64,000 bases of DNA, taken from positions 1 to 64,000 of the forward strand of contig JAICGZ010000002.1 in assembly GCA_025922875.1 (NCBI GenBank). The letters are read 5' to 3'. Each line of letters starts with the position of its first letter. Positions within the stretch are counted from its first letter, which is position 1. The DNA comes from Pyrinomonadaceae bacterium. GTDB taxonomy: Bacteria; Acidobacteriota; Blastocatellia; Pyrinomonadales; Pyrinomonadaceae. Under the pieces are notes generated by a model that was not told the origin of the DNA, ran no database searches, and saw only the letters and a list, made by a program, of their open reading frames with translations. Below, in pieces: positions 1-64,000 of this stretch. A program made the position numbers and the translations under genes.

Positions 1-1
1 G

Positions 2-2470
2 GTCCTTTCAGAACTGCGCCGCTTTGATGAAGCAGAAGAAGCCTGCGAGGAATCGTTGACAATTGAACGAAGGCTGGCGGCTACTCAGCCGCAAGCCTAT
101 GAAGCCGCATTAGCGATGACTCTCGACCAGCTTGGCATTATCCGCAGAAGCCTGGACCGGCTGGACGAAGCTGAGGAGGCACACCACGAGTCCTTAACAA
201 TTCGCAGAAGATTGGCGGTGGACCATCCCCAAGCTTATGAACGGGATTTGGCCATGACGCTGGGCAATTGGTCGAATGTCCTTTCTGACCTAGGTCGGAT
301 TGAAGAGGCAGAAGCTGCGAGTTGGGAAGCGCTGGAGATCAGGCGGCGACTGGCGTTGGCACACCCGCAGGTCTACGCGTTCGAAATAGCCGGGACACTC
401 AACAATCTCGGAATTATGCTCAACGAACAAAGGCGCCTGGACGAAGCCAAAGAGACATACCTGGAAGCGATAGCAATCAGTCGCAACCTCGCACGAGCAC
501 TGCCTGAAGTCTACGAACCAGACTTGGCCAGAACGTTGAACAATCTGGGTGACGTGCTTCGTGATTTGGGTTCCTTCAAGGAAGCGGAAGAAACCTATCT
601 TGAATCGCTGAACCTTTCACGCCTACACGATCTGCTTGACAATCGATCTCGTGTGCTCTTCGCACTTGGTCAAATGTTGTTCGAACGGGAAAACTGGGCC
701 GAAGCGGCTGAGAGACTCACGGAAGCTGTCGAGCAGGTGGAGCATCTTAGAGCTGAAGTGTTGAGCCTGGATCGCAGAATAAAAATCTTGACCCGAAACA
801 GTAAGATTTACGAACTGTTGCTGGTTTGTCTGATGAGACTCGGACGCTACCAGAAAGCGATGGAACTCGCCGAACAAGGGAAGAGCCGAACTCTCATAGA
901 CCTGTTGGCACTGCGAGATTTGCGGCCGAAGAATGTGCCTCCCGCATTGATGCGCGAGTATGAACAGGTGCTTTTTGAAGCCCGAACCTTGGAGAACTTG
1001 CTACAAGGCGGCATCTTACAAAATCAGGGCGACGATACAACACCACCTGAAGATAGGGCAGCATGGCGACGTAGCCAGTTAGAGGAAGTAAAACAAGACT
1101 TGTATAAGGCTAACAGCCGTCTTCGAGAGCTAGTATCAGACATTCGGAATGGCGATCCAGATTTCCTGCCGCACGCCAAACCACTATCTTTTGCGGAAAT
1201 CAAAACGCTGGCTCAAGATGCCAAGTCGACATTGTTGTTATTCCGTGTGACTGATGCCGGCAGTTTTGGCTTCCTTGTCTTTCCTGACGGTGAAACCGAC
1301 ATCGTTCAAGCGCCGGGGTTCACCACAAATATGCTCGACGAGATGCTGGTCAAGTTCGTCGGCGAAAAACGAGTGGACGGCTGGGTGGGCCGCTACTACA
1401 ACTTTCAAAATGCTTTGTATCAAGCACAGCAAACCAAAACCAAGGAACATGAAGAAACAGCGAAGCAGGCGTGGCAAAGTTGGCTGGACACGATGGATGA
1501 AACACTCCGCAATGTCTACGAACGCTTGTTGAGTCTCGCGCATTTAAAGTTGAAAATGAAGCAGCATGAGACGGGCGAACGGCTTGACCGCGTCGTCATC
1601 GTTCCCAATCGTGGTCTGGCAATCTTGCCGTTGCACGCATGCTGGTGGAATGACGAGGGTAAACGCCGTTACCTGCTTGACGATTATGCGATTACCTATG
1701 CGCCTAGCCTCTCGGTTTTCAAACGCTGCCTCGAACGGGAACGGGCCGGACGCGCAAAGGACACACTCCTGGGCATTGTCAATCCAAAGCCGCCTGGAAA
1801 TCTTGTGTTTTCAGAATGGGAGTGTAAAGAGATCGAACGATTGATGGGAAGCGAGCGATGCCTCTTGCTGTGGGGGGAGAGAGCTACCAACAGCGAAATG
1901 AAACTTGCGATCCCAGGGCGACATTGGTTGCACTTTTCCTGTCACGGACAATATCGGCTTGACGCTCCCCTTGAGTCGTCTCTGTCGCTCGCACAGGGAG
2001 ACAAGTTAACTCTGACAGAGATTCTTGAGACGCTCGATTTGCAGGACACCTGGTTGATCGTATTGTCCGCGTGTGAGACCGGGTTAGTAGATTTCCGGGA
2101 GATAGCTGACGAACACTATGGACTACCGTTGGGATTCCTGTTTGCTGGGGCGCCAACGGTTTGGGGGACTTTGTGGACAGTCAACGACTTAACCACGGCC
2201 CTGCTAATGAGGAAAGCTTACGAGAACTTGAAGAACCGAATCGCGACCAAGCCCGATGCGCTCCGAGACGCCCAACGATGGCTGCGAGATGCCAAAGCCC
2301 AGGAACTGCTTGGATTGATTTCAAGTAAACAAGAGATCATGAACCACAATCACATGGTCCGGACTGATCTTTCACCATTGCCGCATGGCGTTGCCGACGG
2401 CTACGGTTCGCAATCGTCTCCCTACAGTCATCCATACTATTGGGCCGGTATGTACTGCGTAGGCACTTGA
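2..2470 (+). CDS. TPR-repeat CHAT-domain protein (caspase-like protease fold), 5'-truncated by window edge
   Basis: Degenerate TPR units (EAEEAHHESLTIRRRLAVDHPQAYERDLAMTLGNWSNVL...) followed by a CHAT domain with HFSCHGQYRLDAPLESSL and LSACETGL motifs (putative His/Cys dyad). The frame stays open and TPR-like upstream of the TTG at 56 to the window edge (VLSELRRFDEAEEACEESLT). Confidence 0.88.
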   Translation, partial: VLSELRRFDEAEEACEESLTIERRLAATQPQAYEAALAMTLDQLGIIRRSLDRLDEAEEAHHESLTIRRRLAVDHPQAYERDLAMTLGNWSNVLSDLGRIEEAEAASWEALEIRRRLALAHPQVYAFEIAGTLNNLGIMLNEQRRLDEAKETYLEAIAISRNLARALPEVYEPDLARTLNNLGDVLRDLGSFKEAEETYLESLNLSRLHDLLDNRSRVLFALGQMLFERENWAEAAERLTEAVEQVEHLRAEVLSLDRRIKILTRNSKIYELLLVCLMRLGRYQKAMELAEQGKSRTLIDLLALRDLRPKNVPPALMREYEQVLFEARTLENLLQGGILQNQGDDTTPPEDRAAWRRSQLEEVKQDLYKANSRLRELVSDIRNGDPDFLPHAKPLSFAEIKTLAQDAKSTLLLFRVTDAGSFGFLVFPDGETDIVQAPGFTTNMLDEMLVKFVGEKRVDGWVGRYYNFQNALYQAQQTKTKEHEETAKQAWQSWLDTMDETLRNVYERLLSLAHLKLKMKQHETGERLDRVVIVPNRGLAILPLHACWWNDEGKRRYLLDDYAITYAPSLSVFKRCLERERAGRAKDTLLGIVNPKPPGNLVFSEWECKEIERLMGSERCLLLWGERATNSEMKLAIPGRHWLHFSCHGQYRLDAPLESSLSLAQGDKLTLTEILETLDLQDTWLIVLSACETGLVDFREIADEHYGLPLGFLFAGAPTVWGTLWTVNDLTTALLMRKAYENLKNRIATKPDALRDAQRWLRDAKAQELLGLISSKQEIMNHNHMVRTDLSPLPHGVADGYGSQSSPYSHPYYWAGMYCVGT

Positions 2471-2919
2471 AGCATATTTCTTATGATTACTAGGTTCAAC
2501 AATGGCGGCCGACCGAACTCCTCACGCGTGGCAACGTCACGCCACGTTGACCTTAATATTTGCCGCCCTACCTCAGTACCAGATCAACAAAAGACTCAGA
2601 AGCCGACGATTTCTTCAAGTCTCGTTGTGTGTGTGGCGTCGCGATGTAACAGGCCAGAAGTGCACACAACGAGCCAGAGAGCCGTCATTGGGAGAATGAG
2701 CGCGAATCAAGCGTCGGCAATCTGGAACGACGGTAATCTGGACATGCCGCACGCAGGGGGGTTCACCCCAAAAATCTGTGGCCAATTTGTGGACAGAATT
2801 TGCAGCACAGCGCAGATAACGGCTGGTAGCGAATAGGAAAGAACCGCAAAACCCTAATAAACTCGTGGTGGCTGCAACTTTCGAAATGGCAAAAACTTAG
2901 CGTTTTGCCGCACCTATGA

Positions 2920-2964
<45 letters not shown>

Positions 2965-3117
2965 AAAATTTCAAGCACTTACGGGCGGCGTATGCTGCCC
3001 GTACCTGTTTTGTGTGGGATCCGTTTCGTAAGATTGAGTGATGGCGTCCTCACCAGACTTAAAATCTGTTGTCCGAAACAACGTGCGGGTCTTCATTTGA
3101 TCCTCTTCCATATGAGG

Positions 3118-3832
3118 TCATTGTTTTTCCCGGCGGTCTAACATTGTGACAACTCTTCCCCGCCCGTCTCTTTGAAAGACTTTTTCGCCGCGCCAACTCC
3201 CTTTGCGATAAAAGACAACGCAAAGCGGTAGTAATTCTTCTTTGGCTCGCCCGCTTCGCTGACCGAGTAGCTTGTCACCTTCACGCGAAATCGCGTAAGT
3301 AACCTCCGGCCCCAATTCATATTGCCCACGTAGGAGTCGAGGTTCTTTAAATCGATGACGGCCGGCTTTCGTTCGTTAGGGAGAGCCATCACCTGAGTAG
3401 AGACACCTGCCACTCGCCGTTCTTTTGTTTTGCCCAAGTGTGTGTCGTCAAGAAATTGGTTAAGAGCTTCTGTCCGTATAGCACTAACTCTTCATGGTCG
3501 ACGTGCGACAACACAACTACATTTTCCTGAACCAGCGACTTTGTTTCACCAACTTTGATCGAGCCTTGATATCCAGGCGGCAGCGGACGAAGCTCCCTAA
3601 TTAGTTCGTCCTTCGTTAACACCCTTCCTTCCTCATCAGCATAAATACTGCCTTAAGCCAGGTATCGCTCCCAGACAGCTTTATCACCCCCCGCGATGGC
3701 ATCAAGCATCTCCGGCGTGGCGCGTTTAAGTTTGTCAACGATCTCGTCATTGGAGACTTTCTGTGTAGACTTCGGTTGGTCCGTGCGTTCCTGCACAGCA
3801 AGCACACTCAAATTACCTGCGATGATGAACAT
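3118..3832 (-). pseudogene. Decayed DUF4440/SnoaL-like secreted protein gene
   Basis: Consecutive homologous-looking pieces in different frames: MFIIAGNLSVLAVQERTDQP...EMLDAIAGGDKAVWERYLA*GSIYADEEGRVLTKDELIREL... (in-frame TAA), then LDSYVGN / YELGPEVTYAISREGDKLLGQRSGRAKEELLPL with frame changes (ORFs 3389-3622, 3138-3437, 3118-3315). Confidence 0.6.
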
Positions 3833-4318
3833 GACTACGCAAACGCCCCGTGTGATGATGAGCTCCCTTCGCCAACCGATAACGAGGCTTTATATATTTA
3901 TAGACTTGACCCTGCAACCCTCCAGTGCCTGTGATACAAAAGTCCTACTTCGTAATCATCTTCAAACGCAAACCACGGAATTGCACTACAAACGGTAGAG
4001 CAAAAACATCCTAGTTCACATTCTCTGGTCCATCACACCGGCCCGCCACCAACACTCGAATCGAAGATTTACTCAGCAACCGAAACTGGCATCGCGCTTG
4101 CTCATTAGCCCTCACGCGAGAGCGGCAAGAACCAGGGGGAGCTTGTCGAACCATCTGAATTTCGTGTCGAGTCAGCGCACGAGTTCATGACGCAGGCTCA
4201 AACTAATCGCGATAACCACCAGTAGCTCTGATTGATAGGTCACGAGTTGTCTCGGCTCGCGACCATCGTCAGAACTGCTGAACGTTCAACTCACAATTAA
4301 TAACCGGAGGTAAATCGA

Positions 4319-4582
4319 ATGAAAAGAACTTGGCTCTATCTCAAACTAGCAGCTCTCGTGCTGGGTGCTGTGATGATGTTCGGGAATGTCGAAAGTAACA
4401 CTGCGTTTGCCGAGGGATGCTCGGGCGGGTGCGACAATACGTGTTCTCCGCATGTCTGTTGTAAATGTCAAACCGCGTCTTCCTGTGGTTGCAAGATCCA
4501 ATCGGGAGAAACAGGGTGCGGAGAATGCACTACGAGCGGCGGCGGTGAACTTGAAATGGAAGTCGTGTCAAACGACTACTAA
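4319..4582 (+). CDS. Small secreted cysteine-rich peptide (87 aa, 10 Cys in the mature part)
   Basis: RBS-like aggagg (GGAGGTAA) just upstream; N-terminal hydrophobic signal (LYLKLAALVLGAVMMFG); Cys-rich core GCSGGCDNTCSPHVCCKCQTASSCGCKIQSGETGCGEC. Confidence 0.7.
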   Translation: MKRTWLYLKLAALVLGAVMMFGNVESNTAFAEGCSGGCDNTCSPHVCCKCQTASSCGCKIQSGETGCGECTTSGGGELEMEVVSNDY

Positions 4583-4619
4583 TTCCGACGCCGGCGAGAT
4601 TTCGTCAACGTCCCTTCAC

Positions 4620-4722
4620 GGTCAGTACCGTAACGCGGTAGCGCCGGGTCGACGACTCGATAACCATCGCTGCCGTAATGATGGAAACGCCAACCCAACG
4701 CTACCGCGTTACGGTACTGACC
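4620..4722. repeat. Palindromic repeat with perfect 24-bp inverted arms (family H)
   Basis: GGTCAGTACCGTAACGCGGTAGCG (4620-4643) and its exact reverse complement CGCTACCGCGTTACGGTACTGACC (4699-4722). Confidence 0.9.
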
Positions 4723-4745
4723 CGATTTACCTCCGAGGAGATATC

Positions 4746-6314
4746 ATGAACTCAAGTACCTTTAGAAAATACCTGGACCTCATTACCACAGTTCTGGTTG
4801 TGGGTCTCTTCCTGACAATCACCGCGATGTACGTTCACGGCAAGTTTTTTAAGAAGCAGATCGATCCCGTAGGCAGCACCATACCCAAAGATTTGAGAAT
4901 TGCCGATGCTCTCCCGCTTGAATATAAAACCCATTCGAGAACACTGATTCTCGCCATCGATAAAGATTGCGTTTACTGCGAACGCAGCGCCGGGTTCTAC
5001 AAACGTCTACTCGATCTCCAGGCCACCGATGCCGGAAATACGCAGCTGATGGCGGTGCTTCCAAACGACGCATGGGAAGCGAAACAGTATCTCAGAAAGG
5101 AAGGACTCGAACGCTTACCACACATTGCAAACATCAAGTTGGACCAACTGAAAATTACCACGCTGCCAACTCTGATCCTGGTAGACAGACTCGGAAGGGT
5201 TTTGGAGTCATGGTCGGGACAGCTTGACGACGAAAGACAGGAACAGGTCGTGGAAGCTATAACCAATCAGACACAGTCCGCTATTAAACGCAGCAATAAC
5301 GTAAGTCCTACCTTCAACCTTCTTGATGAAACCAAGCCCGTGCAGACAATGAATCTCGATTCTGTTTCGTTACAAAACATCATCGATGTCGACGCACAGG
5401 GCCATATCTACATTCAAAACGGCGGCCAAATTGAGAGGCGAAATCTCGATGGTAGTGTCGTTGACAATATTCCGGTGCCAAAGGAACTCGTGAGGGCGGC
5501 GGCCTGCGCAGGCGCTGATGGTGATTTTCATTTTGTCCTGCCGAAAAAAGTCCTGACTTCACACCGGAATGGATCATCACGAGAGCTTGCCCAAAGCCCG
5601 TTGCCTGTTGAGATTACTCCAGAGACCGCGCGCTATGACGCAGCCCGAAATAGTATTTTCATTCTTAGCAACTCAACCACTCAGTCAAACTTCACCGAGC
5701 AAATACTGTATCGATTCAACCTCAGTAATGGTGAGTTCTCGGAAATCCACCGGGCACAACTTCCAATCGTCTTCAACTATGCCATCGGTCTCGGAAGGGT
5801 TAGCTACACGATCGGCGCGGGAAAACTATTTGTCTCCGATCCTACCGAGTACAGAATCTACGTCTATTCGCTCGAGGACAACTCCCTGCTGACCACATTC
5901 AGTAAACCATTCGATCGCCCGGCCATCGGCAAGGGTGACGGCAAATTTGAGAGTCGAAATCTTGTTGCCGAGGACCTGTCACAAGGTGGCGCGCTTAAGC
6001 AGTATCCAGCCATCTTTGATCTCGACTACATAAGCTCGAAGAATCTGCTGTTGGTTTGGACCAGCGTTCGCAACTCATCTTACGAGCAGATGATTGATGT
6101 TTTCGACAGCGAGCTTCGTGCAATCGGTAGAGACTTTCAACCTACAAACCCACTCTTCTCCGCTTACCACTTCGTGGGAGACCGGATCGTCGTTCCCGAT
6201 TATGGCTTCGGTAAGGAATTCCACTTCGATTTCTTGTCCCCATTGGAACCGCGTTACCACAAGCCGAGCAGCATTAAGACATTTCAACTACTGGCAGCGA
6301 GCCGTAACTCTTGA
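4746..6314 (+). CDS. Membrane-anchored protein with thioredoxin-like (CVYC) domain plus beta-propeller-like C-terminal region
   Basis: ATG at 4746 preceded by GAGGAG; TM segment near the N-terminus (LITTVLVVGLFLTITAMYV); DKDCVYCERS CxxC motif; LPTLILVDRLGRVLESWSG; remainder repetitive 6-bladed propeller-like. The ORF track start at 4386 would overlap the Cys-rich CDS and is not supported. Confidence 0.65.
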   Translation: MNSSTFRKYLDLITTVLVVGLFLTITAMYVHGKFFKKQIDPVGSTIPKDLRIADALPLEYKTHSRTLILAIDKDCVYCERSAGFYKRLLDLQATDAGNTQLMAVLPNDAWEAKQYLRKEGLERLPHIANIKLDQLKITTLPTLILVDRLGRVLESWSGQLDDERQEQVVEAITNQTQSAIKRSNNVSPTFNLLDETKPVQTMNLDSVSLQNIIDVDAQGHIYIQNGGQIERRNLDGSVVDNIPVPKELVRAAACAGADGDFHFVLPKKVLTSHRNGSSRELAQSPLPVEITPETARYDAARNSIFILSNSTTQSNFTEQILYRFNLSNGEFSEIHRAQLPIVFNYAIGLGRVSYTIGAGKLFVSDPTEYRIYVYSLEDNSLLTTFSKPFDRPAIGKGDGKFESRNLVAEDLSQGGALKQYPAIFDLDYISSKNLLLVWTSVRNSSYEQMIDVFDSELRAIGRDFQPTNPLFSAYHFVGDRIVVPDYGFGKEFHFDFLSPLEPRYHKPSSIKTFQLLAASRNS

Positions 6315-6345
6315 TCCGTGAAACAAACCCACGAGGAGTTTTCGA

Positions 6346-8748
6346 ATGGAGCTTAGGTACAGTCTCAGAACACTGATCAGGAATCCTGGTTTTACTGTGT
6401 CAATAGTCGTGATGCTCGCGATTGGGATCGGCGCTAACGCTGCAATCTTTGGTGTCATCGATCGACTATTTCTTCGTCCGCTGCCTTTCAACGATCAAAA
6501 CCGGCTGGTCTCTGTTGAGAAGGCCTGGCCGCTGTTCGCGAAGAGATCCGGTGATGATGAGTTTGCAGCACAGCCGGATGATGCTTTTGAAGCGGTGGCC
6601 AAATACGAGATCGGCAGGGTTACGCTCGGGAGTGAAGCGGCTCCGGAGGTTATCAGGCTGGCGCGAACTTCGAGAAGCTATTTCGCAGTCCTGGGGGTCG
6701 GAGCACACGTTGGTTATGTCTTTTCCGCCGCGGAAAGCCAATCACAAAAAGACAAGGTAGCAGTACTCAGCTATGGCTTATGGCGCAAAGTTTTCAATCA
6801 GGACACTTCAGTTGTCGGCCGGCAGATCACTCTAAATGGTCGTTCATTTACGGTGATCGGAGTGATGCCTTCCGATTTTCTTTTCCTCGTGCGCGGACGG
6901 GAAGCTGATGCTTGGATACCCCTGGTTAAAGACAATGCATTGATTAAGACTGCGCAGGAGGAAGGCGCGGGAACCGTCGCGCGTTTGAAGCCGGGACTTA
7001 CTCTCGAACAGGCACAAGCGAGAACCGATCTCGTTTTCGAGAGAATCGTGCAATCTCAGCCGCAACTAAAACTGAAGCCAAATGATCGCATACTGCTGAT
7101 TCAGTTGCGTGACTATTGGTTCGGAAACTTCCGTTCACCTTTACTGATGTTACTGGCTGCCGCGGTTTGTCTTTTGCTGATAGCCGCCGCAAACACCACG
7201 GGCTTGATGATCGCGCGCGCTGCGGAGCGCCAGAAAGATATGGCGATCAGAGCCGCGTTGGGCGCCAGTTGGATGCAGATGCGGCGACAACACTTGATCG
7301 AGAGTTTGTTGCTCTCGATTCTGGGAACTGTCCTGGGACTGCTGCTTGCCTACTGCGCCACCAAAGCAATGTTGGCACTGAGTCCAACGCCGATTCCTCA
7401 TCCGGACGAAGCCGGTCTCAATCTCAGGATGATAGCGTTCGCATTTGCGATCTCAATTCCTGCGGCGATCATTCCAGGGTTGATTTCCGGCTGGCGAGTA
7501 TCGAGAACTTCGCTTCACGCGGTCGTCAACCAGGGTTCAGTTAGAACTGGTTCGCTTCTATCTCCACGTGTGAGAAAGGTACTCGTGGTTTCAGAAGTTG
7601 CACTGACGGTGTTGGTCCTGATCAATGCAGGGTTATTGTTCCGAAGTTTTCGTGGGTTGTTACAGGAAAAACTCGGGTTTGATACTGAGAATGTGGTGAC
7701 CCTCGAAATTGCGCCGCTCGAAACAAAGTATCCGGACAAGTCGAAGCGTAGTGCGATGTACCAACAAATCATCGATCGAGTCGGCAGCCTTCCCGGAGTC
7801 GCTCATGTTGGCACAGTGAATTACCTGCCGATCTTCTCCGGAAGTTTGATTCTTCCAGTGAGCTTGCAGGAACGGGTTGTCCCTCCCGAGCACGGGTTTT
7901 CGTGGACCTACCGCGTCGCGAGCTCAGGCTATTTCAACTCAATGGGCATCCCGTTGATTGCCGGCCGCACGTTTAGTGAGCAAGACGGTGTAGACGCTCC
8001 ACGTGTCGCGATCCTCGATCAGTCCGCCGCAGCATGGTTAAATGAGCGCTTTTTCCCGAATGAAACTGTTCTCGGGAAACACATTGTTCTTAACCTCAAT
8101 AAGCCTACGCCCTTCGAGATCATCGGAATCGCCGGCGATATCAAACAGCAGGGTTTAGACATCGCGATGTATCCAGGCTTCTACCTGCACGCTCTTCAGC
8201 ACCCGCCGTCGGTATCGAATCTGGTTGTCCGCACAACTTCCCACCCTGCGAGCATCTCTGGCGTAGTTCGCAACACCATCGCGGAAGTCGACAAAGATCT
8301 GCCGGTCAGCGATCTGCGGTTAATGGAGAAGCAAGTGACTGACTCAGTTTCCCGGCGACGGTTTGCACTGCTGCTTACGAGCATTCTCGGGTCAGCAGCT
8401 TTATTTCTGTCTATGCTCGGTCTTTATAGTCTGATGTCACACATCGTTTCGCATCGCACACATGAAATCGGTGTTCGCATGGCGTTGGGTGCTAATTTAA
8501 GAGACGTATGCAAACTCGTACTGAGGCAAGGTGTGGGCCTGGTAGTGAAAGGTATTGCGCTGGGTATATTGATTTCATTCGCTACCGGAAGACTGATTGC
8601 GAGCCTGTTATTCGGAGTGAACCCGACTGATTACATAACTCTGGCGTTGGTAAGCCTGCTTCTGGTTATCGTAGCGGTCGTTGCGTGCTACGTTCCGATG
8701 CGCCGTGCGATGAAGATCGATCCCATCGAAGCCTTGCGCTATGAATAG
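6346..8748 (+). CDS. ADOP-type (MacB/FtsX-like) ABC transporter permease
   Basis: MELRYSLRTLIRNPGFTVSIVVMLAIGIGANAAIFGVIDRLFLRPLPF N-terminus and duplicated FtsX-type membrane domain (HEIGVRMALGANLRDVCKLVLRQG), typical of acidobacterial duplicated orphan permeases. Confidence 0.9.
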   Translation: MELRYSLRTLIRNPGFTVSIVVMLAIGIGANAAIFGVIDRLFLRPLPFNDQNRLVSVEKAWPLFAKRSGDDEFAAQPDDAFEAVAKYEIGRVTLGSEAAPEVIRLARTSRSYFAVLGVGAHVGYVFSAAESQSQKDKVAVLSYGLWRKVFNQDTSVVGRQITLNGRSFTVIGVMPSDFLFLVRGREADAWIPLVKDNALIKTAQEEGAGTVARLKPGLTLEQAQARTDLVFERIVQSQPQLKLKPNDRILLIQLRDYWFGNFRSPLLMLLAAAVCLLLIAAANTTGLMIARAAERQKDMAIRAALGASWMQMRRQHLIESLLLSILGTVLGLLLAYCATKAMLALSPTPIPHPDEAGLNLRMIAFAFAISIPAAIIPGLISGWRVSRTSLHAVVNQGSVRTGSLLSPRVRKVLVVSEVALTVLVLINAGLLFRSFRGLLQEKLGFDTENVVTLEIAPLETKYPDKSKRSAMYQQIIDRVGSLPGVAHVGTVNYLPIFSGSLILPVSLQERVVPPEHGFSWTYRVASSGYFNSMGIPLIAGRTFSEQDGVDAPRVAILDQSAAAWLNERFFPNETVLGKHIVLNLNKPTPFEIIGIAGDIKQQGLDIAMYPGFYLHALQHPPSVSNLVVRTTSHPASISGVVRNTIAEVDKDLPVSDLRLMEKQVTDSVSRRRFALLLTSILGSAALFLSMLGLYSLMSHIVSHRTHEIGVRMALGANLRDVCKLVLRQGVGLVVKGIALGILISFATGRLIASLLFGVNPTDYITLALVSLLLVIVAVVACYVPMRRAMKIDPIEALRYE

Positions 8749-8780
8749 ATCTAGTCAGACCCCGGTGGACGTGCGCACTT

Positions 8781-8860
8781 CTTCTCTGTGCAACCTCTGT
8801 GTTCTCTGTGTCTCTGTGGTTGTTTTTCCGAACAATAATGAACCACAGAGCACAGAGAAA
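8781..8860. repeat. Palindromic repeat, family E copy 1 (CTCTGTGnnCTCTGTGG)
   Basis: TTCTCTGTGCAACCTCTGTGTTCTCTGTGTCTCTGTGGTT...AACCACAGAGCACAGAGAAAG; inverted arms. Confidence 0.8.
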
Positions 8861-9024
8861 GTTTCACCAACTGACTTTTCGCGCCAAGCTCCCTGGGAGC
8901 CCTCTAAGGCCCAAAAAACCTAGTGAAATGCTGGTTTTGTTGAAGACTTTGCCGCTTGAGTGTGATATATGAGTGTCCGTTTGTTTTCCAATCTAGTTTC
9001 TCGTTGGAGGTGTTACACCAGACT

Positions 9025-9339
9025 ATGGCGACCAAAGCCGCGACAGGCAAGAAGCGCATGACCCAATCGGAAGTTATCAACCACTTCTCTGAATCCACAG
9101 GAATGAAGCGAGCACAGGTCAAGGAGTTCTTCGAAGAATTGTCCACTCTCGCCGCACGCGAAGTGAAATCAAACGGTGAGTTTGTTCTCCCTGGATTCGG
9201 AAAGCTCGTTAAATCCGAGCGAAAAGCCCGCGAAGGCCGGAACCCCGCTACGGGCGAAACCATTCAGATTCCCGCCAAGACCACATTGAAGTTTCGAGTT
9301 GGTAAATCAATGAAAGATACCGTGCTACCAAAAAAGTGA
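9025..9339 (+). CDS. HU/IHF family DNA-binding protein
   Basis: MATKAATGKKRMTQSEVINHFSESTGMKRAQVKEFFEELSTLAAREVKSNGEFVLPGFGKLVKSERKAREGRNPATGETIQIPAKTTLKFRVGKSMKD; GGAGG upstream at about 9006. Confidence 0.92.
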   Translation: MATKAATGKKRMTQSEVINHFSESTGMKRAQVKEFFEELSTLAAREVKSNGEFVLPGFGKLVKSERKAREGRNPATGETIQIPAKTTLKFRVGKSMKDTVLPKK

Positions 9340-9367
9340 ACCTCCGGCACTATTATTTTTCAGCATC

Positions 9368-9409
9368 GGCACCGCCCCATTACTGTCAGGAACTCGGGCG
9401 GTGCCTTTG
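9368..9409 (+). terminator. Rho-independent terminator downstream of HU gene
   Basis: Stem GGCACCGCCC (9368-9377) / GGGCGGTGCC (9396-9405) followed by TTTGT. Confidence 0.65.
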
Positions 9410-9480
9410 TCCATAACGGTAAATCCTTAGGTTTTTAGGCAATTCGAGCGGTCTAAGGCGGCTTTGCCCGAAAGTCTGGT

Positions 9481-9572
9481 TTCTCTGTGCAACCTCTGTG
9501 TCCTCTGTGCCTCTGTGGTTGTGTTTACGAATGATCCTTAACCACAGAGGACACAGAGATTGCACGGAGAAG
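9481..9572. repeat. Palindromic repeat, family E copy 2
   Basis: TTCTCTGTGCAACCTCTGTGTCCTCTGTGCCTCTGTGGTT...AACCACAGAGGACACAGAGATTGCACGGAGAA; nested in a wider imperfect inverted repeat (GTCTAAGGCGGCTTTGCCCGAAAGTCT / AGACTTTTCGGGCAAGGCCTGTCTAAGAC, about 9451-9611). Confidence 0.8.
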
Positions 9573-9837
9573 AAGTCCGATCAAGACTTTTCGGGCAAGG
9601 CCTGTCTAAGACAGATTTAACACTTCCGAAATAAAAAGTTCTGGACGAGCGTTCGTTCCCCCGCTATAATCTCACGTTTCGCTGAACACCCCTGCGGCAA
9701 GCCTTATACGCCAACCTTTGTTTTTGGGGTTTTACCCCGAATCCAAAGCTTTGCCTTGGGTTGAAGGCTGCATCCAAGGGGGTTGTTAGAGCATCTATAG
9801 TTCATACATTTGAATCGCGAGATTCTTAGTAGGAGGA

Positions 9838-10095
9838 GTGAAGGCAATCGTGACTTTTGATACACACTTGCCGCTGAATGAGCGGCTTATGAGAATCGAT
9901 CATATACAGGCGCGGCGCTATTCAAAGCTTAACGGCGTCGCTCTCGAGATAGCTACAGAAGGTATCGTCAGACACTTGAAAGCGTGCGACCGAATGGACG
10001 TTAATCCGGAGACTTCGGCAGTGCGTGAGATCATTGACGATGCGCTGAACGGTCGTCGCGTGTTTGCTGAAACCAAGGAACCGCGCGCGGCTTAA
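9838..10095 (+). CDS. Hypothetical protein (85 aa, GTG start)
   Basis: Upstream GGAGGAG; followed by a clear terminator hairpin. Confidence 0.6.
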   Translation: MKAIVTFDTHLPLNERLMRIDHIQARRYSKLNGVALEIATEGIVRHLKACDRMDVNPETSAVREIIDDALNGRRVFAETKEPRAA

Positions 10096-10122
10096 GCCTA
10101 TATCTCTTGTTTAATTCAAACT

Positions 10123-10153
10123 GAGATCGCCCTCCGTGGGCGATCTCTTTTTT
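10123..10153 (+). terminator. Rho-independent terminator
   Basis: GAGATCGCCC-TCCGT-GGGCGATCTC followed by TTTTTT. Confidence 0.85.
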
Positions 10154-10223
10154 GTTGTTCCGGCGCATTCAGGCGCGGTTGACATCAGTCTTCGACGTGC
10201 TAACATGCGAGGAAATTGAATGT

Positions 10224-10563
10224 GCCCCTGTAGCTCAGCGGATAGAGCATCTGCCTTGTTGGAGCCTTGATGGGGAATGCGATCTGGAACCCATTGAGTG
10301 GACGACCCTGTATGCGGGGACGCCCTTAGAGCCTCTGGTACTTCGATCGAGAGTGGTCCAAGTAACAACCCATGAGGATTGGGTAATCCGCAGGAAACCT
10401 ATTTCGACTTCGCCGTAGGGATCCTCAGAGACTATACGGGTCGGGACTGCGACGTCCAAGATATAGTCCAGCCAGCAACCCCAGCTTTGACGGGCGGTCA
10501 GGGAAAGCCTGATGCTGGAAGCTAAGCAGAGGGCCGCAGGTTCGAGTCCTGCCGGGGGCACCA
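10224..10563 (+). tRNA. tRNA-Arg(UCU), exons 10224-10257 and 10522-10563, interrupted by group I intron
   Basis: Joined exons give GCCCCTGTAGCTCAGCGGATAGAGCATCTGCCTT|CTAAGCAGAGGGCCGCAGGTTCGAGTCCTGCCGGGGGCACCA: complete cloverleaf, anticodon TCT split after T34, encoded CCA. Confidence 0.9.
10258..10521 (+). ncRNA. Group I self-splicing intron in tRNA-Arg anticodon loop (~264 nt, no homing endonuclease ORF)
   Basis: Core elements: P-like TGCGGGGACGCCC, Q GGTAATCCGCAGG, R TCAGAGACTATACGG, S AAGATATAGTCC (P7 pairing ACTATA/TATAGT), terminal omega-G at 10521, possible P1 CCUU|GUU with GAUGGGG giving U.G at the 5' splice site. Confidence 0.88.
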
Positions 10564-10578
10564 CGCACAATAGAATAT

Positions 10579-10656
10579 GGCGGCTATAGTTCAGTAGGTT
10601 AGAACGCTTGATTGTGGATCAAGAGGTCGTGGGTTCGAGCCCCACTAGCCGCCCCA
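10579..10656 (+). tRNA. tRNA-His(GUG)
   Basis: GGCGGCTATAGTTCAGTAGGTTAGAACGCTTGATTGTGGATCAAGAGGTCGTGGGTTCGAGCCCCACTAGCCGCCCCA; G-1:C73 pair and GTG anticodon. Confidence 0.93.
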
Positions 10657-10710
10657 ACGTCATAAAGTTTTAGGGCAGTCAGCAATGACTGCTCTTTTTG
10701 TTTGTGTGCA

Positions 10711-11898
10711 CTAAAAGCGGCTTGTGGGCTGTTCGCCACAGTCCTCGGCTCCCTCGGCTACGAAACTCTGAAAAAGCGCCCGTTGCGAATGAGCGCCTTC
10801 AATCTCCCCACCGAAGTTCGAGTTGTTGATATACAGGGTGTACTTCGTCGGCGCTTCGCTAGCCAGAATCGCTTCCCACGCGGCCTTCTGTTCGGGAGAA
10901 TACTTGTACTGCTGACGCCAAATGCAGAACTTAGTTTTCTTCTCGTTCTGGATAACGTAATCAGGGATGTATTCGGCGGTGAAGTGGTAAGTCGTGCCTG
11001 CCCGATAAAGATAACCTGCGCCGAACGCGAGGATGTGTGGCCGAGACTGTGGCTCACCCTCCTCGGCAGGCAGTGGCTCGATACTGCCCGTTAACGGTTT
11101 CATGTCTATACGGCCGCGCCAGTCAGGATTCTTGTAGTCAGGGTACACGTGCAGCTCGGGGTTGTAGTAGCCATCGTGCGAGAACTCCACGTCGAATGTG
11201 ATGCGCACACCAAGCGGGCGGCCCGCTTTGGATAGGTATGGTGCGTACATCACGTTAGACACGCGCATGCGTGGTATGACAATCGTTTCCCCGGCATTCT
11301 TCCTCAGTTCCTCTTCCATTTTGTCCATGTATTCCTGGCCTCTTTGTTCGAACTGGCGGCTCTGCTTTCTTTCAGCGGCGGTCTGGCCCGGAGGAATTAG
11401 AACTGGGCTTTGGGGACGAGTGGTCGGTCTAAAGAGACGTTCGTAAGTGCGCCTGTAACTTCTGCCGTCGATACCTTGACCGCTTACCACTACGCGGAAA
11501 GGCTGATCGGGTACCTTCATCACGCCATAAAATCCAGAGCGGCCAGAAGCATCGGGTTGTCTTTGAATCAATATTTTTTGAATCACGTGGCCCTGCTCAT
11601 CAACTGCTTCAAAGCTTGCCGTGGCAATCGCCTCTTCGCCGTAGAGCTTTGCCTCGACGAGGAACCGAGAACCCTTAGTGGGCTCGCCCTTCATGGGTGA
11701 CATTCCAGGGTGGTTACTGATGAACAGTTGCTGGAAATCGAAGCCGGCAAAGTGAATTTTTCCGCTGGATGGCGTTTCACTCGGCAGTTGTTTAACCGGA
11801 CGCATGGCGGCGACCGCCGACTGTGGATCGGTCGACTGGCCACTGCAACACAGTAAGACCAGAAGCAACAGTGCGATCAGAACAATGCACCTACTCAT
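10711..11898 (-). CDS. Secreted/lipoprotein-like hypothetical protein (395 aa)
   Basis: N-terminal signal MSRCIVLIALLLLVLLCCSGQ (possible lipobox); long ORF, no recognised domain. Confidence 0.7.
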   Translation of the reverse strand: MSRCIVLIALLLLVLLCCSGQSTDPQSAVAAMRPVKQLPSETPSSGKIHFAGFDFQQLFISNHPGMSPMKGEPTKGSRFLVEAKLYGEEAIATASFEAVDEQGHVIQKILIQRQPDASGRSGFYGVMKVPDQPFRVVVSGQGIDGRSYRRTYERLFRPTTRPQSPVLIPPGQTAAERKQSRQFEQRGQEYMDKMEEELRKNAGETIVIPRMRVSNVMYAPYLSKAGRPLGVRITFDVEFSHDGYYNPELHVYPDYKNPDWRGRIDMKPLTGSIEPLPAEEGEPQSRPHILAFGAGYLYRAGTTYHFTAEYIPDYVIQNEKKTKFCIWRQQYKYSPEQKAAWEAILASEAPTKYTLYINNSNFGGEIEGAHSQRALFQSFVAEGAEDCGEQPTSRF

Positions 11899-12173
11899 AC
11901 CATCTTGTGTTTTGCCTCTTTGTGGCTTCAGTCGATCTCTTGCTGATAGAGTTCTTCCCGTTGTTCAGACAACACTGAACAGGTTTTGGCTCTCGGGGAC
12001 GGAGCTCTTGCCCGAGTTGGCTACTCGGACAACGCTGAACAGTAGAAAGGCCTTGTGAGCACGACTCTTTACTCTCAATAATAACTATTGTCAAGATTTT
12101 ACCGGCGGTGGGTCGTGGTGTAATATCGGCCGGCGAATTGAAGAAATTAATCATTTAATGGAGCAAGCGATCT

Positions 12174-12440
12174 GTGCCTGATGAACAACGAGTAGCGAAC
12201 AACTCGCAAACCTATGTCGCCGATGCCGAGACTTTTCAGTTTGAGACTCTGAAGCAGGAAAATGGACAGGCTACGGTGATCCGGTTCCGACTCGAGGATC
12301 CCCGATATCACGCGGGTGACGTACTCGTGGTGTTAAGTGGCACTGAGATCCACTTTCACGGGATGATTGGACAGCTCGCAGATGGCTGGGCTGTGGCGAG
12401 CGATCACCGCGGCTCGTTACTCGCCGCCACAGTCCAATGA
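12174..12440 (+). CDS. Hypothetical protein (88 aa)
   Basis: GTG start, coherent ORF between divergent/convergent genes; no recognised domain. Confidence 0.5.
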   Translation: MPDEQRVANNSQTYVADAETFQFETLKQENGQATVIRFRLEDPRYHAGDVLVVLSGTEIHFHGMIGQLADGWAVASDHRGSLLAATVQ

Positions 12441-12444
12441 TCTT

Positions 12445-13410
12445 TTACCTCACGTAACCTGAAGGAAACGCGACACGTACGCCGGGACTCGACGATTTTA
12501 CGTCGATCCGGTGGAATCCTTTGTTCAGATGTGTGGACAGGAACGTCAGCGCGGCCTGCTTCTGAAGTGCAATATCCAACTCACGGATGAAGGGTTCGAA
12601 GCTAACCGGAGCGCCGAGACCCTGGAAGAAGGCGATTCCTCCAGTCTCATTCGACAAGCGCAACAAAGAACTCTGCGCATTGCTGACAAGCGCAGGATTA
12701 GCCGCAGCAACCAGCGTCGGAGCGTAAAAACCATAGATCGCAACTCCACGCCGTTGCGATTCGTTAACCGCCCGCTGCAGGTCGACACTTTGAGTCGGTG
12801 AAGACGAGTCGACTCCACGCGAGATATCCAAACCGTCTGAAACAAGGAGTATCGCCCGTCGACCCAGCGGTTGTGACTCAAACCTCTTCAACGCCTCGAT
12901 GACTTCAACATACGGATTGTAAGGGCCAGCAGTAGCAATTCCGGTTGGCGGCCGCAGTGCACTCGCCGCTCTTTCCAGGTCGTTCGTAAATTTTTGTTTA
13001 ACTTGCAGACTACCAGTACGCAGGTACCCGATCATTACTCTCGAGCCTTTTGGTAGCCGTCTAATGAAGTCTCTCAGAGCCTTGATCTCGTTGGAGACGG
13101 AGGGTACAAGGTCCTCCTGAATCAAAACAGCCAGTGTTATCGGTGAGTTTGTTCCGATACCCCTGACGGAGATGATAGTTTGGGGCTCGCCGTCCTCACT
13201 GATCGTCAAATCGATATTCTGTAATTCGAATTCGCCATCCTCTTTAACTCTGATCGTCACGGGAATGGTGACGGGCTTGCCCGGCCCCCCGGAAGGGCTG
13301 GACCCGTTGGCGCTGGGTGCCTGGCCAAGTACAGGCTGAGTCATCAGGGCGCAGGCAACAGTCAAAGATAGCTGCAATAAAATCAGGTGGAGTCGTCGGA
13401 GCGTCTTCAT
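12445..13410 (-). CDS. VWFA-related (acidobacterial-type) secreted protein
   Basis: Signal peptide, then VWA-like ITLAVLIQEDLVPSVSNEIKALRDFIRRLPKGSRVMIGYL...RRAILLVSDGLDISRG. Confidence 0.8.
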   Translation of the reverse strand: MKTLRRLHLILLQLSLTVACALMTQPVLGQAPSANGSSPSGGPGKPVTIPVTIRVKEDGEFELQNIDLTISEDGEPQTIISVRGIGTNSPITLAVLIQEDLVPSVSNEIKALRDFIRRLPKGSRVMIGYLRTGSLQVKQKFTNDLERAASALRPPTGIATAGPYNPYVEVIEALKRFESQPLGRRAILLVSDGLDISRGVDSSSPTQSVDLQRAVNESQRRGVAIYGFYAPTLVAAANPALVSNAQSSLLRLSNETGGIAFFQGLGAPVSFEPFIRELDIALQKQAALTFLSTHLNKGFHRIDVKSSSPGVRVAFPSGYVR

Positions 13411-13571
13411 TGGAACTTCCTCATTCGGTTGCCGGACATTATACAGACACGAAGTGTAGGTTTCAGCTTTGTGCTGCTATTTCAATAAAGCTTGAACCCT
13501 TGAAGGCGTGAACGCTTTGAACTCTGAACTGCTGGCGGTCACTTCTGTCATGAGCTAAGATCTCGATCACA

Positions 13572-14354
13572 ATGAATCAAGGCTTGATGAGTCAACCCAA
13601 AGGCAAACTTTCCGGCAAAGAGGTTACGACGGCACGCCTGCTGAAAGTTGCTCCTTGGGTCGCTGTGGCGGCCACTACGCTTCCCGCGCCCCTCGTTTTC
13701 CTCGTACTTTTTATGACAACCACGGCCACCGAGTCGGCTGCCGTCTACCTTTTGTTGGCCGGTCTCTCGTTAACCTTGGGATTCGCGTTGGGGGTGGTGA
13801 TCGCCGCTATTCTCATGATTTATCGCCGAAACTGGCTTGCGAAATTACGGGACCGGTTAGCTTCGGATGGAATCACAGCGAATGAGGTTGTATGGTTCAG
13901 ATCAGAATTGACTTCAGCCGAGCGGAAAGCCCTCGCCGAAATTGAGCAAAGCAACCCACTTTTGGCCGACGCTTACATGGAAACACTAGCCAATCGACTC
14001 ACCGCGTCCCGCATCATTTCGCGAGCAAAGCGGGAAATATTGAAGGTTGAGCGGCAAATGAACCGTGCCCGTATCTTACGTACGCCTGAAGCCAACGCGC
14101 TGTTAAAGGAACTGGAAACCGATCACCAAAGGCTGGATCACCTGCGGCAGCAGGCTAACGATCACCTGGTCAAGACAAAGACAAGGCTGCAAGTGATAGA
14201 AGCGACTGCGAGTCGAAAACTGAACGAGGGCGACACGGAGATGATGATGCAGCGTTTGGGGAGTGCTCAGGACCAGTTACCGTTGGTGCTGGAGATGGCG
14301 CAATTGGAAAAACAGGCGCTGCTCGAAGCGGGCAGCCACAAAGAGGCATCTTAA
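13572..14354 (+). CDS. Membrane protein with two TM segments and coiled-coil region
   Basis: Hydrophobic VAVAATTLPAPLVFLVLFMTT...LLLAGLSLTLGFALGVVIAAILMIY; charged helical C-terminal part. Confidence 0.65.
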   Translation: MNQGLMSQPKGKLSGKEVTTARLLKVAPWVAVAATTLPAPLVFLVLFMTTTATESAAVYLLLAGLSLTLGFALGVVIAAILMIYRRNWLAKLRDRLASDGITANEVVWFRSELTSAERKALAEIEQSNPLLADAYMETLANRLTASRIISRAKREILKVERQMNRARILRTPEANALLKELETDHQRLDHLRQQANDHLVKTKTRLQVIEATASRKLNEGDTEMMMQRLGSAQDQLPLVLEMAQLEKQALLEAGSHKEAS

Positions 14355-14365
14355 GGAAGTAATTG

Positions 14366-14439
14366 TAGGGGTGGCCCTCCGTGGCCACCCCTTGATTGTT
14401 CCCATTCGGAGGAGGGGTGGCCACGGAGGGCCACCCCTA
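14366..14439. repeat. Palindromic repeat with perfect 27-bp arms (family G)
   Basis: TAGGGGTGGCCCTCCGTGGCCACCCCT (14366-14392) and exact reverse complement (14413-14439). Confidence 0.95.
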
Positions 14440-15270
14440 AAAATTAATCAGGCGATACACGCCCGGTGCTAATCTTTGAGCAAATCCTTCGTCGACCAGT
14501 CCCCAATTACCCAATCCAGCTTCAGGCGAACTTAGACCAGTCACACGCGCCAGTTCCCCTCGCAAAGTCATGCCAGCCCCAACCAGATACGACCGTGCAA
14601 TCTCCTTTAAAGCCTCTTCCCGGTCCACACGCTGCTTCAATTGCTCCGGAAAACGAGCTTCCGGAATGGACCAAATGTAAGTAAACGTTGGCTCATACAA
14701 GACGTCACTCGGAATAATCTTCAGCGTCTTCTGTAGCTGAGTCATGGCTTTATCGAAACGAGCTCGATCAGGGATGCCGCTGGCCTGGCGCAGATCACGC
14801 GTCGCCATTTCCCACTCACGCCGCATGATCTTGAGGATGGTCTGCGCGTCGTCCGAAAGAATCTTTTTCTCCATTCTCTGCGGAACGCCCCACAAAGTGT
14901 TGAAGAATGGAAGCAAACGCACCGCAATGAACGTAGAACGACCGCGAAGCAGTTTCCCATAAAAACACTTACCACGGCGCATCACATCGTCCTTGATGCT
15001 CCACGCCAAACGGCTCTCCGGATCCTTCTGTACATTGCGCGGCATGTGCGCGTCTCGACGCCCGCAAACCGCAACGTAAAGCGACGGTCCAGGGCGGCGA
15101 GAGTCGGTTAGGGCTTCGCAGAATCCTACCTCCTCGATAAAACGCTCAGCGCTGTAAACATCCTCAACACGGTTTTCAGGATCGCGCCGCCACATGCGGT
15201 CGCGATGGACCTCAATCTCTTCCGGCAACATGCGGCGGATTCTATCAAAGTGATTTGAGCCGGCAGTCAA
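14437..15270 (-). CDS. Winged-helix protein, possibly AlkZ/YcaQ-related
   Basis: Overall character and ...KEIARSYLVGAGMTLRGELARVTGLS...; family assignment is tentative. Confidence 0.5.
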   Translation of the reverse strand: MTAGSNHFDRIRRMLPEEIEVHRDRMWRRDPENRVEDVYSAERFIEEVGFCEALTDSRRPGPSLYVAVCGRRDAHMPRNVQKDPESRLAWSIKDDVMRRGKCFYGKLLRGRSTFIAVRLLPFFNTLWGVPQRMEKKILSDDAQTILKIMRREWEMATRDLRQASGIPDRARFDKAMTQLQKTLKIIPSDVLYEPTFTYIWSIPEARFPEQLKQRVDREEALKEIARSYLVGAGMTLRGELARVTGLSSPEAGLGNWGLVDEGFAQRLAPGVYRLINF

Positions 15271-15449
15271 GGGCAGTCAATCTGAGCAAATCGGTCAAGC
15301 CCTCCACTTGCTGCCATTTTCCAGAAAATCACCGTAAGTCTTTACTGCACAAGGATCTAAGGATCTGTCACAAATTTGGCACGGTCAGTGCAGAGCGGAT
15401 GCCGCCAGTTGTTTGTTCAGACTTGGCAAAACCTCAAAAGGTTACAGAG

Positions 15450-17510
15450 ATGACGAAGGTGACATCGATGCATAAAACAAAACGCTTCCTGGTGCTGGCC
15501 CTGCTGGCGAGCCTCACACTGGGACCAACCCTTTCGAGCGGACTTATGGCCGCTCAGGCGAAGAGCAAAGGCTCGTCGCACGGGAAGGCCCAGCAGCCAA
15601 TCAAGGTCGCTTCAGACCTCAGCAATCTGCTCTCTAACAAGAGCGGCGAAGCCCTGGTCAAAGTAATCCTCCAGCTCAACCAAAAGCCAAGCGGTCAACT
15701 GAATGCATTATTGTCAGCAAACGGCGTCAAGATCCGGAAACACTTCAACAACCTCAACTCTCTTGCCCTCGAATTACCCGGCCGCGTGGTCGATGCTTTG
15801 TCAAATTTCTCAGAGGTCTCATTTGTTTCATTGGACAGCGAAGTTCGGACACTCGGCGGTCACGTTGCTCATACCACCGGCGCGGACAATGTGCGCTCAA
15901 TGGCTACGGATGGAGCGTTGGATGGAGACGGAATCGGTATCGCGATTGTCGACTCCGGCATCTACGGCGAACACACTTCCTTTATCGACACCACAAACGG
16001 TCAGTCACGAATCGTCGTAAATCGGGACTTCACCGGCGAAGGCCGGACCGATGATCCATACGGTCACGGAACTCACGTCGCAGCGGCAGCAGCCGGAAAC
16101 GGAGTCGTTGCGAGAGGTGAATATATCGGTATTGCGCCACGAGCGAAGATCATCAACCTCCGTGTTTTGAATTCCAAAGGCATCGGCTCAGTATCAAACG
16201 TGCTCGGCGCGTTTGACTGGTTGATGGCGAATGCTTCCACGTACAACGTGCGCGTCGTGAATCTCAGCATCGGCATGCCGGCAATCAATTCCTACCTGTA
16301 CGATCCGCTGTGCAATGCTGCACGCATGCTCGTGGACCGCGGGATCGTAGTTGTAGCCGCGGCCGGTAACAACGGAAAGACCAGCGACGGTCAAAAGATT
16401 TACGGCCAGATTCATTCACCCGGTAATGAGCCGTCCGTTATGACTGTAGGCGCCGTCGATACTCGCGGAACTGATCAAAGAGGTGACGATACGATTGCCA
16501 CCTACAGTTCGCGTGGACCGACGCGCAGTTTCTGGACCGACAATTACGGTATCAACCACTACGACAACCTGATCAAACCGGAGATCTCAGCACCAGGTAA
16601 CAAGACGATCTTCGCGCAGGCGCCAAACAATTATCTTCTTTCACAGAATCCCTCGCTGGACGCCGGCGTCAGCAACAGCCAAACTCGCAGGCAGATGATC
16701 CTGAGCGGCACCTCAATGGCTGCACCACTGGTCGCCGGCACAGCGGCTCTCTTGTTCGAAGCCAATCCAACTCTTACCCCCAACTTGATGAAGTCGCTCT
16801 TGATGTACACAGCGCAACAGCTTCCTAACTACAACATGTTCGAGCAGGGAGCGGGTGAACTGAACATCGATGGCGCGACTCGTCTCGCCAGGCTTGTTAG
16901 CACCACTATCGACAGCTCAACCGAACTCGGCGCTCCGCTGCTGACTGGACCAGCTCCTGCTCCGCAAACAAGCATCACCGTACCTGGCGGTGTTTTCACG
17001 TTCCAGTGGTCGCAGGGCATCATCGTGGGCCAGACCTACGCGACGGGCACGGCGCTGATTAATCAGTATCAACGAGTCTATGCGAAGGGCGTGTTGCTCG
17101 GCGACGGAGTCCTCCTCGGTGACGGCGTTCTGATCAGTGATGGTGTTTTGGTTAGCGATGGCGTGCTCGTCAGTGATGGTGTGTTAGTCAGCGACTCCAC
17201 GATGTTTTCAACCGGCGTCATTGTCGGTGAAAGCATCCTCATAAGTAACGGCACCATGATCGGCGCCGGTCAATTGTTCTGTTCAATTTCTGACCTGCTT
17301 GGAAATGGTGTGCTCGTCGGCGACGGTGTGCTTGTCGGTGACGGCGTGCTCGTCGGCGATGGTGTTTTGGTTGGTGACGGTGTACTGGTCGGCGACGGCG
17401 TACTCGTCGGCGATGCGCTTCTCGTGGCGTTCAACGCTCTGACGAATGGCGACCCAACCACTTCCATGGCAATTGTGCCCGACGACTACACTGACTATCT
17501 GGGTTACTAA
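15450..17510 (+). CDS. S8 family (subtilisin-like) secreted serine peptidase with C-terminal hexapeptide repeats
   Basis: Catalytic motifs IVDSGIYG (Asp), GHGTHVAAAAAGNG (His), SGTSMAAPLVAGTAALL (Ser); inhibitor-like propeptide; C-terminal VLVGDG repeats. Start at 15450 or 15468 rather than 15255. Confidence 0.93.
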   Translation: MTKVTSMHKTKRFLVLALLASLTLGPTLSSGLMAAQAKSKGSSHGKAQQPIKVASDLSNLLSNKSGEALVKVILQLNQKPSGQLNALLSANGVKIRKHFNNLNSLALELPGRVVDALSNFSEVSFVSLDSEVRTLGGHVAHTTGADNVRSMATDGALDGDGIGIAIVDSGIYGEHTSFIDTTNGQSRIVVNRDFTGEGRTDDPYGHGTHVAAAAAGNGVVARGEYIGIAPRAKIINLRVLNSKGIGSVSNVLGAFDWLMANASTYNVRVVNLSIGMPAINSYLYDPLCNAARMLVDRGIVVVAAAGNNGKTSDGQKIYGQIHSPGNEPSVMTVGAVDTRGTDQRGDDTIATYSSRGPTRSFWTDNYGINHYDNLIKPEISAPGNKTIFAQAPNNYLLSQNPSLDAGVSNSQTRRQMILSGTSMAAPLVAGTAALLFEANPTLTPNLMKSLLMYTAQQLPNYNMFEQGAGELNIDGATRLARLVSTTIDSSTELGAPLLTGPAPAPQTSITVPGGVFTFQWSQGIIVGQTYATGTALINQYQRVYAKGVLLGDGVLLGDGVLISDGVLVSDGVLVSDGVLVSDSTMFSTGVIVGESILISNGTMIGAGQLFCSISDLLGNGVLVGDGVLVGDGVLVGDGVLVGDGVLVGDGVLVGDALLVAFNALTNGDPTTSMAIVPDDYTDYLGY
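17091..17426 (+). repeat. 18-nt coding tandem repeat encoding VLVGDG/VLVSDG hexapeptides
   Basis: About 17 units (VLLGDG VLLGDG VLISDG VLVSDG x2 ... VLVGDG x6) with synonymous codon drift between units. Confidence 0.92.
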
Positions 17511-17552
17511 GCAACTATCACCTACTAACCCCCAAACCTAAAGGTAGACGAA

Positions 17553-18458
17553 ATGTTGCAAACGAGCACAGCACCGAGAACAAGAGAACTGTCAGTCGCC
17601 GTCAAATCAGTTGCGGTTGAGCGATTGAGGAACAATGATGAAGCAGAGGTTCTCCAGTTCCTGTCTCAACGTCCGATTCACACCGTGACGATGATGAGTC
17701 TGATACACGACAACGGAATTGTTAGCCCGTTCAACCGTGGCACTTTCTACGGCTGTCGCGATTGGCAGGGTCAGCTTGAAGGAGTGGCGCTGGTGGGCCA
17801 CGCAACTCTCATGGAAACAGTCTCGGATCGCGCGCTGGCAGCGCTGGCGCAAGTAGCGCGTGAGTGTCCCAACACGCACATGATCATGGGAGAGAAAGAA
17901 AGAGTAGCTGACTTCTGGAGTCATTATTCGGAAGCCGGACGGCGACAGCGTTTAGCGTGTCGCGAATGGTTATTTGAGTTGATTTGGCCCGTCGAAGCGC
18001 GTCTGCCCGTCCATGGCTTAAGACCTGCAAAGGAAGCAGAGTTGGACCTGGTGATGCCCGTTCAAGCGAAGCTTGCTTTCGCTGAAAGTGGGGTCGACCC
18101 GTTGAAGGTCGATCCGCAGGGTTTTGGTGAACGCTGCCTCAGACGTATCGAACAAGGAAGAACCTGGGTCGTCGTGAACGATGGTGTTTTGACTTTCAAA
18201 GCAGATGTCGTTTCGAAGACTCCCGAAGTTATTTATCTCGAAGGCATTTGGTTGCGCGACGAATGCCGCCGGAAAAACATCGGCACCCGTTTGATGTCGG
18301 AGCTGATGCGACGCCTGCTCGAAGATACGAAATCTATTTGCCTCCTGGTAAACGAAACAAACAAATTGGCCCACGGCTTTTATCGCAAGTGTGGTTTTCA
18401 CTTTCGGGCTACTTACGAGACGATCTTCCTTCCACGTAAGGAGCAAGTGCAAAACTAA
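17553..18458 (+). CDS. GNAT family N-acetyltransferase
   Basis: C-terminal GNAT motif IYLEGIWLRDECRRKNIGTRLMSELMRRLLED...LLVNETNKLAHGFYRKCGF. Confidence 0.85.
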   Translation: MLQTSTAPRTRELSVAVKSVAVERLRNNDEAEVLQFLSQRPIHTVTMMSLIHDNGIVSPFNRGTFYGCRDWQGQLEGVALVGHATLMETVSDRALAALAQVARECPNTHMIMGEKERVADFWSHYSEAGRRQRLACREWLFELIWPVEARLPVHGLRPAKEAELDLVMPVQAKLAFAESGVDPLKVDPQGFGERCLRRIEQGRTWVVVNDGVLTFKADVVSKTPEVIYLEGIWLRDECRRKNIGTRLMSELMRRLLEDTKSICLLVNETNKLAHGFYRKCGFHFRATYETIFLPRKEQVQN

Positions 18459-18531
18459 TGAAGTGTGTTCAACCCCCGATCAGTCCTGATAAAGGACAAA
18501 CTTGACCTCACTTTAAAAGACCCTTGGCGCC

Positions 18532-20490
18532 ATGGAAAATAAATTCTTCGGGCCATTCCTCTGGGTAATAACTGGATGCGCTATCCTCGCGTTTATTTAT
18601 TCCTGTTTTCGGCTCGATTTCGCCCAGTTTGATTCTCACTTCGCCGTGTTAGTCGGCATGGCTTTGCTCCTGACTTCGCGGATCACAATTCCGATTCCGC
18701 GTTTCAGCTCAAAAATTTCGGTTTCCGACACGTTTGTCTTTCTGGCCCTGCTTCTTTATGGAGGAGCGGCGGCAGTAGTCGTAGGGGCAGTTGAAGCCGT
18801 TCTTTCCTCGCTGCGTTTCAGCCGTAAATTCAGAACCGTTACCTTCAATTGGGCGTCGGCAGCCGTTTCGATATTCATAACGAGCAGCGTACTGGAGTTT
18901 ATCTACCCGAGCGTCGTTGCTCTGCGAGCTGAACCACTGACTATCCGTTTTGTAGCGGCGATCTGCACGATGGCGCTGACTCACTACGTCGCGAATTCCG
19001 GAATCGTGGCGATCGGAGCGGCTCTTAAAGTTAATGAACCGATCTGGCAGACGTGGCGGAAGCATTATCTCTGGACCTCCATTACTTACTTCGCGGGCGC
19101 GTGTGCCGCCGGAGTCATTGCCGGACTGATCTACTTCATCGGAGTTTACGCCTTCGCGATCACGCTTCCGGTTATCGCCATCATCTTTCTCACTTACCGC
19201 ACCTATCTAAAAAACGTCGAGACGTCGGCAGCGCAGGCAGCGCAGGCAGAAAAACACGTCAAGGAACTCTCGCATTACATCGCGGAGCAGGAACGTATCC
19301 GCGAACAGTTTTCGCAGATGGAAAAGCTTTCTGCGCTCGGCGAACTCGCATCGGGAGTTGCACACGACTTCAACAACACTCTCACCGGAATTCTCGGACG
19401 CGCACAACTTCTTCAACGCACGGGCGATGCCGAGAAAATCCAACGAGGGTTGGAAATCATTATCAAGACCGCTGAAGACGGAGCCAAAACAGTCAAACGC
19501 ATACAAGACTTCGCCCGCCAGCGTCGAGACCATAACTTCGAACTGGTTTCGGTCGATCAGATCCTGCTGGATGCCAGCGAAATTACCCGGCCTCGTTGGA
19601 AAACCTGCGCCGAAGCCTCGAACATTCACATCACGCTCAACCTGCAAGTCGGATCGAATGCAATGGTGATGGGCGATGATTCAGAATTGCGCGAAGTGCT
19701 CGTGAACATGGTCTTCAATGCCATCGACGCAATGCCCGAAGGCGGAACACTCTCGCTAACGACGCGCACGGTTGATGAATCGGTGATCGTCCAGATTGTC
19801 GATACCGGAGTTGGAATGTACCCGGAGGTTCGCTCGAAGATTTTCGATCCGTTCTTTACGACGAAAGGCAAAGCTGGTCTTGGTTTGGGACTGGCGGTAA
19901 GTTTCGGAATTATCCGGCGACATGGCGGTAACATTGAAGTCGAATCGCGATACGGCGAAGGGACAGAGTTTCGCATCACTCTTCCACTCGCGAAGAAGAT
20001 CGTGCAAAAGAATGTTAGTGAGGTCGAACACGGCGGGACATCGGCACAAACGACGTCGAGCGCGTGTTTGCAGCCGCTGGAACAATCACAGCTGAAAGTG
20101 CTCGTAGTCGACGATGAAGACTTCGTCCGGGAATTACTGCGCGACATTCTTGAAGGTGAGCAGTGCGACGTTCACGTTGCGGAGAATGGGAATGAAGCGT
20201 TGTCGCTGTTCAGGGAAATGGAATTCGATGGTGTGTTCACTGACGTCGGCATGCCGGGCATGAGCGGCTGGGAACTGGCTCGTGAGATCCGTCAGATCAA
20301 CACACGGATTCCGATCGCGGTGATCACCGGCTGGGGTGAAGCTGTCGGATCCAACGATCAGAAGGCGGCCGGCGTGGATTGGGTAGTTGCGAAACCATTT
20401 ACTGCCGATCGCATCAGCGAGCTGGTTCGTGAGATTAATAAGATAGGTGGTAGCGCGCGTAAGAATTCCGTCGCAACGGCAGTCGCATAA
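18532..20490 (+). CDS. Hybrid sensor histidine kinase / response regulator, multi-TM N-terminus
   Basis: H-box ELASGVAHDFNNTLTGILGRAQLL, N-box VNMVFNAIDAMPEGG, G-boxes GVGMYPEVRSKIFDPFFTTKGKAGLGLGLAVSFGIIRRHGG, C-terminal receiver VLVVDDEDFVRE...FTDVGMPGMSGWEL. Confidence 0.93.
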   Translation: MENKFFGPFLWVITGCAILAFIYSCFRLDFAQFDSHFAVLVGMALLLTSRITIPIPRFSSKISVSDTFVFLALLLYGGAAAVVVGAVEAVLSSLRFSRKFRTVTFNWASAAVSIFITSSVLEFIYPSVVALRAEPLTIRFVAAICTMALTHYVANSGIVAIGAALKVNEPIWQTWRKHYLWTSITYFAGACAAGVIAGLIYFIGVYAFAITLPVIAIIFLTYRTYLKNVETSAAQAAQAEKHVKELSHYIAEQERIREQFSQMEKLSALGELASGVAHDFNNTLTGILGRAQLLQRTGDAEKIQRGLEIIIKTAEDGAKTVKRIQDFARQRRDHNFELVSVDQILLDASEITRPRWKTCAEASNIHITLNLQVGSNAMVMGDDSELREVLVNMVFNAIDAMPEGGTLSLTTRTVDESVIVQIVDTGVGMYPEVRSKIFDPFFTTKGKAGLGLGLAVSFGIIRRHGGNIEVESRYGEGTEFRITLPLAKKIVQKNVSEVEHGGTSAQTTSSACLQPLEQSQLKVLVVDDEDFVRELLRDILEGEQCDVHVAENGNEALSLFREMEFDGVFTDVGMPGMSGWELAREIRQINTRIPIAVITGWGEAVGSNDQKAAGVDWVVAKPFTADRISELVREINKIGGSARKNSVATAVA

Positions 20491-20496
20491 CTTCTT

Positions 20497-20567
20497 TTAC
20501 AGGATTTGCAGGATTAGACAGGATTTACATGATAATCCTGAATAATCATGACAATCCTGTCTACAGG
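20497..20567. repeat. Palindromic repeat, family D copy 1 (ACAGGATTTNCAGGATT...AATCCTGT)
   Basis: TTTACAGGATTTGCAGGATTAGACAGGATTTACATGATAATCCTGAATAATCATGACAATCCTGTCTACAGG. Confidence 0.75.
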
Positions 20568-20588
20568 CGTGTGTTATGCTTCTGCTCG

Positions 20589-21032
20589 ATGTCGGTGGCC
20601 GGTGTGAAAGCAACAGTGCGGTTCGTAGCTGAAGACTTGTTCCTTGGCGCCACTCCCTCCGGACATGCTCTCGCAATCGATACTGATAAGGAACGCTCCT
20701 CAGCACCTTCTCCGGTTGAGCTTCTGCTTGTCGCACTCGGTTCATGCACCGCGACGGACGTCGCCGGCATTCTCGCGAAGAAGCGCCAACAGGTAACGAA
20801 CTACATCGTCGAGGTTTCGGGAAAGCGTCGTGACGAACACCCGCGCAGTTACACGTCGATGAAGGTCCATCACATACTGACCGGCAGATCGATCTCAGCA
20901 AAAGCAGTCGCCGACGCAATCGAACTCTCCGACACCAAATACTGCAGTGTCGCCGCAACGTTACGACCTGCGGTAGAAATCCAAACCACCTTCGAAATCA
21001 TCGAAGAGCTACCAAATCAACCCCGGGAGTAA
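20589..21032 (+). CDS. OsmC family protein
   Basis: SPVELLLVALGSCTATDVAGIL...KYCSVAATLRPAVEIQTTFEI; the start at 20529 would begin inside the repeat, so 20589 is preferred. Confidence 0.85.
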   Translation: MSVAGVKATVRFVAEDLFLGATPSGHALAIDTDKERSSAPSPVELLLVALGSCTATDVAGILAKKRQQVTNYIVEVSGKRRDEHPRSYTSMKVHHILTGRSISAKAVADAIELSDTKYCSVAATLRPAVEIQTTFEIIEELPNQPRE

Positions 21033-21033
21033 T

Positions 21034-22476
21034 TTGAGGGTGTTAAAGAATCTCGCAGCTTTATTGATTTGTTTCAGTGCGGTGATTACCGCCGTCGCGG
21101 CCGATCGAGCCGCCGCCGTAGTCGCAAAGCAGTCGGCCAGTGAGACTACACTTGCAGCAGTCCGGCGCAGTGATGCTGCCGATCGAGATGCAAAAGGAAA
21201 TCTCAGGAAGCTAACCCCTGCCGAGCACATGCGCCGCGCTGCCGTCTACCTCAGCGTTCGCGCTTTCGCTGAGGCGCGTGCTCACTGGCAAACTCTCATC
21301 GATAACTATCCGCAGGATCCACGCGTTGCGGAAGCATTGCTGGGCATTGGACGCTCATACTTCTTGGGTAAGATCTACCAGGACGGATACAACGTCTTCA
21401 ATCAGTTAGTGCGCGATTATGGCGCGACTAAGGAAGGCCGCGAGGCTTTGAATTTCAGCGCTGCTTCCCTGCTGCGCATGGGTAAGTTCGAGGATTCAGC
21501 CGCGCGTTACGCTGAATACGTAGATCGCTTTCCGAATGGCGAGCGCATCGACACTGCACACTTGAACGTGATCGACACGCTTCGCGAAGCAAACAAACCT
21601 GCTGAAGCGCTCACCTGGGTCACGAAGACCAGACAACGATTTGCAGGCACGGCGACAGAGACGAATGCGATGTTCGCTGCGTTGCGTCTCTATATTGCTG
21701 AAGGTGAATGGTCCGATGCCGTTCTCACTGCGGACCAGTTGTTGAGGCGTCCATTTGCAAAAGCGGTGCTGACCTCGCCGGCCGAGGTGGCCTATCTCAA
21801 AGCCTTCAGCCTGGAACAGGCGGGTAAGAAGGAAGAAGCGTTTAATGCTTACTTGATGGTGCCTGATGGTATTGAGTCGTACTACGGCTGGCTTGCAAGC
21901 CAGCGCCTGGCTGCGTTGGGTGGTCCATCACGGGCTGAAATCGTCGCCAAACGTGAAGAACGTGTGAACAGTGCGATCGCATCCGTGGCAAGCAGTTATC
22001 CTGCGCCATACAGGCAGGCAATCCTCAGCGCTGCCAAAACTCGGAAACTCGATCCACGCTTCATACTCGCGCTTATCAAACAAGAGAGTGTTTTCAAGCC
22101 GTTCGCGAAGTCTCCCGCCGGTGCTCGTGGTTTACTCCAATTAACGATCGACGCGGCCCAAAAATACGGGCCGGCTGCAGGACTGAATTCGTTGCGTGAG
22201 AATCAGCTTTATCAACCTGACACATCGATCATGGTGGGCGCGGAGTATCTCGAGCATTTGACCAAACTATTCCCGCAGATGCTCGAGCCTGTAGCTGCTT
22301 CGTACAACGGTGGCGAGGACAATGTGGCGCGCTGGTTGAAACGTGCGAAGCAACAGGATCCGGGAGTCTTCACCTCCGAAGTCGGGTTTGACGAGACGAA
22401 GGGTTACGTGCAAAAGGTAATGGCAAACTATCGCGTGTACCGGCGACTTTATACTCCAGACTTGATAAGGCGATAG
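21034..22476 (+). CDS. Lytic murein transglycosylase (SLT domain) with TPR-like N-terminus
   Basis: KLDPRFILALIKQESVFKPFAKSPAGARGLLQLTIDAAQKYG...EYLEHLTKLFPQMLEPVAASYNGGEDNVARWLKR. Confidence 0.9.
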   Translation: MRVLKNLAALLICFSAVITAVAADRAAAVVAKQSASETTLAAVRRSDAADRDAKGNLRKLTPAEHMRRAAVYLSVRAFAEARAHWQTLIDNYPQDPRVAEALLGIGRSYFLGKIYQDGYNVFNQLVRDYGATKEGREALNFSAASLLRMGKFEDSAARYAEYVDRFPNGERIDTAHLNVIDTLREANKPAEALTWVTKTRQRFAGTATETNAMFAALRLYIAEGEWSDAVLTADQLLRRPFAKAVLTSPAEVAYLKAFSLEQAGKKEEAFNAYLMVPDGIESYYGWLASQRLAALGGPSRAEIVAKREERVNSAIASVASSYPAPYRQAILSAAKTRKLDPRFILALIKQESVFKPFAKSPAGARGLLQLTIDAAQKYGPAAGLNSLRENQLYQPDTSIMVGAEYLEHLTKLFPQMLEPVAASYNGGEDNVARWLKRAKQQDPGVFTSEVGFDETKGYVQKVMANYRVYRRLYTPDLIRR

Positions 22477-22477
22477 G

Positions 22478-22580
22478 AAGTTTTTCCCGCAAAGGCGCAC
22501 AAGAAAGCAAAGGCCGCAAAGAGAATTTGGAATTCCTCTTTGCGTCCTTTGCTTTCTTTGCGCCTTTGCGGGAAGTTCTT
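22478..22580. repeat. Palindromic repeat, family A copy 1 (CCCGCAAAGGCGC...), between convergent genes
   Basis: AAGTTTTTCCCGCAAAGGCGCACAAGAAAGCAAAGGCCGCAAAGAGAATT / AATTCCTCTTTGCGTCCTTTGCTTTCTTTGCGCCTTTGCGGGAAGTTCTT. Confidence 0.9.
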
Positions 22581-23442
22581 ACGGCTCGGGACTGAACCCT
22601 CTCGAATCCTCACGACGGTACAACGGATACGGTTCACGCGACTGCTGCCGCGGAACAATCCCTAACCGCAGCAACGCTGAATAGTATTCATACCTGATCG
22701 TCACTTCTCCTGCTGGACGCGAATCAAGATCCATGTCGATCCAACGCACGTCATGCCTGACAGAACGTCCGATACCCGTCGCTGCATAATCGTCATCAGG
22801 CGCCGGAGCGATCACCCGGTCACGCGCCGCCGATTCGCCTTTCGAACTGGGCGCTTGCTGAGTTCGGGCCGACTGATCAGCCCCTGGCTGGCCACGATAG
22901 ATCGGGTAAGGCGGAGTGATAGGCGAGATCCGCCGGCGTTCCCTGAAAAAGACCGCTGAGATGACTCCGAGATTCGCTGTCTGCCCGAGCTTTGCTCCGT
23001 ATGAATCTCGTTCGTTGGTGAAATAAAACCGGCGCGCCCGGTCCGAACTCATCTGCCAGCCACCTATTGTTATCGTCTGATACGGCTCGATGACCCATTT
23101 GCTTGCATTCCATGCGGACGTATGCCGGGCATCGATCGTGTTCAGCCCATCGACTGACAGCGCCACGGCAACGCGATCCGGAGAGGTATTCCGCAGCCTC
23201 ACCTCATATTCAGCACCTTGCAGCGCTTCGATGTAGATCCTGCCTCGCGCATGGTACTCAGCCAGCGGCCGCCCGTTGACCAGCACATCGACTTCGAAAT
23301 TAGGGTAGGGTCGCGTAACGCGTTCTTGCGGGTTATGCACAACCGCAGCGTTGGCCTGTCGGAAAAGCAGTACAGTTCCGGTTCCCACTGTAATCGCTAA
23401 AAAAAATGCCGTAAGGCTCAATATCAAACGCATTCGATTCAT
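22579..23442 (-). CDS. Secreted/membrane-anchored hypothetical protein (287 aa)
   Basis: N-terminal TM LILSLTAFFLAITVGTGTVLLF; no recognised domain. Confidence 0.65.
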   Translation of the reverse strand: MNRMRLILSLTAFFLAITVGTGTVLLFRQANAAVVHNPQERVTRPYPNFEVDVLVNGRPLAEYHARGRIYIEALQGAEYEVRLRNTSPDRVAVALSVDGLNTIDARHTSAWNASKWVIEPYQTITIGGWQMSSDRARRFYFTNERDSYGAKLGQTANLGVISAVFFRERRRISPITPPYPIYRGQPGADQSARTQQAPSSKGESAARDRVIAPAPDDDYAATGIGRSVRHDVRWIDMDLDSRPAGEVTIRYEYYSALLRLGIVPRQQSREPYPLYRREDSRGFSPEP

Positions 23443-23738
23443 GGTTCTTTCCTCCTACCGGGACCTTTGGATATTCTCAGAACGTCTTCTGTCCAAGTTC
23501 TTGCGTGTCCATAACGTATTTGTTGAGGCCCTATTTAGCGACCATTTCTACGGAATTTGGCCCGCATATTGCTGGCCCGTAAAGGGCAGGTGGGCATGAG
23601 GTTCCACCCTTTGAATCGACGGAATGGCCCTTTTCGGTTGAGTAAAGTTGACGGGGACGCTACAATTGCGCGCCACTTCCGTCGAATGAAATACCGACAA
23701 CTGTGATCGAACAACTAAGTGAGGCTTAAGAGAAGCTC

Positions 23739-24389
23739 ATGGAGTATGCCCTGACTGCAACCAAAACCAAGGCGCGCGCAGGCTCCTATTATGATCGGAT
23801 CGCGCGTTTCTATGACCTGACGTTCAAGCTGAACGGTTATGGCCGGTCTTTGGATCAATATTTCGCTGCTCATCCGCTGCCCATCTCGCGCGGCGCGCGG
23901 ATTCTTGATGCCGGATGCGGAACGGGACTGCTTACTCTTGCCTTACTGCGTGCGATCCGTTTTCCAGTGTCGATTACGGCGCTCGATTTGTCGTCAACGT
24001 CCGTAGCGGCTGCGCGGAAATCGCTTTACTACAGCTCAGGGCGAAAACGAGATGTCACTTTCACTCAGGGAAACCTGCTTTGCCTGCCGTTTGCCGACGA
24101 GTCGCTCGATCTCGTGGTGACGTCCGGTGCGCTTGAATACGTTCCGCTCGGCGATGGTTTGACGGAGCTGGCGCGTGTCATTGTGCCGGGAGGTCATTTA
24201 CTGCATTTTCCAGTTCACCCGGGCTTAGCGGGTGCGTTTCTCGAAATACTGTTTCGATTCAAGAGCCATCCGCCGCATGAAGTGAAGAGCAAGACGGAGC
24301 AGCACTTCCGGATCGAGCATCAGTACCGGTTTCCGCCGCAACAGGCGATTGGCTGGAGCAAGACGGCGATCCTCGCAAAGAAAGCTTGA
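23739..24389 (+). CDS. Class I SAM-dependent methyltransferase
   Basis: ARILDAGCGTGLLTLALLRAI...FTQGNLLCLPFADESLDLVVTSGALEYVP. Confidence 0.9.
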   Translation: MEYALTATKTKARAGSYYDRIARFYDLTFKLNGYGRSLDQYFAAHPLPISRGARILDAGCGTGLLTLALLRAIRFPVSITALDLSSTSVAAARKSLYYSSGRKRDVTFTQGNLLCLPFADESLDLVVTSGALEYVPLGDGLTELARVIVPGGHLLHFPVHPGLAGAFLEILFRFKSHPPHEVKSKTEQHFRIEHQYRFPPQQAIGWSKTAILAKKA

Positions 24390-24403
24390 GAGGCTTTGAT
24401 ATA

Positions 24404-24417
24404 GGTCCTATAGGACC
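24404..24417. repeat. Short perfect palindrome GGTCCTATAGGACC (family J)
   Basis: 14-nt self-complementary sequence in intergenic space between convergent genes. Confidence 0.6.
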
Positions 24418-24432
24418 AACAGGACGTATTTG

Positions 24433-25572
24433 TTATTGCGACGGCACGATTCTTAGAATTCGATCGTCATCTTCCGCGGGCTTGCCTCGACCGTCGCGAT
24501 TCGAGGTCGAAAAATACAGATAGCCATCCGGTCCTTCAGCCACGTCGCGAATTCGTCCGTAGTTGTTCACGATTCCTTCCTGGCCCAGGACGCGTCGCCC
24601 GTCCAGCGCCACTCGAATCAACATCTCGCCGCGCAGGCAGCCGAAAAAGAAGTTTCCCTTGAACTTCGGAAACGCTGAACCGCGATAGAACATTCCACTC
24701 GCTGGCGCACACGCCGGTGTGTACTCGAGGAGCGGCGACTCCAAACCCGGGCGCGTTTGTGTGTGGTGAATGGTGGGCCAACCATAGTTCTTGCCCTTCT
24801 CCACTATGTTGACCTCATCACCTCCTTGTCCACCATCAAACCCGCTTGGTCCATGCTCTGTTTGAAACATGAGATTCGAGTCCGGCTGCCAGTCCATGCC
24901 CTGCGCGTTGCGATGACCCAACGACCAAATCTCAGGTCGCGCGTTTTGCTGGCCCACAAAGGGATTGTCTTGCGGAACTGTGCCGTCGTCATTCAAACGA
25001 AGAGTCTTTCCTGCGAGTGAGTCCATTCTTTGGGCAAGCTCGCGACGCCCGGCGTCTCCGGTAGTGATGTAGAGCTTGCCGTCAGGACCAAAACGAATAC
25101 GACAGCCCGCATGAAACCTGGCGGCCGGCAGGTTCTCAATGATCACTGTGCGATCGACGAGGCCTTCGGCAGTTTCGCGGAAACGCACGACTCGAACCCA
25201 CACACCACCCTGCGCATACGCATAAGAGAGGTAAAGAAAGCGATTACTGCTGAACTGAGGATGCAGCGCCACACTCATCAAACCGCTTTCGCCTGCGCTC
25301 TCTACGTCCGAAACTACGAACAAAGGTTTTGGTCTCAGCGTGCTGTTCTCCATCACTCGCACACGCCCCGGACGTTCAGTGAAGATCATGCGGCCGTCCG
25401 GCGCCCAAACGATGGACCAGGGCACTTCGAGTTCACCAGCCACCTTTTCGATTTTGAAACGTATGTTTGACTGAGCGGAAGTCTCAACCTCACCTGCGCC
25501 ACGTCCGGCGGGCGGCTGGCTACACGCAACACAAAGCGCGATCAGCAGCGCGATGAAAAAGTAAGTTTTCAT
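24433..25572 (-). CDS. PQQ-dependent sugar dehydrogenase (glucose/sorbosone dehydrogenase family), lipoprotein
   Basis: VPWSIVWAPDGRMIFTERPGRVRVM...GDAGRRELAQRMDSLAGKTLRLNDDGTVPQDNPF...SLGHRNAQGMDWQPDSNLMFQTEHGPSG. Confidence 0.92.
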   Translation of the reverse strand: MKTYFFIALLIALCVACSQPPAGRGAGEVETSAQSNIRFKIEKVAGELEVPWSIVWAPDGRMIFTERPGRVRVMENSTLRPKPLFVVSDVESAGESGLMSVALHPQFSSNRFLYLSYAYAQGGVWVRVVRFRETAEGLVDRTVIIENLPAARFHAGCRIRFGPDGKLYITTGDAGRRELAQRMDSLAGKTLRLNDDGTVPQDNPFVGQQNARPEIWSLGHRNAQGMDWQPDSNLMFQTEHGPSGFDGGQGGDEVNIVEKGKNYGWPTIHHTQTRPGLESPLLEYTPACAPASGMFYRGSAFPKFKGNFFFGCLRGEMLIRVALDGRRVLGQEGIVNNYGRIRDVAEGPDGYLYFSTSNRDGRGKPAEDDDRILRIVPSQ

Positions 25573-25994
25573 CAGTGCTGAATGTACTCGTGCAGCAATT
25601 TGATCTCATCGCCCTGTTCTCCGACTTCGACGCGCAACAGGTCACGCATGGAGAGCATTCCCACCCAACGCTCGCCATCAACGACAGGAAGATGTCGAGT
25701 GCCGAACAACTCCATGCGTTCGAGAGCCTGGTGGGGAGTTTCATCGCACTGGATCACCGCTCGCAACTCACTCGTGACATCTCCTACCTTGACCGTGAGC
25801 GGGTCGCGTTGAGGAACGACGATACGATTCAAAACGTCACGCTCGGAAAAGACGCCAAGCAGCTTTCCGCCGTCATCCATTACGCAGACGGCGCCAATGT
25901 TTCTAGCGGCCATGAATTCCGCCGCTTCCTGCACAGTCGCTGACGCCTTCGTCGAGTAAGGCTCGCGGTTGCGAATCACGTCTCTGATTAGCAT
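25572..25994 (-). CDS. CBS-domain pair protein
   Basis: MLIRDVIRNREPYSTKASATVQEAAEFMAARNIGAVCVMDDGGKLLGVFSERDVLNRIV...MELFGTRHLPVVDGERWVGMLSMRDLLR; start at 25994, because the longer ORF reads through a repeat. Confidence 0.88.
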   Translation of the reverse strand: MLIRDVIRNREPYSTKASATVQEAAEFMAARNIGAVCVMDDGGKLLGVFSERDVLNRIVVPQRDPLTVKVGDVTSELRAVIQCDETPHQALERMELFGTRHLPVVDGERWVGMLSMRDLLRVEVGEQGDEIKLLHEYIQH

Positions 25995-26038
25995 CGCCTT
26001 TGCCTCCTGCTTATTTGCTTGTGGGGTGAGCTGTATTA

Positions 26039-26106
26039 TAGCCACAAAGAAGCACAAAAGCACAAAATAGGGTTTACATAAAACTTTTTGTGCTTCTTTG
26101 TGGCTA
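26039..26106. repeat. Palindromic repeat, family B copy 1 (GCCACAAAGAAGCACAAAA)
   Basis: TAGCCACAAAGAAGCACAAAAGCACAAAA...TTTTTGTGCTTCTTTGTGGCTA. Confidence 0.9.
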
Positions 26107-27123
26107 ACTGAACAGGCTGGCCTGTGCGGTGGGTCTGCGAAAGGTGGTACCCGCTTCGGTTTGGGGTTGGTGTTTCTTATTGAAGCCCAGACGCTCGCAG
26201 TGGATTTTGAACAGACGTTCCGTAGCGGACCAGTATTCACCCTTGCCGCGCATTCGCTCGCCGAAGACGCTCGAGTTCAGTTTTCCACCGCGTGCTTCGC
26301 GGATTCTGTTCATCACTCGATCGGCTTTTGTGGGTAGTTTCTCGCGTAAGCGCTCTTCGAAATAAGGCGCGACGTTGCCGGGCAGGCGCAGCATGTTGAT
26401 GAACGCATGTTGCGCTCCAGCTTCTTTTGCGCGTCTCAGGAGCACTGGAATGTCGGTCGAAAGACCGGGAATGACCGGCGCGATGCCGATCCCAACAGTA
26501 ATTCCCGCCGCCGCGAGCGCCTCCATCGCATGAAAGCGTGCTTCTGGAAGCGGAGCGTATGGCTCAACCGCGCGGGCCACTTCGACGTCCGTAAACGGAA
26601 TCGTAAAGAACACGCCGAGACGTGCGTTGCGCGAAAGTTCCTGAAGCACGTCGATGTCTCTGCGAATCAACGCCGACTTCGTAATGACACCCACAGGTTG
26701 GCGAAACTCAGCACACACTTCCAAACAGCGACGAGTGAGTTTGTAGTTGGCCTCGAGCGGAATGTAGGGATCGGAAGTGAAAGAGAAAACGATCTCGGCG
26801 CCCTTCCACGAAGGTTTCATCAACTCTTTGCGCAGCAGTTCCGGCGCATTCACTTTCGCGATGATCTTGCGATCGAAGTCAGTGCCGGCGCCGTAGCCGA
26901 GATACTCATGTGTGGGACGACTGAAGCAGTAAGTGCAACCGTGTATGCAGCCACGATAGCAGTTGACTGTGTAATCGAATCCGACGTCGGGACTGTCGTT
27001 GTGAGTGATGATGTGACGAGTCTCGGTCTCTTCAAAAACTTCGAGCGTGGCTTCCGGTGGTTCGCCGATCCATTCGACCGAATGTGTCAGCCACGGATTA
27101 GGAGGATTCTCTACGTACTGCAT
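26104..27123 (-). CDS. PA0069-type radical SAM protein
   Basis: [48 protein letters not shown]. Confidence 0.88.
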
Positions 27124-27138
27124 AAGTCACAAAAAAGA

Positions 27139-27211
27139 TTAGCCCCAAAAGGCACAAAAGGCACAAAAAGAAAGTAACGCCAATTGATAATTATGCGCTT
27201 TTTGTGGCCAA
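27139..27211. repeat. Palindromic repeat, family B copy 2 (degenerate)
   Basis: TTAGCCCCAAAAGGCACAAAAGGCACAAAAAG...GCGCTTTTTGTGGCCAA. Confidence 0.6.
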
Positions 27212-27212
27212 G

Positions 27213-27428
27213 TTAACTGTCCATCACAGTTGCGGCCATTGATTCGACAGCCTTGAAGAATATGAATACCTGTTGCCCGGGCGGCGCGGTGGAAGTTTCA
27301 TTCAGGCAGATGTAATCGTTCGTGATCTCGGTGATGCGTCCTGAATAAATTCCGCCCGACACCGTCTTCACGTCCACCACCTCGCCCTTGAAGCGGCGAA
27401 AAAGATTCTCCATGTGTTGTCCTGCCAT
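27213..27428 (-). CDS. Small Lsm/Hfq-like fold protein (tentative)
   Basis: MENLFRRFKGEVVDVKTVSGGIYSGRITEITNDYICLNE...QVFIFFKAVESM resembles an Sm-type beta-barrel. Confidence 0.55.
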   Translation of the reverse strand: MAGQHMENLFRRFKGEVVDVKTVSGGIYSGRITEITNDYICLNETSTAPPGQQVFIFFKAVESMAATVMDS

Positions 27429-27430
27429 CG

Positions 27431-27796
27431 TTACCCTTTCCACGTCACAAAGAAGAAGCGATACTTGTCCGGATCCTCCAATGTGACGAATCGTCCACCC
27501 CAGCCTTCGTCCACCGGCGGCTGAACGTCCGCTCCTCTTGCAATCAGCTCGTCGTAAAATCTATCAACATCCTCGACACCGGCAAAGAAGTGAACTCCGC
27601 GTCCTCTTCGCAGCATTGTTTCGAGATGTTGAGCGAGCGTGATCCTCAGTTGACCGCCTCTAACCTTCGCCATCGGAGGATCGGAGTCGGTGTTGACTGA
27701 CTCGACTTCCATTCCGAGCACTCCCTCGTAAAAACCGAGTGACTCTTCCAAACTGTTGACCTCGAGAAACAGCAGGTCCAAACCCGTGATCATCAC
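27431..27796 (-). CDS. VOC family (glyoxalase/bleomycin resistance-like) protein
   Basis: LDLLFLEVNSLEESLGFYEGVLGMEVE...VHFFAGVEDVDRFYDELIARGADVQPPVDEGWGGRFVTLEDPDKYRFFFV. Confidence 0.88.
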   Translation of the reverse strand: MMITGLDLLFLEVNSLEESLGFYEGVLGMEVESVNTDSDPPMAKVRGGQLRITLAQHLETMLRRGRGVHFFAGVEDVDRFYDELIARGADVQPPVDEGWGGRFVTLEDPDKYRFFFVTWKG

Positions 27797-27808
27797 ACAC
27801 GCCCGATC

Positions 27809-28363
27809 TCAAAGTGTCATTACCCAATAAAGTCCGTAAACGCAGCTGACAATCGCCACCCAGAAAGCTGCTTCTTGCAGCCGCGTGTGACGTTTAAACG
27901 GATTCGTCACCGGCAACGATGCATTCATAGCGACCATAGCGCTACGCGCCAGCAGCACTCCGAATCCGAGGACCAGCAGCGCCAGAGTCGCCAGCGGCCA
28001 GAGAAACCACATCCACTGAAATCGCACCAGCAACAGCAAAAACACTCCGGCAACCAGGCAAAGGAACGCACTCAGGCATTGACCAAGAACTCCGACCTCG
28101 CGAGCCGTCGGAGTAGTCACACGCGTAAAGCCCTGTGGCGTAACGCGCGGCCGCCGTCCGGCATCATAAGAATTGCGCAAATTCTTATCTTTTAGGACGC
28201 CATACGCTTCGTTCAACGACTTCATCTGTTCTTCGTTGCCGCCTCGATCCGGGTGATGTTTCGCGGCCTGGCGCTTGTACTGCCGGTCGATCTCGATCTG
28301 AGAAGCATCCTTGTCGACCCCCAAAACGCCGTAGTAGTCTTTGTTCGAATCGAATTGGCTCAT
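27809..28363 (-). CDS. DnaJ-domain membrane protein
   Basis: DYYGVLGVDKDASQIEIDRQYKRQAAKHHPDRGGNEEQMKSLNEAYGVLKD with HPD motif; C-terminal TM segments. Confidence 0.88.
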   Translation of the reverse strand: MSQFDSNKDYYGVLGVDKDASQIEIDRQYKRQAAKHHPDRGGNEEQMKSLNEAYGVLKDKNLRNSYDAGRRPRVTPQGFTRVTTPTAREVGVLGQCLSAFLCLVAGVFLLLLVRFQWMWFLWPLATLALLVLGFGVLLARSAMVAMNASLPVTNPFKRHTRLQEAAFWVAIVSCVYGLYWVMTL

Positions 28364-28449
28364 CGTGAATTGCACGATTCTAGAGGCGCTAAGTTTAGAG
28401 TTCAAGCTTGAGCTTGTCCGTCAAAGCAGCTTAAGGCTGAACTCTAAAC

Positions 28450-29136
28450 ATGGAAACGGAGGTCTTTTTGCTGAAGGTTGAGAATCTGTCGAAGGAGTAT
28501 CCCACGCCCACGGGACCACTCCGTATAGTCTCTGACGTCTCGCTAACATTACCGCCCGGCTCAGCGGTGTCGATCATGGGACCGTCGGGCAGCGGCAAGA
28601 GTACGTTGCTCTACATGCTTGGTGCGCTCGAACCACCGTCGAGCGGCACCGTTACTTTGAAAGGACAAAATCCTTTCCTGCTCAACCCGAAACAACTCGC
28701 CGCGTTTCGTAATCAACAGATCGGTTTTGTCTTCCAGGATCATTGCCTGCTGCCGCAATGCTCAGTTATAGAGAACGTATTGACTCCATCGATGATCTCG
28801 AACACAAACGGAGAACCCTCGCGCCGCGCAACTGAACTCCTCAAGCAAGTAGGACTCGCGGAACGTCTGGACCATCGCCCCGCCCAACTCTCAGGCGGCG
28901 AAAAACAACGTGTAGCCTTGGCGCGCGCGCTGATCATGAAGCCCCAGCTTCTGTTGTGCGACGAGCCGACGGGAAATCTCGATCATAAATCCGCCACAGT
29001 CGTCGCGGATCTGCTTCTCGAAATTCACCGCCAGGCTGAAACGATCCTGATTGTGGTTACACACAGCGAGGAACTTGCGGCTCGTTTTTCCCAACGCTTT
29101 GAACTAAGAAACCAACATCTCGAAGCGCTCCGATGA
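28450..29136 (+). CDS. ABC transporter ATP-binding protein (LolD/MacB type)
   Basis: Walker [10 protein letters not shown], signature [15 protein letters not shown], Walker [13 protein letters not shown]. Confidence 0.93.
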
Positions 29137-32100
29137 AAACTACTCGTCTACTGAAGCGGAGTCTCGCTTATTACTGGCAGACCAATCTGGTTGTAGTGCT
29201 CGGCGTCGCGATCGCGGTGTCGGTGCTTGCGGGTGCACTGCTCATCGGTGAGTCAGTGCGCGGCAGTCTTCGCGATCTCTCGTCGCGGCGGCTTGGTGCA
29301 ACTGACGATGTGATCTCGTTTGCGGGATTTTTCCGTGAAGAACTTGCCGCTGACCTGGGTGGTGTTACGTGCCCAATAATCGCCCTTGAAGGTGTTGTGG
29401 TTCACGAACCGAGCAAACGTCGCGCGGGTGGGGTGAGAGTTTATGGCGTGGATGAACGATTCTGGAGGTTCAACGGTGTCGCTAGCGTCGCGGCGCCGCA
29501 GAATCGCAATGCATGGTTGAGTGAAGGTCTGGCCACCGAGCTCGGGAGTGGTCCAAATGATTCGGTGTTGTTGCGGCTTGAGAAGCCTTCCGACATTCCG
29601 GTGGAATCGTTGCATGGACGCAAAGAAGATCCGGGACGGACGATCAGGCTAACTGTCAGCGGCGCCCTTGCGGGCGACAAGCTCGGTGAGTTTTCACTGC
29701 AACCGCAGCACGGAGCAGTGCGCGCCGTGTTTGTTTCTCTCAGCTTCCTGCAAAAAGAACTGGAGCAGGAGGGCAAGGCTAACACGATTCTACTCAATCA
29801 ATCCTCCGGGATCGCAGGCCTGCTCAAGAACAAAGCGACGCTCGAGGATCTCGGCCTCAACTTACGAATCCTCAATAACCAGCAAAGCATCTCAGTGGAA
29901 AGTAATAGCAGGGTCATCAACGAACACGTCGCGGCTGCTGTCGGCCAAACGGCGAATGCCCTTTCCCTGCAAACCACGCCAGTGCTCTCGTACCTCGCGA
30001 ACAGCATTAGCTCCGGTGATCGTTCAACTCCGTACTCGCTGGTGACGGCAGTAGACAGGATTGACAAGATTTTCAACATCAATCCTGAAAATCCTGTCCC
30101 CATTGTTCTCAATGATTGGACCGCGCGAGATCTCAACGCAAAACCCGGAGATACAATCTCACTTGAATACTATCTCTGGCACGAAGACGGTCGTCTCGAA
30201 ACGAAGAAAGCCGATTTCGAGTTAGCGGCGATCGTGCCGATCGAAGGCCTGGCCGCGGATCGTGATCTCGTTCCGGAGTACCCGGGTATTACTGAATCGC
30301 AGAACCTTTCTGATTGGGATCCGCCGTTTCCAATCGATCTGGATCGCGTGAGAAAAGAGGATGAAGACTACTGGCGCCAGTATCGCACCACGCCGAAGGC
30401 TTTCATTCCGCTGTCTGTCGGTCAGAACCTGTGGCAAACACGCTTCGGCAAGCTCACCTCTATCCGGATCGAATCGCCTGGCAATCAAGTGACACCAGAG
30501 GTCGTGAACAACTTCAGCGAAAGTCTGCGCAAAACTCTCGATCCTGCGCTGATGGGATTTCAGGTTATACCCGTGCGCGATCAGGGACAGGCAGCTTCGC
30601 GCGGTGCCACGGATTTTGGTGAATACTTTCTGTATTTCAGTTTCTTTCTGGTGGTGTCAGCGCTCATGCTCACCACACTCTTTTTCAAACTCGGAATCGA
30701 ACAGCGCGCGCGTGAGATCGGGACGCTGCAGGCGATTGGTTTTTCTGATTCAGATATTCGGCGGCTCTTTCTCGCGGAAGGCACACTGCTGGCGGGCATT
30801 GGAAGTCTTCTCGGGCTGGTCGGAGCAATCGCATATGCAGCGCTGTTGATGCATGGATTGCGGACGTGGTGGGTGGGCGCCGTGGGAACAACATCGCTGA
30901 CTCTGCACATCTCTTGGAAGTGGATGCTTATCGGCGCGATTGGAGGAGTTGTTGCGGCTGTTGTTTGTATTTACTTTACGTTAAGAAGATTGGGGCGTTC
31001 GTCGACGCGAAGTCTAATTGCAGGGCAAATCACACGAGAGACAGTTTCCCGCAAAGCCGCAAAGGAGCAAAGAGGATTCCTTGGCGCCTTTTCGCCTTTG
31101 CGGGAAAAATCGCTCGGAATTGCATTAGCCCTCATTGGCGTTGCGCTTTTAATTAGCGGCGCTTTTCGACTTATTCCGCAGGCGGCTGGTTTCTTTGGCG
31201 GCGGCGTGGTCATGCTCGTCGCGGGCGTGACGTTTATTTCGAGCTGGCTCAAACGAAGCAAGAAACACTTGATCCAGGGCTCCGGCTGGTGGACCATCGC
31301 ACGGCTCGGCTTTCGCAACGCCACTTACCGCCCGGGCCGCACCGTACTCTGCATCACCCTCATCGCTTCAGCGGCATTCATCATCGTCGCCGTCGACTCC
31401 TTTCGTCGGTCCGGCGCTTCGGCCGCGGATAGAAAGTCCGGCACCGGCGGCTTTCCTTTGCTGGCTGAGTCGTTACTGCCAGTGGTCCATGATGCAAACA
31501 CGCCGGAGGGCCGTGAGTCATTAAACCTATCCACTGACGACCCCGCGTTGAAAGACGTGGGCTTTGTAAACTTCCGCTTACGGCCCGGTGACGACACAAG
31601 CTGCCTCAATCTTTACCAGCCACGCAACCCCAGGATCGTTGCCCCACCCGAGTCTTTCATTCGAGAAAACCGGTTCACATTTCAGAGTTCGCTCGCCGCG
31701 AGCGATGAGGAGAAAAACAATCCCTGGCTGCTCCTGAATCGTCAATTTGAAAACGGAGCAATACCGGTTATTGGCGATGCCAACTCGTTGACTTACGTGC
31801 TGCACCTGAAGGTTGGTGAAGAGCTGGTCATAGACCACACCACTGGTCCACTCCGTCTCGTGATCGTCGCGGCCCTGGCGGATAGTATCTTCCAGAGCGA
31901 GTTGTTGATGTCTGAACAAAACTTCCTGCGATTGTTTCCGGCAGAAGAAGGTTACCGCCTGTTTCTGTTGGACGTTCCACAAACACAAGCCGCAGCAGTT
32001 TCCACCGTTTTGGAAGATCGCTTAACAGATTTCGGTTTTGACGTTGTCTCAACGGAAGAACGACTGGCAAATTTTCATCGCGTTGAGAACACGTACCTTT

Positions 32101-32471
32101 CGACGTTCCAAATGCTCGGCGGTCTCGGCCTCGCTCTCGGCACCCTCGGAATGGCGGCCGTTTTGCTCCGCAACGTCTTCGAACGACGCCGAGAACTGGC
32201 TCTACTGCGTGCGGTGGGGTATAACTCTTCACATTTCGCGGCGATGGTGATTACGGAAAACGTCCTGATGCTGTGCTGCGGCCTGGCAGTAGGATTTATC
32301 TGCGCTCTACTTGCGATTGCCCCAGTGCTCTTCGAGCGCGGGGGCCGGCTTCCAAACATCTCGCTCGGTCTGTTATTGCTGGCTGTTCTGCTCTCGGGCG
32401 CAACCGCATCGCTCGTGGCCACGCTGGCCGCTCTGCGCTCGCCCTTGCTGCCGGCTCTCCGAGCGGACTAA
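29133..32471 (+). CDS. FtsX-like ABC transporter permease (1112 aa) containing two in-frame palindromic repeats
   Basis: ATGA overlap with the ATPase gene; FtsX-type TM domains (EIGTLQAIGFSDSDIRRLFLAEG; ELALLRAVGYNSSHFAAMVITENVLML). Confidence 0.9.
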   Translation: MKTTRLLKRSLAYYWQTNLVVVLGVAIAVSVLAGALLIGESVRGSLRDLSSRRLGATDDVISFAGFFREELAADLGGVTCPIIALEGVVVHEPSKRRAGGVRVYGVDERFWRFNGVASVAAPQNRNAWLSEGLATELGSGPNDSVLLRLEKPSDIPVESLHGRKEDPGRTIRLTVSGALAGDKLGEFSLQPQHGAVRAVFVSLSFLQKELEQEGKANTILLNQSSGIAGLLKNKATLEDLGLNLRILNNQQSISVESNSRVINEHVAAAVGQTANALSLQTTPVLSYLANSISSGDRSTPYSLVTAVDRIDKIFNINPENPVPIVLNDWTARDLNAKPGDTISLEYYLWHEDGRLETKKADFELAAIVPIEGLAADRDLVPEYPGITESQNLSDWDPPFPIDLDRVRKEDEDYWRQYRTTPKAFIPLSVGQNLWQTRFGKLTSIRIESPGNQVTPEVVNNFSESLRKTLDPALMGFQVIPVRDQGQAASRGATDFGEYFLYFSFFLVVSALMLTTLFFKLGIEQRAREIGTLQAIGFSDSDIRRLFLAEGTLLAGIGSLLGLVGAIAYAALLMHGLRTWWVGAVGTTSLTLHISWKWMLIGAIGGVVAAVVCIYFTLRRLGRSSTRSLIAGQITRETVSRKAAKEQRGFLGAFSPLREKSLGIALALIGVALLISGAFRLIPQAAGFFGGGVVMLVAGVTFISSWLKRSKKHLIQGSGWWTIARLGFRNATYRPGRTVLCITLIASAAFIIVAVDSFRRSGASAADRKSGTGGFPLLAESLLPVVHDANTPEGRESLNLSTDDPALKDVGFVNFRLRPGDDTSCLNLYQPRNPRIVAPPESFIRENRFTFQSSLAASDEEKNNPWLLLNRQFENGAIPVIGDANSLTYVLHLKVGEELVIDHTTGPLRLVIVAALADSIFQSELLMSEQNFLRLFPAEEGYRLFLLDVPQTQAAAVSTVLEDRLTDFGFDVVSTEERLANFHRVENTYLSTFQMLGGLGLALGTLGMAAVLLRNVFERRRELALLRAVGYNSSHFAAMVITENVLMLCCGLAVGFICALLAIAPVLFERGGRLPNISLGLLLLAVLLSGATASLVATLAALRSPLLPALRAD
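30054..30098. repeat. Family D repeat copy 2, in frame inside the FtsX-like permease
   Basis: GACAGGATTGACAAGATTTTCAACATCAATCCTGAAAATCCTGTC, encoding DRIDKIFNINPENPV. Confidence 0.85.
31045..31108. repeat. Family A repeat copy 2, in frame inside the FtsX-like permease
   Basis: TTTCCCGCAAAGCCGCAAAGGAGCAAAG...TTGGCGCCTTTTCGCCTTTGCGGGAAAA, encoding VSRKAAKEQRGFLGAFSPLREK. Confidence 0.88.
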
Positions 32472-32487
32472 TGAGAAAGGAGCAATC

Positions 32488-33804
32488 ATGAAACTCAAGA
32501 ACAGTTTTCCTCGCAAAGGCGCAAAGACGCAAAGATGGGCCATGGATTTCCTTTGCGCCTTTGCGCCTGTGCGTGAGAAATTCTTTTTAGCACTATTCAC
32601 TTCCCTTCTCCTCTTGAGTGTTGATGCCCGAGCGCAGTCTGATTGGTCACAATGGGGTGGACCAAACCGCACCTTCGTAGTTAACTCAAAAGGTCTCGCA
32701 GCGTCCTGGCCTGAAAGTGGACCACGACAACTATGGTCACGGCCGTTGGGAGCAGGACATTCCGGGATCATAGCGAGCGGTAACACGCTCTACACGATGT
32801 ATAGCGAAGGTGAGCAGGAGATTGTCATAGCACTTGCTGCTGACTCCGGAAAAACCATCTGGGAACACAAATACGACGCGCCTCACGCGGGCATGAACTA
32901 CGAACACGGCGTTGGACCACACTCCACACCTCTCCTTGTCGGCGATCTTCTTTACACTGTCGGCTCCATCGGCAAGCTCCTCGCCCTCGATAAAAAGACG
33001 GGCAAGGTCGCCTGGTCTCATGATCTTTGGAAAGAGTTTGGCGGAAAGAAAATGGATCGCGGTTACTCGTGCAGTCCGCTCGCTTACAAGAATACGGTGA
33101 TCCTTACACTCGGCGGACCGGGCCAGACGCTGATCGCCTTTAATCAAAAGGACGGAACGGTTGCGTGGAAGAATCAAACGCTCGACATGTCGCCGAGCTC
33201 TCCGATCATCATAAACGTCAATGGGCAGGACCAACTGATCGCGTTTCTCGGGAAGGTTGTCGCGGGCATCGATCCCAATAACGGCAATCTGCTGTGGAGT
33301 CATCCGCACGTCACCTCCTGGGGACTCAACATCACTGTGCCAGTCTGGGGTAACGACAACGTGCTGTTCATCTCGTCTGCTTACAATGGCGGCAGCCGCG
33401 CGCTGAAGTTAACGCAGAAAGATGGAAAGACCACTGCTGAAGAACTCTGGGCTCAACCGCGCATGCGCATTCATCATGGGACTGCCATTCGCATCGGCGA
33501 CTACGTGTACGGATCGAGTGGCGATTTTGGACCAGCGTTCTTCGCGGCTATAAATGTTAAGACGGGCGAGATGCCTTACCAGGACCGCACGTTTCCCAAG
33601 ACTAACTTTGTCCTCGCTGATGGAAAGTTGATTATTCTCGACGAAGACGGCAATCTGGCTCTCGCGACAGCGACCCCGGCAGGACTGAAAGTGATCTCGA
33701 AGGCGAGTGTTCTTAAGAACCTCGCGTGGACAGCGCCGACGCTTGTCGGAACCAAGTTGTATTTGCGCGATCGTCGTACGATCGCCGCTTTAGATTTGAG
33801 TTAA
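32488..33804 (+). CDS. PQQ-like beta-propeller repeat secreted protein (paralogue 1)
   Basis: [12 protein letters not shown]-terminal motif and [18 protein letters not shown]-type blades; ATG at 32488 with AGGAG upstream. Confidence 0.88.
32504..32582. repeat. Family A repeat copy 3, in frame in the N-terminal/signal region of PQQ paralogue 1
   Basis: TTTTCCTCGCAAAGGCGCAAAGACGCAAAG...CTTTGCGCCTTTGCGCCTGTGCGTGAGAAAT, encoding [25 protein letters not shown]. Confidence 0.88.
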
Positions 33805-33865
33805 GCCACAAAAGGCACAGTCTGATTGAAGCTTACTTTTGTGCTTTATGTGCTTCTTTGTGGCT
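33804..33865. repeat. Palindromic repeat, family B copy 3
   Basis: AGCCACAAAAGGCACAG...TGTGCTTTATGTGCTTCTTTGTGGCT. Confidence 0.85.
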
Positions 33866-33893
33866 AGAATTTTCGTGGCCAATAGGAGGCAAT

Positions 33894-35144
33894 ATGCGGA
33901 AAGTCGGAGTCGTGGTTTTTGTCCTGCTCTCGTTTGCTGTCGTTCAGGCGGAAAACTGGCCGCAGTGGCGCGGGCCGGCTTTGAACGGTGTGAGTAATGA
34001 AAAGAACCTGCCTGTTAAATGGACCACCGAAGAGAACATTGTCTGGAAAGTCGCAACGCCTGGCTTGAGCGGCTCAACGCCGATTGTCTGGCGCGATCGT
34101 ATTTTCCTGAACGTTGCCGATGGCGACAACCTGTTTCTGTGGTGCGTCGACAAAAACAAAGGCGAAGTTCTTTGGAAGAAACCGCTCGGCGGCGGCAACG
34201 TCAAAATGCGTAAACAAAACATGTCTTCGCCTTCGCCAGTGACCGACGGCAGAAGTGTTTACGTGATGACCGGCACCGGCGTGCTCAAGGGCTTTGACTT
34301 CAGTGGCAAAGAGCTATGGTCCAGGGATATTCAGAAAGACTACGGGCAGTTTGGACTGAACTGGGGTTACGCTTCATCGCCGCTGCTATTTGAAGATTCG
34401 CTGTACGTTCAGGTACTTCACGGGATGAAGACTGACGATCCTTCGTACGTCATGCGCATCGATAAGAAAAACGGCAAGACGCTGTGGAAAGTCGATCGCC
34501 CGACCAACGCGATTCGTGAATCTCCCGATTCGTATACCACACCGGCGCTGCTTCGTTATGGAAAGACTACCGAGATCGTGATCACCGGTGGCGACTGTGT
34601 GACCGGTCACGATCCGGCGACGGGCAAGGAGTTGTGGCGCGCCAACGGTCTCAATCCCGAAAATAATCCGTTCTACCGCATCGTGGCTTCACCGATAGTT
34701 TTTAACGAGATCATCTACGCTCCGACGCGCGTCAAGCCTTTGCTCGCGCTCAAAGCCGGAGGGCGAGGTGACGTGACGAGTTCACACGTTCTCTGGTCCA
34801 CGGTCAATGGACCTGACGTGCCGACGCCTGTTACCGACGGAAAATATTTTTATGTCGTTAACGATCGCGGAATCATGTGGTGTCTCGATGCGAAGACCGG
34901 CGCCGAGGTTTACGGACAACAACGCCTCAAGCCCGGCACGTACAGTGGCTCGCCGGTGCTTGCCGACGGAAAGATCTATGTTACGAATGAAGATGGTTTG
35001 ACCTCGGTGGTTGCGGCGGGTCCGAAGTTTGAGATCCTGGCCGAGAATCCGCTGAACGATTACACTCTGAGTTCACCGGCAATCTCTGATGGACGAATTT
35101 ATATAAGGACGTCACAAAACCTTTATGCTATCGGCACCAAGTAA
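33894..35144 (+). CDS. PQQ-like beta-propeller repeat secreted protein (paralogue 2)
   Basis: [32 protein letters not shown]; repeated LWRANG/GKTLWK blades; AGGAGG before ATG 33894. Confidence 0.92.
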
Positions 35145-36810
35145 AACCATCCACAGATTTTCACAGATCATCTGTGTCATCTGTGTAATCTGTGGATCCA
35201 ATCTATACGCACAGGAATCGCAACTGGGCCGCGTCGAGTTTCCGACGTCAGGATCGGAAAAAGCGCAAGCACACTTTCTGCGGGGGCTGGCCGCACTGCA
35301 CTCCTTCTGGTATGAGGAAGCGCTCGAAGCCTTTCGTGAATCGACAAAAGTCGACCCTGACTTTGCGATGGGCTACTGGGGTGAAGCGATGACCCACAAT
35401 CACCCGCTCTGGTCCGAGCAGGACATCACCGCGGCCCGCCAGGTGCTCGCCAAAATCAAGGACACGCCAAAGTTGACGGAGCGAGAACGAGCTTACCTCG
35501 CCGCTGTCAAACTTCTCTACGGCGACGGCGATAAACACACTCGCGACGCCGCGTACTCAGCGGCGATGGAGAAGATCTATCGCACCTATCCGGACGATCT
35601 CGACGCGGCGGCTTTCTATTCGCTGTCACTGCTCGGCATGGTGAGGGGCAATGAGAAGAGCTATCGCTTGCAGGCAAAGGCCGGAGCAATCGCACTCGAC
35701 GTCTATCAGAAGAACCCGAATCATCCCGGCGCGGCCCACTACATCATTCACGCGTTTGACGATCCTGAGCACGCGATCTTAGCTCTGCCTGCGGCGCGCC
35801 GTTACGCGAGCATTGCTCCCGAAGCACATCATGCGCGCCACATGCCTTCGCACATTTTTCTGCAACTGGGAATGTGGCCCGAGGCCGCCGCCTCGAACGA
35901 GTCGGCGTGGGAGTCGTCCGACGCGTGGATGAAGCGCAAGAACCTTCCCGTCAGCGTGCGTGACTATCACAGTCTGCACTGGCTGCTCTACGTCTATCTT
36001 CAGCAGGGCCGTTACAACGACGCCGAGAAGTTGCTCACCCTGATGAAGAAGGTCATGTCCGAGTCGACGTATGACAACAAGTTGCGTCCGGCTTATTACG
36101 AAAACAATTACGCAAATATGGCCGCGACGTTCGTCGTCGAGACTGAAAGATGGAACCTGGCGACCGAACTCTTCCCGGAAAACAAAACGCCTGCTGTTTC
36201 CGAACAAACGACGATGGGCGGCGCTCACGGCGGGCACAGCATGACCGCGGCGCCGGGTGGTAACAACGCAGCAACCGTGCGTTCATCGTCGGTAAACCTG
36301 ACGTTACCGTTTTACGTTCGTGGTTTAGCTGCCGCCGTAGGCGGATCTCCGATCGAACCAAGCATTAAAGGATTGGAAGGTTTACGAGGCACTGGCAGAT
36401 CGCCGGTCCTTGAAATCCGTGAACTGGAGATCGCGGCGCTGAGTGCGTCGATGAAGAAGGACCACAGCAAAGCGATCGAGTTAATGAAGAAAGCGACCGC
36501 GCTGGAAGAGGAGATGAGTGCGCCTTACGGACCACCCAACCTCATCAAGCCAACGCACGAACTCTTCGGCGAGATCCTCTTACGAGCGGGAAAACCTGTC
36601 GAGGCGGCCGATCAGTTTAAGATTGCATTACTGCGTCAACCGAATCGCGCGCGTTCGTTGCTAGGTGCGGCCCGTGCCGCAGCGCAGAACGGAAATCAGT
36701 CCGCCGCCCAGACGGCTTACGCAGCACTGATCGAGCAATGGAAACAGGCTGATGCGGACATCGTCGAACTGCGGGAAGCACGCGATTATCTCAAGCAAGC
36801 GAAGCGTTAA
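35125..36810 (+). CDS. TPR-like secreted protein (561 aa) whose signal-peptide region overlaps a palindromic repeat
   Basis: [47 protein letters not shown]...; N-term [31 protein letters not shown]. Confidence 0.85.
35149..35197. repeat. Family C palindromic repeat copy 1 (ATCCACAGATTTTCACAGAT...ATCTGTGGAT) inside CDS
   Basis: ATCCACAGATTTTCACAGATCATCTGTGTCATCTGTGTAATCTGTGGAT. Confidence 0.88.
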
Positions 36811-36813
36811 GTA

Positions 36814-36912
36814 GTTCTCCCGCAAAGGCGCAAAGGCCCCGCAAAGACGCGAAGAAAGGTTAAGATTTTCTTTGCGCCTTTGCGGGGCCTTTGCGCCTTT
36901 GCGCGAAATTTT
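36814..36912. repeat. Family A palindromic repeat copy 4 (extended), between convergent genes
   Basis: GTTCTCCCGCAAAGGCGCAAAGGCCCCGCAAAGACGCGAAG...CTTTGCGCCTTTGCGGGGCCTTTGCGCCTTTGCGCGAAATTT. Confidence 0.92.
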
Positions 36913-36916
36913 CCCC

Positions 36917-38194
36917 TTATTTCTTCTCGCGTACGTCGAACGCGTAGATCGTATCCTGGTCTCTCAAATACAACCGCCCGCCTACAACAACCGGATGCGC
37001 CCACGTCGGCAACGAGTCCTGCTGAATGCGAAAGCGTCCCTTTTCTTTATATCCAGCCGGTGTTGCTTCGACTAAACCGACTACGCCATTCTCACTGAAG
37101 CAGTAGAGATGTCCGTCGGCATAGACCAGTGAGCCCTTGCCCACGCTACGATCGCGCCACGCAATCTCGCCCGTATCGAACTTCATCGCAGTCAGGATCG
37201 AGCCCGAGAACCCATACAGGTGATCACCAATCAGTACCGAGCTGCTGTGATGATTGCGCATATCTTTCGTGAAATAGATCTCCTCTGCCTTATTGTCGCC
37301 CTTGATTTCTACGACACCGCCTCCCGTTCCGTAATCAGAAGAGATGAACACGCGGTTCGCTTTTACGATCGGCGTCGCTGCGTTCGCAGTCCTGTTTGAC
37401 GGTCGCGCATACTCCCACAACAAACGTCCATCCTTCACGTCAAGACCTACCGCACGTTCGCCGGTGAAGAAGATGACCTGTGTGAGGCCGTTTATTTGCA
37501 TCGGTATGCCGGAAGAATAGCCTGCCTCGTCACTCTGACTCTTCCAAATCACCGAACCGTCAGCTTTGTTCAGCGCCACGATCGACGCGCCTGGACCACC
37601 CGCATTCACCAGGACCTTATTTCCTATCACCAGTGGCGACTCGCTAATGCCCCAGGTGATGTTCGAACCACCGAATTCCTTCAAAACGTTTTTGCCCCAG
37701 ACGATCTTGCCGGTGCGCGCGTCAAGGCACGAAAGATCTCCATTGCCGCCCAGCGAATAAACCCGGTCGCCATCGACCGTCGGCGTTCCCCTTGGTCCAT
37801 CACCACGATCGTTCCGAAAGGCAGAGCCGTGAGCAGTGGCCCATGCCTCTTTTCCACTGGCGACGTCGAACGCAATCACGAACTCGCGATCGCCACGCAG
37901 TCCCATCGTGTACAACTTGCCGTTGGAAATTGCGAAAGACGAATAACCACGTCCCGCGCCCGCAGCTTTCCAAACGAGTGGAGGACCCTCAGCCGGCCAC
38001 TGTTTCAGCAGTCCGGTTTCTTTCGAGACGCCGTCGCGATTTGGTCCACGCCATTGCGGCCAGTTCGCGCCTGGTTGGGCCATGGCCTGAGAGCCCACAC
38101 CCACTAACACAACGATTGCGAGTAATAACATCCGCATGCTTTTCATTCTGATCTCCTTCGTGCGCAAGAAGCTAAAGGTTGTAAGGGGAGACAC
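36917..38194 (-). CDS. PQQ-like beta-propeller repeat secreted protein (paralogue 3)
   Basis: [33 protein letters not shown] and multiple blades; start may be internal (MKSMRMLLLAIVVLVGVG). Confidence 0.92.
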   Translation of the reverse strand: MSPLTTFSFLRTKEIRMKSMRMLLLAIVVLVGVGSQAMAQPGANWPQWRGPNRDGVSKETGLLKQWPAEGPPLVWKAAGAGRGYSSFAISNGKLYTMGLRGDREFVIAFDVASGKEAWATAHGSAFRNDRGDGPRGTPTVDGDRVYSLGGNGDLSCLDARTGKIVWGKNVLKEFGGSNITWGISESPLVIGNKVLVNAGGPGASIVALNKADGSVIWKSQSDEAGYSSGIPMQINGLTQVIFFTGERAVGLDVKDGRLLWEYARPSNRTANAATPIVKANRVFISSDYGTGGGVVEIKGDNKAEEIYFTKDMRNHHSSSVLIGDHLYGFSGSILTAMKFDTGEIAWRDRSVGKGSLVYADGHLYCFSENGVVGLVEATPAGYKEKGRFRIQQDSLPTWAHPVVVGGRLYLRDQDTIYAFDVREKK

Positions 38195-38206
38195 GAAAGA
38201 TCGCTG

Positions 38207-38656
38207 CTACGACTGCGGTTTGAAGTAAAGCACCAAACCGCCTCCAAGAGCAGCTAAAACAAAACCGACATAGAGCAACGGATTCGGCGAAGTCTTTGGT
38301 GGATGCAGCCACATCGAATACAGCACGTTCACCAGCGGCGCTCCCGCAAACACCAGCGGCATCACGTACGTCGGCAATCCGCCCGACCTAAAAGCATAGA
38401 TGATGCAAACGGCTCCGGCGGCGCCCAGCGCGCCTGCAAGCGTTGCGCCCACTGAACCCTTCATACTGAACCCGTTCAGTTGGCCCTGAGAAGCAAGACT
38501 GATCACAGGAACCAGAACACCAATCAGGAAGTAAGCGATACCCACACACAACAGGGCGCGCATTGGATTACCGAGCGCTACCTGGCCGCGATGCAAAGCG
38601 GGGCCATAGAGTCCCCACGAGAGCGCGGCGCCAAGAGCAAAAAGGATCCAGAGCAT
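38207..38656 (-). CDS. EamA-like small multidrug/metabolite-type membrane protein
   Basis: MLWILFALGAALSWGLYGPALHRGQ...GVLVPVISLAS; 5 TM-like segments. The longer ORF N-terminus (MRLCGKLLHA) is translated repeat. Confidence 0.75.
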   Translation of the reverse strand: MLWILFALGAALSWGLYGPALHRGQVALGNPMRALLCVGIAYFLIGVLVPVISLASQGQLNGFSMKGSVGATLAGALGAAGAVCIIYAFRSGGLPTYVMPLVFAGAPLVNVLYSMWLHPPKTSPNPLLYVGFVLAALGGGLVLYFKPQS

Positions 38657-38678
38657 TAAGGACCTCCGAGCGTGAAGT

Positions 38679-38752
38679 AGTTTCCCGCAAAGGCGCAAAG
38701 AAAGCCAAGTTTAGAATCTACTTTGCACCTTTGCGCCTTTGCGGGATCATAA
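38679..38752. repeat. Family A palindromic repeat copy 5
   Basis: AGTTTCCCGCAAAGGCGCAAAGAAAGCCAAGT...ACTTTGCACCTTTGCGCCTTTGCGGGATC. Confidence 0.9.
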
Positions 38753-38881
38753 ACTGAAACTAAGAAAAGACTTTCGCCGTAAGTGCATCAAGTCTCCGCA
38801 TTCTAACACCTGAGACTTAGACATAGCAGCAAGTGATTTGCTAAGGTCTGCCGAACACACGGGGTCCATCCAAAATCTCGA

Positions 38882-41800
38882 ATGGGGAGCGCCAAAATCT
38901 TGAAGTCGAACCTTCTAATCGTTCTTTTTCTTTTGTTGCCGGTCGCAGTTGCTGCACAAACTCATCGCGCATCGCTGCGCGGAACTATTTACGATCCCAA
39001 TCAAGCCGGGATTCAGGGCGCCAACATTACGTTAACTAGTTCGCGGACCGGTGAAGTTCGCACCGCTACAACGAACGGCGATGGCGAATACGTGATCGCA
39101 TCTCTTTCCGCCGGCGAGTATCAGATTAAAGTCGAGACGGGTGGGTTCCGGAGCCACGGTCAACAAATTGTGCTGCTCGTTAACCAGGATCAGCGCCTGG
39201 ATTTAACTCTCCGGATAGCCGGCCCGTCCGTCGCCGATGAGGTCTTGACCGAGGCGCCCGCATTGAAGAAGGATTCGGCTTCACTCAGCACCGTAATCGA
39301 GAACCGTCAAGTCACTGGTCTGCCGCTCGATGGACGTAATTTTTACGAGCTCAGCCTGCTCGTGCCGGGTGCTGTGCCGCCTGCACAAGGTTCAGCCGGA
39401 TCGGTTCGCGGTGACTTCGCATTCAGTGTCAACGGCGCTCGCGAAGACGCCAACAACTTCCTGCTCGATGGTGTTTACAACGTCGATCCGAAACTCAACA
39501 CGTTCGGCGTGCGGCCATCGGTCGATGCGATCCGTGAGTTTGAAATGTTGACCAGCACCTACGACGCCTCGTTCGGCCGCAATCCAGGCGCGCAAGTAAA
39601 CGTGATTTTGAAATCAGGTTCGAACGACTTTCACGGCGCGCTTTTCGAATTTCATCGCAACGCAGCGCTTGATGCGCGTAACTTCTTCGCACCAGCGTCG
39701 GAGCCCAAGCCAAAGTACATTCGCAACCAGTTTGGCGGCGCCCTCGGTGGTCCAATCAAACGCGATCGTACGTTTTTCTTCGTCGACTACGAAGGCACAC
39801 GTTCACGTGAAGGTATTACGCGGGTCACAAACGTGCCGACGGCTTTGGAACGCGCAGGCAACTTCTCGCAGAGTCTTTTCGGCGTGCCGGCTAATCCATT
39901 TACGGGGGAGCCATTCGACAACGGCATCATTCCAGACTTTTTTATTAACCCTGTGGGCCGTGCAATCGCTGCGCTCTATCCGCTGCCAAATCGGAATGAG
40001 CCGTTTCAGAACTTCGTCTCGTCGCCAATATTGCGCGACGACAACGACAGTTTCGACGCGCGCGTCGATCATCACGTCAGCGATCGAGCCAATCTCACGT
40101 TCAGGTACAGCTTCGGTGACCGGAATCTATTTGAACCTTTTACCGGTCCATCCTTCTCGCTCGTTCCCGGATTCGGCGACACTGTAAAACGCCGGAGTCA
40201 GAACGGCATGGTTGCGCTGACAACCGTGCTCACACCAAATTTTGTTAACGAGAGTCGAGTGGCGTTTAGTCGAGTAGCAGCGTCAGTGACCCAGGAAGCG
40301 AGCGTTCTCAACTCCGATGTTGGACTGCCGGCTATTTCACCGCGCGAACGCGACCTCGGCCTGAGCTTCATCACCATCACCGGCTTTTCACCTTTGGGAG
40401 ACGAAGGTAACAACCCGCAAAACAGCGTCACCAACGTCTACCAATTTTTGGATAACGCGAGCTATGTTACCGGCAATCATCTAATCAAGTTCGGCGTCGA
40501 CCTGCGTTTCTCGCAACAGAACGCCTTTCGCGACGTAGAGTCGCGCGGGCGTCTTCAGTTTTCACCTTTCGGACAGATCACAGGCAATGCGCTCGCAGAT
40601 CTTTTACTCGGCTTTCCTCTTCTGACGAGCGTTGCGCGCGTCGATAATCCACAACAGATTCGCACCGAGAGCTACAACTTTTTCATTAACGACAGCTACC
40701 GGGTCAGGCCTCGACTGACAGTCACGGGCGGTTTGCGTTACGAATACAATTCGCCGCCTGTCGACGCGGAAGATCGTGCGAATGTTTACGATGTTGCCTC
40801 GCGAAGTCTTGTGCCGGTTGGAACAAACGGCGTCCCGCGAAGTGGCTTCGAAGCAGACAAGAACAACTTTGCGCCGCGCGTCGGATTGGCCTGGGCCGCT
40901 AACGAAAAGACTGTGCTCCGTGGCGGGTATGGCGTTTACTACGATCAGTCGCCACTCGCGCCCGCGGAAGCGCTCTACTTCAACTCGCCTTTCTTCGATA
41001 ACAACATCTTCTTCTCAGTGCCCGGTCTGCCGCTAACGCTGAATGATCCGTTTCCATCGTTCTTTCCGGTTCCCTTGCCGGATTCCGCGCTCGCCATTCA
41101 GCGGGATCTGCGCACCGGTTACATGCAGCATTGGAACTTCACGGTTGAACGCCAGATCGCAGGCAGCAGCGTGATCGAACTTGCGTACGTGGGCTCGAAA
41201 GGAACGAAACTACTCACCGCGCGCGACATCAACCAGCCGCAACCAGGCGTGTTGCCGCCGGGACTTCCGTTCGTGCCGCGACCCGACCCACGATTCGATG
41301 ACATCAACCTGCTCGAGTCGCGCGCTAATTCGAACTACAACGCGCTGCAAGCACGCTTCCAGCAACGCCTGGCGCGCGGCTTCTCGGCGCTCGTTTCGTA
41401 CACCTGGTCCAAGTCGATCGACGACGCTTCAAACTTCTTCAGCAGCGCCGGCGACCCAAACTTTCCACAGAACAGTTACAACGTCGCCGCCGAGCGTGGC
41501 CGTTCTAATTTTGACGCTCGCCATCGATTGTCGGCGAGTTACTCTTATGCGCTGCCGTTTGGGAAGGGTCTTGCGAACGATCGTTGGCTCTACAGGGTGT
41601 TAAGCGGCTGGGAAACATTTGGCATCGTGACGTTGCAGTCAGGCCGGCCATTCACAGTGGCATTGCTTCCTGAGATCGACAACAGCGGCACAGGTCGATC
41701 GATTCTCGGCTTTGGCAACAACGATCGACCTAACCTCGTTGGAAATCCTGAGCTTTCGAACCCAACGACGCAGCAATGGTTCAACACTGCGGCCTTTGCG

Positions 41801-42061
41801 TTCCCTGCTCCGGGAACGTTCGGAAATGCGGGAAGAAACATTATCGTCGGTCCCGGGTTCCAAAACGTGAACGCTTCACTTGTAAAGAACACAATCCTTA
41901 CTGAGGGCGTGAATTTGCAGTTCCGCGTGGAAACGTTCAACCTCTTCAACCATCCAAACTTCAACCTGCCGGACAACTTCCTCGGCTCGCCGACGTTCGG
42001 CCGAATCACCTCCGCCCGCGACCCGCGCCATATTCAGTTTGGGTTGAAGTTGTTGTTCTAG
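38882..42061 (+). CDS. TonB-dependent receptor with carboxypeptidase-regulatory-like N-terminus (Oar-like)
   Basis: [56 protein letters not shown]...; [14 protein letters not shown]-term [41 protein letters not shown]. Confidence 0.93.
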
Positions 42062-42080
42062 ATGAGTAGTTAGACAGGAT

Positions 42081-43439
42081 TTAATCACCTGACTCTGGCG
42101 CGCCCGCCCTGTCATCGTAGTAGAGATACTTCGCTGACAGCAGAAGGTCTGATTCTTCTGGAGTTGGTGTTTGCGCGACCATCGTGCCGTCGACTTGCTC
42201 GTAGAGCGGTGGTGGGATTTCGGCGAACTCCGACATTGGTCCATAGATTGAATCGACACCTTCTTTGAACACGTCGCCGATCAGCAGATTGATGATGTGC
42301 ACGCGCTCGTCGGGATACTTGCGCAGGAAACCCGAGAAGCTGAATCCGTCGTTGTAGAAGGCATAGACCAGCTTGCGCATCGACTCGATGCCGCGATCGA
42401 GTTTCGCCTGATACTGACCGAGACGCGCCGCGGAGAAGTCGTTGTGATTGAAAGCATCGTGAATGGCATCAGCGGCGAGCTCCGCCATCTTCAGCGCTAA
42501 CAACACTCCCGAAGAGTAGATCGGATCAAGAAAGCCATAAGCATCGCCAATGATGATAAAACCATTACCGGCGTTGTGTTTGGAACGATACGAATAGTCG
42601 AGGATTGAGTAGATCTTATCGGCCCGCGTTCCTTCGGCAACGCGCCGCCGGACTGCTTCACACTTCTCGATCTCTTCGTGAAAGATCTTCGCCAGATCCT
42701 GACCCCGACCCTTCAGTAAGTAATCCGGATTCGCCACGATGCCTACGCTCGTGATGTCGTTCTCGAGTGGGATATACCAGAACCATCCACCACTGCCGGG
42801 TTCAGTGCGCAACACCAACGTCGCGCCACCATTCAGATCCGGCTCGCGATGCGCGTCTTTGAAATAGGAATACAACACCGCCTTCTTGAGTTTCGGATCA
42901 CGCACGCGCCAGCGGAACTTGTTCGAAAGCATCGCTGCCTGCCCGGTGGCATCGACGACGACACTCGCATAAAACTTCTCGCGCGTGCCGTCCTGCATCT
43001 GGACCTCGACGCCGACAGCGCGATCCTCTTCAAACAACACCTGCTTCACCAGCACACCCTGATGCACCACCGCGCCCTGCTCCGCGGCGTGATTGATCAG
43101 CAGGTGGTCGAACTGCGCGCGTGTCACCTGCCACGTTACCGCGCTTTCATGATGCACAGCTTCGAAGAAATAGAACGGGCGCGACTCCTTGCCCGCAGCG
43201 TTTGCAAACTGGACGCTGTACTTGCGCACGAAAGGACTCTGTTTGAGTTTCTCGAGCAGACCCAAACGCCTGAAGGTCCAATAGGTGTCAGTCATCAACG
43301 ATTCACCGATGTGATGACGCGGAAATATTTCCTTCTCAAAGAGAATTACCTGGCGCCCTTCGCGGGCCAGAATGCCGGCAATGGAACTTCCTGCGGGCCC
43401 ACCACCCATTACTATGACGTCAAACTTATTTGTGTTCAT
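42081..43439 (-). CDS. NAD(P)/FAD-dependent oxidoreductase (flavin-dependent halogenase/geranylgeranyl reductase-like)
   Basis: FDVIVMGGGPAGSSIAGILAREGRQVILFEKEIFPRHHIGESLM; GDAYGFLDPIYSSGVLLALKMAELAAD. Confidence 0.9.
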   Translation of the reverse strand: MNTNKFDVIVMGGGPAGSSIAGILAREGRQVILFEKEIFPRHHIGESLMTDTYWTFRRLGLLEKLKQSPFVRKYSVQFANAAGKESRPFYFFEAVHHESAVTWQVTRAQFDHLLINHAAEQGAVVHQGVLVKQVLFEEDRAVGVEVQMQDGTREKFYASVVVDATGQAAMLSNKFRWRVRDPKLKKAVLYSYFKDAHREPDLNGGATLVLRTEPGSGGWFWYIPLENDITSVGIVANPDYLLKGRGQDLAKIFHEEIEKCEAVRRRVAEGTRADKIYSILDYSYRSKHNAGNGFIIIGDAYGFLDPIYSSGVLLALKMAELAADAIHDAFNHNDFSAARLGQYQAKLDRGIESMRKLVYAFYNDGFSFSGFLRKYPDERVHIINLLIGDVFKEGVDSIYGPMSEFAEIPPPLYEQVDGTMVAQTPTPEESDLLLSAKYLYYDDRAGAPESGD

Positions 43440-44749
43440 GCGTAGCGTACAGTTCTGAGTTCAGGTTCAAAAAAATCAAGGAGAAAGTGATCGACTTCCA
43501 AAAGACCACGACGAGTAAGCGCAATCATGCCGTTTTCACGTTGCAGCAAACTCTTATCTTCAAGTTCTTCGTAAACAGGTTGGAATTCTTTCCAAACATC
43601 CACGCCAAACTTCTTCTGAAAGTAAGCGATTTCGATCCGTCCGGTTTTTAATTGCAAGACCATCTCGCGAATGAGCCGCTGCTTCGGCGTCAGCGAAACG
43701 GCGCGCAACAGCGGCAGACGATCCTCGTTAAGGATGCGCACATACTCCTCGAAGTTGTGCGCATTCTGGAAATTAACCCCTCCAAAATGTGAAAACGACG
43801 AGACACCAATGCCGATCATGTCGCCGCCATGCCAAAGGGCGTCCCTGTAAATGAAACGGCAAGTCTTCTTCTTCGTCGCTACAATGTCTGTTCCCGCAAT
43901 TTCGTAGTCGTGCGCAAGAAATTGTTCAAACGCGTAATTAAGCCAGCTGCGTTTCGTCTCCCAGCCGGCGATAGGTGATGTGACACCCTTCTTCAAAATG
44001 TCCTGAGAGATGACGGTGTTGTAGGGCAGTTCCATCTGATAGATCGTGACGGAGTCAGGTTGGAGCTCGATCGTACGGCGCACTGCGTCACGCCACTTCT
44101 CTTCCGTCTCACCCATCATGCCTGCGATGAGATCGACGTTGATCTGCGGGAAGTCGACCTCTCGCGCCCACTGGTAAGCACGATAAATTTCGGGCGACAA
44201 GTGAGCGCGACCGTTTGCGGCGAGAATCTCATCATCGAAGTGTTCAATGCCCAGACTGAGCCGCGTCACGCCGATCTCTTTCAACGTTTCGAGTTTCGAC
44301 TTTTGCAGAGTGCCTGGTTCACACTCGAAAGTAACCTCTTCCGCGTTCTGCCAGCTAACGTGACGATTCAGACCATCGACCAGATAGCGCAACTGTTTGT
44401 CGCTAATGTATGAAGGCGTGCCGCCGCCAAAGTACGCGAACCGCAGTTGGCGTCCCTCAAAAGCCGGCATGCGGCTGTAAAGTTCGTTCTCTTTGATCAG
44501 GGCGTCGAGATAGATCTCGATCTCAGACGACTTCTTGTCGGTGTAAACTTTGAAGTAACAAAAGTGGCAGCGCTTCCGGCAGAAGGGGATGTGAATATAA
44601 AGACCTAAAGGGTCTTCGATTCTGGGCGGCTGGTTTAGGGCGTCGAGAACTTCGGGAACAAACCCCGGCTTCCACTGGGAGAACGGCGGATAGTTCGAGA
44701 CAAAATAGTTTCCTACTTCAGTTCGGGTTTGAGCGATGTCTACCGTCAT
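43436..44749 (-). CDS. Radical SAM protein, coproporphyrinogen III oxidase-like (HemW/HemN family)
   Basis: LGLYIHIPFCRKRCHFCYFKVYTDK (CxxxCxxC), FAYFGGGTPSYISDKQLRYLVDGL, TRLSLGIEHFDDEILAANGR; C-terminal HemN-like helical domain. Confidence 0.9.
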   Translation of the reverse strand: MTVDIAQTRTEVGNYFVSNYPPFSQWKPGFVPEVLDALNQPPRIEDPLGLYIHIPFCRKRCHFCYFKVYTDKKSSEIEIYLDALIKENELYSRMPAFEGRQLRFAYFGGGTPSYISDKQLRYLVDGLNRHVSWQNAEEVTFECEPGTLQKSKLETLKEIGVTRLSLGIEHFDDEILAANGRAHLSPEIYRAYQWAREVDFPQINVDLIAGMMGETEEKWRDAVRRTIELQPDSVTIYQMELPYNTVISQDILKKGVTSPIAGWETKRSWLNYAFEQFLAHDYEIAGTDIVATKKKTCRFIYRDALWHGGDMIGIGVSSFSHFGGVNFQNAHNFEEYVRILNEDRLPLLRAVSLTPKQRLIREMVLQLKTGRIEIAYFQKKFGVDVWKEFQPVYEELEDKSLLQRENGMIALTRRGLLEVDHFLLDFFEPELRTVRYA

Positions 44750-44779
44750 TCCAAATTCAACTTAGCATCAATGCGAATG

Positions 44780-44862
44780 ATTGCCAATTGCCGATTGCCA
44801 ATTGCCAATTGCCAATTTGAAGAACCGCTACAATCGGCAATCGGCAATTGGAAATCGGCAAT
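44780..44862. repeat. Palindromic repeat, family F (ATTGCCAATTGCCGATTGCC...)
   Basis: ATTGCCAATTGCCGATTGCCAATTGCCAATTGCCAATT...AATCGGCAATCGGCAATTGGAAATCGGCAAT. Confidence 0.88.
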
Positions 44863-44931
44863 GACCCCGGTATTACGCACGAGTCGTTGAGTAAGTTGCG
44901 CGGTTCCAACCTCGCGTTGTATAGAAAGCCA

Positions 44932-46365
44932 ATGCCCCGGCCCACTGGATTCACTTTTTCGCACACCCGGAACTATTTACCGTATCTCCTGTTGCTATTG
45001 GTTTTTATAGGCGGCGTTTGGCTGATCCTCGCTGCCGGCTCACGCCTGCACCCTGCAACCCCGCTCGCGACAACAACCGAGCCGGTATCAGCAACCGGAG
45101 TTATTTGGGAAAACTTCAGGACTCCACTCAGCATTCTGCTCATGCAGATAATCGTCATCCTGGCGCTCGCAGGACTGTTTCGACGGTTGTTTCGCGCGAT
45201 CGGTCAGCCACCTGTGATGGGCGAGATGATCGCCGGGATCGTGCTGGGCCCGTCGGTGCTCGGCCTGTTTTTCCCTCCGGCGCTGGCGTTTCTCTTTCCA
45301 CCGGCTTCGCTGGAAACACTGCGACTACTCAGTCAAATCGGTGTTGTACTCTTCATGTTTGTTGTCGGCATGGAGTTGGACGTCAGGCGCCTGCGAGAAA
45401 AAGGATCGGCAGCGGTGATGATCAGTCACGCGAGCATTATCGTGCCTTTTCTTCTCGGTGCGGCCCTTTCACTTTTTCTTTACCAGGAACTCGCGTCGCC
45501 AGGAACCTCTTTCAACGCATTTGCGTTATTCATCGGAGTTGCGATGAGCATCACTGCTTTTCCGGTGCTGGCCCGGATCCTCGAAGACCGCGGCATGTCG
45601 CAAACTTATCTTGGCTCGATTGCGATCACTTGCGCTGCTGTTGACGACGTCACTGCCTGGTGCATCCTGGCACTGGTGATTGCCCTCGTGAAAGCGATGG
45701 GTATCGGGATCTCCGCGATCACCATCGTCCTGACACTGATTTTTGCAGCTTCGATGTTCTTTGTAGTGCGACCGCAATTGGGTCGCCTAATCAAAGAGCC
45801 CGACTCGCAGCTTCACAGGCGCCGGCTGATTCCGATTATCCTGGCATTTGTTTTGGCCTGTGCGCTGATCACGGAAACGATCGGTATTCACGCATTATTC
45901 GGTGCTTTCATGGCCGGAGTAGTAATGCCTCCGATAACGGAGTTCAGGATCTTTCTCAAGGACAAGCTCGAGGCTTTTGGTTCTTATGCGTTGCTTCCGC
46001 TCTTCTTTGCGTTCACAGGGTTACGCACGCAAGTCGGACTGTTGAATGATTCGCAAGACTGGCTGTTGTGCGCCGTGATTATCCTCGTAGCGATCGCAGG
46101 TAAACTCGGCGGAAGCATGTTGATGAGTCGCTGGACGGGAATGAACTGGTCGCAATCATTCGCGATCGGCGTACTCATGAACACGAGAGGATTAGTTGAA
46201 CTTGTAGTGCTGAATGTTGGCTACGATCTTGGTATTCTCTCCGGGCGAATTTTTACGATGATGGTGTTGATGGCACTCGTAACGACGTTCATGACGGGAC
46301 CACTGCTGGCGCTCGTCGCAAAACCAGAAGAGATCTCGCGCAAAGGCGCTAAGGCGCAAAGTTAA
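44932..46365 (+). CDS. Cation:proton antiporter (CPA2/KefB-like)
   Basis: [33 protein letters not shown]...[23 protein letters not shown]...; start at 44932 preferred over 44848, which begins in the repeat. Confidence 0.92.
46335..46362. repeat. Half-site of family A repeat forming the antiporter C-terminus
   Basis: CTCGCGCAAAGGCGCTAAGGCGCAAAGT encodes the terminal ...[10 protein letters not shown]. Confidence 0.7.
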
Positions 46366-46376
46366 GAAGGAGAACA

Positions 46377-46877
46377 GTGATGACAAGAAAGACGTTGTTG
46401 ATAGCCGCCGTGACTATGACTTTGTCAGTACTCGCCTTCGCGGCAACGAAACCAAACTTCAGCGGCACCTGGACGATGGATCGCGCGCGTACCTATGGTC
46501 TGCCTGGAAATATGACCCAGATCCTCACCATCACACACAAAGACGATCAAATCGAGTTGGAAACAAAACTGATCCAGCCTGACAACGAACGCGTGGTGAA
46601 AGACACGATAATTCTCGACGGCAAGGAACACGAGTTCACGCCTGTAGTACCTCCCAACGCGCCGCCGGCGAAAGGTAAACGAACCGCGGTTTGGTTGCCG
46701 GGTGACAAGGGGATTCAGGTAACTGAAGTGACGACCGCTGAGACACCGAAGGGACCGGTCACCACACAATCTGTGAGGAAATGGACCATCACGGCCGAGG
46801 GCGAGTTAGTGATCGACATTTACGTCGACAATCCAAACGTTTCCTTCGAAGCAAAACGGATCTTTAAGAAGCAGTAA
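46377..46877 (+). CDS. Secreted hypothetical protein (166 aa)
   Basis: AGGAG before ATG; signal peptide LIAAVTMTLSVLAFAATKPNFSGTW. Confidence 0.75.
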   Translation: MMTRKTLLIAAVTMTLSVLAFAATKPNFSGTWTMDRARTYGLPGNMTQILTITHKDDQIELETKLIQPDNERVVKDTIILDGKEHEFTPVVPPNAPPAKGKRTAVWLPGDKGIQVTEVTTAETPKGPVTTQSVRKWTITAEGELVIDIYVDNPNVSFEAKRIFKKQ

Positions 46878-46901
46878 TCCACAGATTGATCTGTGGATTA
46901 C
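46874..46901. repeat. Family C-like palindrome spanning the stop codons of two convergent genes
   Basis: GTAATCCACAGAT-TG-ATCTGTGGATTAC, perfect 13-bp arms. Confidence 0.92.
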
Positions 46902-48295
46902 TTCGCCGAGATATCATAAGCCGCCATCTCTGTGGAGTTGCGGACCAGCAACCGTCCACTGGCGATCGCGGGATAATTCCACGTCTGGCCTTGCAGGGCT
47001 GAGAAGCGCGCCACTTCCGTATACTGATTGGGCGTGGCTTTTACCAACGCAATCTCCCCCTTGTCGCTGGTTACGATCAAGTGTCCGCCTGCGAGCAATA
47101 CCTGGCCGTAACCATACCGGCCCTCTTTCCATTTACGCTCACCCGTGTTCACGTCCAGGCAAACCAGAATTCCTTCGTCGAGACCATAAACGTACCCGTT
47201 ATGAAGAACTGAGCTGTTGAACTTGTTCTTCATGTTGTTGTTTTCCCAGATCGTAGTTGCGGTGTAACTGTTGCCGCTGCCCTTGATCTCCACGAGTGCC
47301 GCGCCTTTTCCGTAGCCCGACGAAATGAAGAAACGATTCTGATCGACGGGGATCGGTTGCGAGGCATTGATGCCCATGTCCGTGTCCCACGGATAGCTCC
47401 AGAGCAGCGCTCCAGTTTCAGGAACAAGTCCGAGAACGCGCGACGCGCTGACAACAACAATCTGCCGGCGTCCGGCGAGTTCAACTAGCATCGGTGAAAC
47501 GTAAGCTTGCGAATCGTTGAGTACTTTCCAAACGGGCGCACCCGTCATCTTGTTGTAGGCGACCACCGATTTGTTTGGCGCACCGCCCGGAAGCACGATG
47601 ACTTTGTCGTCAACAACCAGCGGCGATGCGGCCATGGCCCACGGAAGATTATTCGCCTGGTTGTCGGAGAGAATGTTTTTGCCCCAGATCACCGCGCCAC
47701 TGTTGGCATCGAGACAGCGCAACTCGCCGGTTGCGCCGAGGGCGTAGATCCGGCCCTGGTCCCATGTAGGAGTGGCGCGTGGTCCATCGCCGGTTGAATC
47801 CGTGAATTCAGCTTTCCATTTTTGCGCCCACAGTTCGCGTCCGGTTCCCACGTCGTAAGCCGCGACGACTTCCTGGTTTCGTCTCTGCTCAATCGTGTAG
47901 GCCTTGCCTTCAGCAACAGCGAAGGACGCGTGTCCGACGCCCACCGGTTGTTTCCAGATTACGGGTAATCCATTGGCAGGCCAGTTCGTCGCAACTGGCG
48001 TTTCGTCATACTTACCATCGCGTTTTGGACCGCGAAAGGTCGTCCAGTAGTTTCGCACAGGAGCAGGCTGAGTCGTCGCTGTTTGGTCGGGCGAGGCTGC
48101 AACACTCGCTTGCGGAGACGGGCTCGTCGCCGCGACAGGTGCGGCCGGAGCTTGAGCAGCCTGTTGTTGGCGATGCTGTTCGACCGCTGCATCGTGGGCC
48201 TGCCTGGAGCCTGAACTACAGCCAGCAACGATCAGAAGAATTGAGAGGAACAGAATGGATCGTCGAAACATAAGCCCACACCTCTTTTTAGACAC
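46898..48295 (-). CDS. PQQ-like beta-propeller lipoprotein (paralogue 4)
   Basis: ILLIVAGCSSGSRQ lipobox; NYWTTFRGPKRDGKYDETPVATNWPANGLPVIWKQPV. Confidence 0.92.
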   Translation of the reverse strand: MSKKRCGLMFRRSILFLSILLIVAGCSSGSRQAHDAAVEQHRQQQAAQAPAAPVAATSPSPQASVAASPDQTATTQPAPVRNYWTTFRGPKRDGKYDETPVATNWPANGLPVIWKQPVGVGHASFAVAEGKAYTIEQRRNQEVVAAYDVGTGRELWAQKWKAEFTDSTGDGPRATPTWDQGRIYALGATGELRCLDANSGAVIWGKNILSDNQANNLPWAMAASPLVVDDKVIVLPGGAPNKSVVAYNKMTGAPVWKVLNDSQAYVSPMLVELAGRRQIVVVSASRVLGLVPETGALLWSYPWDTDMGINASQPIPVDQNRFFISSGYGKGAALVEIKGSGNSYTATTIWENNNMKNKFNSSVLHNGYVYGLDEGILVCLDVNTGERKWKEGRYGYGQVLLAGGHLIVTSDKGEIALVKATPNQYTEVARFSALQGQTWNYPAIASGRLLVRNSTEMAAYDISAK

Positions 48296-48340
48296 TTACT
48301 TGTTAGACGCCGGAATGGCAAAAATGTTACAGGATTTTTG

Positions 48341-49684
48341 TTAACTTCCTATGCAGTAAAGGTTCTTCTCGCCGCGAATGTAGATTTTGCCGTCCGCGAT
48401 CGCCGGAGACGCATAGACCGGTTCTCCGATCGAATTCGTCCCGAGGATCTCGTGCTTCGGTCCTGACTTCACGATGAACGTGTCGCCATCTTCGCTGGTC
48501 ATTAAAATCTTCCCTTCAAACGCAACGGGAGAGGCCGTGAAAGTCGCCGGGATTGGAATTCGTCCGCCCTCGTATTTCACTTCGCCTGTCCGGGCATCGA
48601 TGCAGGTGAGGATGCCACGGTCAGTTGTTAAATACAGGTAGTCGCCATACAAGATCGGTGACGGCACATACGCCGTGCCTTTGGCATATGTCCAGGGCAC
48701 GTTAGGTGTACCGGTGAGATCCCCATTTTGGCCTAAACGAATGGCCATCGCGATCTTTGCCGGAAAGCCCGCGACCAGATACACCATCTCATTGTTTGCG
48801 ACCGGTGAGGGAATCGCATTGCTCTCCACGCCCTTGTGACGCCACAGTTCTTTGCCAGTCGCGGGATCGTATGAAATCACTGCCTCTGTTCCGCTCGCGA
48901 TCAATTCGGCTCTGGTTGAGGTGCGCACCAGCAAAGGTGTGGACCAACTTACCTGCACCTTCCGCGGAGTTCTCCAAGCCTCTTTGCCCGTCTTCTTGTC
49001 GACCGCAACGATGAAAGACGCTGTACCGTTGTCTTCGTCGCACTGCACGATGACGAGATTGTTGAAGAGGATGGGTGACGTGCCGGTCCCCATGCCCAGG
49101 TTGGCGAGGTTTCCGAGCTGTGCTTTCCACGCCAGTTTACCTTTGAAGTCGTAGGCATACAGACCTTCCGTGCCGAAAAACGCATAGACCAGGTTGCCGT
49201 CAGTAGCCGGTGTCGATGCAGCATACGAACTCTTGCGATGACGATTGTCGTAGGGCGTGCCTTCCCACGCAGTAGCCTGCCAAAGGATCTTGCCAGTGTC
49301 GCGATCGAGGGAGATTACTTTGAACGTGTGTTTGCGATCCGCGCCGACGCTGTCCGGATGGACAAACTCTTTGTCGCCGTCCAGGACGTGCTTCACAGCC
49401 TTAGCTCCGGGCACCACGGGTCCTTCAACCGCAGTAGTTAGAAATACTTGTTTGCCCCAAACAATTGGCGACGAATGCGCGCGACCTTCGATTGACGCCT
49501 TCCACTTGATGTTTTTGGTCGGGCTCCATTCGGAGGGAAGATTTTTCTCGTTGGAGATGCCGGAGCCGTCCGGTCCTCTCCACTGCGGCCAGTTCCCTGC
49601 TGAGGCGTTGTATGCGAGCGCGTTGAGCGCCGCAAAAAAGATCCCGAGGCTAAGTGTTAATCCGATTCGGCGTGATAGTTTCAC
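48341..49684 (-). CDS. PQQ-like beta-propeller repeat secreted protein (paralogue 5)
   Basis: [47 protein letters not shown]. Confidence 0.93.
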   Translation of the reverse strand: MKLSRRIGLTLSLGIFFAALNALAYNASAGNWPQWRGPDGSGISNEKNLPSEWSPTKNIKWKASIEGRAHSSPIVWGKQVFLTTAVEGPVVPGAKAVKHVLDGDKEFVHPDSVGADRKHTFKVISLDRDTGKILWQATAWEGTPYDNRHRKSSYAASTPATDGNLVYAFFGTEGLYAYDFKGKLAWKAQLGNLANLGMGTGTSPILFNNLVIVQCDEDNGTASFIVAVDKKTGKEAWRTPRKVQVSWSTPLLVRTSTRAELIASGTEAVISYDPATGKELWRHKGVESNAIPSPVANNEMVYLVAGFPAKIAMAIRLGQNGDLTGTPNVPWTYAKGTAYVPSPILYGDYLYLTTDRGILTCIDARTGEVKYEGGRIPIPATFTASPVAFEGKILMTSEDGDTFIVKSGPKHEILGTNSIGEPVYASPAIADGKIYIRGEKNLYCIGS

Positions 49685-49714
49685 TGGGCTATTCCTTTCC
49701 GTGTTCAGCGATGG

Positions 49715-51079
49715 CTATTTTCCTGACTTGTCTTTCGAAACAGGCGATTCTCCAAAAGCAAACAGATGTGAGATCGTGCGCACGATCACGAGGTTATCCG
49801 AAATTGCCGGTGTGGCCATCATGACTTCACCAACAGGGTTCTTCGCCAGCAACTCGTACGCTGGTCCGGCCTTCACTACAAAAACGTCGCCGTCTTCACT
49901 CGAAAAGTAAATCTTTCCGTCAGAGGCAACAGGTGAAGCGGTAAAGGCGCCGCCGGTGCCGCCTAATCGCTCCTGGTAAATACGGTCGCCGCTCCTGGCG
50001 TTATAAGCAGTCAACACACCCTGATTCGAGCAGGTGTAAAGCAGATCGCCATAGACGATCGGAGTCGGCATGTATGGACCACCACGCTGCTTGCTCCAGG
50101 CAATGAACTCGCTCGATTCCTTGCCATCCTTCAGCGTGAGGTCGCCGCTACCGCCTGGTCGAATCGCATAAATCGGCTGTATGGGTGCATAACCACTCGT
50201 AACGAAGATCAGGTCATGGGCCACGAAAGGCGTGGGGGTCGTTATTTCAGACATCGGCCCGAGTCTCCACAACTCTTTTCCAGTGGCGGGATCGTAACTA
50301 CGAATCGCTTTGGGGCCGGTAGTAATCAGTTCAGCGCGCAGCTTGCCGTCATAAACCGTAGGCGAACCCCAGGAAGGGATCTCCTCACGCGGAGTTTTCC
50401 ACACTTGCTTTCCGGTTTTGATGTCGTAAGCAGCGATGAAGGAGTTCTTTTGAATGTCGGCTTGAACTATCACCAGATCCTTGTAGATAGTGGGCGAGCT
50501 GCCGTACTCCCATTGGTAATCGGCATCGTAAAACCATCCTGCATCAAGCACGCCGAGATCCTGTTTCCAGAGAAGCTTTCCGTTGAGATCGTATGCATAC
50601 AAACCAGCGGAGCCGAAATTTACGATCAGGTATTTTCCATCCGTCGCGGGTGTCGAGTCGGCATGTGTAGACTTAGGGTGACGCTTCACCTTCGGCATCC
50701 CATCGAAGGCGGTTTGCTCCCAAAGGATTTTGCCGGTCGACTTATCTATAGCAAACACTTTCCACGCATGCTGCGGATCGTCTTTGACTGGTTCGACGTC
50801 GCCGTAAAGTCCAAACCGGGTTTCATCTTTAGTGCTACTACTAACGGCCGTGGTCACAAAGACCTTGTCGCCCCAGACTACGGGACTCGAATGTGAGAGA
50901 CCGGGAATACGCGTCTTCCAACGGACATTCTGTGAGGTCGACGCGTCCCATTTGACGGGCTTCGCTTGTCCTTCAGTTACTCCGGTCGCGCCTGGACCAC
51001 GAAACTGCGGCCAGTTCTGTGCTCGCGCCGCGCTTACACCAACGACAAGGAGAATAAAAGCGAGTAAAAATCGTTTCAT
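49715..51079 (-). CDS. PQQ-like beta-propeller repeat secreted protein (paralogue 6)
   Basis: NWPQFRGPGATGVTEGQAKPVKWDASTSQNVRWKTRIPGLSHSSPVVWG. Confidence 0.93.
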   Translation of the reverse strand: MKRFLLAFILLVVGVSAARAQNWPQFRGPGATGVTEGQAKPVKWDASTSQNVRWKTRIPGLSHSSPVVWGDKVFVTTAVSSSTKDETRFGLYGDVEPVKDDPQHAWKVFAIDKSTGKILWEQTAFDGMPKVKRHPKSTHADSTPATDGKYLIVNFGSAGLYAYDLNGKLLWKQDLGVLDAGWFYDADYQWEYGSSPTIYKDLVIVQADIQKNSFIAAYDIKTGKQVWKTPREEIPSWGSPTVYDGKLRAELITTGPKAIRSYDPATGKELWRLGPMSEITTPTPFVAHDLIFVTSGYAPIQPIYAIRPGGSGDLTLKDGKESSEFIAWSKQRGGPYMPTPIVYGDLLYTCSNQGVLTAYNARSGDRIYQERLGGTGGAFTASPVASDGKIYFSSEDGDVFVVKAGPAYELLAKNPVGEVMMATPAISDNLVIVRTISHLFAFGESPVSKDKSGK

Positions 51080-51894
51080 GGTTGGACCTCAATGCGCTTC
51101 ATTTGATTTGTGGTTTGTCCCTGCTTGAAAGTCATGCTGGCAACCTTGCCGGCCTCAACATTGAACGTAAGAGTAATTCCGCCGAAGGCTACGGGGCGGA
51201 ACGTGGTGTTGTCCAACGCCATTAAGGGTTGTGGCTCGCGAGTGAATCCCGCGACAAACAACTTTCCTTCCTTGACACCTACCGTAACTTCGGGACCAGT
51301 CTCTCCCTTGTATTTTCCCGCGTATGACTGGAGCGTGGCGGCGTCCACCTCAAGCGGAGGCTTGGCTCCCGCTTTCTTCAACATCTCAGTGATCGCGGCG
51401 TTCTTCGCATTTCCTTCTGAAGTTAACAGTGCGGCCGTCAAATGCTCTGGTTTGAGTGCGCCGCTCTCGATCGCCAGCTTCACGAGCTCCGGGTTACTTT
51501 CCCGAATGCCCTCCATCAAAACATCATCGCCGCCGTCCGCGCCTTTTTGCAGGAGCAGGCGCACGACCTCGAAGTGTTTGCCGTTGAGGGCCCACGTCAT
51601 CGCCGTCGCGCCATAAAAAGTATCTTTTACTTTCACGTCAGCGCCGCGTTCGATCAGCACTTTCGTCACTTCCACGTTGCCGCGCTCTGCTGCTTTGAAT
51701 AGCGCAGTCGCGCCGTAACGAAACTTTGCATTTACATCAGCCCCGCGATCCAGCAGCGAAGTGACCGCCGCTGCGTCGCCTTTGCGAACAGCTTCAAAAA
51801 GTTGGTCGTTGAGTTGCTGTTTTGAATCTGTAGTGTTTTGTGGAAACAACAGGGCCAGCAGCGAAAACAGGAAGACCTTATGCAGCACCAACAT
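51076..51894 (-). CDS. Secreted ankyrin-repeat protein with C-terminal beta-rich domain
   Basis: FEAVRKGDAAAVTSLLDRGADVNAKFRYGATALFKAAERGNVEVTKVLIERGADVKVKD...; ATGA overlap with paralogue 6. Confidence 0.88.
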   Translation of the reverse strand: MLVLHKVFLFSLLALLFPQNTTDSKQQLNDQLFEAVRKGDAAAVTSLLDRGADVNAKFRYGATALFKAAERGNVEVTKVLIERGADVKVKDTFYGATAMTWALNGKHFEVVRLLLQKGADGGDDVLMEGIRESNPELVKLAIESGALKPEHLTAALLTSEGNAKNAAITEMLKKAGAKPPLEVDAATLQSYAGKYKGETGPEVTVGVKEGKLFVAGFTREPQPLMALDNTTFRPVAFGGITLTFNVEAGKVASMTFKQGQTTNQMKRIEVQP

Positions 51895-51917
51895 GATTTC
51901 TCCCGTAGTGGTTTATT

Positions 51918-52117
51918 GAGCCCGCGACTAGCGGGCGACGGCATAAAGCCTGGGGCGCAAGCCCCCAGGTTAATAAAAGCCCCAAGGTCCTAGCCCGCGA
52001 TAGCGGGCGATAGCTCGGCCGGAATTTCATCTCAACGTCGCGTGCGATCTGCGTCGACACTGTCGCCCACTTCGCGGGCTGAATATACATTCGTATTTGA
52101 TCCTGAGGCTGACGCCC
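51918..52117. repeat. Compound GC-rich repeat, family I (AGCCCGCGATAGCGGGCGA / AGCCTGGGGCGCAAGCCCCCAGG)
   Basis: GAGCCCGCGACTAGCGGGCGACGGC, AGCCTGGGGCGCAAGCCCCCAGG, TAGCCCGCGATAGCGGGCGATAGC, TGTCGCCCACTTCGCGGGCTGAA, CTGAGGCTGACGCCCCAGG(CT). Confidence 0.75.
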
Positions 52118-52281
52118 CAGGCTATATGCTGACACCTGCTTCGCAGGTTTTAGTTGAACCTGCTAGAATTCAGAAAATTTGTAAACGCAGCAACGTGAGC
52201 TTACGTATTGTACATCCTTAAGGTTGCAAGCGCGCATATACTTCTAATCGCTTTTCCACTTTAGGATGACGGGCCTCCAAA

Positions 52282-54468
52282 ATGATTAATCTTATCTCCA
52301 TTTTTTTGAACCTTTGTTTTGCTTTTTTGGTCGTCGCTCCAAATGATTGGGCCGAATGGCGTGGACCCGCTCGTGACGGTGTTTCATCGGAAAAGAATCT
52401 GCCGGTGAAATGGTCGCCCAGTGGAGAGAACCTCGCCTGGAAAGCCCCGTATGGCGGCCGCTCGGCGCCCATCGTCATGGGAGATCGAGTCTACTTGCAA
52501 AACACAGCCGGCTCGGGCGAGACGTTACAAGAACGGGTCATGTCGTTCAACGCCGATACCGGAAAACTAGTGTGGGAACATCGCTTCAATGTCTACTTGA
52601 GCGACGTGCCCCCGCATCGAGTCGGTTGGGCGTCTCCGGCTGGTGATCCTTCGACGGGAAACATCTACGTGTTTGGCGTCGGCGGCAACCTGATCGGTCT
52701 TAATCGTGATGGAAAAGTTTTATGGGAACGTTCGCTCGGTGAAGACTTTGGATTGTTGACAACACATGGCGGCCGCACAGTCTCCCCGATCATTGACGGT
52801 GATCTCGTTATCATCAGCGGCGTTACCTTCCAGTGGGGTAAGCACGGAAACGGCGCACACCGTTTCATGGCCTTCGACAAGAAAACGGGCGACACTGTTT
52901 ACATCAGCGCTCCGGGTGGCCGGCCCTACGACACCACGTATGCGCCGCCGATTATTGTGAATATCAACGGAACGCGCCTGCTCATTCAGGGAGCCAGCGA
53001 CGGTGTGGTCCATGCGATCAAACCGCAGACAGGCGAACCGGTCTGGAAATACGAGATCAGCAAACGCGGACTCAACACGGGAGTCGTCGTACACGGGAAC
53101 ACTGCCATCCTGACGCACAGCGAAGAGAATCTCGAGTCGAGTGAGATGGGAATGATGGTCGCCGTCGACGCAGCAGCTAAAGGCACGCTCACAAAAGAAC
53201 ACATTAAGTGGACGGTGATGGGCTGGCAGGGTGGATTTTCATCGCCGGTGATTGATGGTGACCGCGTTTATCATATCGATAACGGCGCCAACATCGCCGC
53301 CTTTGATGTAAATACCGGCAAGCGACTGTGGCTGCAAAACCTCGGAACGATCCAAAAGGCATCGCCCGTGCTGGCCGACGGAAAGCTGTATGTCGGCACG
53401 GAAAATGGAAAGTTTTTCATACTCAAACCGAGTGCGACCGGATGTGAGATTCTAGATCAGGACCAGTTGGGAACTGAGGCGCACCCCGAAGCAATCATCG
53501 CCTCCGCGGCGGTCTCAAACGGTCGAATTTTTGTCGTTAGTGATTCTGGTCTCTACGGTATCGGTAAAAAGACAAACCAGAGCTCCTCGGATAAGACGAC
53601 AGCCGCGGCTGTTGGAACGCCCGTGAGTTCGAATCCCGTGACTCACGTGCAGGTCGTGCCGACGGAGCTGATCCTGAAGGCGGGCGACAAGGTTAATTTC
53701 CGCGCGCGGCTCTTCGACGCGCAGGGTAACTTTATTCGCGAAGAACCCGCGGCAAGCTGGTCGCTGGAACAGTTGAAAGGCGCCGTCGAGAATGGTCAGT
53801 TCACCGCCGGTGCGGATTCGGCGGCACAAGCCGGTTGGGTTAAAGCCACCGTCGAGGGTGTAACCGGTACAGCAAACGTCCGCATCTTTCCTCCACTACC
53901 GTGGAGCGAAACCTTCGATTCGTATGCCGTCAACACACTTCCGCCAACCTGGGTTAATACAACACTCAAGTTTACGGTCCAGGAACAAAACGGAAACAAA
54001 GTGCTGACCAAGTTAACTACAGGGTCATCATTACTAACCCGCGCACGCGCTTACATGGGACCGTCTGACTGGTCCAACTACACTGTCGAAGCCGACGTTT
54101 CAGCGACGCAGAAGCGACGCCAGCAAGGTGACGCCGGTGTAATCGCGCAACGCTACGTATTGGCCATTTACGGCAACAGCCAGATGCTGCATCTCGAGCC
54201 GTGGCAACCCGAAACAGCTCGCACACAAACCAAGCCGTTCGCCTGGAAACCCGACACCTGGTATCGACTTAAACTACAAGTCGAGAATCTGCCGGACGGA
54301 AAAACGCGCGCTCGCGGAAAGGCGTGGCCGGCCAGTGAGCCGGAGCCCGCCGCCTGGATGATCGAACGCGTCGACCCGATTCCTAATCGACAGGGAGCGC
54401 CCGGAATATTCGGCAACGGTCTCGCTGAACTCTACTTTGACAACATAAAGGTGTACGCGAACAAATGA
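52282..54468 (+). CDS. PQQ-like beta-propeller protein fused to C-terminal Ig-like and jelly-roll (LamG/DUF1080-like) domains (paralogue 7)
   Basis: [34 protein letters not shown]-term VQVVPTELILKAGDKVNFRARLFDAQG...PLPWSETFDSYAVNTLPPTWV...WYRLKLQVENLPDGKTRARGKAW...LYFDNIKVYANK. Confidence 0.88.
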   Translation: MINLISIFLNLCFAFLVVAPNDWAEWRGPARDGVSSEKNLPVKWSPSGENLAWKAPYGGRSAPIVMGDRVYLQNTAGSGETLQERVMSFNADTGKLVWEHRFNVYLSDVPPHRVGWASPAGDPSTGNIYVFGVGGNLIGLNRDGKVLWERSLGEDFGLLTTHGGRTVSPIIDGDLVIISGVTFQWGKHGNGAHRFMAFDKKTGDTVYISAPGGRPYDTTYAPPIIVNINGTRLLIQGASDGVVHAIKPQTGEPVWKYEISKRGLNTGVVVHGNTAILTHSEENLESSEMGMMVAVDAAAKGTLTKEHIKWTVMGWQGGFSSPVIDGDRVYHIDNGANIAAFDVNTGKRLWLQNLGTIQKASPVLADGKLYVGTENGKFFILKPSATGCEILDQDQLGTEAHPEAIIASAAVSNGRIFVVSDSGLYGIGKKTNQSSSDKTTAAAVGTPVSSNPVTHVQVVPTELILKAGDKVNFRARLFDAQGNFIREEPAASWSLEQLKGAVENGQFTAGADSAAQAGWVKATVEGVTGTANVRIFPPLPWSETFDSYAVNTLPPTWVNTTLKFTVQEQNGNKVLTKLTTGSSLLTRARAYMGPSDWSNYTVEADVSATQKRRQQGDAGVIAQRYVLAIYGNSQMLHLEPWQPETARTQTKPFAWKPDTWYRLKLQVENLPDGKTRARGKAWPASEPEPAAWMIERVDPIPNRQGAPGIFGNGLAELYFDNIKVYANK

Positions 54469-55985
54469 AATCCCAAAAAATTAAATCCAACGCCATTATT
54501 CATCGAGTCGGGATTCTGGTTTTTGCCCTTGCATTGCTGAGTGCCGCTGCCTATTCAATCGCGCCTTCAGTTTCGGCATCGGACCCCGGCTCGGGTGATT
54601 GGCCCATGTGGGGAGGAACCCCGGACCGCAACATGATCTCGAATATGAAGGGCCTGCCGACGTCATGGGACATCAAGGCCAGGAAGAACGTGAAGTGGGT
54701 CGCGCAACTGGGCTCACAAACATACGGCAATGTGGTCGTCGCCGGCGGCATGGTGTTCGTCGGCACAAACAACGAAGGACTGCGCGATCCGAAAATTACG
54801 GGCGACAAAGGCATCGTGATGGCTTTCCGCGAATCGGACGGAGCCTTCATGTGGCAGATGGTCCATGACAAGCTTGCTGCCGGGCGCGTAAACGATTGGC
54901 CGTATCAGGGCGTCGCCTCTTCCCCGCTGGTCGAAGGAGATCGTGTCTACTACGTTTCGAATCGCGCCGAGCTTATGTGTCTCGACACGCAGGGTTTCCG
55001 TGATAACAAGGAGAACGATGGCCCAGTCACTGACGAAAAGCTGACAGGCGAAACCAACGCCGACATCGTTTGGAAGTTTGACATGATCGAAGAGGTCGGT
55101 TCGCTGCCGCACAACCTTGCGAATTCATCGCCAGTTGCCCATGGCGATCTTATATTCGTCAGCACTTCCAACGGCCAGGACGAGAGCCACGTCAACGTCC
55201 CTTCGCCAAAGGCGCCCGCGATCATCGCAGTCAATAAAAAGACCGGCAAACTCGTTTGGGAAGACAATTCGGTTCAGGATCGGATCCTGCACGGTCAATG
55301 GTCCTCGCCGACCGTGGGCACAGTTGGTGGCGTGGTCCAGGTGGTCCATGGCCAGGGCGACGGCTGGATTCGCGGATATGAAGCTTTGACCGGAAAAAAA
55401 CTTTGGGAGTTTGACACCAACCCCAAGGAATCCGTTTGGCCAAAAACACGTAATGAAGTGATCAGCACGCCGGTCATTTACGAGGATCGCATCTATATCG
55501 CTAATGGCCAGGATCCCGAGCACGGCGAAGGCGTTGGCCACATGTATTGCATCGACGGCACCAAGCGTGGCGACATCACAAAGACAGGAATGGTCTGGCA
55601 CTTCGATAAGATTCGCCGCTCCATCTCGACGCCCGCAATCAAAGACGGCATCGTTTACCAACCTGATTTCAGCGGCTTCCTGTACGCGCTCGACGCGAAG
55701 ACAGGCCAGGTTTACTGGCAGCACGACCTCTTCGCAGCGGTTTGGGGCTCGCCGTTGTTAGTCGACGGTAAGCTCTATCTCGGCGACGAAGATGGCGACG
55801 TGGTGATCATGCAGGAGGGTAAGACCAAGAAGGTGATTGGTGAAATCAACATGGGCAGCTCTGTTTACTCGACTCCTGTTCCGGCAAATGGAGCGCTCTA
55901 CATTTCCAGCCGCAATCAACTGTTTGCACTAGCGGAAGCTGCCGCAGCCAAGCCTGCCACCGCAATGGCGCCTCCACGTAAATAA
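54465..55985 (+). CDS. PQQ-like beta-propeller repeat secreted protein (paralogue 8)
   Basis: GDWPMWGGTPDRNMISNMKGLPTSWDIKARKNVKWVAQLG; ATGA overlap with paralogue 7. Confidence 0.92.
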   Translation: MKSQKIKSNAIIHRVGILVFALALLSAAAYSIAPSVSASDPGSGDWPMWGGTPDRNMISNMKGLPTSWDIKARKNVKWVAQLGSQTYGNVVVAGGMVFVGTNNEGLRDPKITGDKGIVMAFRESDGAFMWQMVHDKLAAGRVNDWPYQGVASSPLVEGDRVYYVSNRAELMCLDTQGFRDNKENDGPVTDEKLTGETNADIVWKFDMIEEVGSLPHNLANSSPVAHGDLIFVSTSNGQDESHVNVPSPKAPAIIAVNKKTGKLVWEDNSVQDRILHGQWSSPTVGTVGGVVQVVHGQGDGWIRGYEALTGKKLWEFDTNPKESVWPKTRNEVISTPVIYEDRIYIANGQDPEHGEGVGHMYCIDGTKRGDITKTGMVWHFDKIRRSISTPAIKDGIVYQPDFSGFLYALDAKTGQVYWQHDLFAAVWGSPLLVDGKLYLGDEDGDVVIMQEGKTKKVIGEINMGSSVYSTPVPANGALYISSRNQLFALAEAAAAKPATAMAPPRK

Positions 55986-55992
55986 GTGAAGA

Positions 55993-56070
55993 GGTTTCCC
56001 GCAAAGGCGCAAAGACAGCAAAGAAAGAAGTATTAACTTTGCATCTTTGCGCCTTTGCGGGAAAAACTTT
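55993..56070. repeat. Family A palindromic repeat copy
   Basis: GGTTTCCCGCAAAGGCGCAAAGACAGCAAAG...CTTTGCATCTTTGCGCCTTTGCGGGAAAAAC. Confidence 0.9.
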
Positions 56071-57225
56071 ATGAGTTTGACAGCTTTCGATTTTCAACTA
56101 CGCACTCGCGTGATCTTCGGCGCAGGAGTCATCGACCGCCTGGGCGAACTTGCCCGCGAACTGAAGTTTCAGCGCACGTTGCTCGTCGCCGATCACGGGC
56201 TTGTTGCTTCCGGTCACGTCGATGAAGCAGTTGGGCCACTGGAGAAAGCGGGAGTCGAGGTGTTTCGCTTTCATGACTTCGAAGTCAATCCTGACACGCG
56301 AATGGTTGAAGCGGGAACCGCTTTCGTTTCGCCATTGAACATCGATTCGATTATTGGCCTCGGCGGCGGCAGTTCCCTGGATTGCGCCAAGGGTATCAAC
56401 TTTCTACTCACCAATGGCGGCCGCATGTCTGAGTATCGAGGTTACGGCAAGGCAACGCGTCCCATGTTGCCGATGATCGCGATCCCGACAACTGCCGGAA
56501 CCGGAAGTGAAGCTCAAAGTTACGCATTGATCTCCGACGCTGAGAGTCATGTAAAGATGGCTTGTGGCGATCCTAAGGCCTCGTTTCGCGTTGCATTGCT
56601 CGATCCCGCACTCACTGTGTCGCAACCTCGCAGCATCACCGCGATTTCGGGCTTTGACGCGATTGCACACGCGGTGGAGACCTTTGTGACCACCAAACGC
56701 AATCCTCTCTCTGAGATCTTTTCGCGCGAGGCATGGCGATTACTCGAGCGTAACTACGAACGGGTGCTAAACCAACCGGATGATTTGGAAGCGCGTGGCG
56801 CGATGCAGTTAGGAGCGTACTACGCCGGAGTCGCGATCGAGAATTCGATGCTCGGCGCTACGCATGCCTGTGCTAATCCTCTCACTGCGCGTTATGGAAC
56901 CGCTCACGGTGCCGCGATCGCAATGTTGCTGCCTTCCGTTGTCCGTTGGAATGAGACGGTCGCGGCGGACCAGTATGCCATGTTACTCAATTGGTCCAGC
57001 GTTAACGGCAAGTCCAACAATCTGAGCGCTACCGAAGCCCTCGCTCGCAGGCTCGAAGAATTATCGGAAGCTGGCGGATTGCGCAACAACCTTCGCGCAG
57101 CCGGAGTCACGGAGAATGAGCTAACGGAGCTTGCGTCGGAAGCGGCCGAGCAATGGACCGGAACATTCAATCCAAGACCTTTCGACAAGGAAGGAGCTAT
57201 CGAGGTCTACCAATGCGTGTATTGA
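56071..57225 (+). CDS. Iron-containing alcohol dehydrogenase
   Basis: MSLTAFDFQLRTRVIFGAGVIDRLGELARELKFQRTLLVADHGLVASG...IIGLGGGSSLDCAKGINFLL...IAIPTTAGTGSEAQSYALI...GFDAIAHAVETFVT. Confidence 0.93.
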   Translation: MSLTAFDFQLRTRVIFGAGVIDRLGELARELKFQRTLLVADHGLVASGHVDEAVGPLEKAGVEVFRFHDFEVNPDTRMVEAGTAFVSPLNIDSIIGLGGGSSLDCAKGINFLLTNGGRMSEYRGYGKATRPMLPMIAIPTTAGTGSEAQSYALISDAESHVKMACGDPKASFRVALLDPALTVSQPRSITAISGFDAIAHAVETFVTTKRNPLSEIFSREAWRLLERNYERVLNQPDDLEARGAMQLGAYYAGVAIENSMLGATHACANPLTARYGTAHGAAIAMLLPSVVRWNETVAADQYAMLLNWSSVNGKSNNLSATEALARRLEELSEAGGLRNNLRAAGVTENELTELASEAAEQWTGTFNPRPFDKEGAIEVYQCVY

Positions 57226-58316
57226 CGATATTAAGTCTGGTGCTTTGCCTTGCAATTTCGGCAATGGCCCAGAACGCGCCGGCGAACAACTGGTTTCAAT
57301 TCCGAGGCAATCATCAGTTGACTGGAGTATCGCAGTCGAACGTGCCGGCGACACTTAAACCACTGTGGACTTATGAAGCCGGAGAGTCTATCGAGTCGTC
57401 GGCAGCGATCGTCGGTGGCACCGTCTTCGTCGGTTCGCAGAAAGGCGAGCTGGTTGCACTCAGTCTCGATAACGGATCTGTTTACTGGAAGTATTCGACC
57501 GGATCACCTATCGGCGAATCGTCTCCTGCTTACAGTGGCGGCGTGGTCTACATCGGCGATCTCGGTGGCTGGATCAATGCCCTAAACGCATCTGACGGCA
57601 AAAAACTCTGGGCGTTCAAAACCGGCGGCGAGATCAAATCATCGCCGGTCGTCGTGGGCGATCGAGTTTTAATCGGCTCGTACGACGAACACCTCTATTG
57701 CCTGTCGGCACGCAACGGTTCGCTGCTCTGGAAGTTCAAGACGAATGGTCCAGTGCATTCGACGCCTGGTATCGCAGATGGCATGGCATTTATTGCGGGT
57801 TGCGACGAAGTGTTTCGCGCCATCCGCATCTCGGATGGCAAAGAGGTGTTCAACGTCTCGTCAGGAGCGTACACGGGTGCGTCTCCCGCCTTGCTAGGGG
57901 GTTCCGCATTTTACGGCACGTTCGATAACGAGGTGCTGGGAGTGAACCTGGCTGAGCGCAATATCTCCTGGCGCTATGAACATCCGCAACGAAAGTTTCC
58001 CTTTTATTCCTCTGCCGCCGTGACATCTACGCGAATAGTACTTGGTGGGCGCGACAAGATGATCCACGCGTTGACGTTAGCTGGGAAAGCTGCGTGGACT
58101 TTTACGACGCGCGCTCGTGTTGAGTCGTCGCCGGCGATTGCGGGAGGCCGCGTGTATGTAGGATCGAATGATGGTCGCTTCTATGTTTTGGGATTGAGTA
58201 ACGGCGCGAAGTTGTGGGAATTCAATGCGGGCGCGCCGCTATCCGCATCGCCCGCGATTGCAAATGGCCGCATCGTCATCGGATCACAAGACGGGCGCCT
58301 CTACTGCTTCGGTTAA
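57213..58316 (+). CDS. PQQ-like (BamB-like) beta-propeller secreted protein (paralogue 9)
   Basis: NNWFQFRGNHQLTGVSQSNVPATLKPLWTYEAGESIESSAAIVGGTVFVGSQKGELVALSLDNGSVYWKYSTG, regular ~40-aa blades. Confidence 0.93.
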   Translation: MRVLTILSLVLCLAISAMAQNAPANNWFQFRGNHQLTGVSQSNVPATLKPLWTYEAGESIESSAAIVGGTVFVGSQKGELVALSLDNGSVYWKYSTGSPIGESSPAYSGGVVYIGDLGGWINALNASDGKKLWAFKTGGEIKSSPVVVGDRVLIGSYDEHLYCLSARNGSLLWKFKTNGPVHSTPGIADGMAFIAGCDEVFRAIRISDGKEVFNVSSGAYTGASPALLGGSAFYGTFDNEVLGVNLAERNISWRYEHPQRKFPFYSSAAVTSTRIVLGGRDKMIHALTLAGKAAWTFTTRARVESSPAIAGGRVYVGSNDGRFYVLGLSNGAKLWEFNAGAPLSASPAIANGRIVIGSQDGRLYCFG

Positions 58317-58325
58317 CTCCTGTTA

Positions 58326-58378
58326 CTTTGCGCCATTGCGCGAATTTCCCGCAAAGGCGCAAAGGACGCAAAGAAGAA
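58326..58378. repeat. Family A repeat, incomplete copy
   Basis: CTTTGCGCCATTGCGCGAATTTCCCGCAAAGGCGCAAAGGACGCAAAG. Confidence 0.7.
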
Positions 58379-58384
58379 CACTTA

Positions 58385-58825
58385 TTATTTCAGCACCGCC
58401 ACGACTTCGATCTCGATCTTCGCGTCGCGAGGGAGGCGCGCAACCTGCACGGTTGAGCGAGCCGGCGGATCGCCTTTGAACTGCTTACGATAAAGTTCGT
58501 TCATGGCGTTGTAGTCGTTCATGTCCGCCAGAAACACGGTCGCTTTCAGAATGTGATCCACACTGCTTCCTGACGCCTCGAGGACTGCGGTGAGGTTCTT
58601 GAATACCTGTTGAAATTGTGCTTCGATGCCACCCTCCGGGAACTGACCCGTCTTTGGATCGATTCCGATCTGTCCGGAAGTGAACACCAGATCGCCGGTA
58701 ATGATCGCCGGTGAAAATATTCCATTCGGAGGCCCTGTCTTCACTGCTCGGCGTTTACTAGTCTGACCTGCGGCATAAGACGAAACACACGCAATGGCGA
58801 CGATCGCCAGAATTAGTTTCTTCAT
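58385..58825 (-). CDS. RidA family (YjgF/YER057c/UK114) protein with signal peptide
   Basis: [21 protein letters not shown]...[86 protein letters not shown]...[24 protein letters not shown]. Confidence 0.92.
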
Positions 58826-60450
58826 CTGTTTTGACCTCCAAAATACTTCGCCACCGTACTCGCGGCGGGTTTCTTCGTCATCAGTGAGACAACAATCATC
58901 AATAACGCCGAGATCAGCACCATCGGAACAACCGGCATGAAACCAAACACAGCCGTGCCTCCTGGAGTTCTCGACAAAACCTCGACGCCTCCTGGCGCCC
59001 AAAGGATTGTCGCTGGTCCAGGTGCAGGCGCCGGCACGATTTCCTGCAACACTGCCACCGCGGCCACTGCCAGCGCGGTCCAAACTGCTACTGCAAGCGC
59101 CCCCCACTTCGTACTTCCTCGCCAGAACAAAGCCGCAACCAACAAAGGCGATAACGACGCGTAACCTGAAAACGCATATTGGATCGCAAGCTCGAAGATC
59201 GTCTCCGGCGCACGCAACGCGACCGCATAGGCGAAGAGAGTGATCAAAATAATGAAGATACGTCCGGTTTGCACCTGGACTGTTTCTCCGAAACGAGTCT
59301 TGCCCCCGTAGAAAGCGAACACGTCCTCCGTAAACATGGTCGATAACGCGAGAATTTGCGAATCACTCGCCATCACTGCCGCCATGATGCCCGCGCCCAA
59401 CAAACCTGCGAGCCAGAGCGGCGCATAGCGTTTAAGCAAAATCATGATGACGTCATCGCCGGCCGACTCTTCACGCAAGTGGTCGCGCGCTTCCGGTTCC
59501 ATCGTTCGACCTTGAGTCGCCAGCACTCGCCGCGCTTCCTGTTTTTGGCGTATCTCCGGAACGTCAGTCACGCGATTCGCCATCACGCCGAGGAATACGC
59601 ACGGCAGCCAGATGGCGAGTATGCACAGCGGATAGAAGATGACTGTCTTCCTGAACTGGTTCATCTTTCGCGCCGTCAGGCAAAAGATCAGGATGTGCGG
59701 AAAAGCGATTGCGGAGAGTGGAATGAACGTGTAGCTGAAAAAGTAGTAAGGCGAAATTCGCTCGCGAGTTAGCAGTGAAGACATCGGCGAGGCTTGTAAC
59801 GCCTGCGCCGCGCTGCGAAAACCTCCCATGCCAACGCCGATCACGATTAGGGCAATCGCGCCAAAACACAGGAAGAGCACAGTCTGAAACGTGTTGACCC
59901 AGGCGGTGCCGCGCATCCCGCCGAAGAACACGTAACTCATCACCACCATTGCGACAATGGCGCCGCCAAACCAAAACGGGACCAGCTCACCGCTGATTGT
60001 ATTGAGCGTCGTGCCGCCACCCATGATGCCGATGATGATGTAAGGAATCAGCAACACTGCCTGAACGGCAAAGATGACTGTTCCGATGTGGCTGCATTCC
60101 CAGCGATCTCTGAACATCTGAACCGGCGTCATGAAGCCATACTTCTTACCGAGCGCCCAAATACGTGTTCCAATCAGAAAGATGGTCAGCGGAATCACCA
60201 GACCCGACGAAGAAGCCATCAAGCCAAAAGTGACTATGCCGTTGCTGAACGCATGGCCCGACGATCCAAGGATCGCGAATGCGGTCATGTTCGTGCCGAA
60301 CAACGAGAAGAGAAACACGAATGGACCAAGAGAACGGCTCGCAAGAAAGTAGTCTTCAGCTTCCTCGCGACCCCGCGCACGACGAAATGCAAAGATGCCG
60401 ATATAGAGAACAGTTGCGAGATAGAGGAAGACTACGATTGCAGGAATCAA
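58822..60450 (-). CDS. Sodium:solute symporter (SSS) family protein
   Basis: [67 protein letters not shown]...; 12+ TM. Confidence 0.92.
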
Positions 60451-60683
60451 CGCGCTTCATCCTCCCCGGGATTCGCTTTTTCAACCTCTTTTTCAAGGTG
60501 AGACGGCCACGCGAAAGTCACGAGCAACCACATCAGCAGCGCCGCGGCCACTGAAAACATTCCTTGATAGAAGAGTCCGATTGGAATGAAACCGAAAACC
60601 AGGTAGGAACTCCGCCAGAACCAGATGTCCTGATGAAGTATGTAAAGTGCGACGACAGCAACAACCAGGAGGATTTTTTTCAC
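60447..60683 (-). CDS. Small membrane protein, DUF3311-like
   Basis: [56 protein letters not shown] overlap with the SSS gene. Confidence 0.75.
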
Positions 60684-60818
60684 GGAGGCCAGAAAGTAGC
60701 AAGGCTACTTTAATCGTGTCAAGCAAGTTGAGCGGCTCCCTGGAGTGCGGCGCACCTTCGCGTGAATAATTAATTAACTACGCTGCCACTGCCTTGATCA
60801 CACTGTACGGTGATTTAG

Positions 60819-61664
60819 TCAGGCGCTGCGGACGCTTTTAGCGCGCTGGCGGCGTGTGTGTTGAGGAATGATGTGGTGGCGTTTGATCATGCGATCGAGG
60901 GTCTTCCGATCGACAGACAAAAGGCGCGCTGCCGCCTGCTTGTTTCCGCGGGTATGTTCCAGCACCTGCGCGACGTAGCGGCCTTCAATTACTGCCAGCG
61001 TGACCCAGTCGTCGTTAACCGGGGTCTCAGATGCGTGGGACTCATCGTTGAGAGACGGCAAGACAATCGTTGCTGCGTTCAAGCGATAAAAAAGATCACT
61101 GGGAAGTTTTCCGGCTGCGACTTCTGGTTCAACATTATGGCTGCTGGCAGCGATGACGCGAACATCTACTCTTCTTGTTTCCTCAGCACCGGCCTCGCCT
61201 GTTTGCAGTAGGTGGAGCAACTTCTCCTGGAACGACAAGTTTGTTTCCGTGATCTCATCGAGAAGAATAGTGCCGCCATCAGCTTTTCCGAATAACTCCT
61301 CAATTAACTCAGTGGAAATCACAGCACAGTTGACGGCGACAAATGGCTGGTCGCGGCGGCTACTGGAATGATGGATGGCAGAGGCCACCAGTTCCTTACA
61401 GATGCCTGACTCACCAATCAGGAGCACCGGTAAGTTATTACTGGACACACGGTCTACCTGCTTCATGACTTCGACAAACGCTTGGCTGCGTCTCATCAGA
61501 CCAACGTCCGATTGATCCGCAGCCCCGCGTCCCGTGGGTGAGGATCTCTGTGGGCGCTCTGTTGATTGCTGGCGCACCTTTAATTCGTCGTCTACAACAA
61601 GCACTTTCCTGGGTCCTTCAAACAATACTGTGCAGGAGGGGGACGGCAACCTCGCCCTGGCCAC
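60819..61664 (-). CDS. Degenerate NtrC-like sigma-54 enhancer-binding regulator lacking the GAFTGA loop
   Basis: VLVVDDE receiver remnant; LIGESGICKELVASAIHH (altered Walker A), GGTILLDEI (Walker B), Fis-type HTH RYVAQVLEHTRGNKQAAARLLSVDRKTLDRMIKRH. Confidence 0.75.
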   Translation of the reverse strand: MARARLPSPSCTVLFEGPRKVLVVDDELKVRQQSTERPQRSSPTGRGAADQSDVGLMRRSQAFVEVMKQVDRVSSNNLPVLLIGESGICKELVASAIHHSSSRRDQPFVAVNCAVISTELIEELFGKADGGTILLDEITETNLSFQEKLLHLLQTGEAGAEETRRVDVRVIAASSHNVEPEVAAGKLPSDLFYRLNAATIVLPSLNDESHASETPVNDDWVTLAVIEGRYVAQVLEHTRGNKQAAARLLSVDRKTLDRMIKRHHIIPQHTRRQRAKSVRSA

Positions 61665-61875
61665 CGTCCCCCTTCTCTACGCGCGAGGATTTCACTGATT
61701 TACAACGCGCGCTCCTCCTGAAAATTTACTTCACAGTCGGGTTGCAAACGCTTGTATACAGGAGGTGATTCAACAGATGTGTAGGCTAAGCGGTCTCTGA
61801 AAAGTTCGCAATGAGGAGATTCCTGAGGGTAACTGCTCCAATTCCTGAGACTTAGCGGCTTGCGGTGCGAAACTT

Positions 61876-61946
61876 TTTTCGCGCACAAGGGGGAAAGAAA
61901 ACCCTTTGAGACGCAGCAGCGCCTTGCGCCTTTGCGCGAGAGTTCT
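61876..61946. repeat. Degenerate/partial family A repeat
   Basis: TTTCGCGCACAAGGGGGAAAG...CGCCTTGCGCCTTTGCGCGAGAGTT. Confidence 0.5.
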
Positions 61947-61955
61947 TGTGGTAAT

Positions 61956-62597
61956 TCAAGGCTCTATCAGGCCTACGCTTATCGCGAAACGCACGAGGCC
62001 CGGTACGTCGTGGATATCTAAACGCTCCATCAACTGGGCGCGATGCGTTTCGACAGTTTTGACGCTGATGCCCAACATGTGCCCGGTCTGTTTAGTGGTG
62101 AAACCTTCCGCAATTAACCGCAGGACCTCGCGCTGTCGCGGGCTGAGCGACTCGAGAAGCGCTTTTTTGTTCGGACTGTTGGTATCTGGGATTAGAGGCT
62201 TTGGTGTTTCAGGGGAGATGTAGACTTTTCCCCTCATCACCGTTTGAATTGCCTCTTGAAGCTCTGTAATGGCTGCACTCTTGGGTAAAAAGCCGGCTGC
62301 TCCCATATGCACAGCTCGCAGGGCGTACTCTCCAGCGTCATGGACCGTCAAGACAATCACGCGTATCTCGGGAAAGTTCAACCTTACATGGTCCAGGACC
62401 TCAAAGCCACTGCCTTCAGGCATAGTAAGGTCGAGCAATATCAGGTTTGGTTGGAGTTCTGTGACCAGTTTCAACGCTTCCCTGCCGCTACCCGCTTCTC
62501 CGATGACGAGTACATCTTTGATTTGTTCGACGAGCGCACGAATACCTCCGCGCACGAGCGCGTGATCGTCAGCGATAAGCACGCGAATAGAGTTCAT
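61956..62597 (-). CDS. NarL/FixJ-type LuxR response regulator
   Basis: IRVLIADDHALVRGGIRALVEQI...LILLDLTMPEGSGFEVLDHV...LSPRQREVLRLIAEGFTTKQTGHMLGISVKTVETHRAQLMERL. Confidence 0.95.
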   Translation of the reverse strand: MNSIRVLIADDHALVRGGIRALVEQIKDVLVIGEAGSGREALKLVTELQPNLILLDLTMPEGSGFEVLDHVRLNFPEIRVIVLTVHDAGEYALRAVHMGAAGFLPKSAAITELQEAIQTVMRGKVYISPETPKPLIPDTNSPNKKALLESLSPRQREVLRLIAEGFTTKQTGHMLGISVKTVETHRAQLMERLDIHDVPGLVRFAISVGLIEP

Positions 62598-62795
62598 TCG
62601 ATTGTGCGGCTTTGTTTTTCTCAGACTGATTTAATCAGGCTTTCGTGAGTTTTGAGAATTTAAACAAAACAAAACCGAATTACTGGTTTCGACGGAAGCA
62701 TCATACAGAAACTTCTCGCTCCGTCAATCGGATAACGTGAGGTAGTAGCCGCAGCGCAGAGCCAAATGGACTTTTCGGATAAGCTAGTCAAACAC

Positions 62796-63713
62796 TTAAG
62801 ATTTCTTCCGGCGTGTGATCACCCCGGAGTCGATCGTCTGGCCGGTGCGCGAGATGGCCTGGAAGTGCATTTCATCGCCTGTAACTTCGAACAGCATGAA
62901 ATGCATGTCTCCATCAAAGGATTTTGCCGTCAACGGAGATGAATCTTTAATGTCACCGGTTCTGAGTTTGCCGCCGGCTCCGGATACAAAATAGTAAATT
63001 CCCTTTTGCGGTTTGATCCGTTCGTAAACGTGATCGTGACCAGTCAGCACGACATCAACTCCATGCTTCAAAAAGATCGGTTCCACCACTTCTCGGAGCT
63101 GACTATCAGATCCGTGTTTCTTTGCGGAAGAGTACGGCGGATGATGGAAGAAGCAGACTTTCCATTCTGAAGTATCTTTGGCCAGTTCACTTTCAAGCCA
63201 CTCCACCTGTTTCTTGTCCATGTAGTTGCTGTTCAACGCATAGAAAGCCACGTCGCCCTTCTTGAAGCGGTAGTAATCCTTCCCATTCATGTTGAAGTGT
63301 TCGTAATTGACCTGCAACGCCTGATCGTGATTTCCCAATGAAGCATAAAACTTCACTTTGTCGGCGAGGAGTTGCCTGTAGGGCCCGGCGAATTTCTTTT
63401 CAAAGTCCTTAGGCTTCTCCCCACCGTACATGTTGTCGCCCATCATCAGTACGAACTCGAAAGGAAAGACCGCACGATATTTGGCCATCATGCTTCCGAG
63501 AGCGTGTTGCTGTGACGACCCCGTGCCTGTATCTCCTATGACGGCAAAACGAAGAGAGCCATCCTTGAGTGGTAGTGTCAGTTTTACCGGTGAACTCGGT
63601 GCTGAACTTCTCGCGCCGCTGTTTCCGTTGATCTTTTGCGCCGGCGCAGAGATGGAGAAGCCGGCAACGATAAATGCAACTAACAGGATCTTGGCATTAA
63701 CAAACCTTCGCAT
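62796..63713 (-). CDS. Metallophosphoesterase (calcineurin-like / purple acid phosphatase-like), secreted
   Basis: FAVIGDTGTGSSQQHALG...FVLMMGDNMYGG...FYASLGNHDQ...HHPPYSSAKKHG...VDVVLTGHDHVYER. Confidence 0.93.
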   Translation of the reverse strand: MRRFVNAKILLVAFIVAGFSISAPAQKINGNSGARSSAPSSPVKLTLPLKDGSLRFAVIGDTGTGSSQQHALGSMMAKYRAVFPFEFVLMMGDNMYGGEKPKDFEKKFAGPYRQLLADKVKFYASLGNHDQALQVNYEHFNMNGKDYYRFKKGDVAFYALNSNYMDKKQVEWLESELAKDTSEWKVCFFHHPPYSSAKKHGSDSQLREVVEPIFLKHGVDVVLTGHDHVYERIKPQKGIYYFVSGAGGKLRTGDIKDSSPLTAKSFDGDMHFMLFEVTGDEMHFQAISRTGQTIDSGVITRRKKS

Positions 63714-63744
63714 TGGTCCACTCCTTCACGACAAGAGAAACTCA

Positions 63745-64000
63745 TCAAGGTAATGCGTCGGGCATAAAATCAAGGATCACGTTACTTTCGCGATCGACCA
63801 GAATCAGGTTGCTGCCTACGAACCGGTAACGAACTTCTTTCGGCAACTGCGGCAGCTTCGCTAAAAGCGTGGCCGGCATTTCTGATTGTTCGGCGCTGTC
63901 GGCATAGGGATAGTTGACTCGCAACACGACACCTTTCAGTTCTGTTTCAAAGGCGATGTCGCGAATCTCTTTGCGATCTCTGCCCTGAAATTCGTTCTTC
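63745..64000 (-). CDS. Hypothetical protein, 5' end beyond window
   Basis: The frame is open to the window edge (KNEFQGRDRKEIRDIAFETELKGVVLRVNYPYADSAEQSEMPATLLAKLPQLPKEVRYRFVGSNLILVDRESNVILDFMPDALP*). Confidence 0.6.
   Translation of the reverse strand, partial: KNEFQGRDRKEIRDIAFETELKGVVLRVNYPYADSAEQSEMPATLLAKLPQLPKEVRYRFVGSNLILVDRESNVILDFMPDALP

Follow-up and report, generated by a model that had tools for sequence, protein, structure and literature searches.

The window (the whole stretch of DNA that was analysed, 64,000 nt of contig JAICGZ010000002.1 from a Pyrinomonadaceae bacterium) contains a tRNA-Arg(UCU) gene that is split after U34 by an insert without an open reading frame (ORF). 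The coordinates of the exons, the insert and its predicted helices are provided in Table 1. When the two exons are joined, a complete tRNA-Arg with the anticodon UCU results, and the cut is unambiguous, as the end bases permit no shift of the junction. The sequence-only reading, made earlier from the letters of the window, had placed here a tRNA-Arg(UCU) gene with an encoded CCA, split after U34 by an ORF-less insert of roughly 264 nt that ends in G; its coordinates proved to be exact, as did the length of the insert, and its placement of the DNA in Acidobacteriota was likewise right. Its warning that standard annotation may overlook the tRNA was also borne out, given that both ARAGORN and the Rfam tRNA model (at gathering level) missed the split gene when the locus was searched. 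The sole tRNA called at the locus by either method was a tRNA-His (10580-10656), and the joined exons of relatives were called tRNA-Arg(tct) by ARAGORN. Further along the window, an ORF for a subtilisin-like protease (15255-17510, plus strand) carries repeated GVLVGDGVLVGDG units in its C-terminal part.

Table 1. Split tRNA-Arg(UCU) gene and predicted helices of its intron (window coordinates; changes counted in 14 introns)
Feature	Position	Strand	Remarks
tRNA-Arg(UCU) 5' exon, nt 1-34	10224-10257	+	Ends CUGCCUU; last base U34
ORF-less intron, predicted group I, 264 nt	10258-10521	+	G at first and last position; RF00028, covariation, empty-site orthologues
P1, guide GAG	10262-10264	+	Pairs with C32-U33-U34 (10255-10257); U34.G wobble at 5' splice site
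P2 hairpin	10266-10274/10290-10298	+	3 pairs changed on both sides; 97.6% of cells paired
P3	10304-10308/10438-10442	+	2 compensated pairs; 100% paired
P4	10313-10318/10387-10392	+	Invariant
P5	10323-10325/10381-10383	+	Invariant
Distal P5 stems	10332-10338/10370-10377; 10340-10345/10358-10363	+	6 pairs changed on both sides
P6	10393-10395/10422-10424	+	
P6a	10398-10402/10415-10419	+	3 compensated pairs
P7 (guanosine-binding helix, pseudoknotted with P3)	10430-10434/10464-10468	+	Invariant
P8	10444-10447/10454-10457	+	1 compensated pair
P9 with P9a and P9b branches	10472-10476/10514-10518	+	100% paired; P9a: 1 compensated pair
tRNA-Arg(UCU) 3' exon	10522-10563	+	Starts C35; CCA encoded

The Rfam group I model (RF00028, Intron_gpI) was matched over its full length at 10248-10484 with 30.4 bits (E = 6.5e-6 in a 551-nt search), and this was the only match in the 6.8-Mb genome (E = 1.9e-5 genome-wide). 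The covariance check put forward in the sequence-only reading therefore did return a match, yet one that falls under the curated cut-off of 50 bits. Introns of the window lineage scored 29-43 bits, and a match above the cut-off was found in none of the 19 genomes searched. By using a family-level search, 13 further full-length homologues (78-94% identity) were recovered. Ten of them belong to the same genus as the window (L013-L019, L021-L023), the remaining three come from genera elsewhere in the family (L020, L024, L025), and an additional homologue is cut by a contig end (L026). All 14 introns (window + 13) have an identical junction, a terminal G, and a length of 257-277 nt.

A P1-P9 structure of 74 pairs was drawn on an alignment of these 14 introns, and energy minimisation over the region was set aside, as it cannot represent the pseudoknotted core. 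Standard pairs make up 98.7% of the cells, a percentage that is biased upward because the structure was drawn with the same sequences in view. Compensatory changes are the stronger support for the fold: 16 pairs were changed on both sides versus 8.3 ± 1.6 in shuffled alignments (0 of 500 shuffles as good), and the signal was destroyed when the helix partners were slid. The compensations are located in P2 (where the covariation score was reached by 0/500 shuffles), P3, distal P5, P6a, P8, and P9a. Given that P1, P4, P7, and P9 are invariant in the 14 introns, they neither support nor oppose the fold. The group I core P3-P8 is present with P7 pseudoknotted on P3, and P10 pairing in the window lineage is weak only. 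The P, Q, R, and S strands quoted in the sequence-only reading are the strands of P4/P5 and P7, as it had claimed, and its assignment to group I is upheld by the genome-wide RF00028 match (30.4 bits against a cut-off of 50) together with the covarying fold. Compared by description, the layout and insertion site agree with subgroup IC3, which comprises tRNA introns.

The P1 helix proposed at first (CCUUGUU/GAUGGGG) had to be replaced, as it shows zero compensatory changes and is broken in several relatives. Its 3' strand, GAUGGGG (10269-10275), is the 5' side of P2 and pairs with CCCAUUGAG, with compensatory changes. The corrected P1 is CUU/GAG with U34.G10262, and C32-G, U33-A, and U34.G are invariant in 14/14 introns.

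In the proposed reaction, the two exon halves of the transcript would pair in the anticodon stem, and C32, U33, and U34 at the end of the 5' exon would pair with the guide GAG inside the intron to form P1, placing U34.G at the cut. For the Anabaena intron, such pairing of the exons was reported to be a requirement (Zaug 1993, a title cited in PMC3984707). A guanosine bound in P7 would attack after U34, and the freed U34 would attack after the terminal G10521 and be joined to C35, yielding tRNA-Arg(UCU). Archaeal tRNA introns often lie in the anticodon loop, as this insert does, and are removed by a bulge-helix-bulge endonuclease; that proteins of this kind, and not an RNA catalyst, remove the insert is extremely improbable, given the covarying P1-P9 fold of the group I type and the RF00028 match, and given that an intron of the archaeal kind is not expected to sit after U34 with a terminal G. 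The locus as a whole is very probably best explained by a group I intron that is spliced from the tRNA-Arg(UCU) transcript, and we infer that splicing would take place with or without protein help.

The window genome is a draft (93.5% complete, 542 contigs) in which no second canonical tRNA-Arg(UCU) gene was found, and AGA is in use (96 AGA and 74 AGG among 17,021 codons of long ORFs). Another intact UCU gene, which the sequence-only reading had named, together with no splicing of the locus, as counting against it, is thus missing in canonical form from the draft. Two intron-bearing relatives (G044 and G093) do carry one within a tRNA array, however, and splicing may therefore be dispensable in some genomes. 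A homologous array of 27 tRNA genes is located on contig C269 of the window genome (L042, 234-3862) and, unlike the arrays of G044 and G093, holds no canonical UCU tRNA. An attempt to prove by a fixed pattern that no intact copy exists was dropped, as the array UCU gene of G044 and G093 has a different anticodon arm. Within the C269 array, a tRNA-like sequence (~1745-1840, minus strand) adjoins a Met gene; it has a CTTCTAA loop (UCU) and a long variable arm but lacks a normal D-arm.

The intact array copies in the two relatives, and the homologous array in the window genome, would suit a decayed intron, in which the split gene no longer functions and its role is filled by a second tRNA-Arg(UCU). 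This is improbable, as conservation with compensatory changes extends genus-wide over both exons, the guide, the core, and the terminal G, which would not be expected of a dead gene, and as the UCU-loop sequence in the window-genome array is only tRNA-like. In addition, the intron is present in G100 (98% complete), where the Arg matches that were checked include no UCU. Counting the other way on the question of need, like the array copies of G044 and G093, are two genomes of the same genus, G089 and G091 (97-98% complete), in which the searches made recovered no UCU gene. The spliced tRNA-Arg(UCU) is likely needed in the window genome.

Intron-less tRNA-Arg(UCU) genes followed by tRNA-His were found in the same neighbourhood in sister genera (L045, L046), and in a phylum sample of 396 genomes the uninterrupted gene (one pattern) was detected in 188 and the intron signature in 6. 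One draft genome (G026) has both an intron-bearing (L024) and an intron-less (L046) tRNA-Arg(UCU) gene, possibly by bin contamination. Other genera of the family have a second intron type at the same site, which is either ~650 nt long, with an ORF that separates the Q strand from the R strand, or 218-237 nt long without one. Intron ORFs at L027, L036, and L044 are LAGLIDADG (PF00961), and those at L028 and L029 are PD-(D/E)XK (PF11645), with a broken frame in L029. In a tree of 137 intron cores (just 144 columns, with many open forks), the two types were recovered as separate supported groups (SH-aLRT 97 and 100). No homing endonuclease ORF was found in the window intron, nor in any of the 13 homologues closest to it. 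The window-lineage intron appears to have been inherited with its host gene, without an endonuclease, and the same-site relatives with endonuclease genes are probably mobile forms. Such relatives, and the occurrence of both occupied and empty sites within the family, could also be read as a window intron that is still an active mobile element in its genus, which would be compatible with splicing; we regard this as unlikely, as all 14 lineage introns are without an ORF and form one supported group, as expected from inheritance and loss.

A signature scan for AAGAKATRGTCCAGMC-N31-61-GCTAAGC returned at least 118 matches from GTDB genomes along with 16 from viral contigs, and the site is occupied in at least seven phyla (Pseudomonadota, Bacillota, Bacteroidota, Acidobacteriota, Chloroflexota, Campylobacterota, and Myxococcota). 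Among the matches listed, 126 of 134 parse as split tRNAs, and 126/126 are tRNA-Arg(UCU) with a terminal G, a uniformity that is partly by design because the pattern was built on tRNA-Arg(UCU) and its junction. The guide GGAGC is present in 125 of the 126 parsed introns among these matches; this and the complete tRNA are informative because they are absent from the search pattern. Fifteen viral split tRNA-Arg(UCU) genes were confirmed by a second parser, although the viral status of such contigs is predicted and host flanks may be among them (L292 falls with Bacillota). The window intron fits this group, being inserted after U34 of tRNA-Arg(UCU) with the guide GGAG and a terminal G joined to CUAAGC, and its lineage is one clade among the tRNA-Arg(UCU) U34 introns in the core tree. 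A PD-(D/E)XK-like motif was found in 32 of the 39 bacterial intron ORFs of at least 110 residues (among the matches listed), and those tested match PF11645; six viral intron ORFs are HNH-like, and the two tested match PF13392.

The sequence-only reading had called tRNA-Arg(UCU) a less familiar host, which was overstated given the introns at this site in many phyla and in Beggiatoaceae (PMC4853749). We consider it rather probable that the site following U34 in tRNA-Arg(UCU) serves as an intron hotspot across bacteria and in phages, at which one intron family has repeatedly swapped its endonuclease among three unrelated families (mostly PD-(D/E)XK in bacteria, but LAGLIDADG in certain Acidobacteriota, and HNH in phages), and that the window genus keeps a separate endonuclease-free lineage where a mobile lineage sits in sister genera.

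Group I introns were also observed in other tRNA genes of viral contigs (L220, L196, L235, L238, L234, L261, L244, and L268), with hosts, by anticodon loop, of Met CAU, Glu, Asp, Ser, His, and Leu; in L220, two split tRNAs lie ~1 kb apart. In a 2014 review, phage group I introns were described as confined to protein genes (PMC3984707). When viral contigs were scanned with a Q-strand pattern for a tRNA-Leu reference, most of the loci obtained showed no split tRNA, and none supplied a cyanobacterial reference. In a related genome, a group I intron candidate of 47.9 bits (L301, G026:C214:2712-2901) adjoins a tRNA 3' half starting CATAATCC and is possibly a second kind of intron-split tRNA. Five loci (L009, L349, L350, L352, and L357) were rejected as further split tRNAs, as they have tRNA-Lys-like 3' ends without a full gene; these isolated ends are probably marks of integrated elements.

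Because annotation drops the split tRNA, many genomes look as if they were without a tRNA reading AGA. The U34 set forms a natural homing series at a single tRNA site in bacteria and viral contigs, running from empty sites to introns that have an endonuclease, a broken one, or none, and it would lend itself to tests of how introns are spread by phages and by endonuclease swaps.

The window intron is of a known kind, as tRNA-Arg-TCT genes interrupted by putative group I introns were already reported in the Beggiatoaceae (Beggiatoa-type BOGUAY and Ca. Thiomargarita nelsonii; PMC4853749, citing MacGregor 2013). The host gene is the same and was likewise missed by annotation, and Gammaproteobacteria are among the hosts of the U34 intron in the signature scan. 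The Beggiatoaceae introns differ in belonging to another phylum, and their structure or type is absent from PMC4853749. The window intron represents a separate ORF-less lineage. Hosts listed in the open literature are tRNA-Leu(UAA), fMet, Arg(CCU), and Ile(CAU) (PMC5733544, PMC8450103, PMC7717549); the U34 intron group is wider than reported there, and further reports may exist. The alphaproteobacterial tRNA-Arg(CCU) intron (Agrobacterium, Bartonella BbgpI) is also a group I intron in an arginine tRNA that annotation misses, and BbgpI splices both in vivo and in vitro (PMC7717549). Its host has a CCU anticodon, and CCT direct repeats flank the intron, a junction different from that of the window intron. 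In a profile comparison, the PD-(D/E)XK endonucleases that related Arg(UCU) introns encode match PDB 2ost (E = 0.001), which is I-Ssp6803I, the endonuclease of the tRNA-fMet intron; that system has a tRNA-fMet host and an endonuclease, whereas the window intron lies in tRNA-Arg(UCU) and is without an ORF. The Anabaena tRNA-Leu intron is small, follows U34 after a 5' exon ending in CUU, and has a GAG guide with a 3-bp P1. In these features (site, CUU, size, and guide), the tRNA-Leu introns match the window intron, but they are carried by a different host tRNA.
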